DNA from: Acanthochlamys bracteata
Taxonomy: Eukaryota > Streptophyta > Magnoliopsida > Pandanales > Velloziaceae
Assembly (NCBI GenBank): GCA_019914995.1
Contig: CM034140.1
Location: forward strand, 6,670,526 to 6,734,525
Reading direction: 5' to 3'
DNA length: 64,000 bases
Below are positions 1 to 64,000 of this stretch, piece by piece. Within the stretch, counting starts at the first letter, position 1; each line of letters starts with the position of its first letter. The notes under the pieces are model-generated. The model saw only the letters and a list, made by a program, of their open reading frames with translations. It made no database searches and was not told the DNA's origin. The translations under genes were made by a program, and so were the position numbers.

Positions 1-1700
1 GCAACGGACCAGCTGACCGAGCAAGAGAGAGTAACAGAAGCAGAGCAAAAGCAACACTTTTTTCTGGAAATCTTTCTTTTGTGAAAGAGGAGGAGAAGAG
101 TTTAGAGACGCGTGGAATTGTTCAGTAGTTCTGGTGGAAGAAGGTATGGACAACGGAAGACTGTGGAAGATGGTGTGGAAGAGTTTAAATCCAAACCTAA
201 AATTATATTTTAATTTATAAAAAAATCTCTATAGAATTTTTTTTAATATGAAGTAATTTAAAACGATCCCAATGATATTTTAGTCAAAAAGTCACTTTCA
301 TAATAAAATATACCCTGATTAGCCAAACCCACCCGTTATGTTTCATCGCCACGATAACGTAGTGTACTCCCCGCTTATTATGTAATGTAATGGATATAGC
401 TATATAGCTTATCATGGTGGTTTTTTTATCTTTTGAGCTCTGCGTAATCTATTGAGGTATTATTTTTAGAGCTCAAAAGTAAGTTTTTGAATCAAAAGCT
501 TTTCCTAATAATTTTATTATAATTTATAAAATTATTTTATAGAAAATATTTTAATGAAAATTGATTTTCTAATTTTTTTAAAATTAAGTTCTTACAAGTA
601 AGTTATTGAAAAAAACACTGCAAAGAAGTATAAAAAATAATCTGAAATTTAGTTTTTGCCAAAAAATAAATTACTTACCGGTGAAAAACAATACAACATA
701 AATGTGTAGAATATGTATGTCAGACATGCTCATACTAAGTCAGACATTCTTCACTTTGATTTTCATTTACTATCATTCAAAATTTTCATTTTACATTTTT
801 TATTGAATTCTTATAATATTTTATAAAATTTATTTTAAAATTTAAAAATATTTCATGCAGTTAATTTTTTTATTACTTTTTTTAATAAACACTTTCAAAC
901 TTCTAATAAATTGTTTGCTAGGTGCTCCAATATATATATAGTTATGATTTTCTGCGAGTTATTCTTCATTAGATTCCCAGCAGAAAACTGCGACTTCATT
1001 TGATACATGTCTTTTCGTTACGTTCATCATCGGCAAATTTAGTTATGGGAAACAGTTGGATGTATACATAATTAAAATAGAGAAACACTTTTGCTCTAGC
1101 AGAACACAACCAAAAAAATAATCTTGTTTTGATGTAAACTCAAACATAATACAGATGCCTCTTAGATTTTCTCTATGTTAAGCTAAGTTATACATGAAAC
1201 AATGACACTAAAATTTTGCTATGCAAAATGCCCTTATGATTATTTTCAGCTCAAATATATTAACCACCAATATACACTACAATGTACAAAAAGAACGGAT
1301 ACAATAGAAAGGAATCACCTCTCCCAAAAACTTGTATACTTGAACTTTTTCTTTACCTGTATTCATATCTGTGTCCGCAATCTGTTCAACAATATTTGCA
1401 ACATCTCAAACTTCTGACTGAGCTGCTTCACACCAGCAAGATGTTTAGTTAGCTAGCAGAGCTTGATATAAGGTCGCAATATGATAAATAGGATGAACCA
1501 TCTTGGTGGGAATTCCTACCAATTAGATACAATAAGCAAGAACACTAATTGCGAATTACCAAAGCTGTAGAACAGGTTGACTGAACTCTGAACCGCTATA
1601 TAAATGCCTTGCACAACACAAAAAACAATGTACACAATTGGAAGAGCAATTTAGTATATATGAGAATCCAATGAAATACGGTTTAAACATGTTTCAAAGT
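1..1700. other. Intergenic, AT-rich, no supported gene
   Basis: The first 180 bases are less AT-rich than what follows and purine-rich on the plus strand. They could be the leader of a gene lying to the left, but no exon can be supported. The rest is AT-rich spacer with short homopolymer runs. The only open frame of note (1202-1417) has no recognisable features and unremarkable composition, so I do not call it. Confidence 0.5.
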
Positions 1701-1874
1701 TTGAATATACTTCTCAGGTCGGTTCACTCCCTTGGTTGCAAGAGATTGCTGAGCTGATCCAAAGCAGCGTGACAAGCTTGAGCTAACGATAATAGACCAC
1801 CATAAATAAAGAGCACCCCTAATCATTGACGTCTGTTTCATCTTTCCTTTTATTCTTCAAACGTACAGTGCTGC

Positions 1875-1975
1875 CTAGCTTGTAGCACAATGCTCCATGC
1901 ATACAATGTCAGTCTTGCCGAGAAATGCTGTTCGAGTGATCTTCGTGTCAGAAATATTAACACTTTCTGGAAAAC
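1875..1975 (-). other. Possible terminal exon of an unidentified gene
   Basis: On the minus strand an acceptor-like AG precedes 1975. A 33-codon frame follows, containing the peptide TRTAFLGKTDIVCMEHC, and ends in TAG at 1875-1877. Past that TAG, a one-base shift would reopen a lysine-rich frame for about 18 more codons, so the stop may be a frameshift product. I do not recognise the protein. It lies downstream, in the same orientation, of the first CCCH-exon copy and might be the end of that gene, but nothing joins the two directly. Confidence 0.25.
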
Positions 1976-2119
1976 CTCACAGTGATGAACTCAATAAATG
2001 CCACAGTTATTAAGTGTTAATGTTCACGGTGAAGTGAAGTACTTGGTGGGCAACTTGGCATGAGATACAATAAAGTTGAGAAAGGAAGACTAAAGCCATG
2101 TCATATTTATTCAACACGC

Positions 2120-3085
2120 TTGTAACCTGAACAGATTTAAGTAACAAAACCAGAGCATGGCGTCTTCTGCACAGAGGTTTTAATTTCCTGCACAACTTAG
2201 TCCTGACTCACAAAGATGAAATGTCAAAACACAGTAGCAGATGCAAGATAAACAGAGAACATGACTAAAAACATCTAATTCTAACAAAGATATAAACAGA
2301 AGTGATTATACTGTTGACAAGCACAATGGCATTTCATAAGAAGTTGTCATGCCTTTACAAACAATCATCACAGAATAGTTCCGATAAAGATAGAAAGAAC
2401 AATAGATTACAAAATTGATAAACACAACAACATTTCACAAGAAACTTTCATGTAATTAGATACAAACATAACAGAACATATGTTATATCGAAGATTATTC
2501 CCATGCTAATATAAGCTTCAATTACTTACACATAAATATATCCTCCGAATGTTGATACCAGATCCTCCATTCTTTAACAATGATAAAGATTTATTTCTAT
2601 ATAGCCACAAGATTAACCTGAATCAATATATATTTCTTTATATGCATTTGCTGAGTTACCTGAATTAAAACTTAAATATGCCAAAAACTTGAGAAACTTG
2701 AATATCATCAATCTGATCGACATGTCAAGTTAACATATGTAAGCAGAACATATTCTTGTTTTACACATAACAAAGACGACAGACTAAAAATTATAACAAC
2801 AATTAACTTATTCTACTAATACAATGTCAATAATTAATAATTCCAGGCAAGGTGAGAGTATTAACAACACAAGTAACTACGAAATTGAAGCAAAATGTAT
2901 CATTGAGTTAGTATAAGAAAGGCAACAAAAAAAAACCACCGATAGGTGATCGACGGAGTTTGGGGAGCCGTGAGCGAAGGACCAGTTTTGATGATTGCAC
3001 TGATCATTCCGGTAGAGCTTGCAGAGCTTCGTCTTGTAGAATCTCCGCCAAATGAATCAAAAGGAATTCAAAGGTTAGACTTAGG
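2120..3085 (-). repeat. Duplicated block, copy 1 (CCCH-exon unit)
   Basis: This is the first of four copies of a block of about 1 kb that includes a CCCH zinc-finger exon and its downstream sequence. Its landmarks recur at 3215-3851 plus 10836-11290, at 16385-17470 and, partly, at 29490-29715. An example is the phrase aacaaaaccagagcatg, at about 2145, 16408 and 29520. The block is oriented so that the exon end is at the high coordinate. Similarity stops near 3085, before the CT-rich leader seen in copies 2 and 3. Confidence 0.85.
2939..3055 (-). pseudogene. CCCH zinc-finger exon 1, decayed copy 1
   Basis: The minus strand encodes RFYKTKLCKLYRNDQC followed by NHQNWSFAH. This is the same exon as in copy 2 (10911-11031), but the third zinc ligand has changed from Cys (TGC) to Trp (TGG). 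The ATG present in copies 2 and 3 is also lost, reading ATTTGG. A C-C-C-H finger cannot bind zinc without that Cys, so this copy is non-functional as a finger. The donor side is altered too, with the conserved GTATA now GTGGT. The family assignment is from the motif, not from a search. Confidence 0.75.
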
Positions 3086-3214
3086 CCATTTACCTACCAA
3101 TCAAACTATATTTTTTTCAAACTCAATTTTAATATAAAAAAAACAAAATTTTTTAGATAAATTTTTCTATCAATATTTTTTTTAAAATTCAATTTTAAAT
3201 TCTAGCAAATTACT

Positions 3215-3856
3215 TGACTAAAAACAGAGAACATGACTTAAAATATCTAATTCTAACAAAGATATAACAAGAACTAATTACACTACTGACTAACACAATT
3301 GACATTTCATAAGAAGCTGTCATGTCTTCACATACAATCATCACAAAACAGTTCTGATTGATATAGAACGAACAGTAGAGCACAAAATCAATAAACAAAA
3401 CAACATCTCATATTTCACATTCATTAGATACAATCATAATAGAACATATGTTATATACAATCATAATAGAACATATGTTATATATGACGATTATTGCATT
3501 CTAAAGTAAGCTCCAATTACTTATCTTGACATAAATATTTCCTCCAGAAAGCTGGTTCTATATCCTACATTCTTTAACAACGATAAACATTTAGTATATA
3601 ACCACAAGAATAACCTAAATCAAAATATATTTCTTTTATATGCATTTTTCTGAGTTATCTGAATCAAAATCTAAACATGCCAAAAACTTGCGAAAATCGA
3701 ACATCATCAATATGATCGACATGTCAAGTTATACAAGTAGCAGAACAAATTCTAGTTTTACTCATAACAACGACCGACTAAAATTATAACAACAGTTAAC
3801 TAATGCTAAAACAATATCAGTAACTAATTAATAATTTCACGCAACATGAGAGTTCA
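3215..3856 (-). repeat. Duplicated block, copy 2, left part
   Basis: This aligns by eye with 2235-2880 of copy 1 and 16500-17130 of copy 3. It breaks off at 3856 within the phrase 'gagagttca' and resumes at 10831 with 'gttcaacaacac'. The other copies read straight through here (gagagtattaacaacac in copy 1). That locates the insertion of the solo-LTR-like element and gives its 5-bp target duplication GTTCA (3852-3856 and 10831-10835). A 27-bp perfect tandem duplication lies inside at 3427-3480. Confidence 0.85.
3427..3480. repeat. 27-bp tandem duplication
   Basis: Two identical adjacent 27-bp copies occupy 3427-3453 and 3454-3480. The corresponding place in block copies 1 and 3 has the unit only once, so the duplication arose in copy 2 alone. 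Confidence 0.9.
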
Positions 3857-4787
3857 TGTCACGACCCGAGGCCCTGTCAGGCACTAGACTAATCCAAACT
3901 CAAGCTCAGACTCGTCCAGTCAGCCTACCAAAACTCGGTACAAATAATAAGTACATAATTTCTTCAAACTTTTCGGCAAAACCTCCCATAAAAATCCAAG
4001 AGAAAACTTTTACAAATTCAACTACTGTAACAAACTCAACAATTTACTCACAAAGATACCAAACAATCTTCAAACTTCAATCACCCATAAAAGAAATAAA
4101 CACCTCATTGGACTATTACAAGCCAACAACTTTTAATATGAAAACCAATAAATATGAATACAACTCGGCATAATACACAAATAAAACGTACAAATCCCTC
4201 GAAGTTACAGAGCTCACTAAGAAATATGAAACACAAGAGTATACCATCATCGTGTCACTCCAATCTACATCCGTGAGCGCCCATTTTATCAGCTCTACTC
4301 TGCAACAACTGGGGGAGGCCAAAGAAGAGAATACTGAACCCAATCTCAATGAGGTGAAAAATTAGAATGCACCATTTAAGGCTTCTAATGCATTACTCTA
4401 CCGTTATCTCAACATATCTCTATATGAAACGATGCAACGATAGATCAAATTAGTCTTGCTAAGCCCTAAGTCGTCTCATACCAACTCAGTCCTTAACAAG
4501 AAAAAAAAGGCTAAAAATGTGATGCAACACACTTGAAAATTATTTCTCTTATAAAGTCATTCATTATACGCATGACGTTATAGTACTTAACTTTCGTAAT
4601 ATCAACATGTACATATCTAAATATTTAACCATATACTACAAAAATAATTCTAATGGTCTTCTATGTATGTCGATATATGCAACCTCCTAAGCCATTAATA
4701 ATTTTATCCACTCATGGCAGATGTATTATATGGACTAGAAAATGATAATAGTATAACATAAGTAGTGAGAGAGACTACGTCTCCAAC

Positions 4788-5132
4788 TGTTACGCCACGA
4801 GCCGTAGCTTGGAGTGAGCCACTACCTATCGGGAAGAAATAAAAGAGTCCAAGTCTTATTAGGAGTCTTTGGGTTTTTCCTCATTAGGAGTATTAGAGTT
4901 TCATTGGAAAACTAATATTTAGTGTCCAAGTTAGATTGAAATCCTAACTTTATTAGTGTAGTAAATCTAAAACTTTAGCTATGAATTTTAGCTATAAATA
5001 AGAGTGCTTATACTTATTAAAGTGGAGGAAGAAGAATTGAATTAGTTAGTTTATATTAGTTTTATCTTAAGTTCTTTAGTTTATTTAGCTTCAAACTACT
5101 TCTACGGTTCGTATGATTTACGAATCGTATCA
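4788..5132 (+). repeat. 5' LTR of the non-autonomous retrotransposon
   Basis: It matches 7926-8273 along its whole length with scattered substitutions and small indels. A TATA-like TATAAATA lies at 4993-5000 and is conserved at 8134-8141 in the other LTR, placing a likely start of element transcription about 30 bp downstream. Confidence 0.92.
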
Positions 5133-5134
5133 AC

Positions 5135-5147
5135 TAGTATCAGAGCC
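5135..5147 (+). promoter_or_regulatory. Primer-binding site (initiator-Met tRNA type)
   Basis: TAGTATCAGAGCC starts 2 bp after the 5' LTR. The usual plant site begins TGGTATCAGAGC, so there is one mismatch. Its position and sequence identify it as the minus-strand priming site. Confidence 0.8.
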
Positions 5148-5182
5148 GTCGATCTGCACCCTCGCTTTTGCTGTCAGCTACG

Positions 5183-6139
5183 ATGTCCTCATTGTACCAG
5201 CAACAAATACAATACCCACAATATTATCAACAATATTATCAGCAACAGAAGTTTCATCTGCAATCGTATTACGGTAATGATTCTTACCAGCAATATAATC
5301 AGTCATATGAGTTATATCCGCAACAATATTCTCATAATCTTAATCAGCAATATTATTGGCAACAAGAGCCATATTCGCATGGGTTTCATCAAAATCCTTA
5401 TGAGCAATCTTATCAACAATATCAAATTCAGCATCAGAGTTCACAAATTTATTATCATCAACAATATCAAATCCAACCACCGCAAACTCATGCAATGCCT
5501 AAACCTCAGCATACGAGTGATGCTCTAGAGCGGTTAAGCTTACTTCTAGCCGAGCTAAAGGAGTTTTCTGCCGGACTTCAGAAATTTAAGAATAAACAGA
5601 ACCAAATAGAAGAAGTTCAACAACAACAGCTTCCTATTTCACATGATCCAACTCATGTTTCTTTGGATACTACTCAAGCCACTGCGGCCACCGGAATTAA
5701 ATCGCTTCATATGGATTCTTCACAATATTTTCCCACTCTAATCACTCGTCCCACTGCCGCTACCGAAATCCAACAACCACCGCCACCAACTGCTACCACA
5801 AGCGCTGCCTCATCCCTTTCAGACAGCATATTCAAAATTGATGAGTTTAGACTTCCAACTTTAGCACCGCTAGCACCAGCAAAAGAACGGAGGTATTCGG
5901 CTGAACCAAAATCTCCCAAATCGTCAAATTCGAAATCAAATCAATCACCAACAGTGATGTCAGATCGTGCCGACGACGATAAGGCTACTAAGCTGCCTGG
6001 GATGAAACAAGCCGACAAATCCCGTCTCAAGAGTGAAGCTCAGAAATCTACCGCTGTTCAAATCTCTTTCAAAATTGTCTTTATATCTTACAACAACAAC
6101 ATTATTAGCATCAACCTTCAGAGGCCGAATCGAACATGA
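5183..6139 (+). CDS. Q/Y-rich ORF of the non-autonomous retrotransposon
   Basis: This 318-codon frame starts at the first ATG after the primer-binding site, giving MSSLYQQQ. Residues 1 to about 110 are dominated by Gln, Tyr, Ser and His, a low-complexity prion-like composition. Next comes a short helical stretch with hydrophobic heptads (ALERLSLLLAELKEFSAGLQ, about residues 117-136) that could form a coiled coil. A Pro/Thr/Ser/Ala-rich linker and a basic tail follow. It sits where gag would be but shows no CCHC knuckle and no recognised capsid motif. It could be a degenerate gag-like protein, a captured host fragment or a non-coding passenger. Beyond about residue 300 the frame runs into a different frame that continues at 6033-6917, suggesting one indel in an originally longer ORF. 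Confidence 0.55.
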   Translation: MSSLYQQQIQYPQYYQQYYQQQKFHLQSYYGNDSYQQYNQSYELYPQQYSHNLNQQYYWQQEPYSHGFHQNPYEQSYQQYQIQHQSSQIYYHQQYQIQPPQTHAMPKPQHTSDALERLSLLLAELKEFSAGLQKFKNKQNQIEEVQQQQLPISHDPTHVSLDTTQATAATGIKSLHMDSSQYFPTLITRPTAATEIQQPPPPTATTSAASSLSDSIFKIDEFRLPTLAPLAPAKERRYSAEPKSPKSSNSKSNQSPTVMSDRADDDKATKLPGMKQADKSRLKSEAQKSTAVQISFKIVFISYNNNIISINLQRPNRT

Positions 6140-6917
6140 CGGCGACGATGATGAATTTGAAGAAGAGCGCATCAAAAAGCCTATAGATCCACCCGATCCT
6201 ACAAAGTCTCTCTGTGCAGACCTTGGTATCGCAAGTGGAACTGGTTACTCTCATTCATCGCTCATGTTCATCGTAGAGGACTCCGGTGGCCGGCGGGTTC
6301 CACATAGTGAAGAGGATATCGCTATTTTAGGAGGTAACAGTGCCGGCACCTATTCTGTTACTTGTGCTGTTCCACAACTTCTGAAATTTTGGGGTCATAT
6401 GGAGTTAGATTTACGAGCAATGATGGGTAGACCATTTTCTGTGTTCTTTGGCTCGGCATTAGCAACACGCAGAATCAGTGTTACTAGTTTATTGACAACA
6501 TCTTCGAGTCACTGTCCCAAAAAAGTCAATCAGATGATGTGCAACATGCCTAACTATACTGGAGGGGTATTGGACACTTGTGCTAGATCTTCTGGATGGG
6601 TTGTGTTGCCAAACATTGGTTCGACGTTACGAAAAGTTTGTAGACATCACTTGACAGAATGGTGCATGAAGAATAATGATTGCATGTATGGACAATTGCC
6701 ACATAATTTGCTAGTGATGGCGATTACTGGGACGACGATAGTGGTATCCCTAAGCCAGACTTCCATGGCGCCCTCTGAAGTTACGGTGGCTAGCTCACAT
6801 GCTATTAATGCTACTAGGATGCTCCAGCCCCATGCTGCCCAGATGCACGGACAGCAAGCCAAGGTAAAAAAAAGGCACGAGGTTCTCTTGATAAAGTTGA
6901 TAATGAGGACATCTTGA
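6120..6917 (+). CDS. Middle ORF of the retrotransposon, unidentified
   Basis: This is a long open frame (open from 6033, and plausible as coding after about 6120, where an acidic DDDEFEEERIKK stretch follows the Q/Y-rich ORF). I recognise no domain. It ends in SHAINATRM...QQAKVKKRHE. A one-base change in the A-run at 6866-6873 then moves the reading into the RRM frame (KARGSLDKVDNEDILKK). The middle and RRM frames were therefore probably one continuous captured coding sequence, split by an indel. No ATG decides a start. Confidence 0.4.
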   Translation, partial: RGRIEHDGDDDEFEEERIKKPIDPPDPTKSLCADLGIASGTGYSHSSLMFIVEDSGGRRVPHSEEDIAILGGNSAGTYSVTCAVPQLLKFWGHMELDLRAMMGRPFSVFFGSALATRRISVTSLLTTSSSHCPKKVNQMMCNMPNYTGGVLDTCARSSGWVVLPNIGSTLRKVCRHHLTEWCMKNNDCMYGQLPHNLLVMAITGTTIVVSLSQTSMAPSEVTVASSHAINATRMLQPHAAQMHGQQAKVKKRHEVLLIKLIMRTS

Positions 6918-7429
6918 AGAAAACACTCGAAGTTAGCAACCTTAGTCCTCTCTTTGCTGCAGATGACCTCAAACAATTTTTTGGTTATTATGGCACTATT
7001 GTTAAGTGTATACTCGCAGAAGATGAGCACTTTGCATATGTTGAGTACTCAAAGCAAGAAGAAGCTAGTGCAGGTTTAGCACTCAACAATATGTACGTGG
7101 GTAGCGGTTCACTGAATGGTGAGATGGCAAAGTCCTCTCGTCTGAAACCAGCTTTGGCTAACTCATTCTATGTGTCAACGTCATTGATGATGCAGCAAGC
7201 AGAAGTAGTGCAGCAGAAGAATTTTCTGCAGACTTTACTTATGCAACAAGCATTAGCTATGCAGCAGGCTGCTAACAAAGCGACAACAATGAAGTCTTCA
7301 ATTGCGATAGCATCTACCAGAGCTACTGAATTAAGTAAGAACCTCAAGCCAGAAAGGTTAATTATGGATGGGAAGGAAGATGGAAACAAAATGAGGTCAT
7401 GCCTCCTTTACGTCAGAAATCAAGGTTGA
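6874..7429 (+). pseudogene. Captured RRM splicing-factor fragment in retrotransposon
   Basis: The frame reads KKTLEVSNLSPLF, then LKQFFGYYGTIV, then HFAYVEYSKQEEASAGLALN. These are the beta-alpha-beta elements of an RNA recognition motif with RNP2-like VSNLSP and RNP1-like HFAYVEYS. It continues into a Met/Gln/Ala-rich helix (MQQALAMQQAANKATTMKSS) and an ATELSKNLK tail. This order matches a plant RRM protein related to SR-type splicing factors (Arabidopsis At3g23900/IRR type, from memory). There are no introns, so capture through RNA is likely. No ATG precedes the domain, because the frame opens at a TTG at 6914, and the N-terminal part is out of frame. It is probably not translated as a normal splicing factor. 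Confidence 0.7.
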
Positions 7430-7704
7430 ATGTTGAGCGTCTTGTGCATGCAAAGACTGTTGATTCAGAGGGAGATAAGTTTTATTGGCTGTCGTCTGTT
7501 CTTCTGTTTGTGTCTTCAGCCTGGGACAGATTGCTCTTCGCTTATGACATCGGTGCTAGTTTTCAAATTAATGCAGTTGGACGAAGATACAAGTATGGGT
7601 TAAGTGCTCCTATAGCAGAGTTGTTGGGCAGACGGATGTGGACTTGGTCATCATCCCCTCACTGGTTATTTCTTAGGGCTGTTCAAAGCCAAGGGTTAAT
7701 ATAG
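7399..7704 (+). other. Short ORF near the 3' end of the retrotransposon
   Basis: A 101-codon frame overlaps the end of the RRM frame by 31 bp. It has no recognisable motif, and its basic and Trp-rich composition is not informative. It may be a further captured piece or chance. The stretch 7705-7912 up to the polypurine tract has no long frame. Confidence 0.25.
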
Positions 7705-7912
7705 GAGGCTTATGCAGAATTAAAAGACTCATTGTTCGTGACTGATTGGATCTCTTAGTACTTCTTAGTTGCTGCAGTAAAGATAAATGTAACACTCTTA
7801 GTAGAGGAGCTCTGTGCACTTAGCTCACTCGATAGAAATGTGCTCTCTTCCTGTATGAGCTTGCTGAGCAGAACCAACGGCATTGTCAACCTTGAGAACA
7901 AGGTTGATTTTC

Positions 7913-7925
7913 AGGAGGGGTGGAA
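7913..7925 (+). promoter_or_regulatory. Polypurine tract
   Basis: AGGAGGGGTGGAA lies immediately before the 3' LTR. It is the only purine-rich run at this place and marks plus-strand priming. Confidence 0.75.
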
Positions 7926-8273
7926 TGTTACGCCACGAGCCGTAGCTTGGAGTGAGCCACTACCTATCGGGAAGAAATAAGAGAGTCCAAGTCTTATTAG
8001 GAGTCTTTGGGCTTTTCCTCATTAGGAGTATTAGAGTTTCATTGGAAAACTAATATTTAGTGTCCAAGTTAGGTTGAAGTCCTAACTTTATTAGAGTTGT
8101 GGTAAAGCTAGAACTTTAGCTATGAATTTTAGCTATAAATAAGAGTGCTTATACTCATTAAAAAGGAGGAAGAAGAATTGAATTAGTTAGTTTATTTTAG
8201 TTTTATCTGAAGTTCTTTAGTTTATTTAGCTTCAAACTACTTCTACGGTTAGTATGATTTACGAATCGTATCA
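7926..8273 (+). repeat. 3' LTR of the non-autonomous retrotransposon
   Basis: It is the same LTR as 4788-5132, ends GTATCA at 8273 and is followed by the CCAAC target duplication. TATAAATA is at 8134-8141. Confidence 0.92.
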
Positions 8274-8278
8274 CCAAC

Positions 8279-10830
8279 TCACACCATATCATCACAAGCA
8301 TGCGCATATATATGAATCAATCTAACATATGCAAATCTTATTTCTTAATATCTAGATAAGCACAAGTCAATATGTATATCGCTAATGCATCAAGCACTCT
8401 TAACCATACCTCACAAGCGATCGAGTGAGATCACGTCTCCAACTCGCATCACATCAAACTCTTTGCATATATGCATGCATAAAGGTACCATAAATATATC
8501 AATACATAACACATCTTCTTGTAATGCTTATGTATGCACGTGACATTCATGACAATAAATCTTTGAATGCATACGTGTATAGATGCGTGCAGTAAAAGGT
8601 GAAATGCATACCTATACTATCTATATATGTGGCCGTGCATGTAGTATCTAACTACATGACGCGATACTGTTTAGAGAATCAGGATAATATAATCATATAG
8701 TATAGAGCGAAACCCAGTCTCCAGCTCAACCTACCAATCAAGCTACTTCTGCCTCGGCGAGATACAACCATCCCAAGTGATCAAATCGGATGAACGTGGT
8801 ATCGGCCCCACACGCATGGGCCTGATAATACTATGACCGTAGTTGGATGCCCGCCCCACACCCACTGGGGTCCTAATCTCAACTCCTGACTCGCCTGCCC
8901 TCGTGTATCGCGAGTGTCCATACATAAAAAGTCAATCAAATTCAATTATCTACAAGCATTAATCATAGGTCATATGCTTATGCATATACAAACATAATCA
9001 ACCAAGCCTAAAAGCCTCTATTGGATTTCCATCACCATCAGGTGTCCATGCACATGTAGGTACACAAAGTTACATACTCTATGCTTGAAATTCATATACA
9101 AACAATATGTGAAAGTCACACTCACATATCTAAACTTACAATGCATCATGATTACAATAATTGTCATTCTTGATGAGCATGCTTTACAAGTGAAAAGTGC
9201 ATTCGATGCAGAACCCAATATGGCGTACGAAATGGTGCATGCAATTTAATAGTATCACGTGTCTTCAAAATCATTTGAGTCACGTATAAACTAGTTAAGC
9301 ATGCTAATCCATTTACCAGTGATATACTAATATACTTGTGTTGTGATTATTATGCACATATGCCAATCTAAGCATGCTAATATGTTAGATTCAAAACTTC
9401 TAGTAGCTTAGCATATATCATAACTTGATATAGAGTTAAAATGTCTATACTTTAGCCACTTTAATAGCATAATACCAATGTCAAGTTTACATGATATCCA
9501 ATATATAGAAGACATTTTATAGATCTCATGTACTTGTATATCACAAATTCTAGATTATAACATACAAAAATGGTATTCTCATCAATCATACAACTAATCA
9601 ATTCCTAACATTTTATCTTAATTACTATTACTGTCCTAATTTTATGCAGGCATGCACATATAAACATTCTATGGCATGAAAGATCAAATCTCACTATGCA
9701 TTGAATTGTAAGGTTATGCCGAATGCACCAAAGAATATATTACTTGCGTTGAAAACTTAACGGTAAAGCTAAAAACAAAAGACACAAGTAACCCTCACCT
9801 GTATGTCCATATAATTTCTAAATTTCTACGGCTATCATCAACTTGAATATCCAAGATGCTCATCAAGACCATAATATACACGAAAAAAATTACCATCCAA
9901 TCTTCATAACATGAACTAATTCACAATCTTAACACGCATCCAAAACCCATTTAACTCAATTAGCTCTAAAGCACAATCGAACCAAGATCCATTATTAACT
10001 ATTAAATCCAATCAATCAATAACTTATAAACCATAATACCGACTAATACTAAAACTAGCGGGAACAAAGGCCTACCAAATCAAAGCAAGTCGAGCTCCTA
10101 AATAGCCTCACAGTCTCAACGGCGAACTTACCGATTTTCGACCCGAACAACACCTATGACAAAACGGGTTACCCAAAGGCTCAAAGACAAGATAAAACGC
10201 CATAAGAGATTATTACAACTTACCTTAGCCGCGGGTCTCGCCGGCTCGCCGGATTCCGGCGAAAATTAGGTTTCCGACCAAAGGTGGATTTCAGGCGGCA
10301 AAGAGGCGGCAAAAATAACGAAAATCCAATAAGAGGGACGGTGAAGCCAAAGGAGAACGCCGGCGGGCGAAATCGGCAAAACAACATCCGACGGAAAACC
10401 CTTTTTCAATCACATGCCTAGGCTAGAATTCATTCAAACTGAGGGAGGGAAAAGCTAAAACATGCCAAGGAGAAGGATATTAGAAGATCGGAATTGAATA
10501 ATCGCCGGCGAAACGCCCGGCGAAACTCTAGGATTATGCCGGCGCGAAGGGAGAGATCGTTCGAGAGCCAGATGCGAGGAAACGTTGACGGAGAAGAAAG
10601 ATGCCGGAGGTAAGGAAAGAGATGAGCGCCGGAGGGAAGACCAAAGGCCGGCGAGATGAGCCGCACCAAGCGGCGCTCGGGTGAGAGCTTGGGGACCGAG
10701 CAGGGAAGACGATAGGGAAAAGAAAAATTAAATGAAATCAAGGAAGAGTGAATTGAAGGCATTGGGCTTATACTTGTTAGCAATTAGCTTAAACATGGGC
10801 TTTAGTCCAAACAAGTATTGAGATGTTACA
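8279..10830. other. Right part of the solo LTR, no gene
   Basis: This is AT-rich with alternating purine-pyrimidine runs such as tatatgcatgcata (8468-8481), then GC-rich from 10240 to 10720. Open frames here, for example 10430-10783 minus, lack any recognisable motif and are best read as LTR sequence. Confidence 0.6.
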
Positions 10831-10835
10831 GTTCA

Positions 10836-11290
10836 ACAACACAAGTAACTATGAAATTGAAGCAAAACGTATCATCGAGGAAGGGTATTAAAGACAAACA
10901 AATTATATACCGGGGATAGGTGATCGACGGAGCTCGGATGCGTAGTGAGCGAAAGAGCACGTCTGGCGATGGCACCGACCGTTCTGGTAGAGCTTGCAGA
11001 GCTTCGTCTTGTAGAATTTCAGCCCGATCATTTCAATGAATAGATTGATCAATTCAACAAACGAATCAATGGAATTCAAAGCTCAGACTTACAAGCTGGA
11101 GAATTTCTACTCTCTCTCTCTCTCTCTTTCTGTCGCTCTCCGTCTCTGTATGTCTCTGTATTGTGTTTTCTTATTGGACCAATCCACTGCACTCTGCAGT
11201 GAATTTTGTTTTCTCATTTGGACCAATTTGGGTTCAAGATTAAAGCAGGCCCAAATCTTTCTCTTTATTTTCATTTAACTTTGGCTATAA
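10836..11290 (-). repeat. Duplicated block, copy 2, right part
   Basis: This continues copy 2 after the LTR insertion, from AACAACACAAGTAAC onward, matching copy 1 from 2868 and copy 3 from about 17125. It holds the best-preserved CCCH exon and a CT-microsatellite leader (11109-11130). Similarity to copy 3 carries on upstream through about 11400 (cf. 17610) and again at 11840-11990 (cf. 17990-18900). Confidence 0.85.
10911..11031 (-). CDS. CCCH zinc-finger exon 1, intact copy (gene fragment)
   Basis: From ATG 11031 the minus strand encodes MIGLKFYKTKLCKLY then QNGRCHRQTCSFAH then YASELRRSPIP, 40 codons plus one base. It is followed by a donor (CCCCG, then GTATAT). The ligands fit C-X7-C-X4-C-X3-H, a plant CCCH RNA-binding-type finger with the flanking KTKLC and ELRR signatures of the CCCH13/CCCH40-like group (recalled). 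No second exon with matching phase can be found downstream, where the solo LTR now sits. I call a gene fragment that keeps an intact finger, probably not a working gene. From memory, Arabidopsis has a CCCH gene next to ATXR2, which would explain its presence near the ATXR2 gene here. Confidence 0.6.
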
Positions 11291-11299
11291 ATTTAAACT

Positions 11300-13900
11300 G
11301 CAAGAAGAACTAAGTACTAGAAATTCGAAATCTTAAATTCAATCTTTCGTTACAGAAATAACCAGATAATTAATTAATTGAATATGCTAATGTCTACACT
11401 TAACATTTTCTTTCGTCCAAAACAACCTGTGGTTCAACACGTATTTTTCATTCTCCAATTGAACGATGTCTTAGTGTTGGGAAATGTTTAGAATGCTTAT
11501 TAAAAAATATTTGTAAAAATAAAAAATATTTTAAATATTTTTTAAATATTATTTTTTTATCTGAAAAAAATAATAAATAATAAAATTTTATATTATAAAA
11601 GTTTTTGTATTTTAAAAATTATTAAAAGTTTTATAAAATATTTTAAAATATTTATTAACAAATATATAATTTAAAAACTAAAATTAAAAAAATAAAGAGA
11701 AAATAAGTAACGTCAATTACCTTAATTATCTACAATAAAAACATAGACAATATATATTGGATCAATATCAATTTATAACAATATCTATTAACTATGTGGA
11801 ATACATGAGAAAACCTGCCAGTTCGTCCAGATTCACTGGGTCAAGTGAATTCATCGGCAACATGATTACCCACGAGAATTATGGGTCCCGATTTTATAAT
11901 TTGTTTTTGATTCAGACCTGTGCATTGACTGCAAGTGGTTTCCGTTTTCGTTACGCTTTTTCTAGTGTATGGGCGGATCCATTTTTTTGGATGTGTTTGC
12001 TTAAGCCCAAAATCTTTTATATAGCTGAAAGCTTACGTTCAAAATCACGGTACCAACAAGAGATTAATAAATATGTGGAAATATCTAAGCACTTCCAATT
12101 CATTAAGATCCCAAAAACAAAAAAACCAACAAACAAACAAATAAATAAGTAACAAGAACAATCTCAATTCTTGGATAAGTAGTTGATTTATCCTGGTGGA
12201 TGCTTCTTTCGTATTTCTATTGTTGCTATCGTTGATACGCCACGGTGATTTGTTTCCCAACTTTGTATTTGCAATGTTAACAGGTGTTCAACTCACTTGA
12301 ACGTTTAGGATATGTTTATTAAGTTAAAACTAAATTATTAAAAGTGAATCATAAAAAGAAATTAGTATAAATAATAGTATTAAAATATGTTTAGTTTTTG
12401 TTTTTTATAAAAATATTGAGCTAAAAATGAATTACTATACTTTTTATATAATTGAAAATGATCTTTTTTTTTAAAAATGAGTCGTTGGACGGAAAGAACA
12501 CATCCTTACGATGGATTTGCTGAAGGTGTTTTGTAATGCTGTATTTTATTTAGGAAAAGAAACTGACGCTTAGGAAGCTACACAGCTTTTTAAAAAAAAA
12601 TTTCTGTGATAAGAATGGCGTTCCGTTCGAGTATTTCTATGATATTTTGTATGATAAGAGTGGGGTTCCGTTCGACTAGCATGGGGTCGGTTGGCAACAA
12701 GTTTTAAAAATATAATTTTTTTAATTTTATATTTATATTTTTAAAAAATACAGTTTTTTAAATTTTAAAAAAATTTATAAAATATAAAACATTTATATAA
12801 TAAAATTTTATTACATTTATGTTAATATGTTATTAAATAAAAAATAATAAATTACAAAATTTTAAAATATTTTTGAATATTCTATATATATATGACGCTA
12901 GGAAGCTACAATGTTTTTTCTATTTTATTTTTTTTCTACGATAAGAATGGCGTTCCGTTTGCTATGGTCAAGCAAAACTTTGATGAATAATAAATTCCGA
13001 AACAAATGACGTATTTGATCGTGTGAAATAATTAATAACTACTGAGTGCTGCAGTGCTGCAGTGCTGCTCACGAGTCCCTAATTTTAAAATTTGTTTGTA
13101 ATTGAGACCTGTCCGTTTACGGCATGGTAGTTGTCTTTTTCTACTACGGATCGATTCTAGAACTAATTAAAAAGTTCTCTAAATAAAATACAGTTGTGGG
13201 CCTTATTTCTTCGACATTGTTTTTTCATTTGAGAATTAGGCGAACGTTTGGAAGTATTACTAAAATAAATTTTTTAAAATAAAAAATAAATTTTAAAATA
13301 AATTTTATTTTTTATTTTTAAAAAATAAAAATATATATAATTTTTATTATTTAAAATTTTTTTATAATTTATAAAATTTTAAATAAATTTTTATATATTT
13401 ATAAAATATATATTAAAAATATAAAATTAAAAATTAAAAAAATTATTTTTTTAATAAGCTAAGCTACGAGACAATCGCTTGAAATTTTCCAGTCGGCTTT
13501 CTAGCCCGACGAAGTTGGCATTTCAAGTTATTAGAATATAAGTCAACTACTACGTCTCTCCTGGCAAATTTTGTGACCTGAAAAACCTCGCTAACTAGTT
13601 GACCTGGAAAACCTGTAGCAAGAGTTTATCGAAAAGAAAAGCAAAAAACTAAACGATACTAAAAATCTATGTTAGTCTTTAGAACATTTAAGAATATTAT
13701 AAATAAAATTTTCTAAAATAAAAAATAGTTTAATTTTTTAAAAATAAGTTTAATTTATCAAAAAATAATAATAATGAATAATAATAAATATTATTTATCT
13801 ATAATCATTATTTCTGATACAAATAATTCTTTATAATTTCTAAAAATTTAATAAATTTATAAAATATTATATAAATTTATAGAAAATATATTTTAAAAAA
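11300..13900. other. Spacer with duplicated patches and AT-rich repeats
   Basis: No gene is supported. It holds patches shared with 17500-18900 (for example aatttgtttttgattcagac near 11898 and near 18810) and with 27570-27600. There are several AT-rich MITE-like stretches. A local duplication of about 65 bp lies at 12567-12631 and 12893-12961, carrying gataagaatggcgttccgtt, on both sides of an AT-rich insert. The 131-codon frame at 11757-12152 has no recognisable content and overlaps duplicated spacer. Confidence 0.5.
13243..13466. repeat. AT-rich MITE-like repeat, family A
   Basis: It starts with CGTTTGGAAGT and continues as nearly pure A/T with aaataaatttt motifs. The same architecture recurs at 19080, 26191, 44190, 49541 and 58338. 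No coding content. Confidence 0.5.
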
Positions 13901-14219
13901 AATAAAAAGTGATTAGGGTACACCGTCAAAATACCGCCTTAGTCCATCTCACAATTTGAAGAATGCGTTTAGAGGTTATAAGCATTTCATTTTATTTTAT
14001 GTCATTATTTTATTTTAAATTTTCATTTTTACATAAATTTTTATATTATTTTAAATTTTTCTAAAAAATTTAAAAAATATAGATAAGTAATTCGTCAATT
14101 GATGCGCTCTTTCCAGATATGATGGAAGATGCAATTGATAAGTAAGTGTTTTTACAACCTAATGTTGTTTCTGTGTGTGAAAAGAGTGCACATGCCGCTT
14201 TCTCTCCATCTCCTCCCTC

Positions 14220-14227
14220 TATATATA
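14220..14227 (+). promoter_or_regulatory. TATA box of two-helix gene copy 1
   Basis: TATATATA lies 46 bp before the chosen ATG and is conserved at 28572-28579 in the paralogue. It predicts a start site around 14250, between an upstream ATG (14233) and the chosen one. Confidence 0.65.
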
Positions 14228-14265
14228 CTTCCATGAAAGGATTCTTTTTTTTCCATCTAACAGAA

Positions 14266-14613
14266 ATGTCTGCTGAACGCTTTGATATAGAAGCAAACAA
14301 CAACGACAACGCCTCGTCGGCGACGTTGTTCGAATCCCTTTTACTAGCGGAAGGTTCGCTGGCTACCTCCTTCGCTTTGGCAGCTTTAATCAAGCCTCCG
14401 AACTTCCATAACCTTATTATTTTGTCCCTTTATTTTACTGCTGGTTTCATTCTCATGGTCTTTGGTCTCGTGCTTGTCGCCCTTTGGGGAATCATGATCG
14501 CCAAATCCCCTATTGTTGCTGCTGCCTTCGCCAAGAAGATGATGTTTGCTACCTTAGCTCCGCTAATGATCCTTGTCGTCGCAGGAGCTTATGCCACTTT
14601 GGTGGCGGAGTAA
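14266..14613 (+). CDS. Small two-helix membrane protein, copy 1
   Basis: This is an intronless 115-aa protein starting MSAERFDIEANN. It has a polar acidic N-terminus, an Ala/Leu-rich amphipathic stretch (about 22-45), a hydrophobic helix with few charges (about 50-78) and a second one (about 92-113) ending ATLVAE. No signal peptide or domain is recognised, and I do not know the family. The start is chosen because it is shared with copy 2. An in-frame ATG at 14233 is interrupted by a stop in copy 2. Copy 2 (28616-28969) is about 90% identical by eye, and substitutions are largely conservative, suggesting both have been kept as proteins. An acidic soluble tail and two helices fit a small membrane protein of unknown site. 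Confidence 0.75.
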   Translation: MSAERFDIEANNNDNASSATLFESLLLAEGSLATSFALAALIKPPNFHNLIILSLYFTAGFILMVFGLVLVALWGIMIAKSPIVAAAFAKKMMFATLAPLMILVVAGAYATLVAE

Positions 14614-15225
14614 GCATATATGCATGATGCTGGTATCCATAGTTATATATTTATAAATAAGTGTAGGTAACCACTATGGGATTACCATGCATGTTTTGTA
14701 TAAATATGCATGGTTAATGTGTTATGGGTAGCTTGTACGTAATGATTTTTATGGTTTGTTGCTTCGTTTTATACTTAATTGTGTCTGTGTTTTTTCGTTT
14801 CCTTTATTTTGTAAGGCGTTGTTAAAGACTGTATGCTACAGTGTTTAATACAACGAGTCTTGAAAATATAATGTTATATACCACCTTGTAGTTATGCATG
14901 AGTTGGACTTTAAAGTTTAAATTGCTCCCCAGACCAAACCAGCATGCCAGTAACGCCGAAGTCAGTCATCAGCGATTACCGGCCTGTGACCGCCGGTGCT
15001 CTGCTGGCCTTGCCACAATCTGAATCCAAACTGAATCTTATTTTCATATTCTGCCAATTTATCCAGTTAATGTCGAAATTATATCAAGGTCTGACAGCGG
15101 CGGCTACTGTTTGGGTAGCCAGCTAGGGTGGGACCTTTCCCTGCGTCGAGAAAAAAGGCACCGCAGTGACCTCTCCACGCCATTGGTTTAAACACTAACA
15201 AGGTATGCTTATTGTCGACTTATAT

Positions 15226-16384
15226 TGGTTTTTATTTCTTCTTTTTGTTCCACCCAAGAAGTTGGTATTTTAAAGAAGTTTGAACTTTTTCCCCCCCTTA
15301 AAAGGAGTAAATGATGAAACTTTTCTCTTTTTTTGGGTTGATTTTGGATTCGTATGTCTTTCAATCTGTCAAAAACTGATCTTTTTCTTTCCAAGAAGTT
15401 GGTTCTTGTGCAATAATATAACATTTTGACTTAGCTTAAATACTTTTCATTTAAAAAAAAACACCTCAGTTATTATAATTTTTCAAATATGATCGGTACC
15501 TGCATGGAGCCACCGTCGCATCGTATTGGCGTGTCAACTTCGGATCACTACTCCCGAAGTTGACGAGAGCAGGGGAATCTTATTGGAACTGTCCATATCC
15601 GGTTTAGTATTTTATAGTTTTTTTAAAAATTTTTGAAAAGTAAACAAAATTACATATCATAAAATTTATATATACATATAACTTTTATTTTTTAGTTACA
15701 AATTTAAAATATCTTTTAAAACAAATTTTGAATATTTTTTTTAAAATTAATTCCTCTTATTATAAGCACTTCAAAACGTTATATTAAGAGCGTGTTTTAA
15801 ATGCCCGCAACTGAGTTATGTGAAAGTGAAAAATGAGAAGTGGAGTTTCTTGAAAAATAAGGTGGAAGTGAAGTTTAGTTTTTTTATTTTAATTGATTAT
15901 TGAAGTGGGTTGGAAGTGAATTGAAAAAGAAAAATGTAGTAGAATTTGAGTTTTACTTGTATGGAACTGAGAACTTGAGTTTCCAATTCTATTTGTAATT
16001 GAAATAAAAAAAATAAGTAAAATTCAAATTCTGACGGAAGAAAGTGGAGTTCCACTCCATTGAAACACGCACTCATATGCCCGCTGTGGCTAGCTGTTTC
16101 TATTGATGTGTGCAGCTAATTTGTTGTATCGTCCATAATAACTTACTGTACTCTCAATCTTATATAACCCGATAGATAGCTTATTATCATAACTTTTGAG
16201 CTCTGCCTAGATAGATTAAGGATGTGTTTTTTTCAAACCGTAGTAACTTTTTAGTCAAAAACTACTTTTCGATAATCTTCTATGTTTTTGTAGTAATTTA
16301 TTCTTTATAACTCACTTTCTTAAAAAAATCATTTCTCAGTAAATTTCTAAAAAATAAATTTTTAAAAATAAAATTTCTCTGTAG
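15226..16384. other. Interval absent from the second duplicate
   Basis: The paralogous junction at 29480-29490 lacks this stretch of about 1.16 kb. It holds AT-rich sequence and a MITE-like element at 15790-16070. The frame 15209-15424 (minus) is unremarkable. Whether copy 1 gained or copy 2 lost this part cannot be told. Confidence 0.5.
15790..16070. repeat. MITE-like repeat with terminal inverted repeat, family C
   Basis: The left end GCGTGTTTTAAAT and right end ATTGAAACACGC are inverted copies of each other with one or two mismatches. The interior contains 'aagtggagtt' and AT-rich sequence. Related ends occur near 25745-25940 and 47470-47760. Confidence 0.55.
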
Positions 16385-17470
16385 TCATGTTAGCTGAACA
16401 GATTTAAGTAACAAAACCAGAGCATGATGTCCACTGCATGGAGGTTCTAAATTCTTGAATCACAACTTAGTCCTTACAAAGATGAAATATCAAAACATAG
16501 TAGCAGATGCAAGGTAAACACAGAACAGGACCAAAAACATCTTGCTAACAAGGATATAAAGAAGAGCTGATTACACTATTGACAAACACAATGACCTTTC
16601 ATAAGAAGCTGTCATGTCTTTGCATACAATCATCACAGAACAGTTCTGATAAAGAGAAAATGAAAAATAGAGTACAAACTTGATAAACACAATAACATTT
16701 CATAATATCTTTTCATGTCGTTAGATACAATCAAAATAGAACATATGCTATATCAACGATTATTCCCATTCTAACGTAAGCTTCAAGTACTTGTCTTCAC
16801 ATAAATATTTCCTCCAGGAAGCTGATTCCAGATCCTCCATTCTTTAACAATGATAAAGATTTATTTCTATATAAACACAAGAATAACATGAATCAAAACA
16901 TATTTCTTTTCTATGCATTTTCTGAGTTAGCTGAATCAAAATCTAAACATGCCAAAAACTTGAGAAACTTGAATATCATCAATCTGATAGACATGTCAAG
17001 TTATCATATGTAGCAGAACAAATTCTGTTTACACATAACAACAACATAAGACCTAAAATTATAACAACAAATAACTCAGCTAAAACAACGTCAGTAATTA
17101 ATAATCCCACGCTATATGAGAGTATTAACATCACGAGAACTAGGAAATTGAAGCAAAATGTATCAACGAGGAAGGGTAAGAAAGGCAAAGAAATTATACC
17201 GCCGACAGGTAAGCGAAGGAGCAGGTTGGCGATGGCACCGACTGTTCTGGTGGAGCTTCGTCTTGTAGGTTTTCCGCCCGATCATTTCAATGGAATTCAA
17301 AGCTCAGACTTATGAGCTAGAGTCTCTCTCTCTCTCTCTCTGTTACGTGTTTTCCTATGGACCAATCCACTGGATTCTTGCAGCGAAATTTGTTTTCTTA
17401 TTGGACCAATTTGGGCTTAAGCTTAGAACAGGCCCAAATATTTGTCTCACTTTTCGAAATGCAGCAGATT
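16385..17470 (-). repeat. Duplicated block, copy 3
   Basis: This is a full-length copy of the CCCH-exon block, from CTGAACAGATTTAAG (about 16394) to the leader with a CT microsatellite (17322-17342). No LTR insertion is present at the site occupied in copy 2 (17115-17130 reads through). Confidence 0.85.
17200..17285 (-). pseudogene. CCCH zinc-finger exon 1, decayed copy 3
   Basis: From ATG 17285 the frame begins MIGRKTYKTKL. It then lacks the 9 bp that encode the first Cys and two following residues, a deletion between two short CTC repeats. A further single-base loss after CATCGCCA destroys the last Cys-His part. The donor GTATAA is preserved. The copy is non-functional as a finger. Confidence 0.75.
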
Positions 17471-18021
17471 AATAAAGTAATTAACTATTTTATTTTCATC
17501 TAATTTGGCTAAAAGTTCAAAATACAACAATAACTAAATACTAGAAATTCGATCCAATCTTTGGTTCCAGAAATAACTTAATTAATTAATTAATTGAATA
17601 TGCTAATGTGTAAGGATTTAATTTGAGCGCATTAACTTTTGTGTATTTTTGTTAATTTTAATCTCAATGTATCGCTGTTCTTCATTTTCTGAAGGAGAAG
17701 CAACCGAGCGCAGTGGTTGTGATATCTTTATTCTGTAAATAAACAAAGTGGCCACACCCGTCTTCTTCCGTTCTTCATTCATTATTGATTGATATCTTCG
17801 TGTTAATTATATATAACATAAAACACGGACAGTATATATTAGATCAATATTATTTAATTAATAATACTATGAATGATGTGTCCTCCAAATTCATTCATTG
17901 GTGTCGAAATACTTTCTATTAAATTAATAAAATGATGTGTCCTCCAATATTCATTATTAATAATATCTATTAATGAGGTGTCCTTCAATCACCGGTCTCC
18001 AATGAATGAACTCCTCGGCAA

Positions 18022-18029
18022 CATGCATC
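18022..18029. repeat. 8-bp target duplication, left
   Basis: CATGCATC is repeated exactly at 18788-18795 on the other side of the hAT-like element. The word is nearly palindromic, so one or two bases of the boundary are uncertain. Confidence 0.6.
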
Positions 18030-18787
18030 CATAGTTGTAATTGCACCGGACATCGATCCAACCATCGGATCAATTATCGAACCGTCGTATCAATAATATT
18101 AAAGTATTTTAATTAATAATAATTATTATAATAAAAAATTTACTGTCAATAATATTATTAATAATAATAATTATAGTAATTATAATAAAAAATTAAAGTA
18201 TTTTTATTATGTTATACTATTGACAATAACAGTAATAATAATCACAGCGAAAATTAAAATATTACTATCATAATTACCATTATCAATAATAATAATAACA
18301 ATTAAAATTTATAATAAGAAATATTTAAATAAATTAGGAGATTAGAAAAAAATAAAACTACAAAATAGATAAATTATAAAAAAGATATAACTAACTTTTT
18401 TAGATTTACATATTTGAGTCTAAATATTTTACGATATAAAAATTTAAAAATCACTAATAATTGATATTTATAAATAAGACATAATCAATTATATTTTTAT
18501 ATTATCATATCCAAATGTAAAATATAAACTAAATATTATTTTTCAACATAGAACTATTAATAATTTTTTATTTAATATATTATCAATTTAAAAATTTTTA
18601 ATTAATTTTTAAAATTTTTTTTTAATTCTAATTTGACTCGGACGGACGGATTGACCGGATTGAAGCGGATCAAACGGATCAAATCGGATCAAAATTGGTC
18701 GATAATATAAACGATTTTTTTACAAATTCGAATCGATTTATCGTCTGAATCGACGAATTTTGAGTCGATCCGGATCTGACAACTATG
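18030..18787. mobile_element. hAT-like non-autonomous DNA element
   Basis: A 758-bp element with ends CATAGTTGT and ACAACTATG, perfect over 9 bp and continuing imperfectly into ccgga/cgatcc motifs, is flanked by 8-bp direct repeats CATGCATC. The interior is very AT-rich (18100-18620), and GGATCAAA-type repeats lie near both ends. No transposase frame exists. An 8-bp duplication and ends beginning CA are hAT-like. The paralogous stretch at 11848-11890 runs from cggcaacatg into a gggtcccgatt-type sequence without the element, giving an empty-site comparison. Confidence 0.7.
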
Positions 18788-19079
18788 CATGCATCGGGAG
18801 TCCAGATTTTAGAATTTGTTTTTAATTCAGACCTGTGCATGTCTCTGCAAGTGGTTTCCGTTTTCTTTCCGTTTTTTTATTTTAGTATATGGATCGATCG
18901 ATTTCCATATATTTTTAGCTTATTAAAATTTACTAAAATTTTATTTTTAATTAATATTTTTTAAAAAAGGTAAAGTGGCAGGTAGAAAAGTAAAAAAAGA
19001 AAGAATCATAGGTTTTTAGTTCCACAGACGAATCAGTCTAAATAGTTTTTTATAACTCCGGTGACGACGACTAATTAAG

Positions 19080-19337
19080 GAGGTGTTTGGGATTGCTTTT
19101 TCTCCAAACACTCCTTTTCAATTCTTTATTTTACGTTTTTAAATATATATTTTATAAGTATATAAATATTTATTTAAAAATTTAAAAAATATAAAAAAAT
19201 TTTACAGAGTGAGATCTTTTTATTATATATTTTTATTATTTTTTAAAAGTAAAAAAAATAGAGCTTATTTTTTTAAAAAATAAAAATACTTTCTATTTTA
19301 CAAAAGTTCTATTTTATAAGCAATTTCAAACGCCCTC
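19080..19337. repeat. AT-rich MITE-like repeat, family A
   Basis: The left end is GGTGTTTGGGATTGC and the right end is GCAATTTCAAACGCCC, an imperfect inverted pair. The interior is almost only A/T. Confidence 0.55.
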
Positions 19338-19674
19338 TAAATGTATATGATAAAATTTTATTAAAATTTTATTTTTAAAATAAAATTTTTTAATTTATTT
19401 AAATTGTGGCCTGAAGTTGGACGGGACCCACAAGACGAAGCTCTGCATTTCGGCAGAGTCGTTTTGTTATGTTAGTTTTGGTGCTTGATACTAAGAAAAT
19501 ATTTAGAAATATTTATTGAAAAAAATTTATAAATAAAATTTATAAAAAATTTTAAAACAAGCTTTATTATTTTATTTTAAAAAATAATAAATTATAATAA
19601 ATTTTTATTAATGTAAATTTTTTTATATTTTAAAAATTTTAAAAAATTATTAATAAATATAATTAATAAATTAG

Positions 19675-22380
19675 TATGAAAATAAAAAGGATGAACAAGA
19701 AAGCCACGACCAGTTCCCATTATTTATGGCCCAATCATGATCTATAAGCAACCTCTCAAAGACATCTCGACCTTTCTCCCAGTGAATAAACTGTAAAATA
19801 GACAGATGTAGTTTACCCAATTTGCACAAGAACGTGCAAGTTACAAGAGCAAAGAGGTTATCAGTTTTGAAGCAGTAAATATTTTCGTTAGAGGGTTGAT
19901 TCAGAAATTCCATCACACGGAATATAAGAAAGCCCTAACTAGCAGTCAGTTCCAAATTAGTCGGAAGAAGAAACATATTGCAGAAATATCCGACTGGCAA
20001 CAAAATTACCCATCTGAGCTATCAACCAAAGAATATAGAGTCGTACCAAATCGCCTCGTGTAAGAAAACACGCTACTGAATGTGTTGCTAAATGATGCAC
20101 CCATCCCCACTTCTTAAGCTACAAGTAGAAGAAGAAATATCCAGATTTGATTCAATGTAAAATGTGTTTTGAATGAAAAGCAGTTCCAATGCCATGAAAC
20201 TGAAACCTGGATCATGATGGCATCTATCCAAGGATAACCTGTTTGTCCTTCCCTCCAAGCTGTCAGCAATCTTTCGTCGTTGTCCCAAGGTATCTAGTAT
20301 GAAACAATCATTTTCATATGTAAGTTATGTGCTTCCAAAGAATATGGAAGCTAACATAGCATCACGACAGAAAAATTACCCCGCGTTACCTGCTTGCATA
20401 TTTTGTTTCCTCTCATCTGATCGAAGTTTGGATTTTCAAATGCCACAGTGTAGAAAAAGTCTCTCCATAACAACTAAAAACCACTTACTAAAATACATCA
20501 CAAAAGTGAAAATCTATTTCATTTAATCAGTACTCAATAAGCTAATGCATTATTAACCTGACCAACAAGGGATACTGGTGGAGATGGGTACTTCTTTGTG
20601 CTTCGATAAACATCTTGTAGGCAGTGATAAAAATATCTTGCAGAAAGACATCCAAACTACATTATTCAACAAAAAAAAAAAGAGTTTAGGATTCAAATAG
20701 AGACAAGTAGAGTCTACTGAAATTATCGAAATTGAAATAGTTTTTTATAATGTAATTTACTTTCAGATATGGTGATAAAACAGTGGTAGCAGGCTTTAGA
20801 AAAGCAGAATCACTTTTTGGTTTCTCAAAGTTTGCAACCCATTCCTATGTTAGGTGAAACAACATAAGGAGAGATGTGAATGCACTTTATCAATACCATC
20901 AGATAATTAGAAATAAATAAGAGTATAAGATGCGAGAAAATCACTTGACTATGAATTCACAGGATGCTTAAGCACTAGAGGAAAAGTTTTAACTTGTACA
21001 TAATTAAGCAAATTTAAAAGTGTGATTATATCTGAATCAAATTCCAGGATTCAACCACACAAAAAGGTCCATCAAGACAAAATAATAAAAGAGGGCTTAC
21101 TTACTTACCTTATCATCGAGACATTGCTTCAACCTTCTTAAAGCTTCTGATTCACCTCCTCTGACTGGGAAAAATTCTTTCTATGATTTTACAGAAGAAC
21201 ACAGCTCAGACACAGCAACTTTTGGAACCAATGCTAAATCGTAAATGGTGTTTCTCTTGCATAATGACAAACCTGACATATATCACCATATCCAAGCTTG
21301 TCGATAGTTGGGACTTCCAAGATGTTGTAGCCTTTAACATCCCCAATAGGTGGTAAACAAGAGTATGATTGGGCAACTGGAGCTGGTGGTTCCCAGCAAG
21401 CTTTACAAATGACTGATATGTCAATGGAGGTTGCCCCTTATTCTGTTGTAGAAATAAGCAATAGACATGAAACCATAGCATTCAGTGACAAACTTCAGGA
21501 TACACAGAAACAACTCTAGAATATCATGAACGTGTGATCACTAAAAACTTAGTTAGGTCACACTGCTGCCTTTTCTAGTCATTTAAGACCCGCGGCAACA
21601 AAGAACTTCCGAAATCGAACACAATCACATCACGACTTAGTAGTATTTGTTCTCAGTTACCTTTTGAATGATATCAGCAGGATCAAAGAGGGTATGGCTT
21701 ACAGGTGAGAACACTTCAATTCCAGATACAGAAGCAAATTCCTTTAAAAAAGAATAATAAAAATTATTCTAGGAAAAAACAACCGATTGTCGTCAAAAGC
21801 ATAAAATTGCAGCACAAATTTATAAACTTTTCAATGGCATTTCATGTAGGCTAAGAAAAATCATTTAAATATTACCTTCACTCTTCGATCCATTTCTTGG
21901 TAGTATGGCTCTGTGTCAAACTCAAAGCACAATTTCCTGATATTCCACTACACCATCAAAAACAATACACACCTTAAACTCCCTAAGTTCTCCATCTCAA
22001 TTTCCAAAATCTTTACTATCAGCAACAAGGAAAAGATATGCTACTCATAAGTCTGAAATTTAAAAATAGACATAGTCACCAACATAACGGATAGCGTTGG
22101 GGACGACATCAGCAGGATTTCCATGGAAAAGCAGTAGACGCGACCCAAGTCGACGAAGGGAGGAGTCAAGATCGGCAAGGGAATCTAGGAAGAACCGTAT
22201 TCTGTTCACATCAGAACGGGCAGAACCGGGTGACGGTGCAGTCGGATCCGGTTCAAGATACCGCGGGTCAAGTACGAATACCGGGAACAAGTTTGAGCTC
22301 CACTGCACCGCGTACTCTAACGCTGCATTGTCGTGGATCCGTAAACCTTTACGGAACCAAACCATAGCGTTCAACTCCAT
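19675..22380 (-). pseudogene. UVR3: (6-4) photolyase (UVR3), frameshifted and 3'-truncated
   Basis: Eleven exons follow the plant (6-4) DNA photolyase in order: 22084-22380 (MELNAMVWFRKGLR), 21876-21947, 21661-21741, 21273-21442, 21109-21180, 20761-20844, 20558-20656, 20390-20473, 20207-20293, 20047-20118 and 19675-19790 ([15 protein letters not shown]...[13 protein letters not shown]). The N-terminal photolyase fold and much of the FAD domain are recognisable. Exon 4 is 170 nt instead of 171. One base is missing near 21391, at the codons for AG-EPP, so splicing leads to a stop in exon 5. The C-terminal part of about 130 residues is gone, because the last exon runs into AT-rich repeat after 19685. 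The motif HLARHxVAC reads [10 protein letters not shown], keeping both His but changing Arg to Thr. The enzyme would repair UV (6-4) photoproducts; this copy cannot make it. Confidence 0.85.
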
Positions 22381-22535
22381 CTCTTTCTTTAAATTTGGTT
22401 TCCCGCCGGGAAATGGAAAGAAAGAAAGAAACCGGCAACGAAGTCGGGTTAGTTGGGAGAATTCTCGTGATGGCGGGAACGAAATAGCCGTTCGATGGGA
22501 ATCGAACGGTGAATATTTAAACTAGAGTGTTAACA
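22381..22535 (-). promoter_or_regulatory. Short 5' region of the photolyase copy
   Basis: Only 155 bp separate the photolyase ATG from the stop of the truncated GRAS frame. It has no clear TATA box. The join between GRAS coding sequence and this promoter may be a rearrangement point. Confidence 0.35.
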
Positions 22536-23471
22536 CTATTCGCGGTAATGGAAAGATCTAGCGAGTTCAGCGAGTCGAAGCCCTACTTCACGGAGTGTGT
22601 CATGGCCATCAGGTGAAGGCGGACCGATTCCAGTGTGCCGAAGAGAGGGTGGCCCACCAGGCCTGAGAGCAAGAGCTTGGATTAAAGCTGGCCATTGAAG
22701 ACCTTGCATGAGACTGAAATCAACGACGTGGACACGATTGTAGCCGTCGAATGCTTCGAGAATCGCTTGGTTTGCGGTGAAGTGAGCAAACGGGCTTGCT
22801 TCATAGAAATGGTGATAGAGAATCTCGTGCTCCGCAGGAGAGATCTCAGCGACAGAAGAAACAACGTTGTAGATCCGACAGCAGAGAGCGTCGGCGAAAC
22901 ATGCGGCGACTTTACCGATGCCTGACACGTTGCTAACGCGGGAAAGAAGAAGCTTGATCTCTTCAAGCAAAGTGCAGGCGAGAATCGTCTCTGCCCGGTG
23001 AACAGAATCAGCACAAGACATTAGAAGGTGAACCAACCGGATTCCGGAATCTTCTTCTTCTTCAACCCGCTGCGCAACCGCCGCTGCAGCTGCTGCTAAT
23101 GTTGTAACAGGTGGCGGAGGTGGATAAGTAGATTCCGGCCAGGAACTAAACTCAGAACTATTAATTTGCATAGGCGGTGGAGGAGGTAGAACTAATGCTT
23201 GATCTGAACAACTGTTGAACTCAGAAAGCATCGAATCAACCCAAGCGGCGATGTCCGAAGGGTTCGAATGAACGACATCGAATGGATTGACAGTGGTAGC
23301 TGTAGTTGGACAAGAAACCATAACCGTCTCGAGCTGTTCTAGACGTTGTGCTACGTGTTGTAGCTCGGATGAAAGAACTCTGTAGCCAGCACAGGCGAGT
23401 TCGCCGTCGATCTCCGCTGTTGTAGGCGGACTGTAGCAAGCATTTGCTGCACAGTATGGGTATGTTCCCAT
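22536..23471 (-). pseudogene. Truncated DELLA-like GRAS protein
   Basis: The frame is 322 codons from ATG 23504, or 311 from ATG 23471 (MGTYPYCAANAC), with no introns, as is usual for DELLA genes. It shows a decayed DELLA segment (GELACAGYRVLSSELQHVAQ, then RLEQLETVM) and a TVHYNP-like segment (VVHSNPSDIAAWVDSMLSEF). A Pro/Ala linker follows, then the GRAS LHRI region (LVHLLMSCADSV) and the VHIID core (VHVVDFSLMQGLQWPALIQA, LRPGGPPSLRHTGIGPP). It stops at HYRE just after the VHIID block, so LHRII, PFYRE and SAW, about 200 residues, are missing. DELLA proteins are nuclear repressors of gibberellin responses that are bound by GID1 through DELLA/TVHYNP. Here those contacts are altered and the dimerising C-terminus is absent. 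It could be a dead copy or a short dominant-type protein. Confidence 0.75.
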
Positions 23472-23622
23472 CCCTTGAGTTTTGGATAGATAGATTAGAT
23501 TCAACTGCTGTGCTTAATCATATACTTCGAACTGAAGAGGAAGAAGAGAAGAAGAAGTTTGTCTCCCTGTTTTCCTGTTGCGGTGAAGTTGTCATGTCGG
23601 GTCTTAAACGAAGAAGAAAGAG

Positions 23623-23630
23623 TGACGTCA
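23623..23630. promoter_or_regulatory. TGACGTCA palindrome (bZIP/TGA-type site)
   Basis: A perfect CRE-like palindrome lies about 120-150 bp upstream of the GRAS start. It is a classical target of plant bZIP factors of the TGA/HY5 class, but use here is inferred. Confidence 0.45.
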
Positions 23631-23643
23631 GCAGAAACAGACA

Positions 23644-23651
23644 CACGTGGC
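23644..23651 (-). promoter_or_regulatory. G-box/ABRE (CACGTGGC)
   Basis: A perfect G-box with ABRE flanks lies 14 bp from the TGACGTCA palindrome, and a related GCCACGT occurs at about 23672. Paired G-box elements are typical of ABA- or light-regulated promoters. Confidence 0.45.
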
Positions 23652-23849
23652 AAGGAAATCTCCACTGGACCGCCACGTTTGCTCAGAGGTACGAGATTTG
23701 AGCTGTTTAATTGAAATTAAAAAAACAATTTTGATGCTTTTTCAGTTTAGGAAAATATTATTCATGAAAACATCATAATCAAATAATACATGAGTTAAAA
23801 CGTCAATATAACTAAACCAATAATTAGAAATACAAAATTTATTAAATAC

Positions 23850-24088
23850 GGGAAGTGGAGTTTTTGGGTGAAGTGGAATTTTTAGAAAGTAAATTTAAAA
23901 AATAAAATTAAAAATAAAAAATATTTTAATAAAAAATAAAATTATAATTTAATTATATATTTATAGTAAGTTTTAAAGAATTTTAAAAAACATTTTATTA
24001 ATAAAAAATTTATTTAATTTTTGTATGTATTTTATGTTAAAAATAAGTTTAAAGAAAGTGGAATTTAGGGTGTTGGTAAACACGCCCA
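23850..24088. repeat. AT-rich repeat, family B, copy 1
   Basis: It contains aagtggaatttttagaaagt, a long A/T core, then tttttgtatgtattttatg and ggtgttggtaaacacgcc. A second copy in the same direction lies at 24966-25200. Confidence 0.6.
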
Positions 24089-24965
24089 AGAAATACGCTG
24101 AAAGTTTTGTTAGTGGTTTGGTTTGTTGGGAGTCCAAATCAAGCCCATACCTACTGTAGAGTACTGAACCGACTTTATACGGGTCCACATCATGGGCTCT
24201 ATCAACCATCTGATGAAGAGTCTCCATCCATCGGTCCGGCTCGATTCCGAACCAATTGGACCACATCTTGACTTAATTGACCATATTCGATCTGACTTGA
24301 GTTGGACAATCTTAAAACCCTAAAACACGATCGAACCAATTTGATTGCCTACGCTCTCATTTGTGGACCACCGTTTCGACATGGGCGGTCAGAATCGTAG
24401 ACGTGTCGTGCATTCGGGTTTGTGCTCATCTCCGAATGCCGTCATAGTTTACACCGAGTTATAAAACTTAATGTTGACGTTTTAGAAACTGTAGGGAGGT
24501 TTGCCAACCAAGACATTTTGCACTAGAGGAAGACGATGCCTACGTTAGTTTAGGCGAAACTTTGATTTCTTGTCAACCGCCTTAGCTTGGCTAGCTTAAA
24601 ATGAGTAAATATGAGTTGGAGATGCATGCATGTTGCATTTTTATATAATATATGTGTTCTGACGATGCTTCCTCAAATTGGTAAATTGATATATGTTATC
24701 GCAATTTTTCATCTATTAATTTAAGGTTTTATTAATTTAGGATATGTATCAACTGCAATAAAGTAAAATTTGTAAAAATTCAAATTTGTGACGATTTAAT
24801 TTAAAAGTGTTTTTTTTTCAAAATTAATTTAAAAAAATTTGATAATAAAAAAAAAGTAAGTAATAATAAATTTTTATCAATATCATGTTAAAAATGAGTT
24901 TAAACTAAGTGGAGTTTATTGATAAATAAAGTAAAACTAAAACTATTTTTTTATTAGTGTTTATT

Positions 24966-25200
24966 AGGTGGGGTGAAGTGAAGTTTTTAGGTAAAGTAGA
25001 GTTTTTAGGAAGTAAATTTAAAAAATAAAATTAAAAATTAAAAATATTTAATAAAAATAAAATTTTATATTAATTATATATTTATAATAAATTTTAAATT
25101 AAATTAAAAAAATTATTAATAAAAAATTTTATTTTAATTTTTGTATGTATTTTATGTTAAAAATGAATTTAAAAGAAGTGGACTTTAGGGTGTTGGTAAA
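24966..25200. repeat. AT-rich repeat, family B, copy 2
   Basis: It matches 23850-24088 along its length by eye, including tttttgtatgtattttatg and tagggtgttggtaaa. Part of the same sequence appears again at 27230-27355. Confidence 0.6.
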
Positions 25201-28200
25201 TTAAACAGTTTGATGATTGTAGTAAACTGTAAAAAATGTAAAACTAAATTTTTCTTTAACATGTTTTAATTGGAATTGCTAAGTTTTGCAAAGTGTGTGT
25301 TTTTTTGTTGGTAAATTGAACTAATGGCATATACGCATTTTCATTATTATTTTATTTTCTAAACAAATAAAGCGGACTAATTTTGATCTGAAATAAAGCG
25401 GATTATGAAGGTCCTAAATAGATATGGATAATAAAGTTTGATTTAGTCTAAATTTTGGGCCGATTCGGTCCAATCCGCTCTGATATTATATGATGAATTT
25501 AGGATTCTTTTCAAAACCAATTGGCGATGAGAAGAGTGAGCCCAAATCTTTATAAATATCATCTCAGGATCATTGATAAGTAATGTGGGACTAAACTTTT
25601 CTTTAACAAAATATAAATTTTTTTAAAATGTATATTTTAAAGTAGGTTTACAAAGTGACTGAAAGTTTTGTATGTGATTGTTAAAAAAAAATCTGAAAAC
25701 AATTTTTATATTTTATTATATTGAAAAGTGACTCTAAATATAAGTATTAAGTGTGTTTTAATTAGTTGGATTTGAATTTTATGAAACTTAGTTCAATGCA
25801 ATTGAGTCTTGTGAAACTGTGTTTGATAAAAAATAAATTAACATGAGTTTGATGATTGTGGTAAACTGAAATTTAAAAATCGTATATAAATTAAAATCTG
25901 ATTGAAAAAAATGAATTCTGCCCAATTGAAACATGTTTTTATTGGAATTGATAAGTTTTGATCAAATTGATACATGTCTTTAAGTTTTTTCAGGTATAAT
26001 GCTAGGCGAGTAGCTTTTGGAGTAGAAGAATAAATTTGTGTTTATAAGCATGACCGTCTAACTAAGAGACATACATATAATGTGCATATATATAAAAAGC
26101 ATTTCATTATTATTTTATAAATTTTCTAGACACAATTAATGTCGTCAATATTATTTTATTTCAATAGAACTAATGACTTCAAACTCGGGGTCGTTTGGCT
26201 TAGCATTTTGAAAAAAATAATTTTTTAACTTTTTAATATGTTTTTTTATAAATATTTAGATAATTTATTTAAAATTTTAAAAAATATTAAAAAATTTTAC
26301 GTAAGAAAATTATTTTGACGATTATTTTTATTATTTTTTAGTTATAAAAATAGAGTTTTTTAGAAAAAATAAAAATATTTTTTATTTTATAAAAATTTTA
26401 TTTTATAAATAATTTCAAACATTATTTTAATTTTTTTATATAATAAAATATAGATGGGGCATATTCATTGTTTTAATATAGTATGTACAACTGTTTCATC
26501 TTATTTCGTCTACGTTTAGCTATTAATTTAATCTACAGCTCAATTTTTTTTAAAGAAAATTCATAGGAAAATGTTATGGCGTAATGAAATAGCAGTATCT
26601 CTGTATCTCCGCTTAGTTTAGCATCTTAATAATATATAATAATTTTCGAGGCAACATAATGTTATCTAATCTAATCTAAAAATATAATGTAAGTAGCAAG
26701 CAAAGTTGTAGATTAAAAGCAATAATACATGTTTAAACTAGTGTTAAGTACAACATCATGACATGATTTAAGGTCCGTTAATGATAAAAAAATTCATGCA
26801 TTTGTTTATTGCAACGAAAACTACAATTAGAGTTTGATGAATTTTATATAGGATGAATTTTATTAAAATTTTATTTAAATTAAATACTTCGGTTTCAGAA
26901 AGGGTGTCACGGGTGGTCATTATCAAATGTTTTATAATCTATTTCATAAGATTTCACGTACGCCGTAGAATATAAGATTAAACTGTTTACTTAATTCAAA
27001 CAGCGTACATAGTAAAATAATTAACTTTGGAAAAAAGAACATTTAGATCTAGACCCTATTTTAATTTACTGAAATTTTAATTTTTCTTATCAAATTTAAA
27101 ATTTCGATAAATCACCTATTTTAATACTATAAAAAAAAATTTATTTTTGTGAAATTGAATTAAAACGCTGTTATTAAAATTTGTGTAAACTTGTAAACCG
27201 GTAATTGAATTGTTAACATATAGTGCACGTTTACTTTATAGATAAAGTAAGTGAGGTGAATTTTTTGAAAATTAAATTAAAAAATTAATTAAAAATTAAA
27301 ACTATTTAATAAAAAAATAAAATTATATATTAATTAATATTTATAGTCAGTTTCTAAAAAATAAACTCTTGATCTAAAAATAAATCTTTTTTTCTTTCCA
27401 TTGTAAATATTTCTTATTTTTTAAGGTTTATAAGATAAAGACGTTACATTAGACAGCTACGTATCCGACGGATCAAATAAAAGAATGTAAGTTAAAACTA
27501 TGGAGACGTTACAACTGTTTCTAGTCACCATCCATGCCTGCATGCCATAACAACTATGGCGACGTTAAAATAAAATACAGTTTTGGGCCTTCTTTCTTCG
27601 AAACAAAAAAAAAAAAAAAAACACGAAATTACACGGTAATATAGTAAGTGTCTTTTTAAATTAGCCCTTGGTCCATCTTGATTTAAAGAATACATTTAGA
27701 GCTGCTTTCACTCGTTTCTTTTCAGTTCATTATTTATTTTATTTTTAATAAGTTTTATTATATTTTAAAATAAAAATTAATTTTGTTTTTCTTGAAGTAT
27801 TTAATTTTTATTGGGAAAACTCGTTTCAGAAAACTCTTGATATTACCTCGGTCCACTCTTTCAACTTTCAAGATGCGATGAAGATGCAATTTATAATAAT
27901 TTTTTTAATACCCATTTTAGTTTCTCTGAGTGAAAAGGATGAAATGGAACATCAGGACAACGCATTAAAACATTTTGTTCTTTTTTCCCCTGCCTCACTC
28001 TATACATATACCCACCCCTTGAATGTTTTCAAGTTAGTCTTCAGAATAATATTTAAGAGTATCTATAAATAAAATTTTTAAAACAAAAATATTTCTAATT
28101 TTTAAAAAATAAATACATTCTTTTGTTTAAAAAAAAATAATAAGTAATAATAAGATCATATATCTTTAAATTTAAAAATATTTATTACATAAATTTATTA

Positions 28201-28220
28201 AAAAAATATAAAATAAAGAG
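25200..28220. other. AT-rich spacer, no gene
   Basis: No supported coding sequence. Present are a family C-like repeat (about 25745-25940, with ccaattgaaacatg at its right end), a family A-like repeat (26191-26420) and a patch at 27565-27605 shared with 13180-13220 (acagttntgggcctt). A poly-A run lies at 27606-27621. Confidence 0.5.
26191..26420. repeat. AT-rich MITE-like repeat, family A
   Basis: It starts TCGTTTGGCTTAGCATTTTG and ends ATAATTTCAAACATT, with an A/T-only interior. It resembles the copies at 44190 and 49541 most closely (GTTTGGCTAA start). Confidence 0.5.
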
Positions 28221-28571
28221 TTGAAAAAAAGTGATGAGTGTACACTGTCAAAATAGCGCCTTAATTAGCCCATCTCACAATTTCAAGAATGCGTTTAGAG
28301 GTTTATAAGCATTTCATTTTATTTTATATCATTATTTTATTTTAAATATTTCATTTTTAAATAAACTTTTTATAATAATTTAAATTTAAAAAAATAAAAA
28401 ATATAGATAAATAATTCGTCAATTCGTCCGCTCTTTCCAGATGTGACGGAAGATGCAATTGATAACTATGTTTACCCTAATTAAAAAGTGTTTTACAAAC
28501 TAATTTTGTTTCTCTGTGTGAAAACTGAAAAGAGAGTGCAAATACGTAGCTTTCTCTCCATCTCCTCCCTC

Positions 28572-28579
28572 TATATATA
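28572..28579 (+). promoter_or_regulatory. TATA box of two-helix gene copy 2
   Basis: TATATATA lies 44 bp before the ATG, in the same context (tctccatctcctccctc) as copy 1. Confidence 0.65.
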
Positions 28580-28615
28580 CCCTATGAAAAGCTTCTTTCT
28601 TTCCATATAACAGAT

Positions 28616-28969
28616 ATGTCTGCTGAACACTTTGATATAGAAGCAAACAACAACGGCAACGGCGACGCCTCGTCGGCAACGTTGTTCAAATCCCTTTTAC
28701 TAGCGGAAGGTTCGCTGGCTACCTCCTTCGCTTTGGCAGCTTTAATCAAGCCTCCCAAGTTCCATAACCTTATTCTTTTGTCCCTTTATTTTACTGCTGG
28801 GTTCATTCTCCTCATCTTTAGTCTGGTGCTTGTCGTCCTTTGGGCGATCATGATCACCAAATCCCCTAATGTAGCTGCTGCCTTCGCCAAGAAGATGATG
28901 TTTGCTACCTTAGCTCCGCTAATGATCCTTGTCGTTGCAGGAGCTTATGCCACTCTGGTGGCAGAGTAA
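28616..28969 (+). CDS. Small two-helix membrane protein, copy 2
   Basis: This is an intronless 117-aa paralogue of 14266-14613, starting MSAEHFDIEANNNGN. It has two extra residues in the Asn/Gly/Asp-rich N-terminus. Two hydrophobic helices (about 52-80, FILLIFSLVLVVLWAIMI, and 94-115, MMFATLAPLMILVVAGAY) are joined by a basic loop with KSPNVAAAFAKK. No family is recognised. An upstream ATG near the TATA box (28583) opens only an 8-codon frame that ends before this start, which supports MSAE as the true start in both copies. Confidence 0.75.
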   Translation: MSAEHFDIEANNNGNGDASSATLFKSLLLAEGSLATSFALAALIKPPKFHNLILLSLYFTAGFILLIFSLVLVVLWAIMITKSPNVAAAFAKKMMFATLAPLMILVVAGAYATLVAE

Positions 28970-29489
28970 GCATATATGCATGAGATACCATTTGCATGTA
29001 GATGCCTCGTTATGGGTAGCTTTTAGGTTTATGGTTGTTGCTTGGTTTTATATTGTTTCTGTGATTTTTCTTTTCCCTTATTTGTAAGCATTGTCGAATA
29101 TTGTATCCTTATTTATAATTTGGTGTTTGAGTTCTAGAGTGTTTCATATAACGAGTCTTGAATTATAATGTTATATGCCACCTTGTAGTTATGCATGGGT
29201 TGGCGTTCAAATTGCTCAGCTAACCAAATTAACCAGCATGCGAGTAACACCTAAGTCAGGCGAATACCGGCCTGTGATCGCCGGTGCTCCGCTGACCATG
29301 CAACAATCTGAATCTTATTTTCAGTTTCTGCGAATTTATTCAATTAATGGCGAATTAAGGTCAGATAGCGGCGGCGATGGTTTGGGTAGCCAGCTAGCGG
29401 TGGGATCTTTAACTGCGTAAAGGAAGGAGGAGCACTACGCCATTGCTTTAAACCCAATATGGTACGTTTATTATCGATGTCATATTTTT

Positions 29490-29715
29490 GCTGCAGTCAT
29501 GTTATCTGAACAGAGAACAAAACCAGAGCATGACGTCTTCTGCATGGAGGTTATAATTTCCTGAATTACAACTTAGTCCTGACTCACAAAGATTAAATGT
29601 CAAAACACAGTGGTAGATATAAGGTAAACAGAGAACATGACTAAAAATATCTAATTCTAACAAATATATAAACAAGAACTCATGACACTGTTGACGAACA
29701 CAATCATAGTTCATG
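29490..29715 (-). repeat. Duplicated block, partial copy 4
   Basis: It carries the downstream end of the CCCH block (aacaaaaccagagcatgacg) for about 225 bp and then stops. The zinc-finger exon is not present. Directly beyond it lies a VPS13-type exon. Confidence 0.75.
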
Positions 29716-29842
29716 TCTTTAAATCAACAGTTCTGATAAAGAAATGCTGAAATTTTGATTAGAAAGAAGGCCCGCAACTGTATTTTAGACAGTTCTGATA
29801 AAGAAATTCTCCCCAAATTCGATTTAGACAACAAAAAATTAC

Positions 29843-29954
29843 CAAGATTGGAGAGCTGACCTGTTCTGCAGACAAGCTTGAATTTATCACGGGAGAAATA
29901 GTGGAGCCAATATTTCAGCGTGTACTCTAATGCCCGAGCAATTATCGAGTCCAT
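29843..29954 (-). pseudogene. VPS13/chorein N-terminal exon (gene fragment)
   Basis: From ATG 29954 the minus strand encodes MDSIIARALEYTLKYWLHYF then SRDKFKLVCRTGQLSNL, 37 codons plus G. A donor GTAATT follows. This matches the start of plant VPS13-type lipid-transfer proteins (a chorein N-terminal domain beginning M-[ED]-S-I-L-A-R-A-L-E-Y-T-L-K), and the phase fits the next Asp codon of the family. Some conserved positions differ (LQGRTVQ reads LVCRTGQ). A CT-rich stretch upstream (30000-30060) could be its leader. No further exons are present downstream, where the CCCH block follows. VPS13 proteins are over 3,000 residues, so only the first exon remains. Confidence 0.7.
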
Positions 29955-29969
29955 TTGCATCAAATCTTA

Positions 29970-31180
29970 AAAATTTGAACTTCCTTGCGGAGAGCCAAAT
30001 CTTGAAATATTGAAATCTTTCTTTCTACTCTCTCAAGAAAGCGAGAATGCAGTGAGATCTCTGCCACGTTGATTTTCAAGTGTTCTTTGCGTTGGAGTCA
30101 ACTCATTTCACACAAAATTCTTTGAAAAGAACCCAACAAAAACCCACACAGAGAAAAAAAAGAAAGAAAAAAGAAAAGATTTTGTTTCTTTCTTTATTAA
30201 TTATGGTTTTTTACAATCTTGATTGCGAAGCATTTGGTTACGTAGCTTTCCTCCGGTTTCTTAAAGTTGTAAATTCGGTCCTGAATAAACAGGCTTAGCA
30301 TTTTAACAAAGCTACTCGAGTGTACTAAATATAAGAAAGGTGTTTTGTAGTGCTTATTATATTACTTTTTATTTCAAAAAAATTTATATTTTAAAAGATT
30401 TTGATTTATTTTAAAATATTTTAAGGTACAATGTATTTGTATATTATATAATTTTTATTTGTGTAATTTTTATTTTTTTAAATTAAAATACTCAAGCTTA
30501 TTTTTTAAAAAAATTCAAAACAAACTCAATTCTAGATTTTCTTTATTTTAAGCACTTTCAAAATTTTCCTATAAAATGGGTTTCATAAATGTTTTTTAAA
30601 AAGTAACAATTGTTCAAGTTCTAGAAAGCAGACATTTCAAAATTATTACTGAATCTAAGATAGGTTTTATAAATATTCCAAAATATTTACATAATAAAAG
30701 TTCAAAATTCTTGCAAGTTTAAAAAATAATTTACACTGACTCAATTTTAGTTTCTTTGGACATGATTAATGTGGTGTTTTATGATAAAATAAACAGTTAC
30801 AATTCAAGAAAAGAAGCAGCTCCAGCACAGGTTCTGGCAGCCGTTGCGCGTAGTCCTGGAGTTAGGTTGGCATTTCATTCAATTCCACTGCCTTATTTCA
30901 ACTTTCCGTTTTCTGCTTAGTTGCTTATAATATTTTAATTTTTTTTTAAAATACATATAAATTATATATCATAAAATTTTTATTTATATAATAATATTTT
31001 TATAATAAGTATTATTATTTAGATTAAAAATATTTTTCATAAAAAAATTAAAATATAATTCTTTTAAAAATTCTTTTTTTATTTTAAGTACTTTGCAAAA
31101 GATCCATTAGAACTCTACTTTCTCTGGTGTGGATACCTATTCTACCGAACTCTATTTTAAATTTCATGTATTTCAATTAT
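29970..31180. other. Spacer, no gene
   Basis: AT-rich, with family A-like stretches near 30340-30560 and 30930-31100. The 72-codon frame at 30080-30298 starts in a lysine-rich low-complexity run and is not supported. Confidence 0.5.
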
Positions 31181-31189
31181 CATTTATTT

Positions 31190-31605
31190 CCGTAGCACTC
31201 ACTTTCGAACAACAGAAGGACACCCAATATAGCCCTGTGTGCTTTGTTGTAGCCTTTGCGTATCTTGACAGGTTGGCGCATCCGCACCGGAGTCGGCTCA
31301 ATCAACTTCGCTGGCTCATGTTTATCAAGCTTTATGGTTGCTTCCTGAGGTTCTTGATGATACGTAAGCTCCCCTCTTCTCATCTCTGCAAAATTAATTG
31401 TGGTCCGACTCTTTGTTACAAGTATGCTCACTTTGTTGATGGATGCGCACGCATGTTTTTGCATCTTGTATCAAAATCAAGGCATCACGATAACGCGTTT
31501 TTTGCAAAGGTTTGAGGAGTTGGCAATGCAGAACTGAACCTGTTAGAGCTGGAGTTTCTCTTCCTCTTAGACTTCAGGCTCATGGTAACTCCACAGACTT
31601 TCGAC
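31190..31605 (+). pseudogene. P/U-type cyclin fragment, broken
   Basis: The plus strand has YSPVCFVVAFAYLDRLAHPH, the N-terminal cyclin-box helix of plant P-type (CYCP/CYCU) cyclins. In a shifted frame it continues SINFAGS...FMVAS-EVLDDT. A donor GTAAG follows at 31364, and an intron runs to an AG at 31480-31481. Exon 2 reads HHDNAFFAKV, then a TGA at 31513 where the family has Gly, then GVGNAELNLLELEFLFLLDF and RLMVTPQTF. The intron phase is preserved. At least two frameshifts and one nonsense change disable it, and the tail after 31605 is unrelated to the family. P-type cyclins partner CDKA and are linked to phosphate and cell-cycle control. Confidence 0.75.
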
Positions 31606-32128
31606 AAACTTCTGTATGTTTTTGGAGAAGGGAAATATCTTCAACAGGCGCTAAACAAAAGAACGAGAGACAAATCTGCAATCACCTGGACAGAAATGAA
31701 GTTGACACAAAGAAAAGAGCCTTATCATCATCACCGCCAGCTTATAGATCAAAGCATGTCTAGAGGAGTGAAGCAGAAAATAAACCCCCATCATCTTCCT
31801 CGCCTCAAAACACAGAAACCACACCAACTTAATCAGCACAAAAAAATGCAGGATGGTCAATATTCTAATGACATTATTACATTAACTCTCAGTGCCCCTT
31901 GGTTCGGTTTGAAGGTCAACCTGCTCTGCTGAAATTCTTGATTCTCTGGTAATCCCTTCACCGTCCCCCGCATTTACCATAACTCACAGGGCAAAAAACA
32001 TGCCTTGCCAGTTGCATGAAAAAAGACCAGATAGCACGGCACCATCATCTTCTCCTAAGTAGCTATCTTTTTCAAATGGCAAAATGCATGCATTTACGGA
32101 GATGTATGCTGTCAAAAAGTGCTGATGG

Positions 32129-35100
32129 CTATGACATCTCTTTTAGGCACTTTTGGCACCTGCATCTGAACCCATAATCAGCAAGAAGTGCTTGTCTTTC
32201 TTCATAAGGAAGATCCTCATCAATGTATGAGATGGTTATCTGTGCAATTGATATCAATGTTTTTGTTAAATTTTAGCTTTGTCAAAACTTAGTCACACAA
32301 TACTAAACTTGTCTATGGCCTTTCTTAACATCATAATAGAAAGGGATGCCCCATGCATCATCTATAAGGAACAAACCTCTTCTTCCTTTGAGATTGGACG
32401 AAGTGCAATTATTGTCGCTTGTCCATCCCTGTCCTGCATGTAGTGCACAAAGATATCAAATTATCAACTTGAGGAGCAACAGATCATTAGTAAAGCAAGA
32501 GGAGACTTTCACAGGAAGACTACAGAAAATGCAACATCAAAATCTTATTTGTTGCTGCCGTTGCTATTGGTAAGCAGTAGCAAAAGAGGTTACTCCGCTA
32601 GTAACTTCAAATGCAATAGCAGCTAACTATTTCAAAAGCTACTCACTAATCTCAAATTTTAATCACTACTGATACCAAAGAACTATGTTAGAGTCATGAC
32701 ATTAAATATGTTAGGAAATGACTTTTAAATACAATAACGACTAACTATTTCAAAGTTAGTCACCAGCACTTAGAATCTAGATGTTGTTGATAAACCACCA
32801 ATGACTTCAAACAGGCGTAACCATTTCAAAAGTTACTCTGCTAAATTAGAGTTTGGTTACTATGGATAATTGACTAACTTTACTACAGTTAGTAGCTAAT
32901 GACTTTAAATACAATAGCGTCACTTATGTTAGAGTAGTAGCGACTAACTTTGTGACAAACCATTTAATGAGTTAGTTGCTAATGTTAGAGTTTGGTCAAA
33001 ATCCTTAGTAGTAACAACCAACTTTAAGTATGACTTCATATTTAACAATATAAGTAACTTGCTAATGTTAAAGTTTGAAGAGCAGTAGCAACTATCTTTA
33101 TTAGGGTTAATCACTATCGATTGCAAATACAATAGCAACTCACCATTTAAGAATTTATGGCTAGTATATGGATTATTTACTATTGATAAGTATTAGTGAT
33201 TTTGTTATAGGTTGGTCAAAATTGCAATCATAATTTAAGAAGTTAGTTGCTATTGCTAATGTGAGAGTTTAGTCATATTGATAAGTAGCAGTGAGAGGTT
33301 TGTCATTAATGACTTTAGATGCAAAGTGAGTAACCATTTTAAAGTTAGTCACTGATGTTAAGAGTGCAATTGCTATTGAGATTTATTGGCGACCAACAGA
33401 TTAATAGCTAACTAATCCAAACGTAATAGCGACTAACCATTTCAAAGTTAGTTGCTAACGTTAGAGTTTTGTCGCTAATGCAATTAATCTTCTCTACAGA
33501 ATGCAGAAGCAACTAAACATTTTCAACTGTAGTCTATATTCCTTCCTTATCAGACACATAGCTGCTAACCATGCAGAAGTTAGTCGCAATTGATAAGGCA
33601 ACACCAACTAACCACTGTTACAAGTTAGCTGTTGCTCATATCAATTCTTTCCTATTTAAAAGCAACACCACCCTACAAGTTAGTTGCAGTATCTTCAATC
33701 ATTTTCTAGATAATAGCCAACTCCACACCTGATTACATTTGCCTTCATTTCGTTGCTTCAGCATCAATCATGTGGCATGGCTGTTCTATAATAGCATAAT
33801 TGTAAGTATATAACTATATAAAGTAATCTCCAACAAGACAAATGCAAGCGTTGCCCAAAGCCATCAGAAAACAAGCACATAAATAAACACGAAGAATGTT
33901 GTGACTGCTGAATATATGCAAACTGATGATTAAATTCTCTATAAGTTCGATGGGGGCTGTGGAAGAAATTAAAAGGAGCATGAAATATAACAAAACTTCT
34001 AACCATATTCTTGATACTATAAAGTAAAGTCTCTTAATAGTCACAATATATATTAAAAAATACCTCTTCCCTTTTGAATGCTTTAGCATTAGGAATACAT
34101 GAATGGTTCATGCAACTTTGCAAAGGGAAGAATGCTGTCCCTGAAATACAAGTTGAAACTTTCTCAAAGAATGCCTTAACAGATGACCATAGTATATATG
34201 GAAGAACATGGATAGGAAACACGATCATAACCAACACTAACAATAAAAGAAAAAGCTTGAACCACTGCACCAAAATATGCTTGAACTTTCAACAATCCAC
34301 TAAAAAGGCTGGAAATCCATAGTGAGAGTGCATATTTCAAGGAATGCTTGCATCGATTTCTTTTTTAGCTATTGGACGGTCAAGTAACAGTTATAATGTC
34401 ATTGAATTGAGAGAAAATTATCACTAAATAAGATGACTAATCAATTTCGCACGTGATTCATATATAAAGTTTTTATGCAGCTTTCAGAAATTTCACAAAT
34501 TTGTGAAATTTCTAGGATTCCCATATATTGTTAACCATATAAATATATAATATAAGCCTCAGATGACAGTAGCTTGCACCATATGATCACTGTGCACAAA
34601 CATGATACATGTTCTAAGCAAGGGATTACGATCAATATCAGAATATGAACATGGATCTCCCTCTCTCAACTTACTGAAAAAATGGAGTTAACATGTTACT
34701 GTTGTTGCTACCAAATTACTCAGATTTGTGGCTCATCCAAAACCACTTTACTAAACTAGTTAACTTCACACAATGTCTTAGATATGGTAGAAAATACAAG
34801 TAAAATCAGGTAATAAAGGGCTGACTACAAGTGGTCAACTAGAATCGATAACATTAACCTTATCACAAACAAATTGACTATAGCAGCATGCCAATTGATA
34901 TCCATACTAGCCTAAACCAGCCAACAGTAAACTGACTCAAGCATAGTTAAGACCTAATCAAAAGGTCCCAACCACATACTTCCTAAAATGTTCGAGTTCG
35001 ATTCACAGGCTTCGTAGGTGATGTTGTCCCAGCTATCACATGGTACTAGATATTAACATCAACTCCACCTAAGGGCTAACTCTCTGTAAAGGTACCAAAA

Positions 35101-38100
35101 GAACCTTCTAAGACTGTTAGGACTGAAGTCCAATTTAGTGCTGGCGCTAAATATTTCTTGCACGTCACAAAAGAACTACACAGCCTATAGCATAGAGTTG
35201 TATCTGATGTCTAAATCATCAAACTGGAAGTCTAAACACACCTTGGCAGCAAACAGAATAGTCATCACCAAGAGCATCAAGTAAGAGCCTTGTGAGCTTC
35301 TCAGCTTCCTCCTGCAGTAACCAAAATTGGCTTTCCACAATACCATCTCAAAAACATTAAGAGAAAGGGGGGTGAAAAAGTCATGTACAGTGAATGACCT
35401 TTTCTGGAGAAGGCAGATCATCTACTAATAAAAAGTAGTCCTCTACAGGTGACGCCACAACTAGGTCACTGCATATGGTATTCATAACAGACTTCAGTCT
35501 CAATAGCAGATAGCAGCAAGGACAGGAGATTGCTATTTTAAGCATGTCAATAAATATTGAATGAGGAAAACAAGTAAAATTTATGTAAGATGGTAGAAAA
35601 TCAGTTCGACAGTGAAAGGGCACTGTTACTTACAGATTGTTTATCTCAAACATGCCAATGATGTGCCCATAGATTTCAAGTGAAAATACTTCATGCAGTT
35701 AAGGAAATCTGATAGCTTGAACACAGACCAAGAGCAATAGATAAATTTAACTTAATATAATCAATGCAAAAATCCACTCAGTATAAAAGATACATGGTGC
35801 ACATTCGTGTTCAAAGATGGCTTCCTTGAGTAGTTGTAGTGACTGAAAATTGACATTATAGCCAAAGGGAAAAAGAGAGCATATAAGCAGCTAGAAAACT
35901 TCATATATCATCATGCTTATGATCTATTTACAGTATTACAACATATACGGAGAAGTAATCAACCAGTTACATAATATGCACAGAAGGACCAAAAATTTAT
36001 CAAAAATGTCCTTTCCACTTTATAAGTCAATACAGGACTATTTCCTCTCACCAATATATCTGGACATAACCTTTTACAATCTACAGGAGTTCCAGTAACT
36101 ATACAATCTTGTACTTCCTGTAGGAGTTTTACATGGAGGATCACATGGAGTTCAAACATAAAATGGTGGAGGAAATTTGTGATTCTAGTAGTGGTTACCA
36201 GGTTAAATGCATGTGAGTAAAACATAATAATTTGAAACCTGACGAACTCTTTTAAGTTATATAGTAGTAAGCTCCTCTCCAACATGAAAGTGGAATAAGA
36301 TGCCATAAGGGCTACTCATTTGTTTATGAACTGTCTGCTAGATTTGTGTTGTGCCCCAACCTAGATGTGCCTTCATATACCATACAGTAGAAGAAATTTC
36401 TGATTTCATACTTTGGAGCAAAAGATTATGCACGTGCAGCAACTTTCAAATGAATATGAAGTATAGTCTTCTACCAAATCAATTAACTTTTTATTATCAA
36501 ATCTATAATAGCTTTTAACTAGATAGAGTCTGTGAAGCTTCACTTTCGAGTATCAACCTAAGTGCATTTTGATAAAGAATTGTAAGCTTATCTTTGAGCA
36601 AGAGAAGATATTAAAATAAGGAAGATGCTATGCCCAACAGCCCAAGGAGTCTAAAGGAGTTTAATTAAGTTAAAGTAACAAGTGTAGGAAAAGGCCTTAC
36701 GGTAAAAGCCAAGTCTCTTATTTGCATTCGGAATTCTGATTCATCTTTGGGATCAACATCATCCGGCAAAGCAATGCAGTCCCACCATCTAAAAGCAGAC
36801 CAATTTCCATGTCAGCCTAAAAGAAATATGCCAGGACTAAACAGAAAAGAGTTTGGTAAAGCTACTCAGCACAAAATTATTGTCAAGAGGATTGACAATA
36901 AATGCGACCAAAAAGAAATCATCAATTCAACAAGTAACTATTCCCAATAAATAAATATTCATGGGCTAAAAAAGGATAAGTACAAGGGATGCTAAATTTA
37001 AGCATCTTATTAGTCTCACTTATTCTTAAAACCCATAGAAATCGGCTTCCAAGCATCCAAAAGCAACGGAAAGAAGTCACCAATTATGCCATCTTCAACT
37101 CCATCAGATCCTTTACCTCCAAATTCTTTAGCATGCAGTTCTTTTAGCCACTTGTACCTCAAAATAGTAAAAGATAGAGCCTGCAAAAAAAAAAAAAAAA
37201 AAATCTTCTTTCTTTAAGATACTCTCAAGTGAAAGGGAAGCTTAAGAAAATCATCCAATTTCATGTTTCTGGCATGAGAAATGCCAGCACTGTGTATTAA
37301 AACTAGTAACATAGTTGGAACAGTTGCACTTAAGATCAACATGGGATAAAAGAGGGTGTAAACTAAACTAAGCATAGTAGAACAAGACAATAAATAAAGC
37401 ATAAGCAGCGTTTGCTCTACATGCTCCTTAAATGCAGTTCTAGTGGTATATATCAAGAGATATAGCTGATCTCACGCAAAACCTCATGTGAGGAGGTGAG
37501 CTAATTGTGCTAACTAAACGAAGCAATTATTTTCAAGTTATAATTTCCATCACAGCAATTTTACCACAGACTAATATATTAGAAGAATTAGTTAAAACTA
37601 CCAACATAGATTGATATTTTATGACACTCTTAAACAAAAACCAGATTCATAGTGTATTACAATCCTAAGAGACTTCAAAACCAGAGCGATGGGAAGCTAA
37701 ACCCTTTGATCAAATTAATAAGGTGGTTGCATGTATGTTAGCCAAGTATTACAACGATGACAAGAGAGTATGGCCCTCTCCCTACAGCAAAATGCATGAT
37801 AACAAAAGACAACCTCATAATAGTTGATGTAATAAACTAGTAGAAAACTAACTTCACATCTTACAAAAAGAACAGGAAAAGGAGTTTGCTTAAAAATTTT
37901 TGTAGTTTTTGCAAGATTGAACCACTTACAATAATTTCACTTATATTTCCATGATAAAGTCCCCCTAAAGTGCATAGCAAAGAGTGCAGAAGAGTGTTTG
38001 AGTGTGTGCGTGTGTAGGCCACGTAGTAAATACCAAAAAAAGACCAATTACACAGAAAAGGGCTTTCCCGTGGTGCAAAATAGTAATAAACATGGTCTTG

Positions 38101-41100
38101 ATAATGCAAAAGTACTACACATTTTAGATAGGAGATAAGGTAATACCTTTGCGGCAAGGATGAATATATCGTTTGTGCCTATGACAATCAGAAAAATAAA
38201 AAGGTGGTTAACAAAAGATACATAAGTAAAAGGAAAAGCAAAAGGCTGAGGGCAGTGTATTTCTGATAACATATGGATCTTACTACTAGCATGCTCCATG
38301 AACTTTAACAGTGGCTTACGAGAGAGTTCTGAGCCCTTTCTTGTGCAAAGTAAGGAATGGGTAGCTTCCCAATCTGCATCTGCGCACATCTTGCTATAAA
38401 ATGATACTTCATTAGTAAAACATACAAAGGTATCTATTGTTCAGAAAGTAAAGCTATACGACACCAGAAGAAATCACAGAATTTATATTTAACATAACAC
38501 AAACTTTAATGATACCTCTAGTAATATGAAAGATTTAAAAACAATATAATTACAAATGATGAAAGCTTCAAAAAATGGCAAGCCTTCATCAAAATCCTAC
38601 CCAGATTTTGTGTTTGCACTTTCAAGGAGAAGGAATGGACATAGCGGATAATGCTCATTCAGTTCCATCATAAGGAACAACGATGTGTGGATATTGGCCG
38701 TGCACCTCACAATTTCTCAAATATTTTCTGTTGAGGTAAGGGTTTCCTCAAAGCCAAGATGTTCAAAGTGCATCAAGTAGCATAATAACAAAAGATGAGC
38801 CGAGAATATCCTCACATGGAGTCGGTATGACTGACAGATGCATGGTCACAAAGGACAAAAAAATTCCATATTGAAGGACAACTTGATCTAAGAAAGGAGA
38901 CTAAAGCTTGTGTAATTGCTTGAGAAGGTCATCTAAGACTGCAAGAAATCAGCACAAGTGCAGAAAGGCATCAAATGTAGTCACATGATTAGTAATTAAA
39001 TGAGATGCCTACGAGAATTTTCCATAAAATCAAATCCATGTTGAGCAGGATTCGAACAGCCAATTCCAAGTGACTGAGACAACAGTTGCCACCGGATAGA
39101 TTCCATTAGCATTACAATCTATGCTCTGATTATCTTAATCCAAAATGGAATGAGACAAATTCAACTAGAACTACTTTGATAATCTTTGCTCATTTCTCCC
39201 AATGTCAAAACTTTATCTTTATCGAGTTTCTGCTAAATGACTAGTCAATTACAAACATATGTTTGTGATTATAGATAATATAAAAACATTGGTGTTAAGT
39301 TTCATGAAAGTAACTTCAAAGATAATACGCATTGAGAAATCGACAAGTCAAGCTTGTAAAAAATTAAAAAAAACCAAACTAACAATCTAGGCAAGTCAAT
39401 GTCAATACTTTGTTAATTACGATAATGAAATTCTATGGAACTAATAACATCCTCCAACCTGCAATAATGCTCTTCCTCACACCCACCAGGACAACCAACA
39501 ACAGGAGGCAACAGGAACCTATCTGAATGTGGTAAAATAAGATCACCGTTCATTAATGACTCTGTGACCTCTTTAGCAACAGGAGTGTAGTTTACGTCAC
39601 TTGAACTTGCACCAATATCATTACTAGTTTTCATCACATAGTTTTCTTGATCAGATTCATAAGTTGTGCAATCTTCTGGACTACGAGTAACACCCTGATA
39701 GCCACAATCCTTCTCATTTGATACGCCCAAAGCTTGCAAATAGAGTTTTCTCCCAATTTGAAGTTCTATAGAACCAATATAACGAAAGCAATAGCTACAT
39801 ACAAGACAATCAACCTGCAAAGCAGGGCATACATATTTGCTTAACATTTTACATGGGTATTGACAGATACACTAGCTTCTGACATGCAGCATACCTTATT
39901 AGACATATGTTGAGCAGCAACAAGCATTTGATCCTTCAAAACAAGTTCCTCTTCTTCAAAATCTTTGTTTGCATACACGCCTGCTTTATTATATGAAAGT
40001 GTCACTTTTCATTAATGATCATGGACTCCAGTAACCTAGTTGAAGAAATGTTAAATTTAAGCAAAATACAACCTTACTCAGATTGTAAAAGGACTAATAT
40101 TTCTCTATGAAAAATAAACATATTCCACTTTAGATGGTCTAATTACCACTACTTTAAAGGAAGTAGCAAATGACACTTAGGAGATTGTACATAGAGATTG
40201 GATACATAATTTATTCATACGATACATGTAAAGTAAAAAGAACATAGGACCTACTTCACATGGTGGTATAGGCTTCTTGTTTCGGCACAGTATCAACCAT
40301 ATGAATTTTTTCAACACATGGCTTCAAGGTTCAAGCCTCACTAACAGGCGGTAGGCATTTGCCAGTATAGTCTATGCTCTATATGTAAGACAACACTTAT
40401 GGTAGAAGTCCTTGGTTGCCCATATATTATCCTAGAAAAATCATTGTGCTATGGAACTTCAACTTGGGAGATGAGCATACCACAACCTGACTTACTTACA
40501 CTTTTGTGCACTTAAAAGTGACGAAAATCTTACTTACACAATCAAAATGTAAAGCTTCACATGCAATGTTAATTTCACCATAAGGACAAATTTGTAAAAG
40601 AAAATCAAATGATGAAAGCAGTTACCTTTCCCAAATTCATTTCCACACTTCACTTTTACACCATCACACCGCCGCGTCTTAATAAGGCTATCATAGTATT
40701 CCTGTAACAGGAAATGGAACGCTGAAGTGAATTAAACTATGACTACTGCAACCATACACAATATTAGGACTCAACCAAGTTGCAAGAACTTCACATTTTT
40801 ATTAAGAAAACAATTAGACACATCTTTTAAAGATATTCTACAAAAAAATAACAAAAAAATAATAAATATCAAGAATACGTATTATACAATTATAAGAAGA
40901 TAAACTCCAATTTCTCTTTGCAAAGTTTGTTGGTTTGTAATTAGTGTTACCATTTTAATAAGTATATTCATTCTTATCATATATACGTTGTTTCTAGAAA
41001 AATTAAGCAATCATAATAAAGTAATCAACCTAAGCCCAAAAAAGAAAAAGATTACAGAATCCAGTTGTCCTTTTCTTCTTCTTCTGTGGAACAGAAAATT

Positions 41101-41338
41101 GAGTTATAAATTAGGCAGACAACTAATTCTACCTACATATGATTTTTCGTGTATTCCTAATATAAATAAAAAGTAAAGACGACATAATTTTCAACAAGTA
41201 GAGAATGGATTGAAATGGGGAAGAAGGGTTTTGTTTTACCTTAACAGATTGAAGCGATGGAGGAGATAACAGAGCTGAAATCTCAGAGGAAAACTTCGAG
41301 TCGAGAGGGCACGGGCTGCTTCTGGTGCTGCGATCCAT
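32129..41338 (-). CDS. ATXR2: ATXR2-like SET-domain histone methyltransferase
   Basis: Fifteen exons join in frame to 498 codons: 41240-41338, 40626-40701, 39895-39980, 39459-39814, 38284-38393, 38147-38178, 37020-37180, 36701-36788, 35794-35842, 35634-35688, 35399-35468, 35242-35311, 34064-34140, 32377-32433 and 32129-32239. All junctions are GT-AG with consistent phases. An N-terminal region precedes the split SET domain. The SET insert is a Cys-rich MYND-like segment (VDCLVCSYCFRYIGSIE; CPGGCEEEHYC; HSLLC). The catalytic SET core has SCMNHSCIPNAKAFKREE, YIDEDLPYEERQALLADYGF and a post-SET-like CRCQKC. Arabidopsis ATXR2 (about 473 aa) methylates H3K36 and acts with LBD/ARF factors in callus and root formation (recalled). 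The protein should be nuclear. No defect is seen. Confidence 0.93.
32590..33690. repeat. Degenerate short-motif repeat in ATXR2 intron 13
   Basis: The 1.6-kb intron 32434-34063 contains many diverged copies of 'agttagtcgctaatgttaga' and of its partner 'gcgactaaccatttcaaa', about 40-60 bp apart. The repeat is not a simple head-to-tail array. The two motifs overlap as inverted forms (ttagtcgc / gcgactaa), so RNA from the intron could pair with itself at many points. Confidence 0.6.
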
Positions 41339-41449
41339 TACTACCTCTATCGCCGTTGATTCGATTCAAATCGATCGAATTGAAAGAAGCGAAAGACGAT
41401 GAAGAAGAGTTGGTTCTTAAAAAGGGTTCAGGGTTTTCTGATTCATAAC

Positions 41450-42740
41450 GGTATCCAACCGTTATGTGGTTATCGGATCCAAACCGAATGTATATGAACT
41501 TAAACTCTTCCTGGATCCGCTAACATGGGAACATGCTAAATTGGATAAGCCGAAGTGAATAACACGAGAATTCGACCCGTTTATCTTTAAATATGCAAAT
41601 ACACGCCAACTAAACGGGCCGGCCCGTAGCCCAATTCATTTGTCCAGTCTGATCTGTGAACAGCAACCAGTCGAGTAGGCCTGCTCTGGTTGCTCAGGTT
41701 AAGTCGAACTATAGTGCAATTTTTTTATTTTTCAGTTACTTGTTCTTTAAAAAAAAATAACCGGCTGAAGTTTAAGATAACTTAGCCAAATTTTCCTTAC
41801 TCGGATCGGATCGGACCAGGCTGGTTAAGAAATCATGCCAATTTGCACCTTGAATATTTAAAAGTGATTAAAATAAAATAAAAAATTGAACTAAAAGAAA
41901 TTCTAAATTTTTTTAAATGAATTCAATTTTTTTACCTAAGAAAATAAATTATTATATATAAAATTATATGATATATTATTTATTATATTTTTAAATAAAA
42001 TTTTAATACTATAAAGATATATAAAAAATATGAAAGCTTTTTTAGTATGAAAACTAATCACGTATATTGTGAAACATTTCTAAAACTTTTTTAGAAATTT
42101 CAGAAACATAACGATTTGGAACATTTTGCATTACTTATTCAAAAGTAATTTTTTTAATTTTATTTCATATTTTGAAATATATCTTTTATAAGTATCTAAA
42201 AAATTATTTAAAATTATATAAAAAAATATTTTTATTTCATAAAATCTATATTTCCAAACATCCTTTTAAGAGTATCTATAAAAAATATTTTTGTAGAATA
42301 GAAAAGTATTTTTATTTATTTTAAAAAATAAATTTTCTTTTTTATATCTCAAAAGTAAATAAACAATAACAAAATTTTACTATATATAAAAAATTTTTAT
42401 ATTTATCTACATTTAAAATACTTTTAAAATAAATTTTTCTAAAAAATAAAGTACTTTATCTTTTTAAAATGAGATCTACTTATTTAACCTTAAAAAATTT
42501 TAATTTGCACAGAGTGATCGTACCTACAAATCAGTGCCAGAAATTTCATCATCAAATTTCTAACATACAAAAATACATATACCTATCTCAAGATTTTTCT
42601 CAACTACATAATAAAGCATTTATAATAACGTTGTTATTCCGTACAATTTATTAACCAAAAAACTCTTGCTAAACAAAAACCTCTCAGACAATAATACAGT
42701 TTTTTTACTCTATAAGTAAATATTTAATATCTAAAAAAGT
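41450..42740. other. Spacer between ATXR2 and ABI3
   Basis: It holds the ATXR2 5' side and the ABI3 3' side. It is AT-rich from 41840, with family A-like stretches at 42110-42460. The 61-codon frame at 42469-42654 is not supported. Confidence 0.5.
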
Positions 42741-45700
42741 CTAGCAGCTGTCTTCTGACTTGGAGATAGACGAGATTGAGAGCTTCTTCTTCATCTTATC
42801 TCCTCCGTCGATGCTGCTGTTGTTGCTCTTTGCCTTTGATGAGCTTCGGTTTGCAGAACTATTTCTTATCCTTACTGTAGTTCTGCTGCTGCCTCCTTTG
42901 ACTTCAGCAGGTTGCCTGACCTTTATTCCTCGTATCATCTGTAGCATTTTGCAGACAACCTTGAATTAATATAAATATTCAGTTATATTACGGGCATGTT
43001 TCCGATACATTCAGTAAATTTGAATTTTTATGAAATCAATTTAAAATATTAAATTAAAAATTTTTATAAAAAATAAATTTTTATATTAACTTTATATTAA
43101 TAGTAAGTTTTAAAATTTTAAAAAAATAATTTTGATAAAAGTTTATTTTAAATTAAAAATAAGTTTAAAAAAATTAAAATTTTGAGTGATAATAAACACG
43201 ACACGTTTGGAAGTAATTTTCAAATAAACTTGTTTGAAACAACAAAAAAAATTTTAAAAATAAATTCTATTTTTTTATTAAAAAATAATTACTAATAAAT
43301 TTTTAAGACGACAAAATTTTTTATATTTTGTTATTTTTTAAATAAAAAATTTATCACAATATTATTAAAACTTATTAAAAAATAATAAATTAAAATGAAA
43401 AAAGAAAAAACCCAAACATGCCTTACTATGTTATGAATTTCCGAAAAACAAGCACCTAAAGTAAGGTAGCTTATTAGTTCAAATAAACTTACGCAAACGT
43501 TTTAGTGATATAAAGAATATTTGGGAGTGCTTTTAAAAAAAGTTATTTTAAAATAAAATACATTTTAAACTAAGCTTTACTTTTCTATTTCAATAAACTA
43601 ATTAAAACAAATAATAATAATAATACTAATATTTTATGATGTAAAATTTTACTATACTTTCTAATTTTTTAAAATATGTATATTCTAAAAAATTTATTAA
43701 ATATGAAACAAAAAGTAGATGAAAAGTTTAACTAAACATCACCATAGTTATAAATTTGATATGGATTATCGTAGTTATAAAAATCTTACGTATTTGCCGC
43801 ATTTGACGTCAGCATAGATGACTATGAAGTCCCCTTCTTGAAGCTCGTTAGATCGTATAAAATCTCCTGAAAACCCCATTACCAATGTAATATGTGAACC
43901 ATAGAGACAGAACTAAAAATTATAAAATGAATTTTCAACTAAGAAAATTTTGTTAAATAAGCCTCAGTTAGAACTCAATTTCAAAATCTAATAAAAAATA
44001 AGATACATAAATAGTCATCCAATTTAGTAATAAATAATACGAGACAACTCAATACTTCTCTTCATGCATAACCTACAAGACCGACAGCAATTTCTTTATA
44101 GGGCTAATTCTCTTACAAAATCAATTTTTAATTACCGTATTAAATGAGCTTTACGTAAAACTCAATTTCAAAAACTAACAAAATAAAGGTGCATTTGGCT
44201 AAGCATATCACAAAAATAATTTTTAAATTTTCTATTTCATATTTTTTAATATAAATTTTATAAATATTTAAAAATATATTTAAAAACTTTAAAAATATAA
44301 AGAAATTTAACGTAGTAAGATTTTTTTATATATTTTATTATTTATTTAGAGATTAAAAAAATATAATTCGTTTTTCAAAAAAAATAAAAATATTTTCTAC
44401 TTTAAAAATTTTATTTCAAAAATACTCTAAAACGTTTCCTAAAAATAAAATATCCAAATTTATATAAATTGCTATCTAGTTTAATAAAAGGTGTCCCAAT
44501 TCAACAATATTACCTGTATTCTCGAGCAGATACATTCTGCTTTTGTTGTTAGGCCAAAACCTATAACGCATGTTCCACACTCTTGAAGTACCTATATCTT
44601 CCATGGCTATTGAGATACCATCTCTTGTGTCAAGTTCCGGAAGATGAATCTCTGCCTCTTTCTGTGATTGCAACAAGAACAAAATAATATAACGATTCCA
44701 CCATTGTTCATCAAATATATATATAATATTTATAATAGGCAAATTTTAGAGATCAATAGATATAATAAAACAGTGCAGGGAGTGCTTATTATCCTAAACC
44801 AATAAGATTATACATCACTCACTTTAGGCAGCACGATTCTGCCAAGGCTGCCAACGTCGCTCTGCTTTAGCACCTTCTGGAGAAGGAATCGCAAATTCTT
44901 CTCCACTTTCAATCCCTACTTTCCAAAACATAGTTAATAGAGAAATGTTGCGTTAACAAATAATGGCAAGAATTCAAACGAGATAACGCAATTTCAAAGA
45001 TTCAAGTGAAAATTTCCCACACTGAATCATTACTAGCACAGAAATTTTGACAAGTTCAAAAGCCAACCTGTCGCTTCTCTGAAGAAGACGAATTACGTTG
45101 AGTACTATTCTGCGTTCCTGACGATGCAATCTGCGACTGTACTTGTGCTTGTATGTTAGACGAAGGCGTTACCGATGGAACGCCGGAATCCGGTACCGGA
45201 TTGAATTGATATGAAGAAGAAGGCAGTGATTGCCAGAAACACCAGTTTGCAGTGCTTCTTTGATTAGCGTAATTCGTTCCTACTTCAGAAGACATTGATC
45301 CAAGATCCATATGAGCAGCAGTTGAATTATTGCGGAAGTAATTATGCTGCTGATGAAGTTGAAGCTGTAGTTGAAGCTGGTGGTGAGCTTCATTATCATG
45401 GTGCCTGTGGTTGCGTTGATGATGCTTCTGAATCCGGTGCTGATGTAGCGACGACAACCGTCTTTGCCTCGCCATTCTTTTTTTTCTTGCTTCCCTCGTT
45501 GCGGAAGCAAGACTCGAAATCCTTTGATCAAATAACTGTCCCGGGTATTGACTCGAAAACCCCGAATAATTCAAAGGAAGCTGGGTATTGTACGGAAATG
45601 GACAGATCTGTTCCACTGCATTGAACTGATCTAAACCGAATGTTTGATCGGTAACCGCAGAATATGGATCAACTGCGTAGTTCATGATCGCCTGAGACGG

Positions 45701-46606
45701 TAAAGAACTCGAATCGATCTCGTAAGAAGATTGCCGATGAACCCATGAATTGTGTAACATGTAATTCTGCTCTGTATCATAGCTGTACTGATCATAGTTC
45801 GTGTTCGTAGATTGATCATGAATGCTAGAGAACTGGTGCTGCAGCTGCCATTCATCATCTTGAAATTCTTCGCCGGCAATATTCTGAAACTTTTTCTTCT
45901 GGTTGAGATGGTGGCATTGAACCCAATCAAGAATCAACTTCAGCAACTTTTTCATGGCCTGTTTTCCACCGCCGAGACGCCGAGCAGCGGACTCGATCGT
46001 AGATTTCTTCAGTTTAATTCTCCGTAAATCTTCCGGGGAAATGACTTCTTTGTTGCTCTTTAGCCAATTAAAGAAAACATTCATCAACTCTTCCGACGAC
46101 GACGGACTCTCTTCCACCATTTTCGCAGTCGATCCGTGATCTGCTGCTACTGCGTCGATGATCTGCTGATCTTCAGAAAATAGGCGTGTATATTCCCAGT
46201 GATCTGAATTATTACCCAAATCGATATCACCGAGGAAATCAAACCCTTCTGATGACTCACTAACGTTCTTATCATTACAGTATTTTTCAACACGGAAATC
46301 CGGCACGGTCACTACCGGAGTTTCCTGCGTGTTGATGGAAGCATCAGAAACTTTAAGAAAAAACCAAGGAGATCTAGACGGTGAATTCGAAGACGAAGAA
46401 GTTGTTTGGTGCACCGAAACAAAGTTGGAAGACTCCGGCGACGATGAAGAAGGTGAAGAAAGGAAATCCGGGAGTGAAGAGAAAGCATCATCTGCTCCGA
46501 GAAGAAATGTTTCGCTGTTGTTTTCCTCTTCATCATCTTCAGCAGCATGGTTTACAGAAGCCATGATTGTTTCTGTCGATTGGAAAATCTTCGTCTTCTT
46601 GCTCAC
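42741..46606 (-). CDS. ABI3: ABI3-like B3-domain transcription factor
   Basis: Five exons (45068-46606, 44823-44915, 44514-44661, 43790-43866 and 42741-42938) join in frame to 684 codons, or 670 from the second Met (46564, [14 protein letters not shown]). The acidic A1-like N-terminus is Ser-rich. The B1 region is [20 protein letters not shown] then [20 protein letters not shown]. The basic B2/NLS is [15 protein letters not shown]. The B3 DNA-binding domain reads [57 protein letters not shown], and [16 protein letters not shown] Ser/Lys-rich tail follows. ABI3 activates seed-maturation and ABA-response genes through RY motifs, together with ABI5-type bZIPs via B1. Length and order match the family. 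A His/Gln-rich insert follows B2 (about residues 393-431). The choice of start is open. Confidence 0.95.
44190..44436. repeat. AT-rich MITE-like repeat, family A, in ABI3 intron 3
   Basis: GTGCATTTGGCTAAGCAT opens the copy and CTCTAAAACGTTTCC closes it. It lies within the ABI3 intron between 43866 and 44514, so it is transcribed as part of the pre-mRNA. Confidence 0.5.
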
Positions 46607-46713
46607 TGTGATCTGGTCATGATAATTAATCAGTTTTCTTGATTTGAGTTTAAAGTTTTTGAGTTAGTAGTAACAGAAGCCACCACCGCTGGTAGAACTG
46701 TTTGGGTTCTTTG

Positions 46714-46719
46714 CATGCA
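46714..46719. promoter_or_regulatory. RY core (CATGCA) upstream of ABI3
   Basis: TTGCATGCAA, a 10-bp palindrome containing CATGCA on both strands, lies about 108 bp before the ABI3 ATG. It is the B3-factor recognition core of the ABI3/FUS3/LEC2 class, so self- or cross-regulation is possible. Confidence 0.4.
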
Positions 46720-48039
46720 ATGGTATAGAAACAGAAAAAGAAGATAAACATCTACAACAAACTTTATGTTATTATATCATTTATTAGTATACGTATGCAA
46801 TTACTTAAAATCTAGCTAACCACAAACAAACATTTAAAAACAAACCTACAAATCTTATTCAATCACAAAACTAAAAAAGAACGACAAGGAAAAAAAAACA
46901 CCCCATAAAATTTCGTTTGTGTTTTTCTTCTGTATATTCTTGTACTATGAAGTACATATATAAATAAGACTTAAGCGATATGTTTTTTTTTGCTCTTAAT
47001 TAAAATTTTAAATTAAGATTTTAAACTACTAAAAAAATTAAGTTTAAAATTTAATTTAATTTTTGTATTTATTTTTAACGATAAATATAAAAGTTAAGTT
47101 TGTAGTTTAACATTTAAATTTAAAAAGAAAATTTTTTATGAGGAAAGGATGTAATTTTTATATTTACTTAACGCGAAAGTTAATTAAAAATAAAATTTTT
47201 GAAAAACAATGACTTAACAATGTCAGTAAATATCGGTCCTAATAGATTGTGGAATTATTTAGAAATACTTATAATATATATTTTTTAATACTTAAAGATA
47301 ATTCAAAATATCATAAAGTAGTTTTTTTATCGATAATAAAAATAATTTTATAACGTAAACTTATTTGTATATTTTTTATTTATGTAAATAATATAAAATA
47401 TATAAAAATTTAAATAAAAAAGTTGTAAAAAGTTTTCAAAAACTCCATCAAATAAGACCTTTCGAAGACTAAGTGCGTGTTTTTTAAATACACGTAATTA
47501 AATTTCATAAAATTAAAAATAAAAGAAAAAAATTTTTTAAAAATAAAATTACAGTAAAATTTAGTATTTATATCTCAATAATTTTTTAAATATATTAAAA
47601 ATTAAAAAATATAATTATATTAAAAGTGTAAATAAAAAAATTAAAATTAAAATTTCATATATAGAAGCAAAATTTGAAATTTTTTATATAATTAAAATAT
47701 ATAAAGTATTCGAAACTCAAAATCTAACGAAAAAAATAAACTCACGTAAGTTTAAAATACGTTTGGAGTATTTCTAAAATAAATTTTTTTAAACAAAAAT
47801 AATTTTTATTTTTTAAATATATTTATTTTTATAATAAATAAAAAATAATAAAAAAATAAAAAACTTTTACTAAATAAACTTTTCTATATTTTTAATTTTT
47901 AAAATATGATATAATATATTAAAACTATGAGATAAAAAATTAAAAAAATATTTTTTAAATAAATAATGGTAAACGCCTCATAAAAGAATGTCATTATGAC
48001 AAAAAAATATATATAAAGTGGAGAAAGAAAAATGAAAGT

Positions 48040-48420
48040 GAAACAAAAGGGGAAGGTGCATGAATGGGAGCCAGAAAGAACAAAGTTTCGAGAGAGAGAC
48101 ACAGAGTGAGATTTTCAAATTCAAAAGATGATGGTGTGAAGAAAATTGAAACAGAGAGTCTATGAATTTGTTTGGTGGATAGCGGCGGTCGAGAGCGTTG
48201 TCAGCACAGAGAGAAAGAGGAAGAAAGATTTTGGAGTGCGGGTGAGAGAGTTAAGAAGAAACGAACAACAAAGCAAAAATTTTGAAAAAGAGAAGCGCAG
48301 TTCATGCAGAAGCTAGGGCACCGCCATGCTCCGCCAGTTGCGACGGCGCACCTGGCGGAGCGATGGCTGAAATCGACAAGCAGGATTTGAGGGGCGTGGG
48401 TAAAATATCTACCTATCATT
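48040..48420 (-). promoter_or_regulatory. CT-rich, GC-richer island, possible distal leader of ABI3
   Basis: On the minus strand it reads as CT-rich leader-like sequence (ctctctctcgaaactttg). It is the only non-AT-rich stretch between ABI3 and the glycosyltransferase. It holds TGCATGAA motifs at about 48058 and CATGCA at 48303-48308. At 48329-48360 there is a perfect 9-bp inverted repeat CTCCGCCAG / CTGGCGGAG with a 14-nt spacer. Without transcript data its role is guesswork. Confidence 0.3.
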
Positions 48421-49540
48421 CTTTTTGCAAATCGGGACTTTTAAAATTTAGTTTGAAAATGCCCATTTACAAATTCATAATAATGGCATCTTGTTGTAAT
48501 ATGTTTGAGTTATTGTATTAACTTAACAGACCAAGTTTGATTAATTTATTTTGAGAGAAAATGGTAATTCCTGATTAAATAAAGTATCTTCTTAAAAATT
48601 TTTACAATGATAGAAAAATAAAATTTGTTTTTTGAGCGAGAACTTTATGTAATTTTATAAAAAAGTTTTGAAAATGTAAAACAAAATGAAAATTCAAAAC
48701 ATTTAAAAAGCACTTTCAAAAAACAGTCCAATATATTAAGAGTATGTTTAATTAGTAATAAATAAATTTTTACAAAGTTAAATTTCTTAGAATGAGTTCA
48801 ATACAAAATAAATTAAAATTTAATTCTATAAGTTTAAAATAACTAAAATATAAAAATAACTTAAAACTTATACTTTAAAATAAAAAATAGGTCTGTACAA
48901 TTGTAATCTATTCTAAACTTTGCTCAAGTTAGAGAACGTTTGAAAGTATTTTTTCATTAAAAAAGTTTTTAAATAAAAAATAGTTTTAAATTTTCAAAAT
49001 ATACTCTTATTTCAAAAAACTTAATAATAATATAATTTTACATAGTAAATTTTTTATATTTTTAATTTTAAAATTATAAGATATTATAAACATTTCTTAA
49101 AATTTTGAAATATATTAATTTTTTGTTGAAGTATAATTTCAATCTAGTATTAATGTATTATTGCTCTTATTAGTCAAATGACTCAAATCACACATAACAA
49201 ATGTTTTGCGAACTAACACTAGTAAAGATGATATATCTTGTTAGCAGTCCCTTCTTAGATTGTGTTTGGTGTAAAATTGTCCCACAAGTTATTATTGGTT
49301 TACAGCTTTTTGTGCGTGTTTACTGACTCTTTAAATTTTACTTTATAAATTTTATTTTTTAATTATTATTAGTATAAAATTTATATAAAAATTTATTTTT
49401 TTATTAAGTATTTTAATATTAATTAATTTTTAAACTTAATTTCTAAAAATGAACCTATTTTAAAATAAACACACCCTTCTATTTTCTGTCACTTTAGCAA
49501 TTAGTACTTAGTAATCACGTAATCACCTATATACGTAGGA

Positions 49541-49764
49541 GCGTTTGGCTAAACGCTTTCGTTTCTTTTTAATTTTTAATTATATATTTTATAAATATTT
49601 AAAATATTATTTAAAAATTTAAAAATATAAAAAAACTTATGTAATAAATTTTTTTATTATATAGTTTATTATTTTTAAAAAGAAAAAAATAAAACTTATA
49701 TTTAAAAAAATAAAAATATTTTCTATTTTAGAAAAACTTTATTTTGTAAGTAATTTTAAATGCC
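49541..49764. repeat. AT-rich MITE-like repeat, family A
   Basis: It begins GCGTTTGGCTAAACGC (itself a short palindrome) and ends TAATTTTAAATGCCTGC, with an A/T-only interior. It is close to 44190-44436 and 26191-26420. Confidence 0.5.
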
Positions 49765-52329
49765 TGCTTCCAAGCACTTAATTAAGTCTAATAATTTAAG
49801 CTACAAATGATTACATTGTGTTTAACTCGCATCTAAACAAAATTGCTTTCAGTCCAAATTAATTTAAAAATAAAATATCTAAATTAAATTATGATGTGTA
49901 TTTTTTTTATTGCAGAAGATAATTCTGCACACCAACACACGAGGTAAGCATTTTCATATGTCAATGACGAAATGCAAATGCAGAAAAAAACAAAATTAAA
50001 CAACCACATATGCTAACGGACTACATGGCTTTTTGCTCAGAGAAGATTTTTTTTTTTTCTTTTGATTTTCCCACGTGAATTCTTTCTTTTTCTCTTTCTT
50101 TATTTCTCTTCGAGTTTGGCGAGTGTTCAGAGAACGTTTGGTAAAACGTTTCGTAAAAACTTCATTTATTTTTTTATTTTTTATTTTTTATAAATATTTA
50201 GAAAATTTATTTAAAATTTAAATATATAAAAAAAATTTATATAGTAAATTTTTTTTATTATTAATAATTATTATTTTTTTAAGATAAAAAAATAAAAATA
50301 TCTTTTATTTTAAAAACACTCCTACATGCTCCCACGAGTGCTATAAAATTTAAAATTTTTAAATAAAAATATCTAAAAGTTTTTAGAAATAAGTTTAATA
50401 TTTTAATTTAAATATAATACTTATTATATATACATTTAACATAAATTTAATATTTTATAGTTTTTAAAAAATAAAAAAACTATATAAATTTATTTTTTAA
50501 TATATAAAATATTTATTTAAAATAATAAATATTTCAATGGCGAACCATCTCCTAGATTTTTTATCTTACAAAAAAATTTTCTATAAACTTTTCAACAATG
50601 AAAAGGAAAAAGAGAGAGATAACGTGGTAAACATGGAACTTGTTTGGAATATAAAAACTAGGTATGTATTGTCTTAAGTTTGATTATTTTATGTATTTAA
50701 TATTTTGAGCATTAATACTGATTTTTTACTAAAATATTATTTCAGTTAGCTTTTAGTTTATTTTATAAATGTATTATTATAAAATTTCTTTAATAACTTG
50801 TTTTTGGAATTTGTTTAGAAATTCATTTTCATTTTTAAATAAATATGCACTTGAGCTTTCAATCAAATAAATTTCATAGAATTTAGGAGCATGTTTTAAT
50901 TTGTAAAAAATTAGTTTTATAAAACTAAATTCATGGAAATGGATTCTATAAAAAATATATTACAAATGAATTCAAAAATAAATTGAAACACAAAAAAAAA
51001 AAAATTCAGAATTTGACAAAAAAATTAACTGTCTCACAGTACATTATGATAATGCACTCATATTTATATAAGTGGCTTAACAAATGGGCCTAGCCCGTAA
51101 ACAAACAATTGGGTTACCATCAGACATTTCTATTTAAAACTATATTGCAAAAGTTCTATTTAAACTTTTAATAAATAATTAACTCTAATAAAAAAATAAA
51201 TTTTCGTATTCAGGTTTATTTTTAAAAATTAATATTTTAAAATATTATTTTTTAAAAGTTCATGAAATCATTGTTTGTCGAATAACAAATCCATATTACA
51301 GAATGTAAACTAATGATCGAGCTAAATAGATCTATTTCGGAGCTTTTAATTTTTTATTTAAAAAATCTTTTATTAATTTTATATTATATATTTTTTAATA
51401 AATTTTATAATAATTTATAAAATTTATTTCAAATTTTTAAAATATGAAAAATCACATATTAATATTTTTTATTATTTATTTTATTAATATTTTTTAAATT
51501 AAAATAATAAAATTTGTTTATCAAAATAAAATAAAAATAATTTTTATTTAAAAAAAAACATTTTTATAAACACGTTCAAACAGCCTCTTTATCATAACTT
51601 TAGGACCGAAATATAACGATGTGTATAATAAGCTGCATTTTCGTTTTAGTGAAAATTCAGATTGTTATTGGTGTTTATAAGATCCATTATGAACCCTAAC
51701 ACGTAAGTAGCTTCTATACACTGATAAGTGCACTATACAAGGAATCAAAGTTAAAAAGAAAATTTTACTAGAAAGTCTAACTTAATTCAAAATTTTAAGA
51801 CAATAAGTTTAGAAAAAGAATTTTACACAATTTCTTTTTAAAAAAATTGGGCTAGGGTTGCGAAAGATTTAAAAATTTTAGATTTTTCAGTGTATAATTG
51901 AACAAAATAAAAAACAACAAACTTATATAACCGATTTATTCAAGTGATACCGAAAGCTTTTCAAGATAATATTACGATGTCGTTTAGTGTTACTTATAAA
52001 ATAGTTTTTATTCCTCAATTTTATTTTATATTTTAATAAAATTTATAAAATTTATTTAAAATTTAGAAAGTATAAAGTAATTTATGTTGTAATATTTTAT
52101 TTTTAATTTTGTAAGATAAAAAATTAGAATTTATTTAAAATAAAAATATTTTTATTTATCACACCAATATCGAACATCATCGCCCTTTTATGCAAATAAA
52201 AGAACATTCTACTTTTCCAACTTCTCTTTAATATGCCTTCTCCACGTGTTCCTAACTTGACAATAAAATGCACAAGCAGAGCTTGAAAGTTAAAAAACCA
52301 TAAGCAATTAAACAAGAACAAGAAAAAGA

Positions 52330-52513
52330 AGAAGAACAGCAAACTTTGAAGAGTTAGAGAAGCAGTAGTAGTTGAAGAAGCAGAAGCAGAAGAAGCAGAA
52401 AGAAAGAAGCAGCACGAGAAGAAGAAGAGAAACAAAGAAGAACAAATCAGAAACAAAGAGAAACAAAGAAGCAGAAGGAAGAAGGAAAGAAAGAAGCTTT
52501 GAAACTAATCATA
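52330..52513 (+). promoter_or_regulatory. Purine-rich 5' leader of the glycosyltransferase gene
   Basis: It is almost continuous GA-rich sequence (gaagaag, agaagcag repeats) directly before the ATG, a common 5'-UTR composition. It contains no upstream ATG. Confidence 0.45.
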
Positions 52514-54728
52514 ATGGTTCTAGTAGTTCGTTCTCTATCTCGTCACTCCACTCTGTTCCTCTTCTCCATCTCTCTTCTTCTATTCTTTCTTCTTTCTTTC
52601 TTCTTCTTCTTCTCCTCTCCACCACCACCACCACCACCGACAACATCAACAACAAAAACAATTCTAACAATTCCACCTTCAATTCCACCAACACCAAAAT
52701 CTCCAACTCGACAACAACAACAACAACAACAACAACGGGAACAACAAATCAAACAGTTTTCGGTCGAAAACATTGCGTTCGGAATCGCTTCAAGTTTGAA
52801 ATCCGTCCACCGCCGAGCACAATTCATCAAGCTTTGGTACAATCCCAACACCACCGCAGCGTTTCTCTTTCTCGATTCCCAACCTCATCGACGTTTCCCA
52901 CTTCCTTCTCCACTTCCGCCAATAATCGTTTCACAAGATGATGATTCACGTTTCCCGTTCACTTCTCCGACCGGCCCTCGCTCTGCTATTCGAGTTTCCC
53001 TAATCCTCCCTCGGCTAGTTCAAATTTTGAACCTGAATTGTTCGTCTGAGTTCAATAAATTTCATTGGATTGTTGTAGGAGATGATGATACGGTTTTCTT
53101 TGTAGAGAATTTGGTGAGGGTTTTAGGGAAGTATGATTACAGAGAATTGTATTATGTTGGGGGGAATTCGGAGTCCCATGATCAGAATGTGAAACATGGG
53201 TTTGGGATGGCGTATGGTGGTGGAGGGATTGCGATGAGTTGTCCGATGGCGGTGGAGCTTGCCAGAGTCATGGAGAGTTGCTTGATGAGGTATGGGCATT
53301 TGTATGGGAGTGATTCTAGGATTCATGCTTGCGTTTCCGAGCTCGGTGTTGAAGTCACTCGCGAACCTGGGTTCCATCAGGTAATGCTTTGTTGCTACCG
53401 CTGTTTGTTCTTATAAATTCTTATGCTAGAATCTTTTGTTGTTGTTCTTTTTGTTGTTCCAAATGTTGTTTTGTTGTCAGTTTTGTTTTAGTTGGGTGCT
53501 TATCATTTCTAGAGCACTGAATTTACTGTTTAGTTCATTTTCTTCTCTCTTAGAAATCGTGAAGAAGTTCATGCGGTTGCTGGTGCTAATATTGGCATGT
53601 GGTTTTTCATGTGAGTACTGGTTGTTGTATTGATTTTGTTGAGAATTTTTTGTTGTTTTGGTTTTTGGTGATTTTGGAAAGCATGTTTTTTGGTGATATT
53701 TTTTAATTATTTTTGTGTGTTTCCAGGAATGTATGAACATCACCATGCTTTCTGGATGTTTACTGTTGTTGGAGTTCATTCTATCTTTTGTGAATTTTGG
53801 GTTGATTTTTGTGATATGCATATTAGTAGGCTGCAGCAAAAGTTGCCTTCTTTTTGCTCTAAACCATGTTTCATGTGGTTCTTGTGAAGATTGGTTGTGC
53901 GTCCTTAATATTTTGTTGTTGTTGTTATTCACCCAGTTGTGCTTTTCGTGACTTAGAGTTTAAAGTTGTTGAAGTCTCAACCTTCTATAACTCAATAGGT
54001 TGACCTTCGTGGAGATCTCTTTGGCTTGCTAGCTGCACATCCATTAGCTACGTTTGTATCGCTTCATCATGTTGAGCTCGTAAATCCCTTGTTCCCGAGC
54101 ATGAATCAAGCGGAATCTCTAAGGCGTCTCTTTGAAGCTGCACGTGCGGATCCAGGCAGGATTTTCCAGCACATTATCTGTTATGATCGTCGGAAACGTC
54201 AAACTGTTTCAGTTTCCTGGGGATATGCAATTCAAGTATATAAAGGAAACGTACTAGTCCCTGATTTGCTTGCTTTGCCACGGACCTTTATGCCATGGAG
54301 GAGAACTCGTGATGGTTCTAGAAGTTGGTACATGTTTAATACAAAAGAGCTTCATAATGATCCTTGTAAAAGACCAGATATTTTCTTTATGAAATCCATA
54401 ACTTCTGATAATGCCTGGACGCGAGGAAGTTACCACCGACATAACATTGTCAATTGCACAGATAGCACTAGACCAACAAAGTCTGTGCAATCAATCCAAG
54501 TTTCCTCAAAGAAGCTAGATCTTGATAATAGGAAGGTACATACGGTCGCTACATGTTTAAATTCCTAAATTGTATTAAACTTGTTAGTGGATCGCCACGT
54601 GAGTTCTTTCCGAAATGTCACAGGTTTCCAGAAGGCAATGTTGTGATGTTTCATCCCCATCTGATAGAGTGATGGAGATAAAAATTAGAAAGTGTAAGGC
54701 CAATGAGTTGATAGCCATGTATCCTTAG
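52514..54728 (+). CDS. DUF604 / GT31-like glycosyltransferase
   Basis: Three exons (52514-53380, 53999-54535 and 54624-54728) join in frame to 502 codons. The start is ATG 52514 (MVLVVRSLSRHS), after a purine-rich leader. Residues 12-35 form a hydrophobic signal anchor (LFLFSISLLLFFLLSFFFFF), followed by Pro-, Thr- and Gln-rich stalk sequence with a run of eight Gln. This is a type II Golgi protein layout. The catalytic region has WIVVGDDDTVFFVENLV (the DDD metal-binding motif), YYVGGNSES, GMAYGGGGIAMSCPMAVELA and SDSRIHACVSELGVEVTREP. Exon 2 adds FHQVDLRGDLFGLL and the DUF604 part with LPRTFMPWRRTRD. The family is fringe-like beta-1,3-glycosyltransferases of unknown acceptor. No damage is seen. 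Confidence 0.88.
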
Positions 54729-57480
54729 CTGATTTCTGAATGATGCTTGCCTGCTGAAGCTAGCGTTGATATGACCTCCAACAGCTTTCGTAAGAGGATT
54801 ATCCACTGCATTGATCCAAAGGTAAGGATACCTGCTACAAAGTTTCCTACATTTTATTGTTGTTGCAAGTTCATACTACAATGTCGGTTTGCATTCCTTT
54901 TTGTTTACGCTAGGCAAGTTGCGGCTCTTTTCATTTTTATGCTAGGAGTACTATTTCTTAGCTTCCTTCTGTTTGTGCTTCTCTCTTATGGAATTGTTGT
55001 TTTCTTCCCTTATCTCAGAATGCAATGTTCAAAACTAAGGAAAACTATTTTCTTCCACATTTTTGGAATTGCTCCTTTGCAAGAGACTCCTGGCTGGAAC
55101 ATTGTAAGGCTAGAAATAAGTATACCTAACTGACTAGTCGGGTAATTGTCCTTGGTGGAGATTGTAGGAACCTAAAGACACATTCATCTCCAGCTCAACG
55201 TTCCCTGTTCAATGCCCTATGTCTTCAGCAGCTTGCGCGTCTTCTCCTATTATTCATCAGCTCCCTTGTGCTCTCTGCTTGCCAAGCTCCCTTTCATGTG
55301 GTTTCCACTCCAACCTTCTTGTCATTACCCTTCGTTCACGAAATTAATGCAATTCTTAATTTAGTGACATTCATCATTATAAAGTTGCAAAACAGCACTT
55401 GCAACAGTTGTGGAATTTTACTAAAGAGAATATATTCATTTGGTCGTTTGTTGTTCTTGGTTCATCTGTGATGCCTTTGGTTTACAAAATGCTATTCCGT
55501 TTTAGTCCTAATGTATCAGCAGTCTAAAAATGTATCTTTTGGTTAACCCTAAGTCGGCATTTGAGCTTCCAGATTCATGTTTTCATATCCATGCTGAGTT
55601 ATGAATCCTGCAAATTGCATCATACTTAACTGTGATAAGCCAAAACATCAGAATTTGATAAGCTCGGGTTGTTTTTGAACATGACTGTTCAGCCAAAAGG
55701 GTGGAACCGCCTGATGAATTGGTTCTTCTAGTGAGAATTTGAATTATAGTTGGTGTATACGTTTGTAGAAGTTTGGGATGGAATCTGTCATTGTACATTC
55801 TTCTATAAAAGCCTCTAAAATCTGAATTGAGTGAGGTGTGACTATGCAAGGATGTTTACTTGGACATTTTAGTTGCATATAATTTTATAATGGAGGTCCA
55901 GATGTCTAACTTAATCATAGGAGCTAATACCCCCAGTCTGTATAAGGGGTCTTAAGACTTTGTAATGACCTTTTACTACTGGTTTGCCTTCCGTTAGATA
56001 ATGATTTGAGTGTCGGATTGATGGTTTGGGCTTTATGGCATTCTCCATGGTATCTCAGTTTTCATAATTGTTGTAAGTAGGTCAATTAGCTTGTTTATCA
56101 GCCTCGATACAACTTGCTTGATCCTCTGGATACCGCATATCTCAATATCCAGCATTAACAGCATCCATGTTCTGAAGAAGATTGAATTGTGTCTTATCAC
56201 GAGACTGCATCATATTAATACATTTGAAAACAAAAGGTTGTATTGACTTGGTATGGTATGCATATACATAAATTAATGTATACATAAATTAATGAATAAA
56301 AACTTTAGATGAGTTTCACATTGATAATGATCCAGGTTAAGAATTAATGGCAGTGAGATATTGCTACTTATATCTTCATTACGTACAGAGTCACCATGTA
56401 TAGAGAACAGTGTCATGTTACCACTGCTGCACCATTATTACAAATTGCTTGATTAGCGTAAGATATATAGCTAGGAAAATTTGAACAAGGTGCTGAAAGA
56501 TAAGGTGGTGAAAGGCCATTCATTACTTGAAAGGTTGGCTTACAGGGAAAGTTGGTTCATACTTGATGGTATACATTTTCTTTTGATCTCCTACGTACTC
56601 CTAAATGCATGTGGTGTAAATGAAAATGCTATGATTGATACTCTTATCTTTGGCAACTATTATTGAAGAAGAAACTTAAAGATGTGTTCTCGAAACTCCT
56701 ATGCTCACTGCTTGAGTCAATAGCATAAGACATAAGCACGAGATTAATTGATAGGTAAAGTCACTAGATCATAAAATTTCAGCAAGTATATATTATGTAA
56801 GTGAATCAACTGAAGCAATTTAAAAGTCATGCCTTTTGCATGGTTCCACTGAGCATAATAAACAAATTCCTGGTTCAGTGATAAGCAAATTCCTGGTTTT
56901 GGTTTAGGTTCAGTGTTAAGCTAGTTTTGGTTTAGGTGGCATTGATTAACTGGATTGATCAAATGAGTTCTTCTTATTTTATATAATTTAGCATTGTAGG
57001 TTCACATTGTTCAAGTTCATTCTGTAGGTCACCATGCAAGCTTTTAGATAACTAAATTGAATTGTGCTACTGGAGATTTGTTTAGTGCATTCTATGGGGC
57101 ATAAGAAATCAGTAAGAGAAAACATAGTTCCAAATCATTATCAATTAATTTTGAGGCTACATGAACTTGTCCAAGTAGAATCTTAAAGTTCTGTTTATGA
57201 TTTGAAGGACATAGGATCCTTCAAGTAAAAAGTTTGTCTATACTTTTGTTTATAAAAGAAGCAGATCTATCATATCTGTTATATTTCAATTTTAATATCA
57301 TCTTGTTATAATGTTGTAAGATGTATATCCACGATTATATCATTCAAAAATAAGAAAGAGAGAAAGTTCTATGCAGCTTTGACATCTGTTATAGACATCT
57401 CCTCCAGAGAAAAATCTTGCATAGAGGCTCTAGTTGAAGATGATGAAACTCTTCTGCTAATTGTTAATTTGCTCATGATT
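54729..57480. other. Downstream spacer, no supported gene
   Basis: It is moderately AT-rich and holds no recognised domain. The frame 54747-55133 begins just after the glycosyltransferase stop and is probably 3'-UTR. The short frames at 55268-55471, 55583-55849 and 56481-56666 show no family features. Confidence 0.45.
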
Positions 57481-57489
57481 AATAACATT

Positions 57490-58130
57490 TTTGAGGGACA
57501 AAGAATGCCGGACTAGAAGGAACACCGATGATCATCGAGGTGTTACTGAGCTAGGGGATCTTCTTGAACACACAACAATCCAATTTGAACACATTGTTTT
57601 GCTTGCTCCGCAGAAAGTTCCCTTGAAGATATCGATCAACCATTTCTTCTACTCTTCAATTTGTCCTATGCTCCCTCCCATAAATGTTGTAAATACTGTT
57701 TATGAGTTTATATGCGGACATGCATTGCTGCCAACAGAAATATTTAGTATGATAATGTGAAACTCACATAGCTCAGCAAAGTTGTGTATGCTTCTGAATC
57801 AGCAATGCTTTTGTTATTCTTTTAGACAATCTTCAAAAACAAAACTCCAAAGCTGAAGATATCACTCTTGGTTGAGTACATTCTGCTAAGAACATACTCA
57901 AAAGTGCCATATACCCGCTGTATCAGTAATGGAGTTTTACTTTTTAGTATATATATATATTGACATATGTTGATGAGTATAATATGTTGAAGTAGTGTAC
58001 TTACAAAATTCCTGGCAATTTTATTTGTTGCCGCTTGAGACTCTGCTCTAGGCTGAAAAGTCTAGCCAGACCGAAATCTGCAAATTTTCGGATTCAACTT
58101 TGCATCCAAGAGTATGTTAGCTGCGTTCAA
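57490..58130 (-). pseudogene. Receptor-like kinase fragment, decayed
   Basis: On the minus strand, from high to low coordinates, three kinase pieces appear in the right order. The first is AANILLDAKLNPKI then ADFGLARLF (about 58110-58040), the catalytic-loop end and DFG, with one extra base between them. The second is VYGTFEYVLSRMYSTKSDIF then SFGVLFLKIV (57925-57830), the P+1 loop and subdomain IX with APE/SPEY changed to FEY. The third is the C-lobe AKQCVQIGLLCVQEDPLAQ, with flanking EEMVDRYLQGNF in another frame and SSPAFFV (about 57690-57490). Frameshifts and missing N-lobe show decay. The style resembles DUF26/SRK-type receptor kinases. Confidence 0.7.
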
Positions 58131-58139
58131 GTATAACAG

Positions 58140-60430
58140 ACAACTTTGCGTTACAAGATAACTTAGAAATCCATTAAAATGAAATGGTCCCATTGGTTAA
58201 AAGTCGGAATTTGCAGAATAAGACTTCTAAATGTAGATCGAGTATAATTGACCTGTTTTCTTTAGATTAAATTTACAATGTTGCATCTCCAAAAGTGGTT
58301 TATTAGTGAAATTGGGATCTAAATGAAAGGTCTACAGAGGCGTTTGAAAATACTTATAAAATAAAAATTTTTTAAAATAAAAAATATTTTTATTTTTATT
58401 TTAAATAAATTTTATTTTTTTATTTGTAAAAAAATAAAAATATTTTATTATGTAAAATTTTATATATTTTTTAAATTTTTAAATCAATTTTTTATATATT
58501 TATAAAATATATAATTAAAAATTAGTGTTTGAAATAAGTAGTGTCAAACGGAGCCTATGTCGGACTGGTTAGGGCCGGATTTGAAGAAATCTCAACTTCT
58601 TTGGGCCTTATGTTAAAGACCAACTAGAAAAGTTGGAATTTAGCCTGTGGAAGGACTTCGACCCAATTCTATTTGTCTACTCTGTTGCCATTTTTTTATT
58701 TACATGATTTTATTGGTCACATTTTCTTATTGTTATTTCTATTTTCCAATTGAAAGCTAATACGACCACAACAGGATTATTTAGCCTTACATGTCCTTAT
58801 GAAATATCAATAATAACTCATTTATATAACAAAAACTCAAAAAATATTTTGTATAATTGTTATTATTTAATATATATTTATATATTGGACTATATTTAAA
58901 TAATATATCAACTATTTAAAGATTAACATTTTATTTCATGTATATAAATATGTCTTTTTACTATGCAGACAATATAAAACTATTAAAATGATGTTTAGAA
59001 GTGCTTAAAAGATAGAGATTTTTTAGTATGAAGTTTATTGTAAGTTTTTTGAAAAATAATTCTAATATTTTTAATAAAAAGGTAAAAATTATATAAATTA
59101 TATAATACACAATTCATCTGTATTTTTTAAAAATATGATAAAAAATTTTTATTGAATAATAAAAAATATTATGTCATAAATAATTTAGTTCTTATTTGAC
59201 ACAGCTAAGATGAGATTCTCTTACTAATTTAGCTAGTTCATTTTTTATTGGTGCTTTATAAGCACCTTACTAAATCGAGCCTAATTTATCTAACTAACAT
59301 GTTTTTATTCCGAAGATTTCTAGCTTATTTGCTACTAATTCGGAACTCTTAGCATAGTGGCTAAACACATCAATTTAAAAATCTGAAATATTATTAATAT
59401 CATGATAAGATACATAGCACTACTTTTTTCTTTTCATCAACTGATTTAAAATACTAAGACCACCAACGACATTCCGAGATTTTGAAATTGTTTAGAAGTT
59501 GTCAAAGAAGATTTGAAATATCGCTATGAATAACAAAGTCATAAGGATAGTGAGAAATACAATAGAGCTAGCATTACCGTAACATCTAGTGATATTTTAT
59601 GTGTAAATAATTTTTATGTTGATCTTTTTTTTTAATATTTAAAGTTTTTATGATATATATAATTATTATTATTTACACAGATTTTTTTAATTAAATTTTT
59701 AGAGAAGATTATGTCGAAATTTTTTTAATATTGATAAGTTATTAGTTTTATTAAGTTTTAGATCAGACTTACTGAATTAGATCGAATTTGAATCTTGTCT
59801 GAATTCGATTTAGTTCAGTACCGATTAGGATCTAATTTTTAGTCTTGACAAAATTTCTTCCACAATAATAATCTTTTCTATACGTGAAAATATAAATCGA
59901 ACTAAATATGCGAGATTGTGGCTCGATTTAAGACGGCTTGATTTATAGTCGTGCTCGGCTCAATAATAGTAATAAAATCGGACTAATTTTGGCCGATATG
60001 TAAAACCAGATTTACGAACGAATTACTATTTGTGTTGACCGATTAATTTTGATCAATCAATATTTAATTATTGATTTAGTTAGTAATGACTAGTTGATTA
60101 AATCAAATTAGTCGTTGATCAGATCAAATCAGTTTTGATTGGCGATCCTAAATTTTGTAACATTAAAAAAAAAAACAAAAATTAAAAATTAAAATTAAAA
60201 ATAGCAAGCATACAGATAAAGGCAGACTTATTACTCTTTGACCGGGCCAGATTAGGCTTTTTTTTTTTTTTTTCATCTCTATCTTCTCCACTTTCAAGCA
60301 TGGAGAGTCAGAGACTGTCACTAACTAACATAAATAAACTCATCAAAACTCAGCATTAACAAAGAACACGAGACAAAAAAAAAATTCAGAAAAAAAACTA
60401 TACACTAAAACACTAAAACAAGCACAAAGA
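58140..60430. other. Spacer, no gene
   Basis: It contains a family A repeat at 58338-58553 and AT-rich sequence to 59160. A stretch at 59760-60130 is rich in gatcaaat/gatttagttcag motifs, as found in several plant short elements. No coding frame is supported. Confidence 0.5.
58338..58553. repeat. AT-rich MITE-like repeat, family A
   Basis: It opens GGCGTTTGAAAATACTT and closes AAGTAGTGTCAAACGGAGCC, an imperfect inverted pair around an A/T-only core. Confidence 0.55.
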
Positions 60431-60437
60431 TAAAATT

Positions 60438-60839
60438 TCAAGAATATGTTGCTGGTTCTGGGCTGAAACTAAAACCAGGCTGGGCTGAAGATTGGGTCGG
60501 GCCATGCACAAACCATACCGGACTCGGGGGACTTACCACCGGCGGCACGGCAGCAGCCGTGGCTGCAGGAAAATTATTAGGATTAGCAGCAGTTGCCGGA
60601 ATGCTACTCCCTGTACTACCAGAAGGAACAGTAGTGATTGGATTATACGGAGACGTCGGAACAGTACTTCCCGGTACCGGTTCCGGCATTGTTTCGCATG
60701 CAACGTCTTCACAGCTACGAGCTTTCTGCGCTCCGGCTCGTTTTACGGCGACGCTTAGTCCGGCTACGACTCCGACGACTACGACGATCGCGATTATTGT
60801 TAAGAAAATCTTTGTTGCTTGCCCTACGTAGCACAACAT
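60438..60839 (-). CDS. Small single-pass membrane protein with Pro/Thr-rich tail
   Basis: This is an intact intronless frame of 133 codons. A short basic-neutral N-terminus (MLCYVGQATK) precedes one strong membrane segment (about residues 11-32, IFLTIIAIVVVVGVVAGLSV). A basic stretch KRAGAQKAR and a Cys pair CEDVAC follow, then a long Pro/Ser/Thr/Ala-rich tail. The composition is much less AT-rich than the flanks, and third positions look coding. I recognise no family. It could be a signal-anchored wall or arabinogalactan-like protein, but the glycomodule pattern is weak. A CT-rich leader lies upstream (60850-60940). Confidence 0.65.
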   Translation of the reverse strand: MLCYVGQATKIFLTIIAIVVVVGVVAGLSVAVKRAGAQKARSCEDVACETMPEPVPGSTVPTSPYNPITTVPSGSTGSSIPATAANPNNFPAATAAAVPPVVSPPSPVWFVHGPTQSSAQPGFSFSPEPATYS

Positions 60840-60959
60840 CTTCTAAATTCTTCTATCTCACTTGTGTTATCTTTTTTTGTGTTTGTTTTGAAGAGAAGAG
60901 AAAGAGTTTGGAGAATGAACTGGAAGTTGTATGTGTGTTAGTTAGGTGTTAATGATTTG

Positions 60960-62260
60960 TTATTTAGTTAACATTACAAAAATTCGGCATGAAATTAAAG
61001 TTGTCGTTGTTTCGATTGATTTTGTTTTTCTTTGTGCTGTGGAGCTCACGTGATAAAGAGACAAATTGGAATAAAGCAAATGTCATGTGATTACCGTAAA
61101 GTTATTTTTATACCCTTTAACGAATAGGTATAGTAAGAGGAGAAATGATGAAATATTTGGTAATAATCATGGGTATATTAGGAAATTACAAGTAGATTGT
61201 CCGATGTTAGTGTTGTGTTGGTGCTGGTTATTTTACTTTGGTTTTGGTGCTTTAACTTTTTCTGTTCTTGTATTTGTTGTTACACTTTCTTTTAATTTTT
61301 TATTGCTCTGTTTTTTTTTCTTTGTTATAATTTTTAAGATCTTATTACATTTATATAAAAAAGTTTTTTTATTTAAAACTTGTTTCAAATATATCCAACA
61401 ATTTTTCTTTTTAAATTTTAAATTCGATCGGTTCATGTATTGTAATTATCATTCTAAATTTAATTTTTAATTTTATATTAAACTCTATTTTTATTAAAAT
61501 TTAATTTTATTTGTTTCAAATTCACTTTAAATTTTCTTTCTTCTGAGCTCTACTTTTCAACGAATTCCACCTTCATAAAATTCAGTTTCGTAAAATTCAA
61601 ATACGTGCATTTAAAACACATATTTACATGTTATTTCTCTACTAAATTATAGTATGTTTTAATTGACTGAAGATAAATGTAGTAAAATTTCTGTGAAACT
61701 GAATTCAATGAGAAGTCTAATACAGATGAGATCTAGACCTTCAGGTAAACTGAAATACGAAAATGAAATCCGAATTCAAAATCTAATAAAAAAGGTAAAT
61801 AATACAACTAAAATACACGGCAGATATGTTTTCACAAAAATATAATATCTTTTAAATTTATTTGAGTACTATTTGCACAAAACCAGCTACACAGTAAAAA
61901 AAATTTCATGCTCAATTTGAACGAATTGTGATAAGTTTATTTAGAATGCAACAATTTCAACATTTCCATAAGTTTGCTAATCACGACACAGACAAAGAAC
62001 ATTAAAGGCAGCAAAATTTACAGATTTTGACAATTACATGCCAAATTAGACAAGGAGATAATTTTTCACGTACTTTGCAACTAAATTTTCCTGGAAGTTG
62101 GTATCCCCACATTGCAGAAAATTTACCAGTGCCATAACTAACATCTGTTAAAATCCAAGAACAAAGAGACGCACGCTATATCTGAGTACAGTTTAGAACT
62201 AAATTTGCCATCTTATGTTCTGCAGCAGCAAAGCATGCAATGCACTCAAAGCGTACGACC
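60960..62260. other. Spacer, no supported gene
   Basis: Frames at 61087-61470 and 61663-61845 are low-complexity, Phe- or Lys-rich translations of AT-rich DNA. A family C-like stretch lies at about 61600-61850. Confidence 0.5.
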
Positions 62261-62270
62261 GACTAGGTGA

Positions 62271-63554
62271 TTACTCATTATTATTCGTGCCAGATGAACG
62301 ATGCGACTGTGCAAAATTGTCGATCCTCTTCCTGACCTCTTCCGGATTGGCTCCGACCAGCCTCTCGACCACATTCCCGTCTTTCATTAGTATGAATGTC
62401 GGCATAGCCATCACTTCCATCTTTGAAGCAACTTCCTGCAACGAACCCAAAAAATATATATGCATTAGTTTGAATGCTATGAGAAAAATGTAGACGGACA
62501 ACAAGATGCTATCAGTTTACAAAAAATAGAACAGCTGTCGGTGCACGCAAAGCCTTGTTTCATATTAATACATGTCATGTTAATGAAAACCTATATATGT
62601 GGACCACTGTCAATTGTATAAGGGCAATAATGCATTGGATTCCAACAGGACATTCAAAAGAATCGATACTTTTGGTGAGAACTGGCCAATCAGATCTTCA
62701 AGTTTAGATCACACTTCAAGTTGGCCAATCAGATCTTCCAATCACTTAAATGGGCCAGTCCTACCATAGGTAGGTCAAGTAATCTACAGATCATGATCTC
62801 CGTTGAATTAATAACACGTAATGGCCACTCTGAGCAAAACTTGTAAGTAGAGATAAAGAGCGCGATGATTAAATAAGCATAAAGAACCTCATCAGATGTG
62901 AGGGGTTAGCAGAAAACTAGACATGACGCACAATTCCCTTAAGTTTGGTTTAACCAATTTCATAACAATGACAATAATGGATTCTTTAATTGCAGCTGAG
63001 GTTTCTTATCGCACATGCATGTTTTTGTTTCTGTAGGCAAGAAAGAGATCACGCTCGAACATCATATCTCAAATCTTGTATAATTGAGCCAACAGATTCA
63101 AGCTAAAATATTCTAGGTCAACTACTTGGCATGCAGAATGAATACAATATTTCAACCAAATTAATCCACGCACCTAATAATGTCTAAGAGGTTTTGTGAA
63201 TATTTAAAAGGAGTAGATTGCTTGTTCTCATAGGTTGTTCTAGCACTAGAAGCAACTTTATATGATTAATTTCATAAAGAGTTTGCATCAAGAATTTTAT
63301 ATATGCAAAAGAATGCACAAGCAATTTATTCTGACACTAATGTCCAAGAACTGTGATACAAATTACCCAAACTGTAGTCATCAAAAGCAGGTAATAATGT
63401 CGACATGTAAAGTCCGGACAGTAGTTCTTACCTTGACATCGTCTACGTCAAGCATGAGGAACAAAATATCCTGATAGTTCATAGCCATTTCTTCAACAAA
63501 GGGATTCATGGCCAACGATGGGACACACCATGAAGCAGTGAAGTGAATAAATAC
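62271..63554 (-). CDS. CXXS1-like monocysteinic thioredoxin, 3' two exons
   Basis: Exon 63432-63554 encodes VFIHFTASWCVPSLAMNPF then VEEMAMNYQDILFLMLDV. Exon 62271-62435 encodes EVASKMEVMAMPTFILMKDG then NVVERLVGANPEEVRKRIDN and ends GTNNNE. The thioredoxin active site WCGPC is replaced by WCVPS, so only the first, nucleophilic Cys remains. This is the hallmark of plant CXXS1, which has disulfide isomerase rather than reductase activity. The cis-Pro motif MPTF is intact. Both junctions are GT-AG at phase 0. Exon 1, expected to encode about 25-30 residues, is not found in 63555-64000 and must lie beyond the right edge. Confidence 0.88.
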
Positions 63555-64000
63555 CTGCAATCAGATGCAACGATGACATGTGGACATATCAGAAATAATA
63601 AATTTGTTCAATTTAGCTTCTAGAATTCGTTGAAGAAATATGGAATCTTTTAGGGTGTCATCTTCTATTATAATCTGTTTTCTTCTGTCTTGTACCACTT
63701 TCTTCCAATCGATTCAAAAAATTTATCCTGGGACTTTGTTAATGAGGATAGGGGCAAGAAAAAAGGCCTTCATAATTTGAAGAAGAAGATATGACAAGCT
63801 ACCAAAAATGTACAGTGGATTGATTTAGGAAAAGACGAGGTATTTAGTTATGAAAATATAACCAACCAAAAACCAGCTCAAACTTCAGGGAAGGGTAACA
63901 ATAGTTGGCGTAGACCCCTATTTGTAATCGTTTTTTCTTTTATTGTGGCTCATAAGCCTCTGATTGAAATTCTTCGCTTCTCTCTTGCAGAGAAGAAGAA

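Follow-up and report, generated by a model that had tools for sequence, protein, structure and literature searches.

A non-autonomous LTR retrotransposon of Acanthochlamys bracteata carries intron-less fragments of two host genes behind a leader ORF, possibly as stop-free filler

Plant LTR elements are known to capture host genes, and the question raised by the element at 4788-8273 of the window (the whole 64,000-nucleotide stretch of Acanthochlamys bracteata DNA that was analysed) is why the captured pieces persist. The element, all of whose stranded features lie on the plus strand, is bounded by direct LTRs with TG...CA ends, of 345 bp (4788-5132) and 348 bp (7926-8273), flanked by the target-site duplication CCAAC (4783-4787 and 8274-8278), and is thus an LTR retrotransposon; when aligned, the LTRs differ at 13 of 345 sites (K2P 0.039). 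The primer-binding site TAGTATCAGAGC (5135-5146) is one base off TGGTATCAGAGC (11 of 12 bases match), which we take to be the tRNA-iMet complement, and several family copies have the variant TTGGTATCAGAGC instead. The polypurine tract GGAGGGGTGGAA (7914-7925) adjoins the 3' LTR and closes the family 3' untranslated end (7804-7925), which has matches elsewhere (87-98% at 19 other places for the last 40 or so bases, and 74% at one place for the whole length). The LTR lengths, duplications, primer site and polypurine tract had all been given in a first-pass annotation and are confirmed here, as is its finding that the interior lacks pol genes, since a Pfam scan of four interior ORFs gave no match to reverse transcriptase, integrase or protease. 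The element is therefore a non-autonomous LTR retrotransposon and, having a leader ORF and intron-less pieces of two host genes between its LTRs (at least two such pieces being what defines the type), a chimera of the maize Bs1 type, a likeness that had been proposed before.

The first captured segment (5904-7429, by alignment to the donor) comes from the mRNA of a splicing regulator of the SCR106/IRR type, the gene for which lies on C4 (9313442-9316273, minus strand). Its 1.5 kb run from 53 bases before the donor ATG, which corresponds to 5957 in the element, into the third coding exon; the start of the capture is corrected here to 5904. Two parental introns are exactly missing from the element, one of 1218 bases at the join of exons 1 and 2 (6881/6882) and one of 348 bases at the join of exons 2 and 3 (7395/7396), marking the segment as a retrocopy. 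The first-pass annotation had described an intron-less copy of a host splicing regulator, and had allowed that an intronless parent not homologous over the RRM would speak against this; the parental gene was searched for and found, and it has introns. Rice SCR106 and Arabidopsis IRR (At3g23900) have filamin, CCCH, RRM and RS parts, according to the portion of PMC10837019 available to us, and donor 1, likened to them by description and not by sequence, shares these parts, whereas the captured part reaches no further than the beginning of the RS region. The capture also covers the filamin and CCCH parts in the alignment to the donor, and the filamin part no longer scores with Pfam in the element's own ORF. 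The RRM noted earlier was recovered as Pfam RRM_1 at about 6932-7105 (E 7.6e-9, 35.8 bits); the captured RRM frame had no match at E 0.001 in a large protein set. Translation of that frame (6818-7429) shows no ATG ahead of the end of the RRM, and so the domain could not be made by ordinary AUG initiation in this copy. Identity to donor 1 is 82.5% over 521 aligned bases, and the dS of 0.41 is about ten times the divergence of the LTRs, therefore the capture predates the present insertion.

A second donor had been overlooked, as had the leader ORF and the family-wide habit of capture. Positions 7424-7711 (0.28 kb) derive from a sugar transporter gene (Pfam Sugar_tr) on the minus strand of C10, and comprise the end of exon 1 and exons 2 and 3, joined without introns, after which, near 7551-7558, the sequence skips in phase to a later exon; there is one stop in the donor frame, near the end of the stretch (7702-7704). 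Across both donors four introns are exactly missing. The donors meet at 7424-7429 in a six-base microhomology (GGTCGA in both, GGTTGA in the element) at which their phases agree, and phase is kept at all three focal junctions, giving a putative hybrid ORF with in-phase junctions, the frame of which is broken in this copy. The six-base match is such as template switching would leave. It is very probable that spliced mRNAs of two host genes were joined to the leader ORF of the family within an LTR element. The host mRNAs would have been packaged with element RNA in particles from a putative helper, and reverse transcriptase would have jumped from the element RNA to the SCR106/IRR-type mRNA, then to the sugar-transporter mRNA and lastly to the element 3' end. 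The chimera may then have been copied in trans over further cycles, the present copy being one late insertion with a broken coding frame.

Other copies of the captured interior were not found in the assembly. Of the earlier claim that a host gene was "captured and multiplied", capture thus stands, with two donors in place of one, and multiplication is unsupported because the interior was found once. The element does belong to a non-autonomous family (of which the counts are lower bounds, as genome searches scored the best candidates only), members of which carry other host fragments, namely GH116, nucleotide-sugar transferase, asparagine synthetase and SecY; in the four sister types checked, the cargo also matches exon-like stretches at other loci, and host-gene capture is a habit of this family. 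A gag-pol in sister copies would have contradicted the first-pass annotation, and none of the 83 ORFs (80 residues or longer) from 13 sister loci matches gag or pol. The family leader ORF (5183-5903) is by eye Q/Y-rich, then leucine-rich, with a P/T/S-rich tail; it has no Pfam match and could be a divergent gag. In one sister, L035, a single unbroken frame of 986 codons runs from leader into cargo, and it is the only one to do so among the sisters with long frames, the others being L047 (658 and 498 codons), L046 (410 and 581) and L049 (621). Frameshifts or stops interrupt the focal copy and most of its sisters.

No pol domains were seen in the family and no autonomous helper for it was found in a search restricted to RVT_2, and for this reason we only infer the packaging and the source of enzymes. 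Among the 150 RVT_2 places listed of 2487 candidates, a single one came nearer than 10 kb to any of 53 LTR places of the family (C18:5642469, on the opposite strand and 2.5 kb from a family LTR place), and was taken as a nested insertion. A smaller comparison set 49 RVT_2 places against primer-site and purine-tract places (part of a set of 118 among them), some belonging to other families and some with approximate ends from BLAST matches, the 24 element pairs and their lengths also being approximate, and found five within 9 kb. Two of these were at primer sites of another Copia group, one being L058, and the remainder were the C18 case and two places (C5:4511942 and C2:6630480) outside the family element by position and strand. 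The element with the largest interior (6.5 kb; C9:3633900-3640378), considered as an autonomous partner, had no pol in its ORFs, and the Copia element L058 (C9:4350800-4357700), considered as close kin, matched none of ten family sequences in BLAST.

In the focal element, the donor 1 frame shows 303 differences over 478 aligned codons and not one stop, and the wrong phases of its two long stretches have 13-18. Simulation gave 2.6 expected stops for 75 changes (probability of none 0.07), 3.5 for 100 changes (0.026) and 9.3 for all 303 (0.0005); the genome search found no close paralogue of donor 1 or donor 2 by which to place the focal changes on the element branch. Shared derived changes were computed for the cargo of seven sister fragments from three lineages, with gapped codons dropped, and amounted to 71 synonymous and 231 nonsynonymous, with a mobile-phase omega of 0.59-1.2. 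In NT exon A, two changes would each create a stop if set on the donor codon; as none of the copies in fact carries a stop at these places, they were scored as nonsynonymous. The host branches of two donor pairs had 73 synonymous and 45 nonsynonymous changes, and further host branches on the donor side, not included in these, had 7 and 5. Stops common to all copies numbered zero in the sister cargo, versus 14.6 expected at equal rates, or about 10 after scaling by 0.7, a factor taken from the focal simulation. Stops not common to all copies did occur, in NT exon B (one each in L035 and L040, possibly at one codon), in GH116 (L045) and in the C19/C20 exon (L046). Three of the sister fragments had an omega of 0.59, 0.73 and 0.75, and therefore weak constraint on the cargo is possible. 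A per-copy comparison gave an element omega of 0.86-1.05 and no stops, which we do not rely upon because the stretches were picked for being open. The cargo, it seems, could take on changes but not stop codons. The leader looks conserved, with an omega of 0.34, 0.48 and 0.24 among the focal element, L035 and L037; other leader pairs reach 0.77, with 1.21 for L037-L038, and 11 of 15 leader copies have stops. The contrast of leader with cargo is modest (chi-square p 0.011, for one leader pair).

Our tentative reading of this pattern is that the family uses host coding sequence as an exchangeable, stop-free filler of a fusion ORF, in which openness of the frame is selected and the meaning of the cargo ignored. 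During mobile life, selection would keep one long open frame of leader plus cargo and would not keep the amino-acid sequence of the cargo, and host mRNAs would be drawn in repeatedly because they are a ready source of open frame. The simplest benefit, and probably the relevant one, would be escape from nonsense-mediated decay, to which an RNA would be exposed by having a short ORF and a long 3' tail; alternatively, any C-terminal extension may serve the leader protein. We regard the statement as a whole, of a chimeric element with this capture history and with the filler part held as an inference, as likely. The cargo may instead be neutral baggage from passive capture, the missing shared stops reflecting chance or an effect of how fragments were found, and we consider this possible though doubtful. 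An omega of about 1 in sister cargo and the frameshifts or stops in the focal copy and most sisters agree with it, as does the mean Ka/Ks of 0.92 of captured pairs in rice (PMC3726574, in the part available), but it sits poorly with zero shared stops in seven sister fragments where about 10-15 were expected, with zero stops in 478 codons of focal donor 1, with the long frames that persist in L035, L047, L046 and L049 (leader-to-cargo in L035 only) and with phase held at three of three focal junctions.

That the element is a source of small RNAs silencing the parent splicing regulator is very unlikely; captured genes of maize elements, Sirevirus included, are reported as siRNA reservoirs in the available text of PMC13317346 and the identity to donor 1 would be compatible with such a role, but 82.5% over 521 aligned bases is low for perfect-match targeting and just one copy was found. 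It is very unlikely that the captured RRM protein served the element as an RNA-binding protein. Its frame is open, RRM_1 still scores 35.8 bits and the element-donor omega over the RRM is 0.62, but a neutral element branch with a constrained donor branch would give the same value, this copy has no in-frame ATG before the end of the RRM, and the functions of sister cargo are unrelated, drifting at an omega of about 1. The earlier suggestion that the encoded RRM acts on RNA is thus improbable for this copy, because its frame is broken and sister cargo shows little amino-acid constraint. Insertion of a processed pseudogene (a LINE-type retrocopy) in an LTR element already present would by itself fit the loss of introns, but is rejected as extremely improbable given that no poly-A or inner target duplication was seen by eye around the captured stretch, that two unrelated mRNAs are fused in phase on microhomology, and that matches to exon-like stretches elsewhere were also found for each of the four sister types tested.

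Maize Bs1 is not known to encode reverse transcriptase. TRIM, LARD and TR-GAG elements resemble the focal element in having LTRs, a primer site and a purine tract with no known pol; TRIM and LARD are not known to have a coding leader, whereas the focal family has a leader ORF and bears coding sequence of host origin. TRIM elements are treated in the available text of PMC13317346, which also describes Bs1 as an LTR element with fused segments of three host genes, forming a chimeric expressed gene. The focal element shares with Bs1 the fusion of pieces from several host genes inside an LTR element, but the donors differ, and here there is a multi-member family with a common leader, separate cargo for each lineage, and a cargo that remains without stops as the protein it encodes drifts. 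Some 72% of retroduplicated NLRs sit in elements that lack coding potential for gag or pol (PMC5664825), and captured genes are described in LTR elements of rice and sorghum (PMC3726574). The LTR-element retrogenes of pepper, potato, rice and sorghum are likewise intron-less host genes, treated in the available parts of these two papers as single-donor retrogenes, though two or three genes per element are mentioned, whereas in the present element fragments of several genes follow one another in phase after an element ORF.

The kind of element is thus already known from Bs1, and the selection pattern is the new part: no report of a stop-free yet unconstrained cargo was found among open-licence titles and abstract openings, and one may still be in print. 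Leader and cargo are separable here, and therefore openness of the frame becomes testable as a specific cause of the persistence of captured pieces. The family is a natural record of mRNAs meeting reverse transcriptase, and would offer a simple way in which host domains could be joined at random and in phase, and the fusions retained for the time needed to turn into genes.

The focal element (window 4788-8273) has LTRs of 345 and 348 bp which differ at 13 of 345 aligned sites (K2P 0.039), and it is flanked on both sides by CCAAC target duplications; its primer site lies at 5135-5146, its purine tract at 7914-7925. Genome searches covered the 195.5 Mb plant assembly, in which the window is C15:6670526-6734525. 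Among the best 40 of 151 LTR candidates, those scored, were the focal pair, 37 matches at 75-80% and one 86% relative on chromosome C6 which, standing alone within the 8 kb examined, is apparently a solo LTR. The interior at 5136-6120 gave 21 further matches (65-89%) besides itself and the splicing-regulator donor, six of which extend to about 5754-5760, and approximately the last 40 bases upstream of the 3' LTR match 19 other places at 87-98% identity; the whole captured stretch was found in a single occurrence. A 22-base stretch at the element's left edge (4767-4788) recurs with 86% identity at 8423-8444, 150 bases to the right of the element and outside the target duplication, and upstream a sequence of about 0.6 kb is imperfectly duplicated (2250-2860 and 3222-3853, spaced by about 1 kb).

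Elsewhere in the window, a DELLA/GRAS gene on the minus strand (22536-23510) is seen as one ORF with the DELLA motif and a GRAS match that covers model positions 1-173 of 374; this partial match could reflect a frameshift, a sequence error or a pseudogene. A minus-strand ORF of 535 residues (45059-46663) had no Pfam match at 0.001 and resembles the N-terminal region of ABI3-type seed regulators, and a DUF604/Fringe-like glycosyltransferase gene on the plus strand (52376-54565) is in two pieces (52376-53413 and 53999-54565).

Downstream of the leader, the family's own ORF (5183-5903), the segment at 5904-7429 matches C4:9313442-9316273, a locus giving a protein of 908 residues with filamin (E 1.4e-19) and RRM (2.3e-11) domains, a long RS tail and a CCCH finger slightly below the cut-off (26.5 versus 27 bits). 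This architecture is that described for rice SCR106, and it matches in part Arabidopsis IRR (At3g23900), in PMC10837019. The copy begins 53 bases upstream of the donor ATG with no stop in between, so that the leader frame continues into the donor frame, and both introns that interrupt this part of the donor, of 1218 and 348 bases, are exactly absent. At 7424-7429 the element has GGTTGA where both donors share GGTCGA, and the sequence beyond is from a C10 gene for a sugar transporter (Sugar_tr, E 2.4e-50). It takes in the last part of exon 1, runs through exons 2 and 3 with exact joins, and skips in phase to a later exon before it ends near 7711. Over both donors four introns are thus missing at exact joins, and donor phase is kept at all three junctions (leader to first donor, first to second, and within the second). 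This is the pattern expected of template switching between co-packaged RNAs, a route of capture for which the anatomy is good evidence. The enzymes would have to come from a helper element; no helper was seen.

In the first donor's frame the element contains no stops over 478 aligned codons, whereas the wrong phases of its two long stretches hold 15 and 18 stops, and 13 and 18 stops, respectively. Simulations using the observed substitution types gave 2.6, 3.5, 5.1, 6.5 and 9.3 stops for 75, 100, 150, 200 and 303 changes, the last being the total between element and donor on both branches. The sugar-transporter stretch has one stop in the donor frame (7702-7704). The focal copy is itself broken, with frame changes near 6084-6140, 6866 and 7400 yielding four overlapping ORFs, and its RRM frame has no ATG upstream of the RRM end. 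Divergence from the first donor (dS 0.41, dN 0.21 over the 478 codons) is several times the LTR change since insertion, so the chimera passed through earlier copies, none of which was found in the genome search.

With each of five element types (focal, L035, L047, L045 and L042), the donor search found exon-like stretches elsewhere in the genome, several of them at paired paralogous loci; many of the L042 matches fall in a high-copy repeat. From 13 sister loci, 83 sense ORFs of 80 residues or longer were scanned with Pfam (E 0.01). The scan identified a GH116 catalytic region (three ORFs), nucleotide-sugar transferase (two) and SecY (two), and single-ORF matches, some weak, to Asn synthase, an allantoinase composite, TTI1 TPR, TIP49 AAA-lid and a Na/Pi cotransporter; for gag, protease, reverse transcriptase and integrase there was no match. 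The interior measures about 1.0-4.6 kb in 23 of the 24 primer-site/purine-tract pairs; that of the remaining pair, 6.5 kb long, lacks pol too. This largest member (L057) has an RRM-like stretch, judged by eye to differ from the focal RRM, with no RRM match at 0.01. At C18:5639983-5648000 a family LTR lies 2.5 kb from a reverse-transcriptase (RVT_2) match on the opposite strand, and family cargo is matched at 5647587, a layout that may reflect insertion of a Copia element into a family member. Sister loci L045, L046 and L047 all carry sequence of the GH116 donor (loci on C2/C1). A gene on C5/C3, which we take to resemble methionine S-methyltransferase, gives matches for L047 and, close by, for L042; as these donors are common to several sisters, some captures may be older than the split of the family lineages.

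Mobile-phase changes, defined as those that every compared sister copy has but neither the donor nor its paralogue, were counted in seven cargo fragments from three lineages (L046/L047; L035/L036/L040; L045 and a copy on C2). They comprised 71 synonymous and 231 nonsynonymous changes (omega 0.59 to 1.2 by fragment), and host branches of the GH116 and nucleotide-sugar transferase pairs 73 and 45. No stop was common to all copies in the seven fragments, whereas equal rates predict 14.6, or about 10 when scaled. A leader protein search gave 21 matches, with a longest open frame of 986 residues, and leader omega was 0.34 for focal-L035 (different from cargo, P = 0.011), 0.48 for focal-L037 and 0.24 for L035-L037. 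Against a reading of conserved leader and open cargo frame stand the omega of more decayed leader pairs (up to 0.77) and of L037-L038, a recent pair (1.21), the stops in 11 of 15 leader copies, and four cargo stops that are not common to all copies. Because shared stops are lacking at omega near 1, we infer that selection kept the cargo frame open but not its content. In plants, RNAs carrying early stops are subject to decay (NMD), and the open frame might, by extension, have been kept against such decay, or because the leader protein needed a tail of whatever kind.
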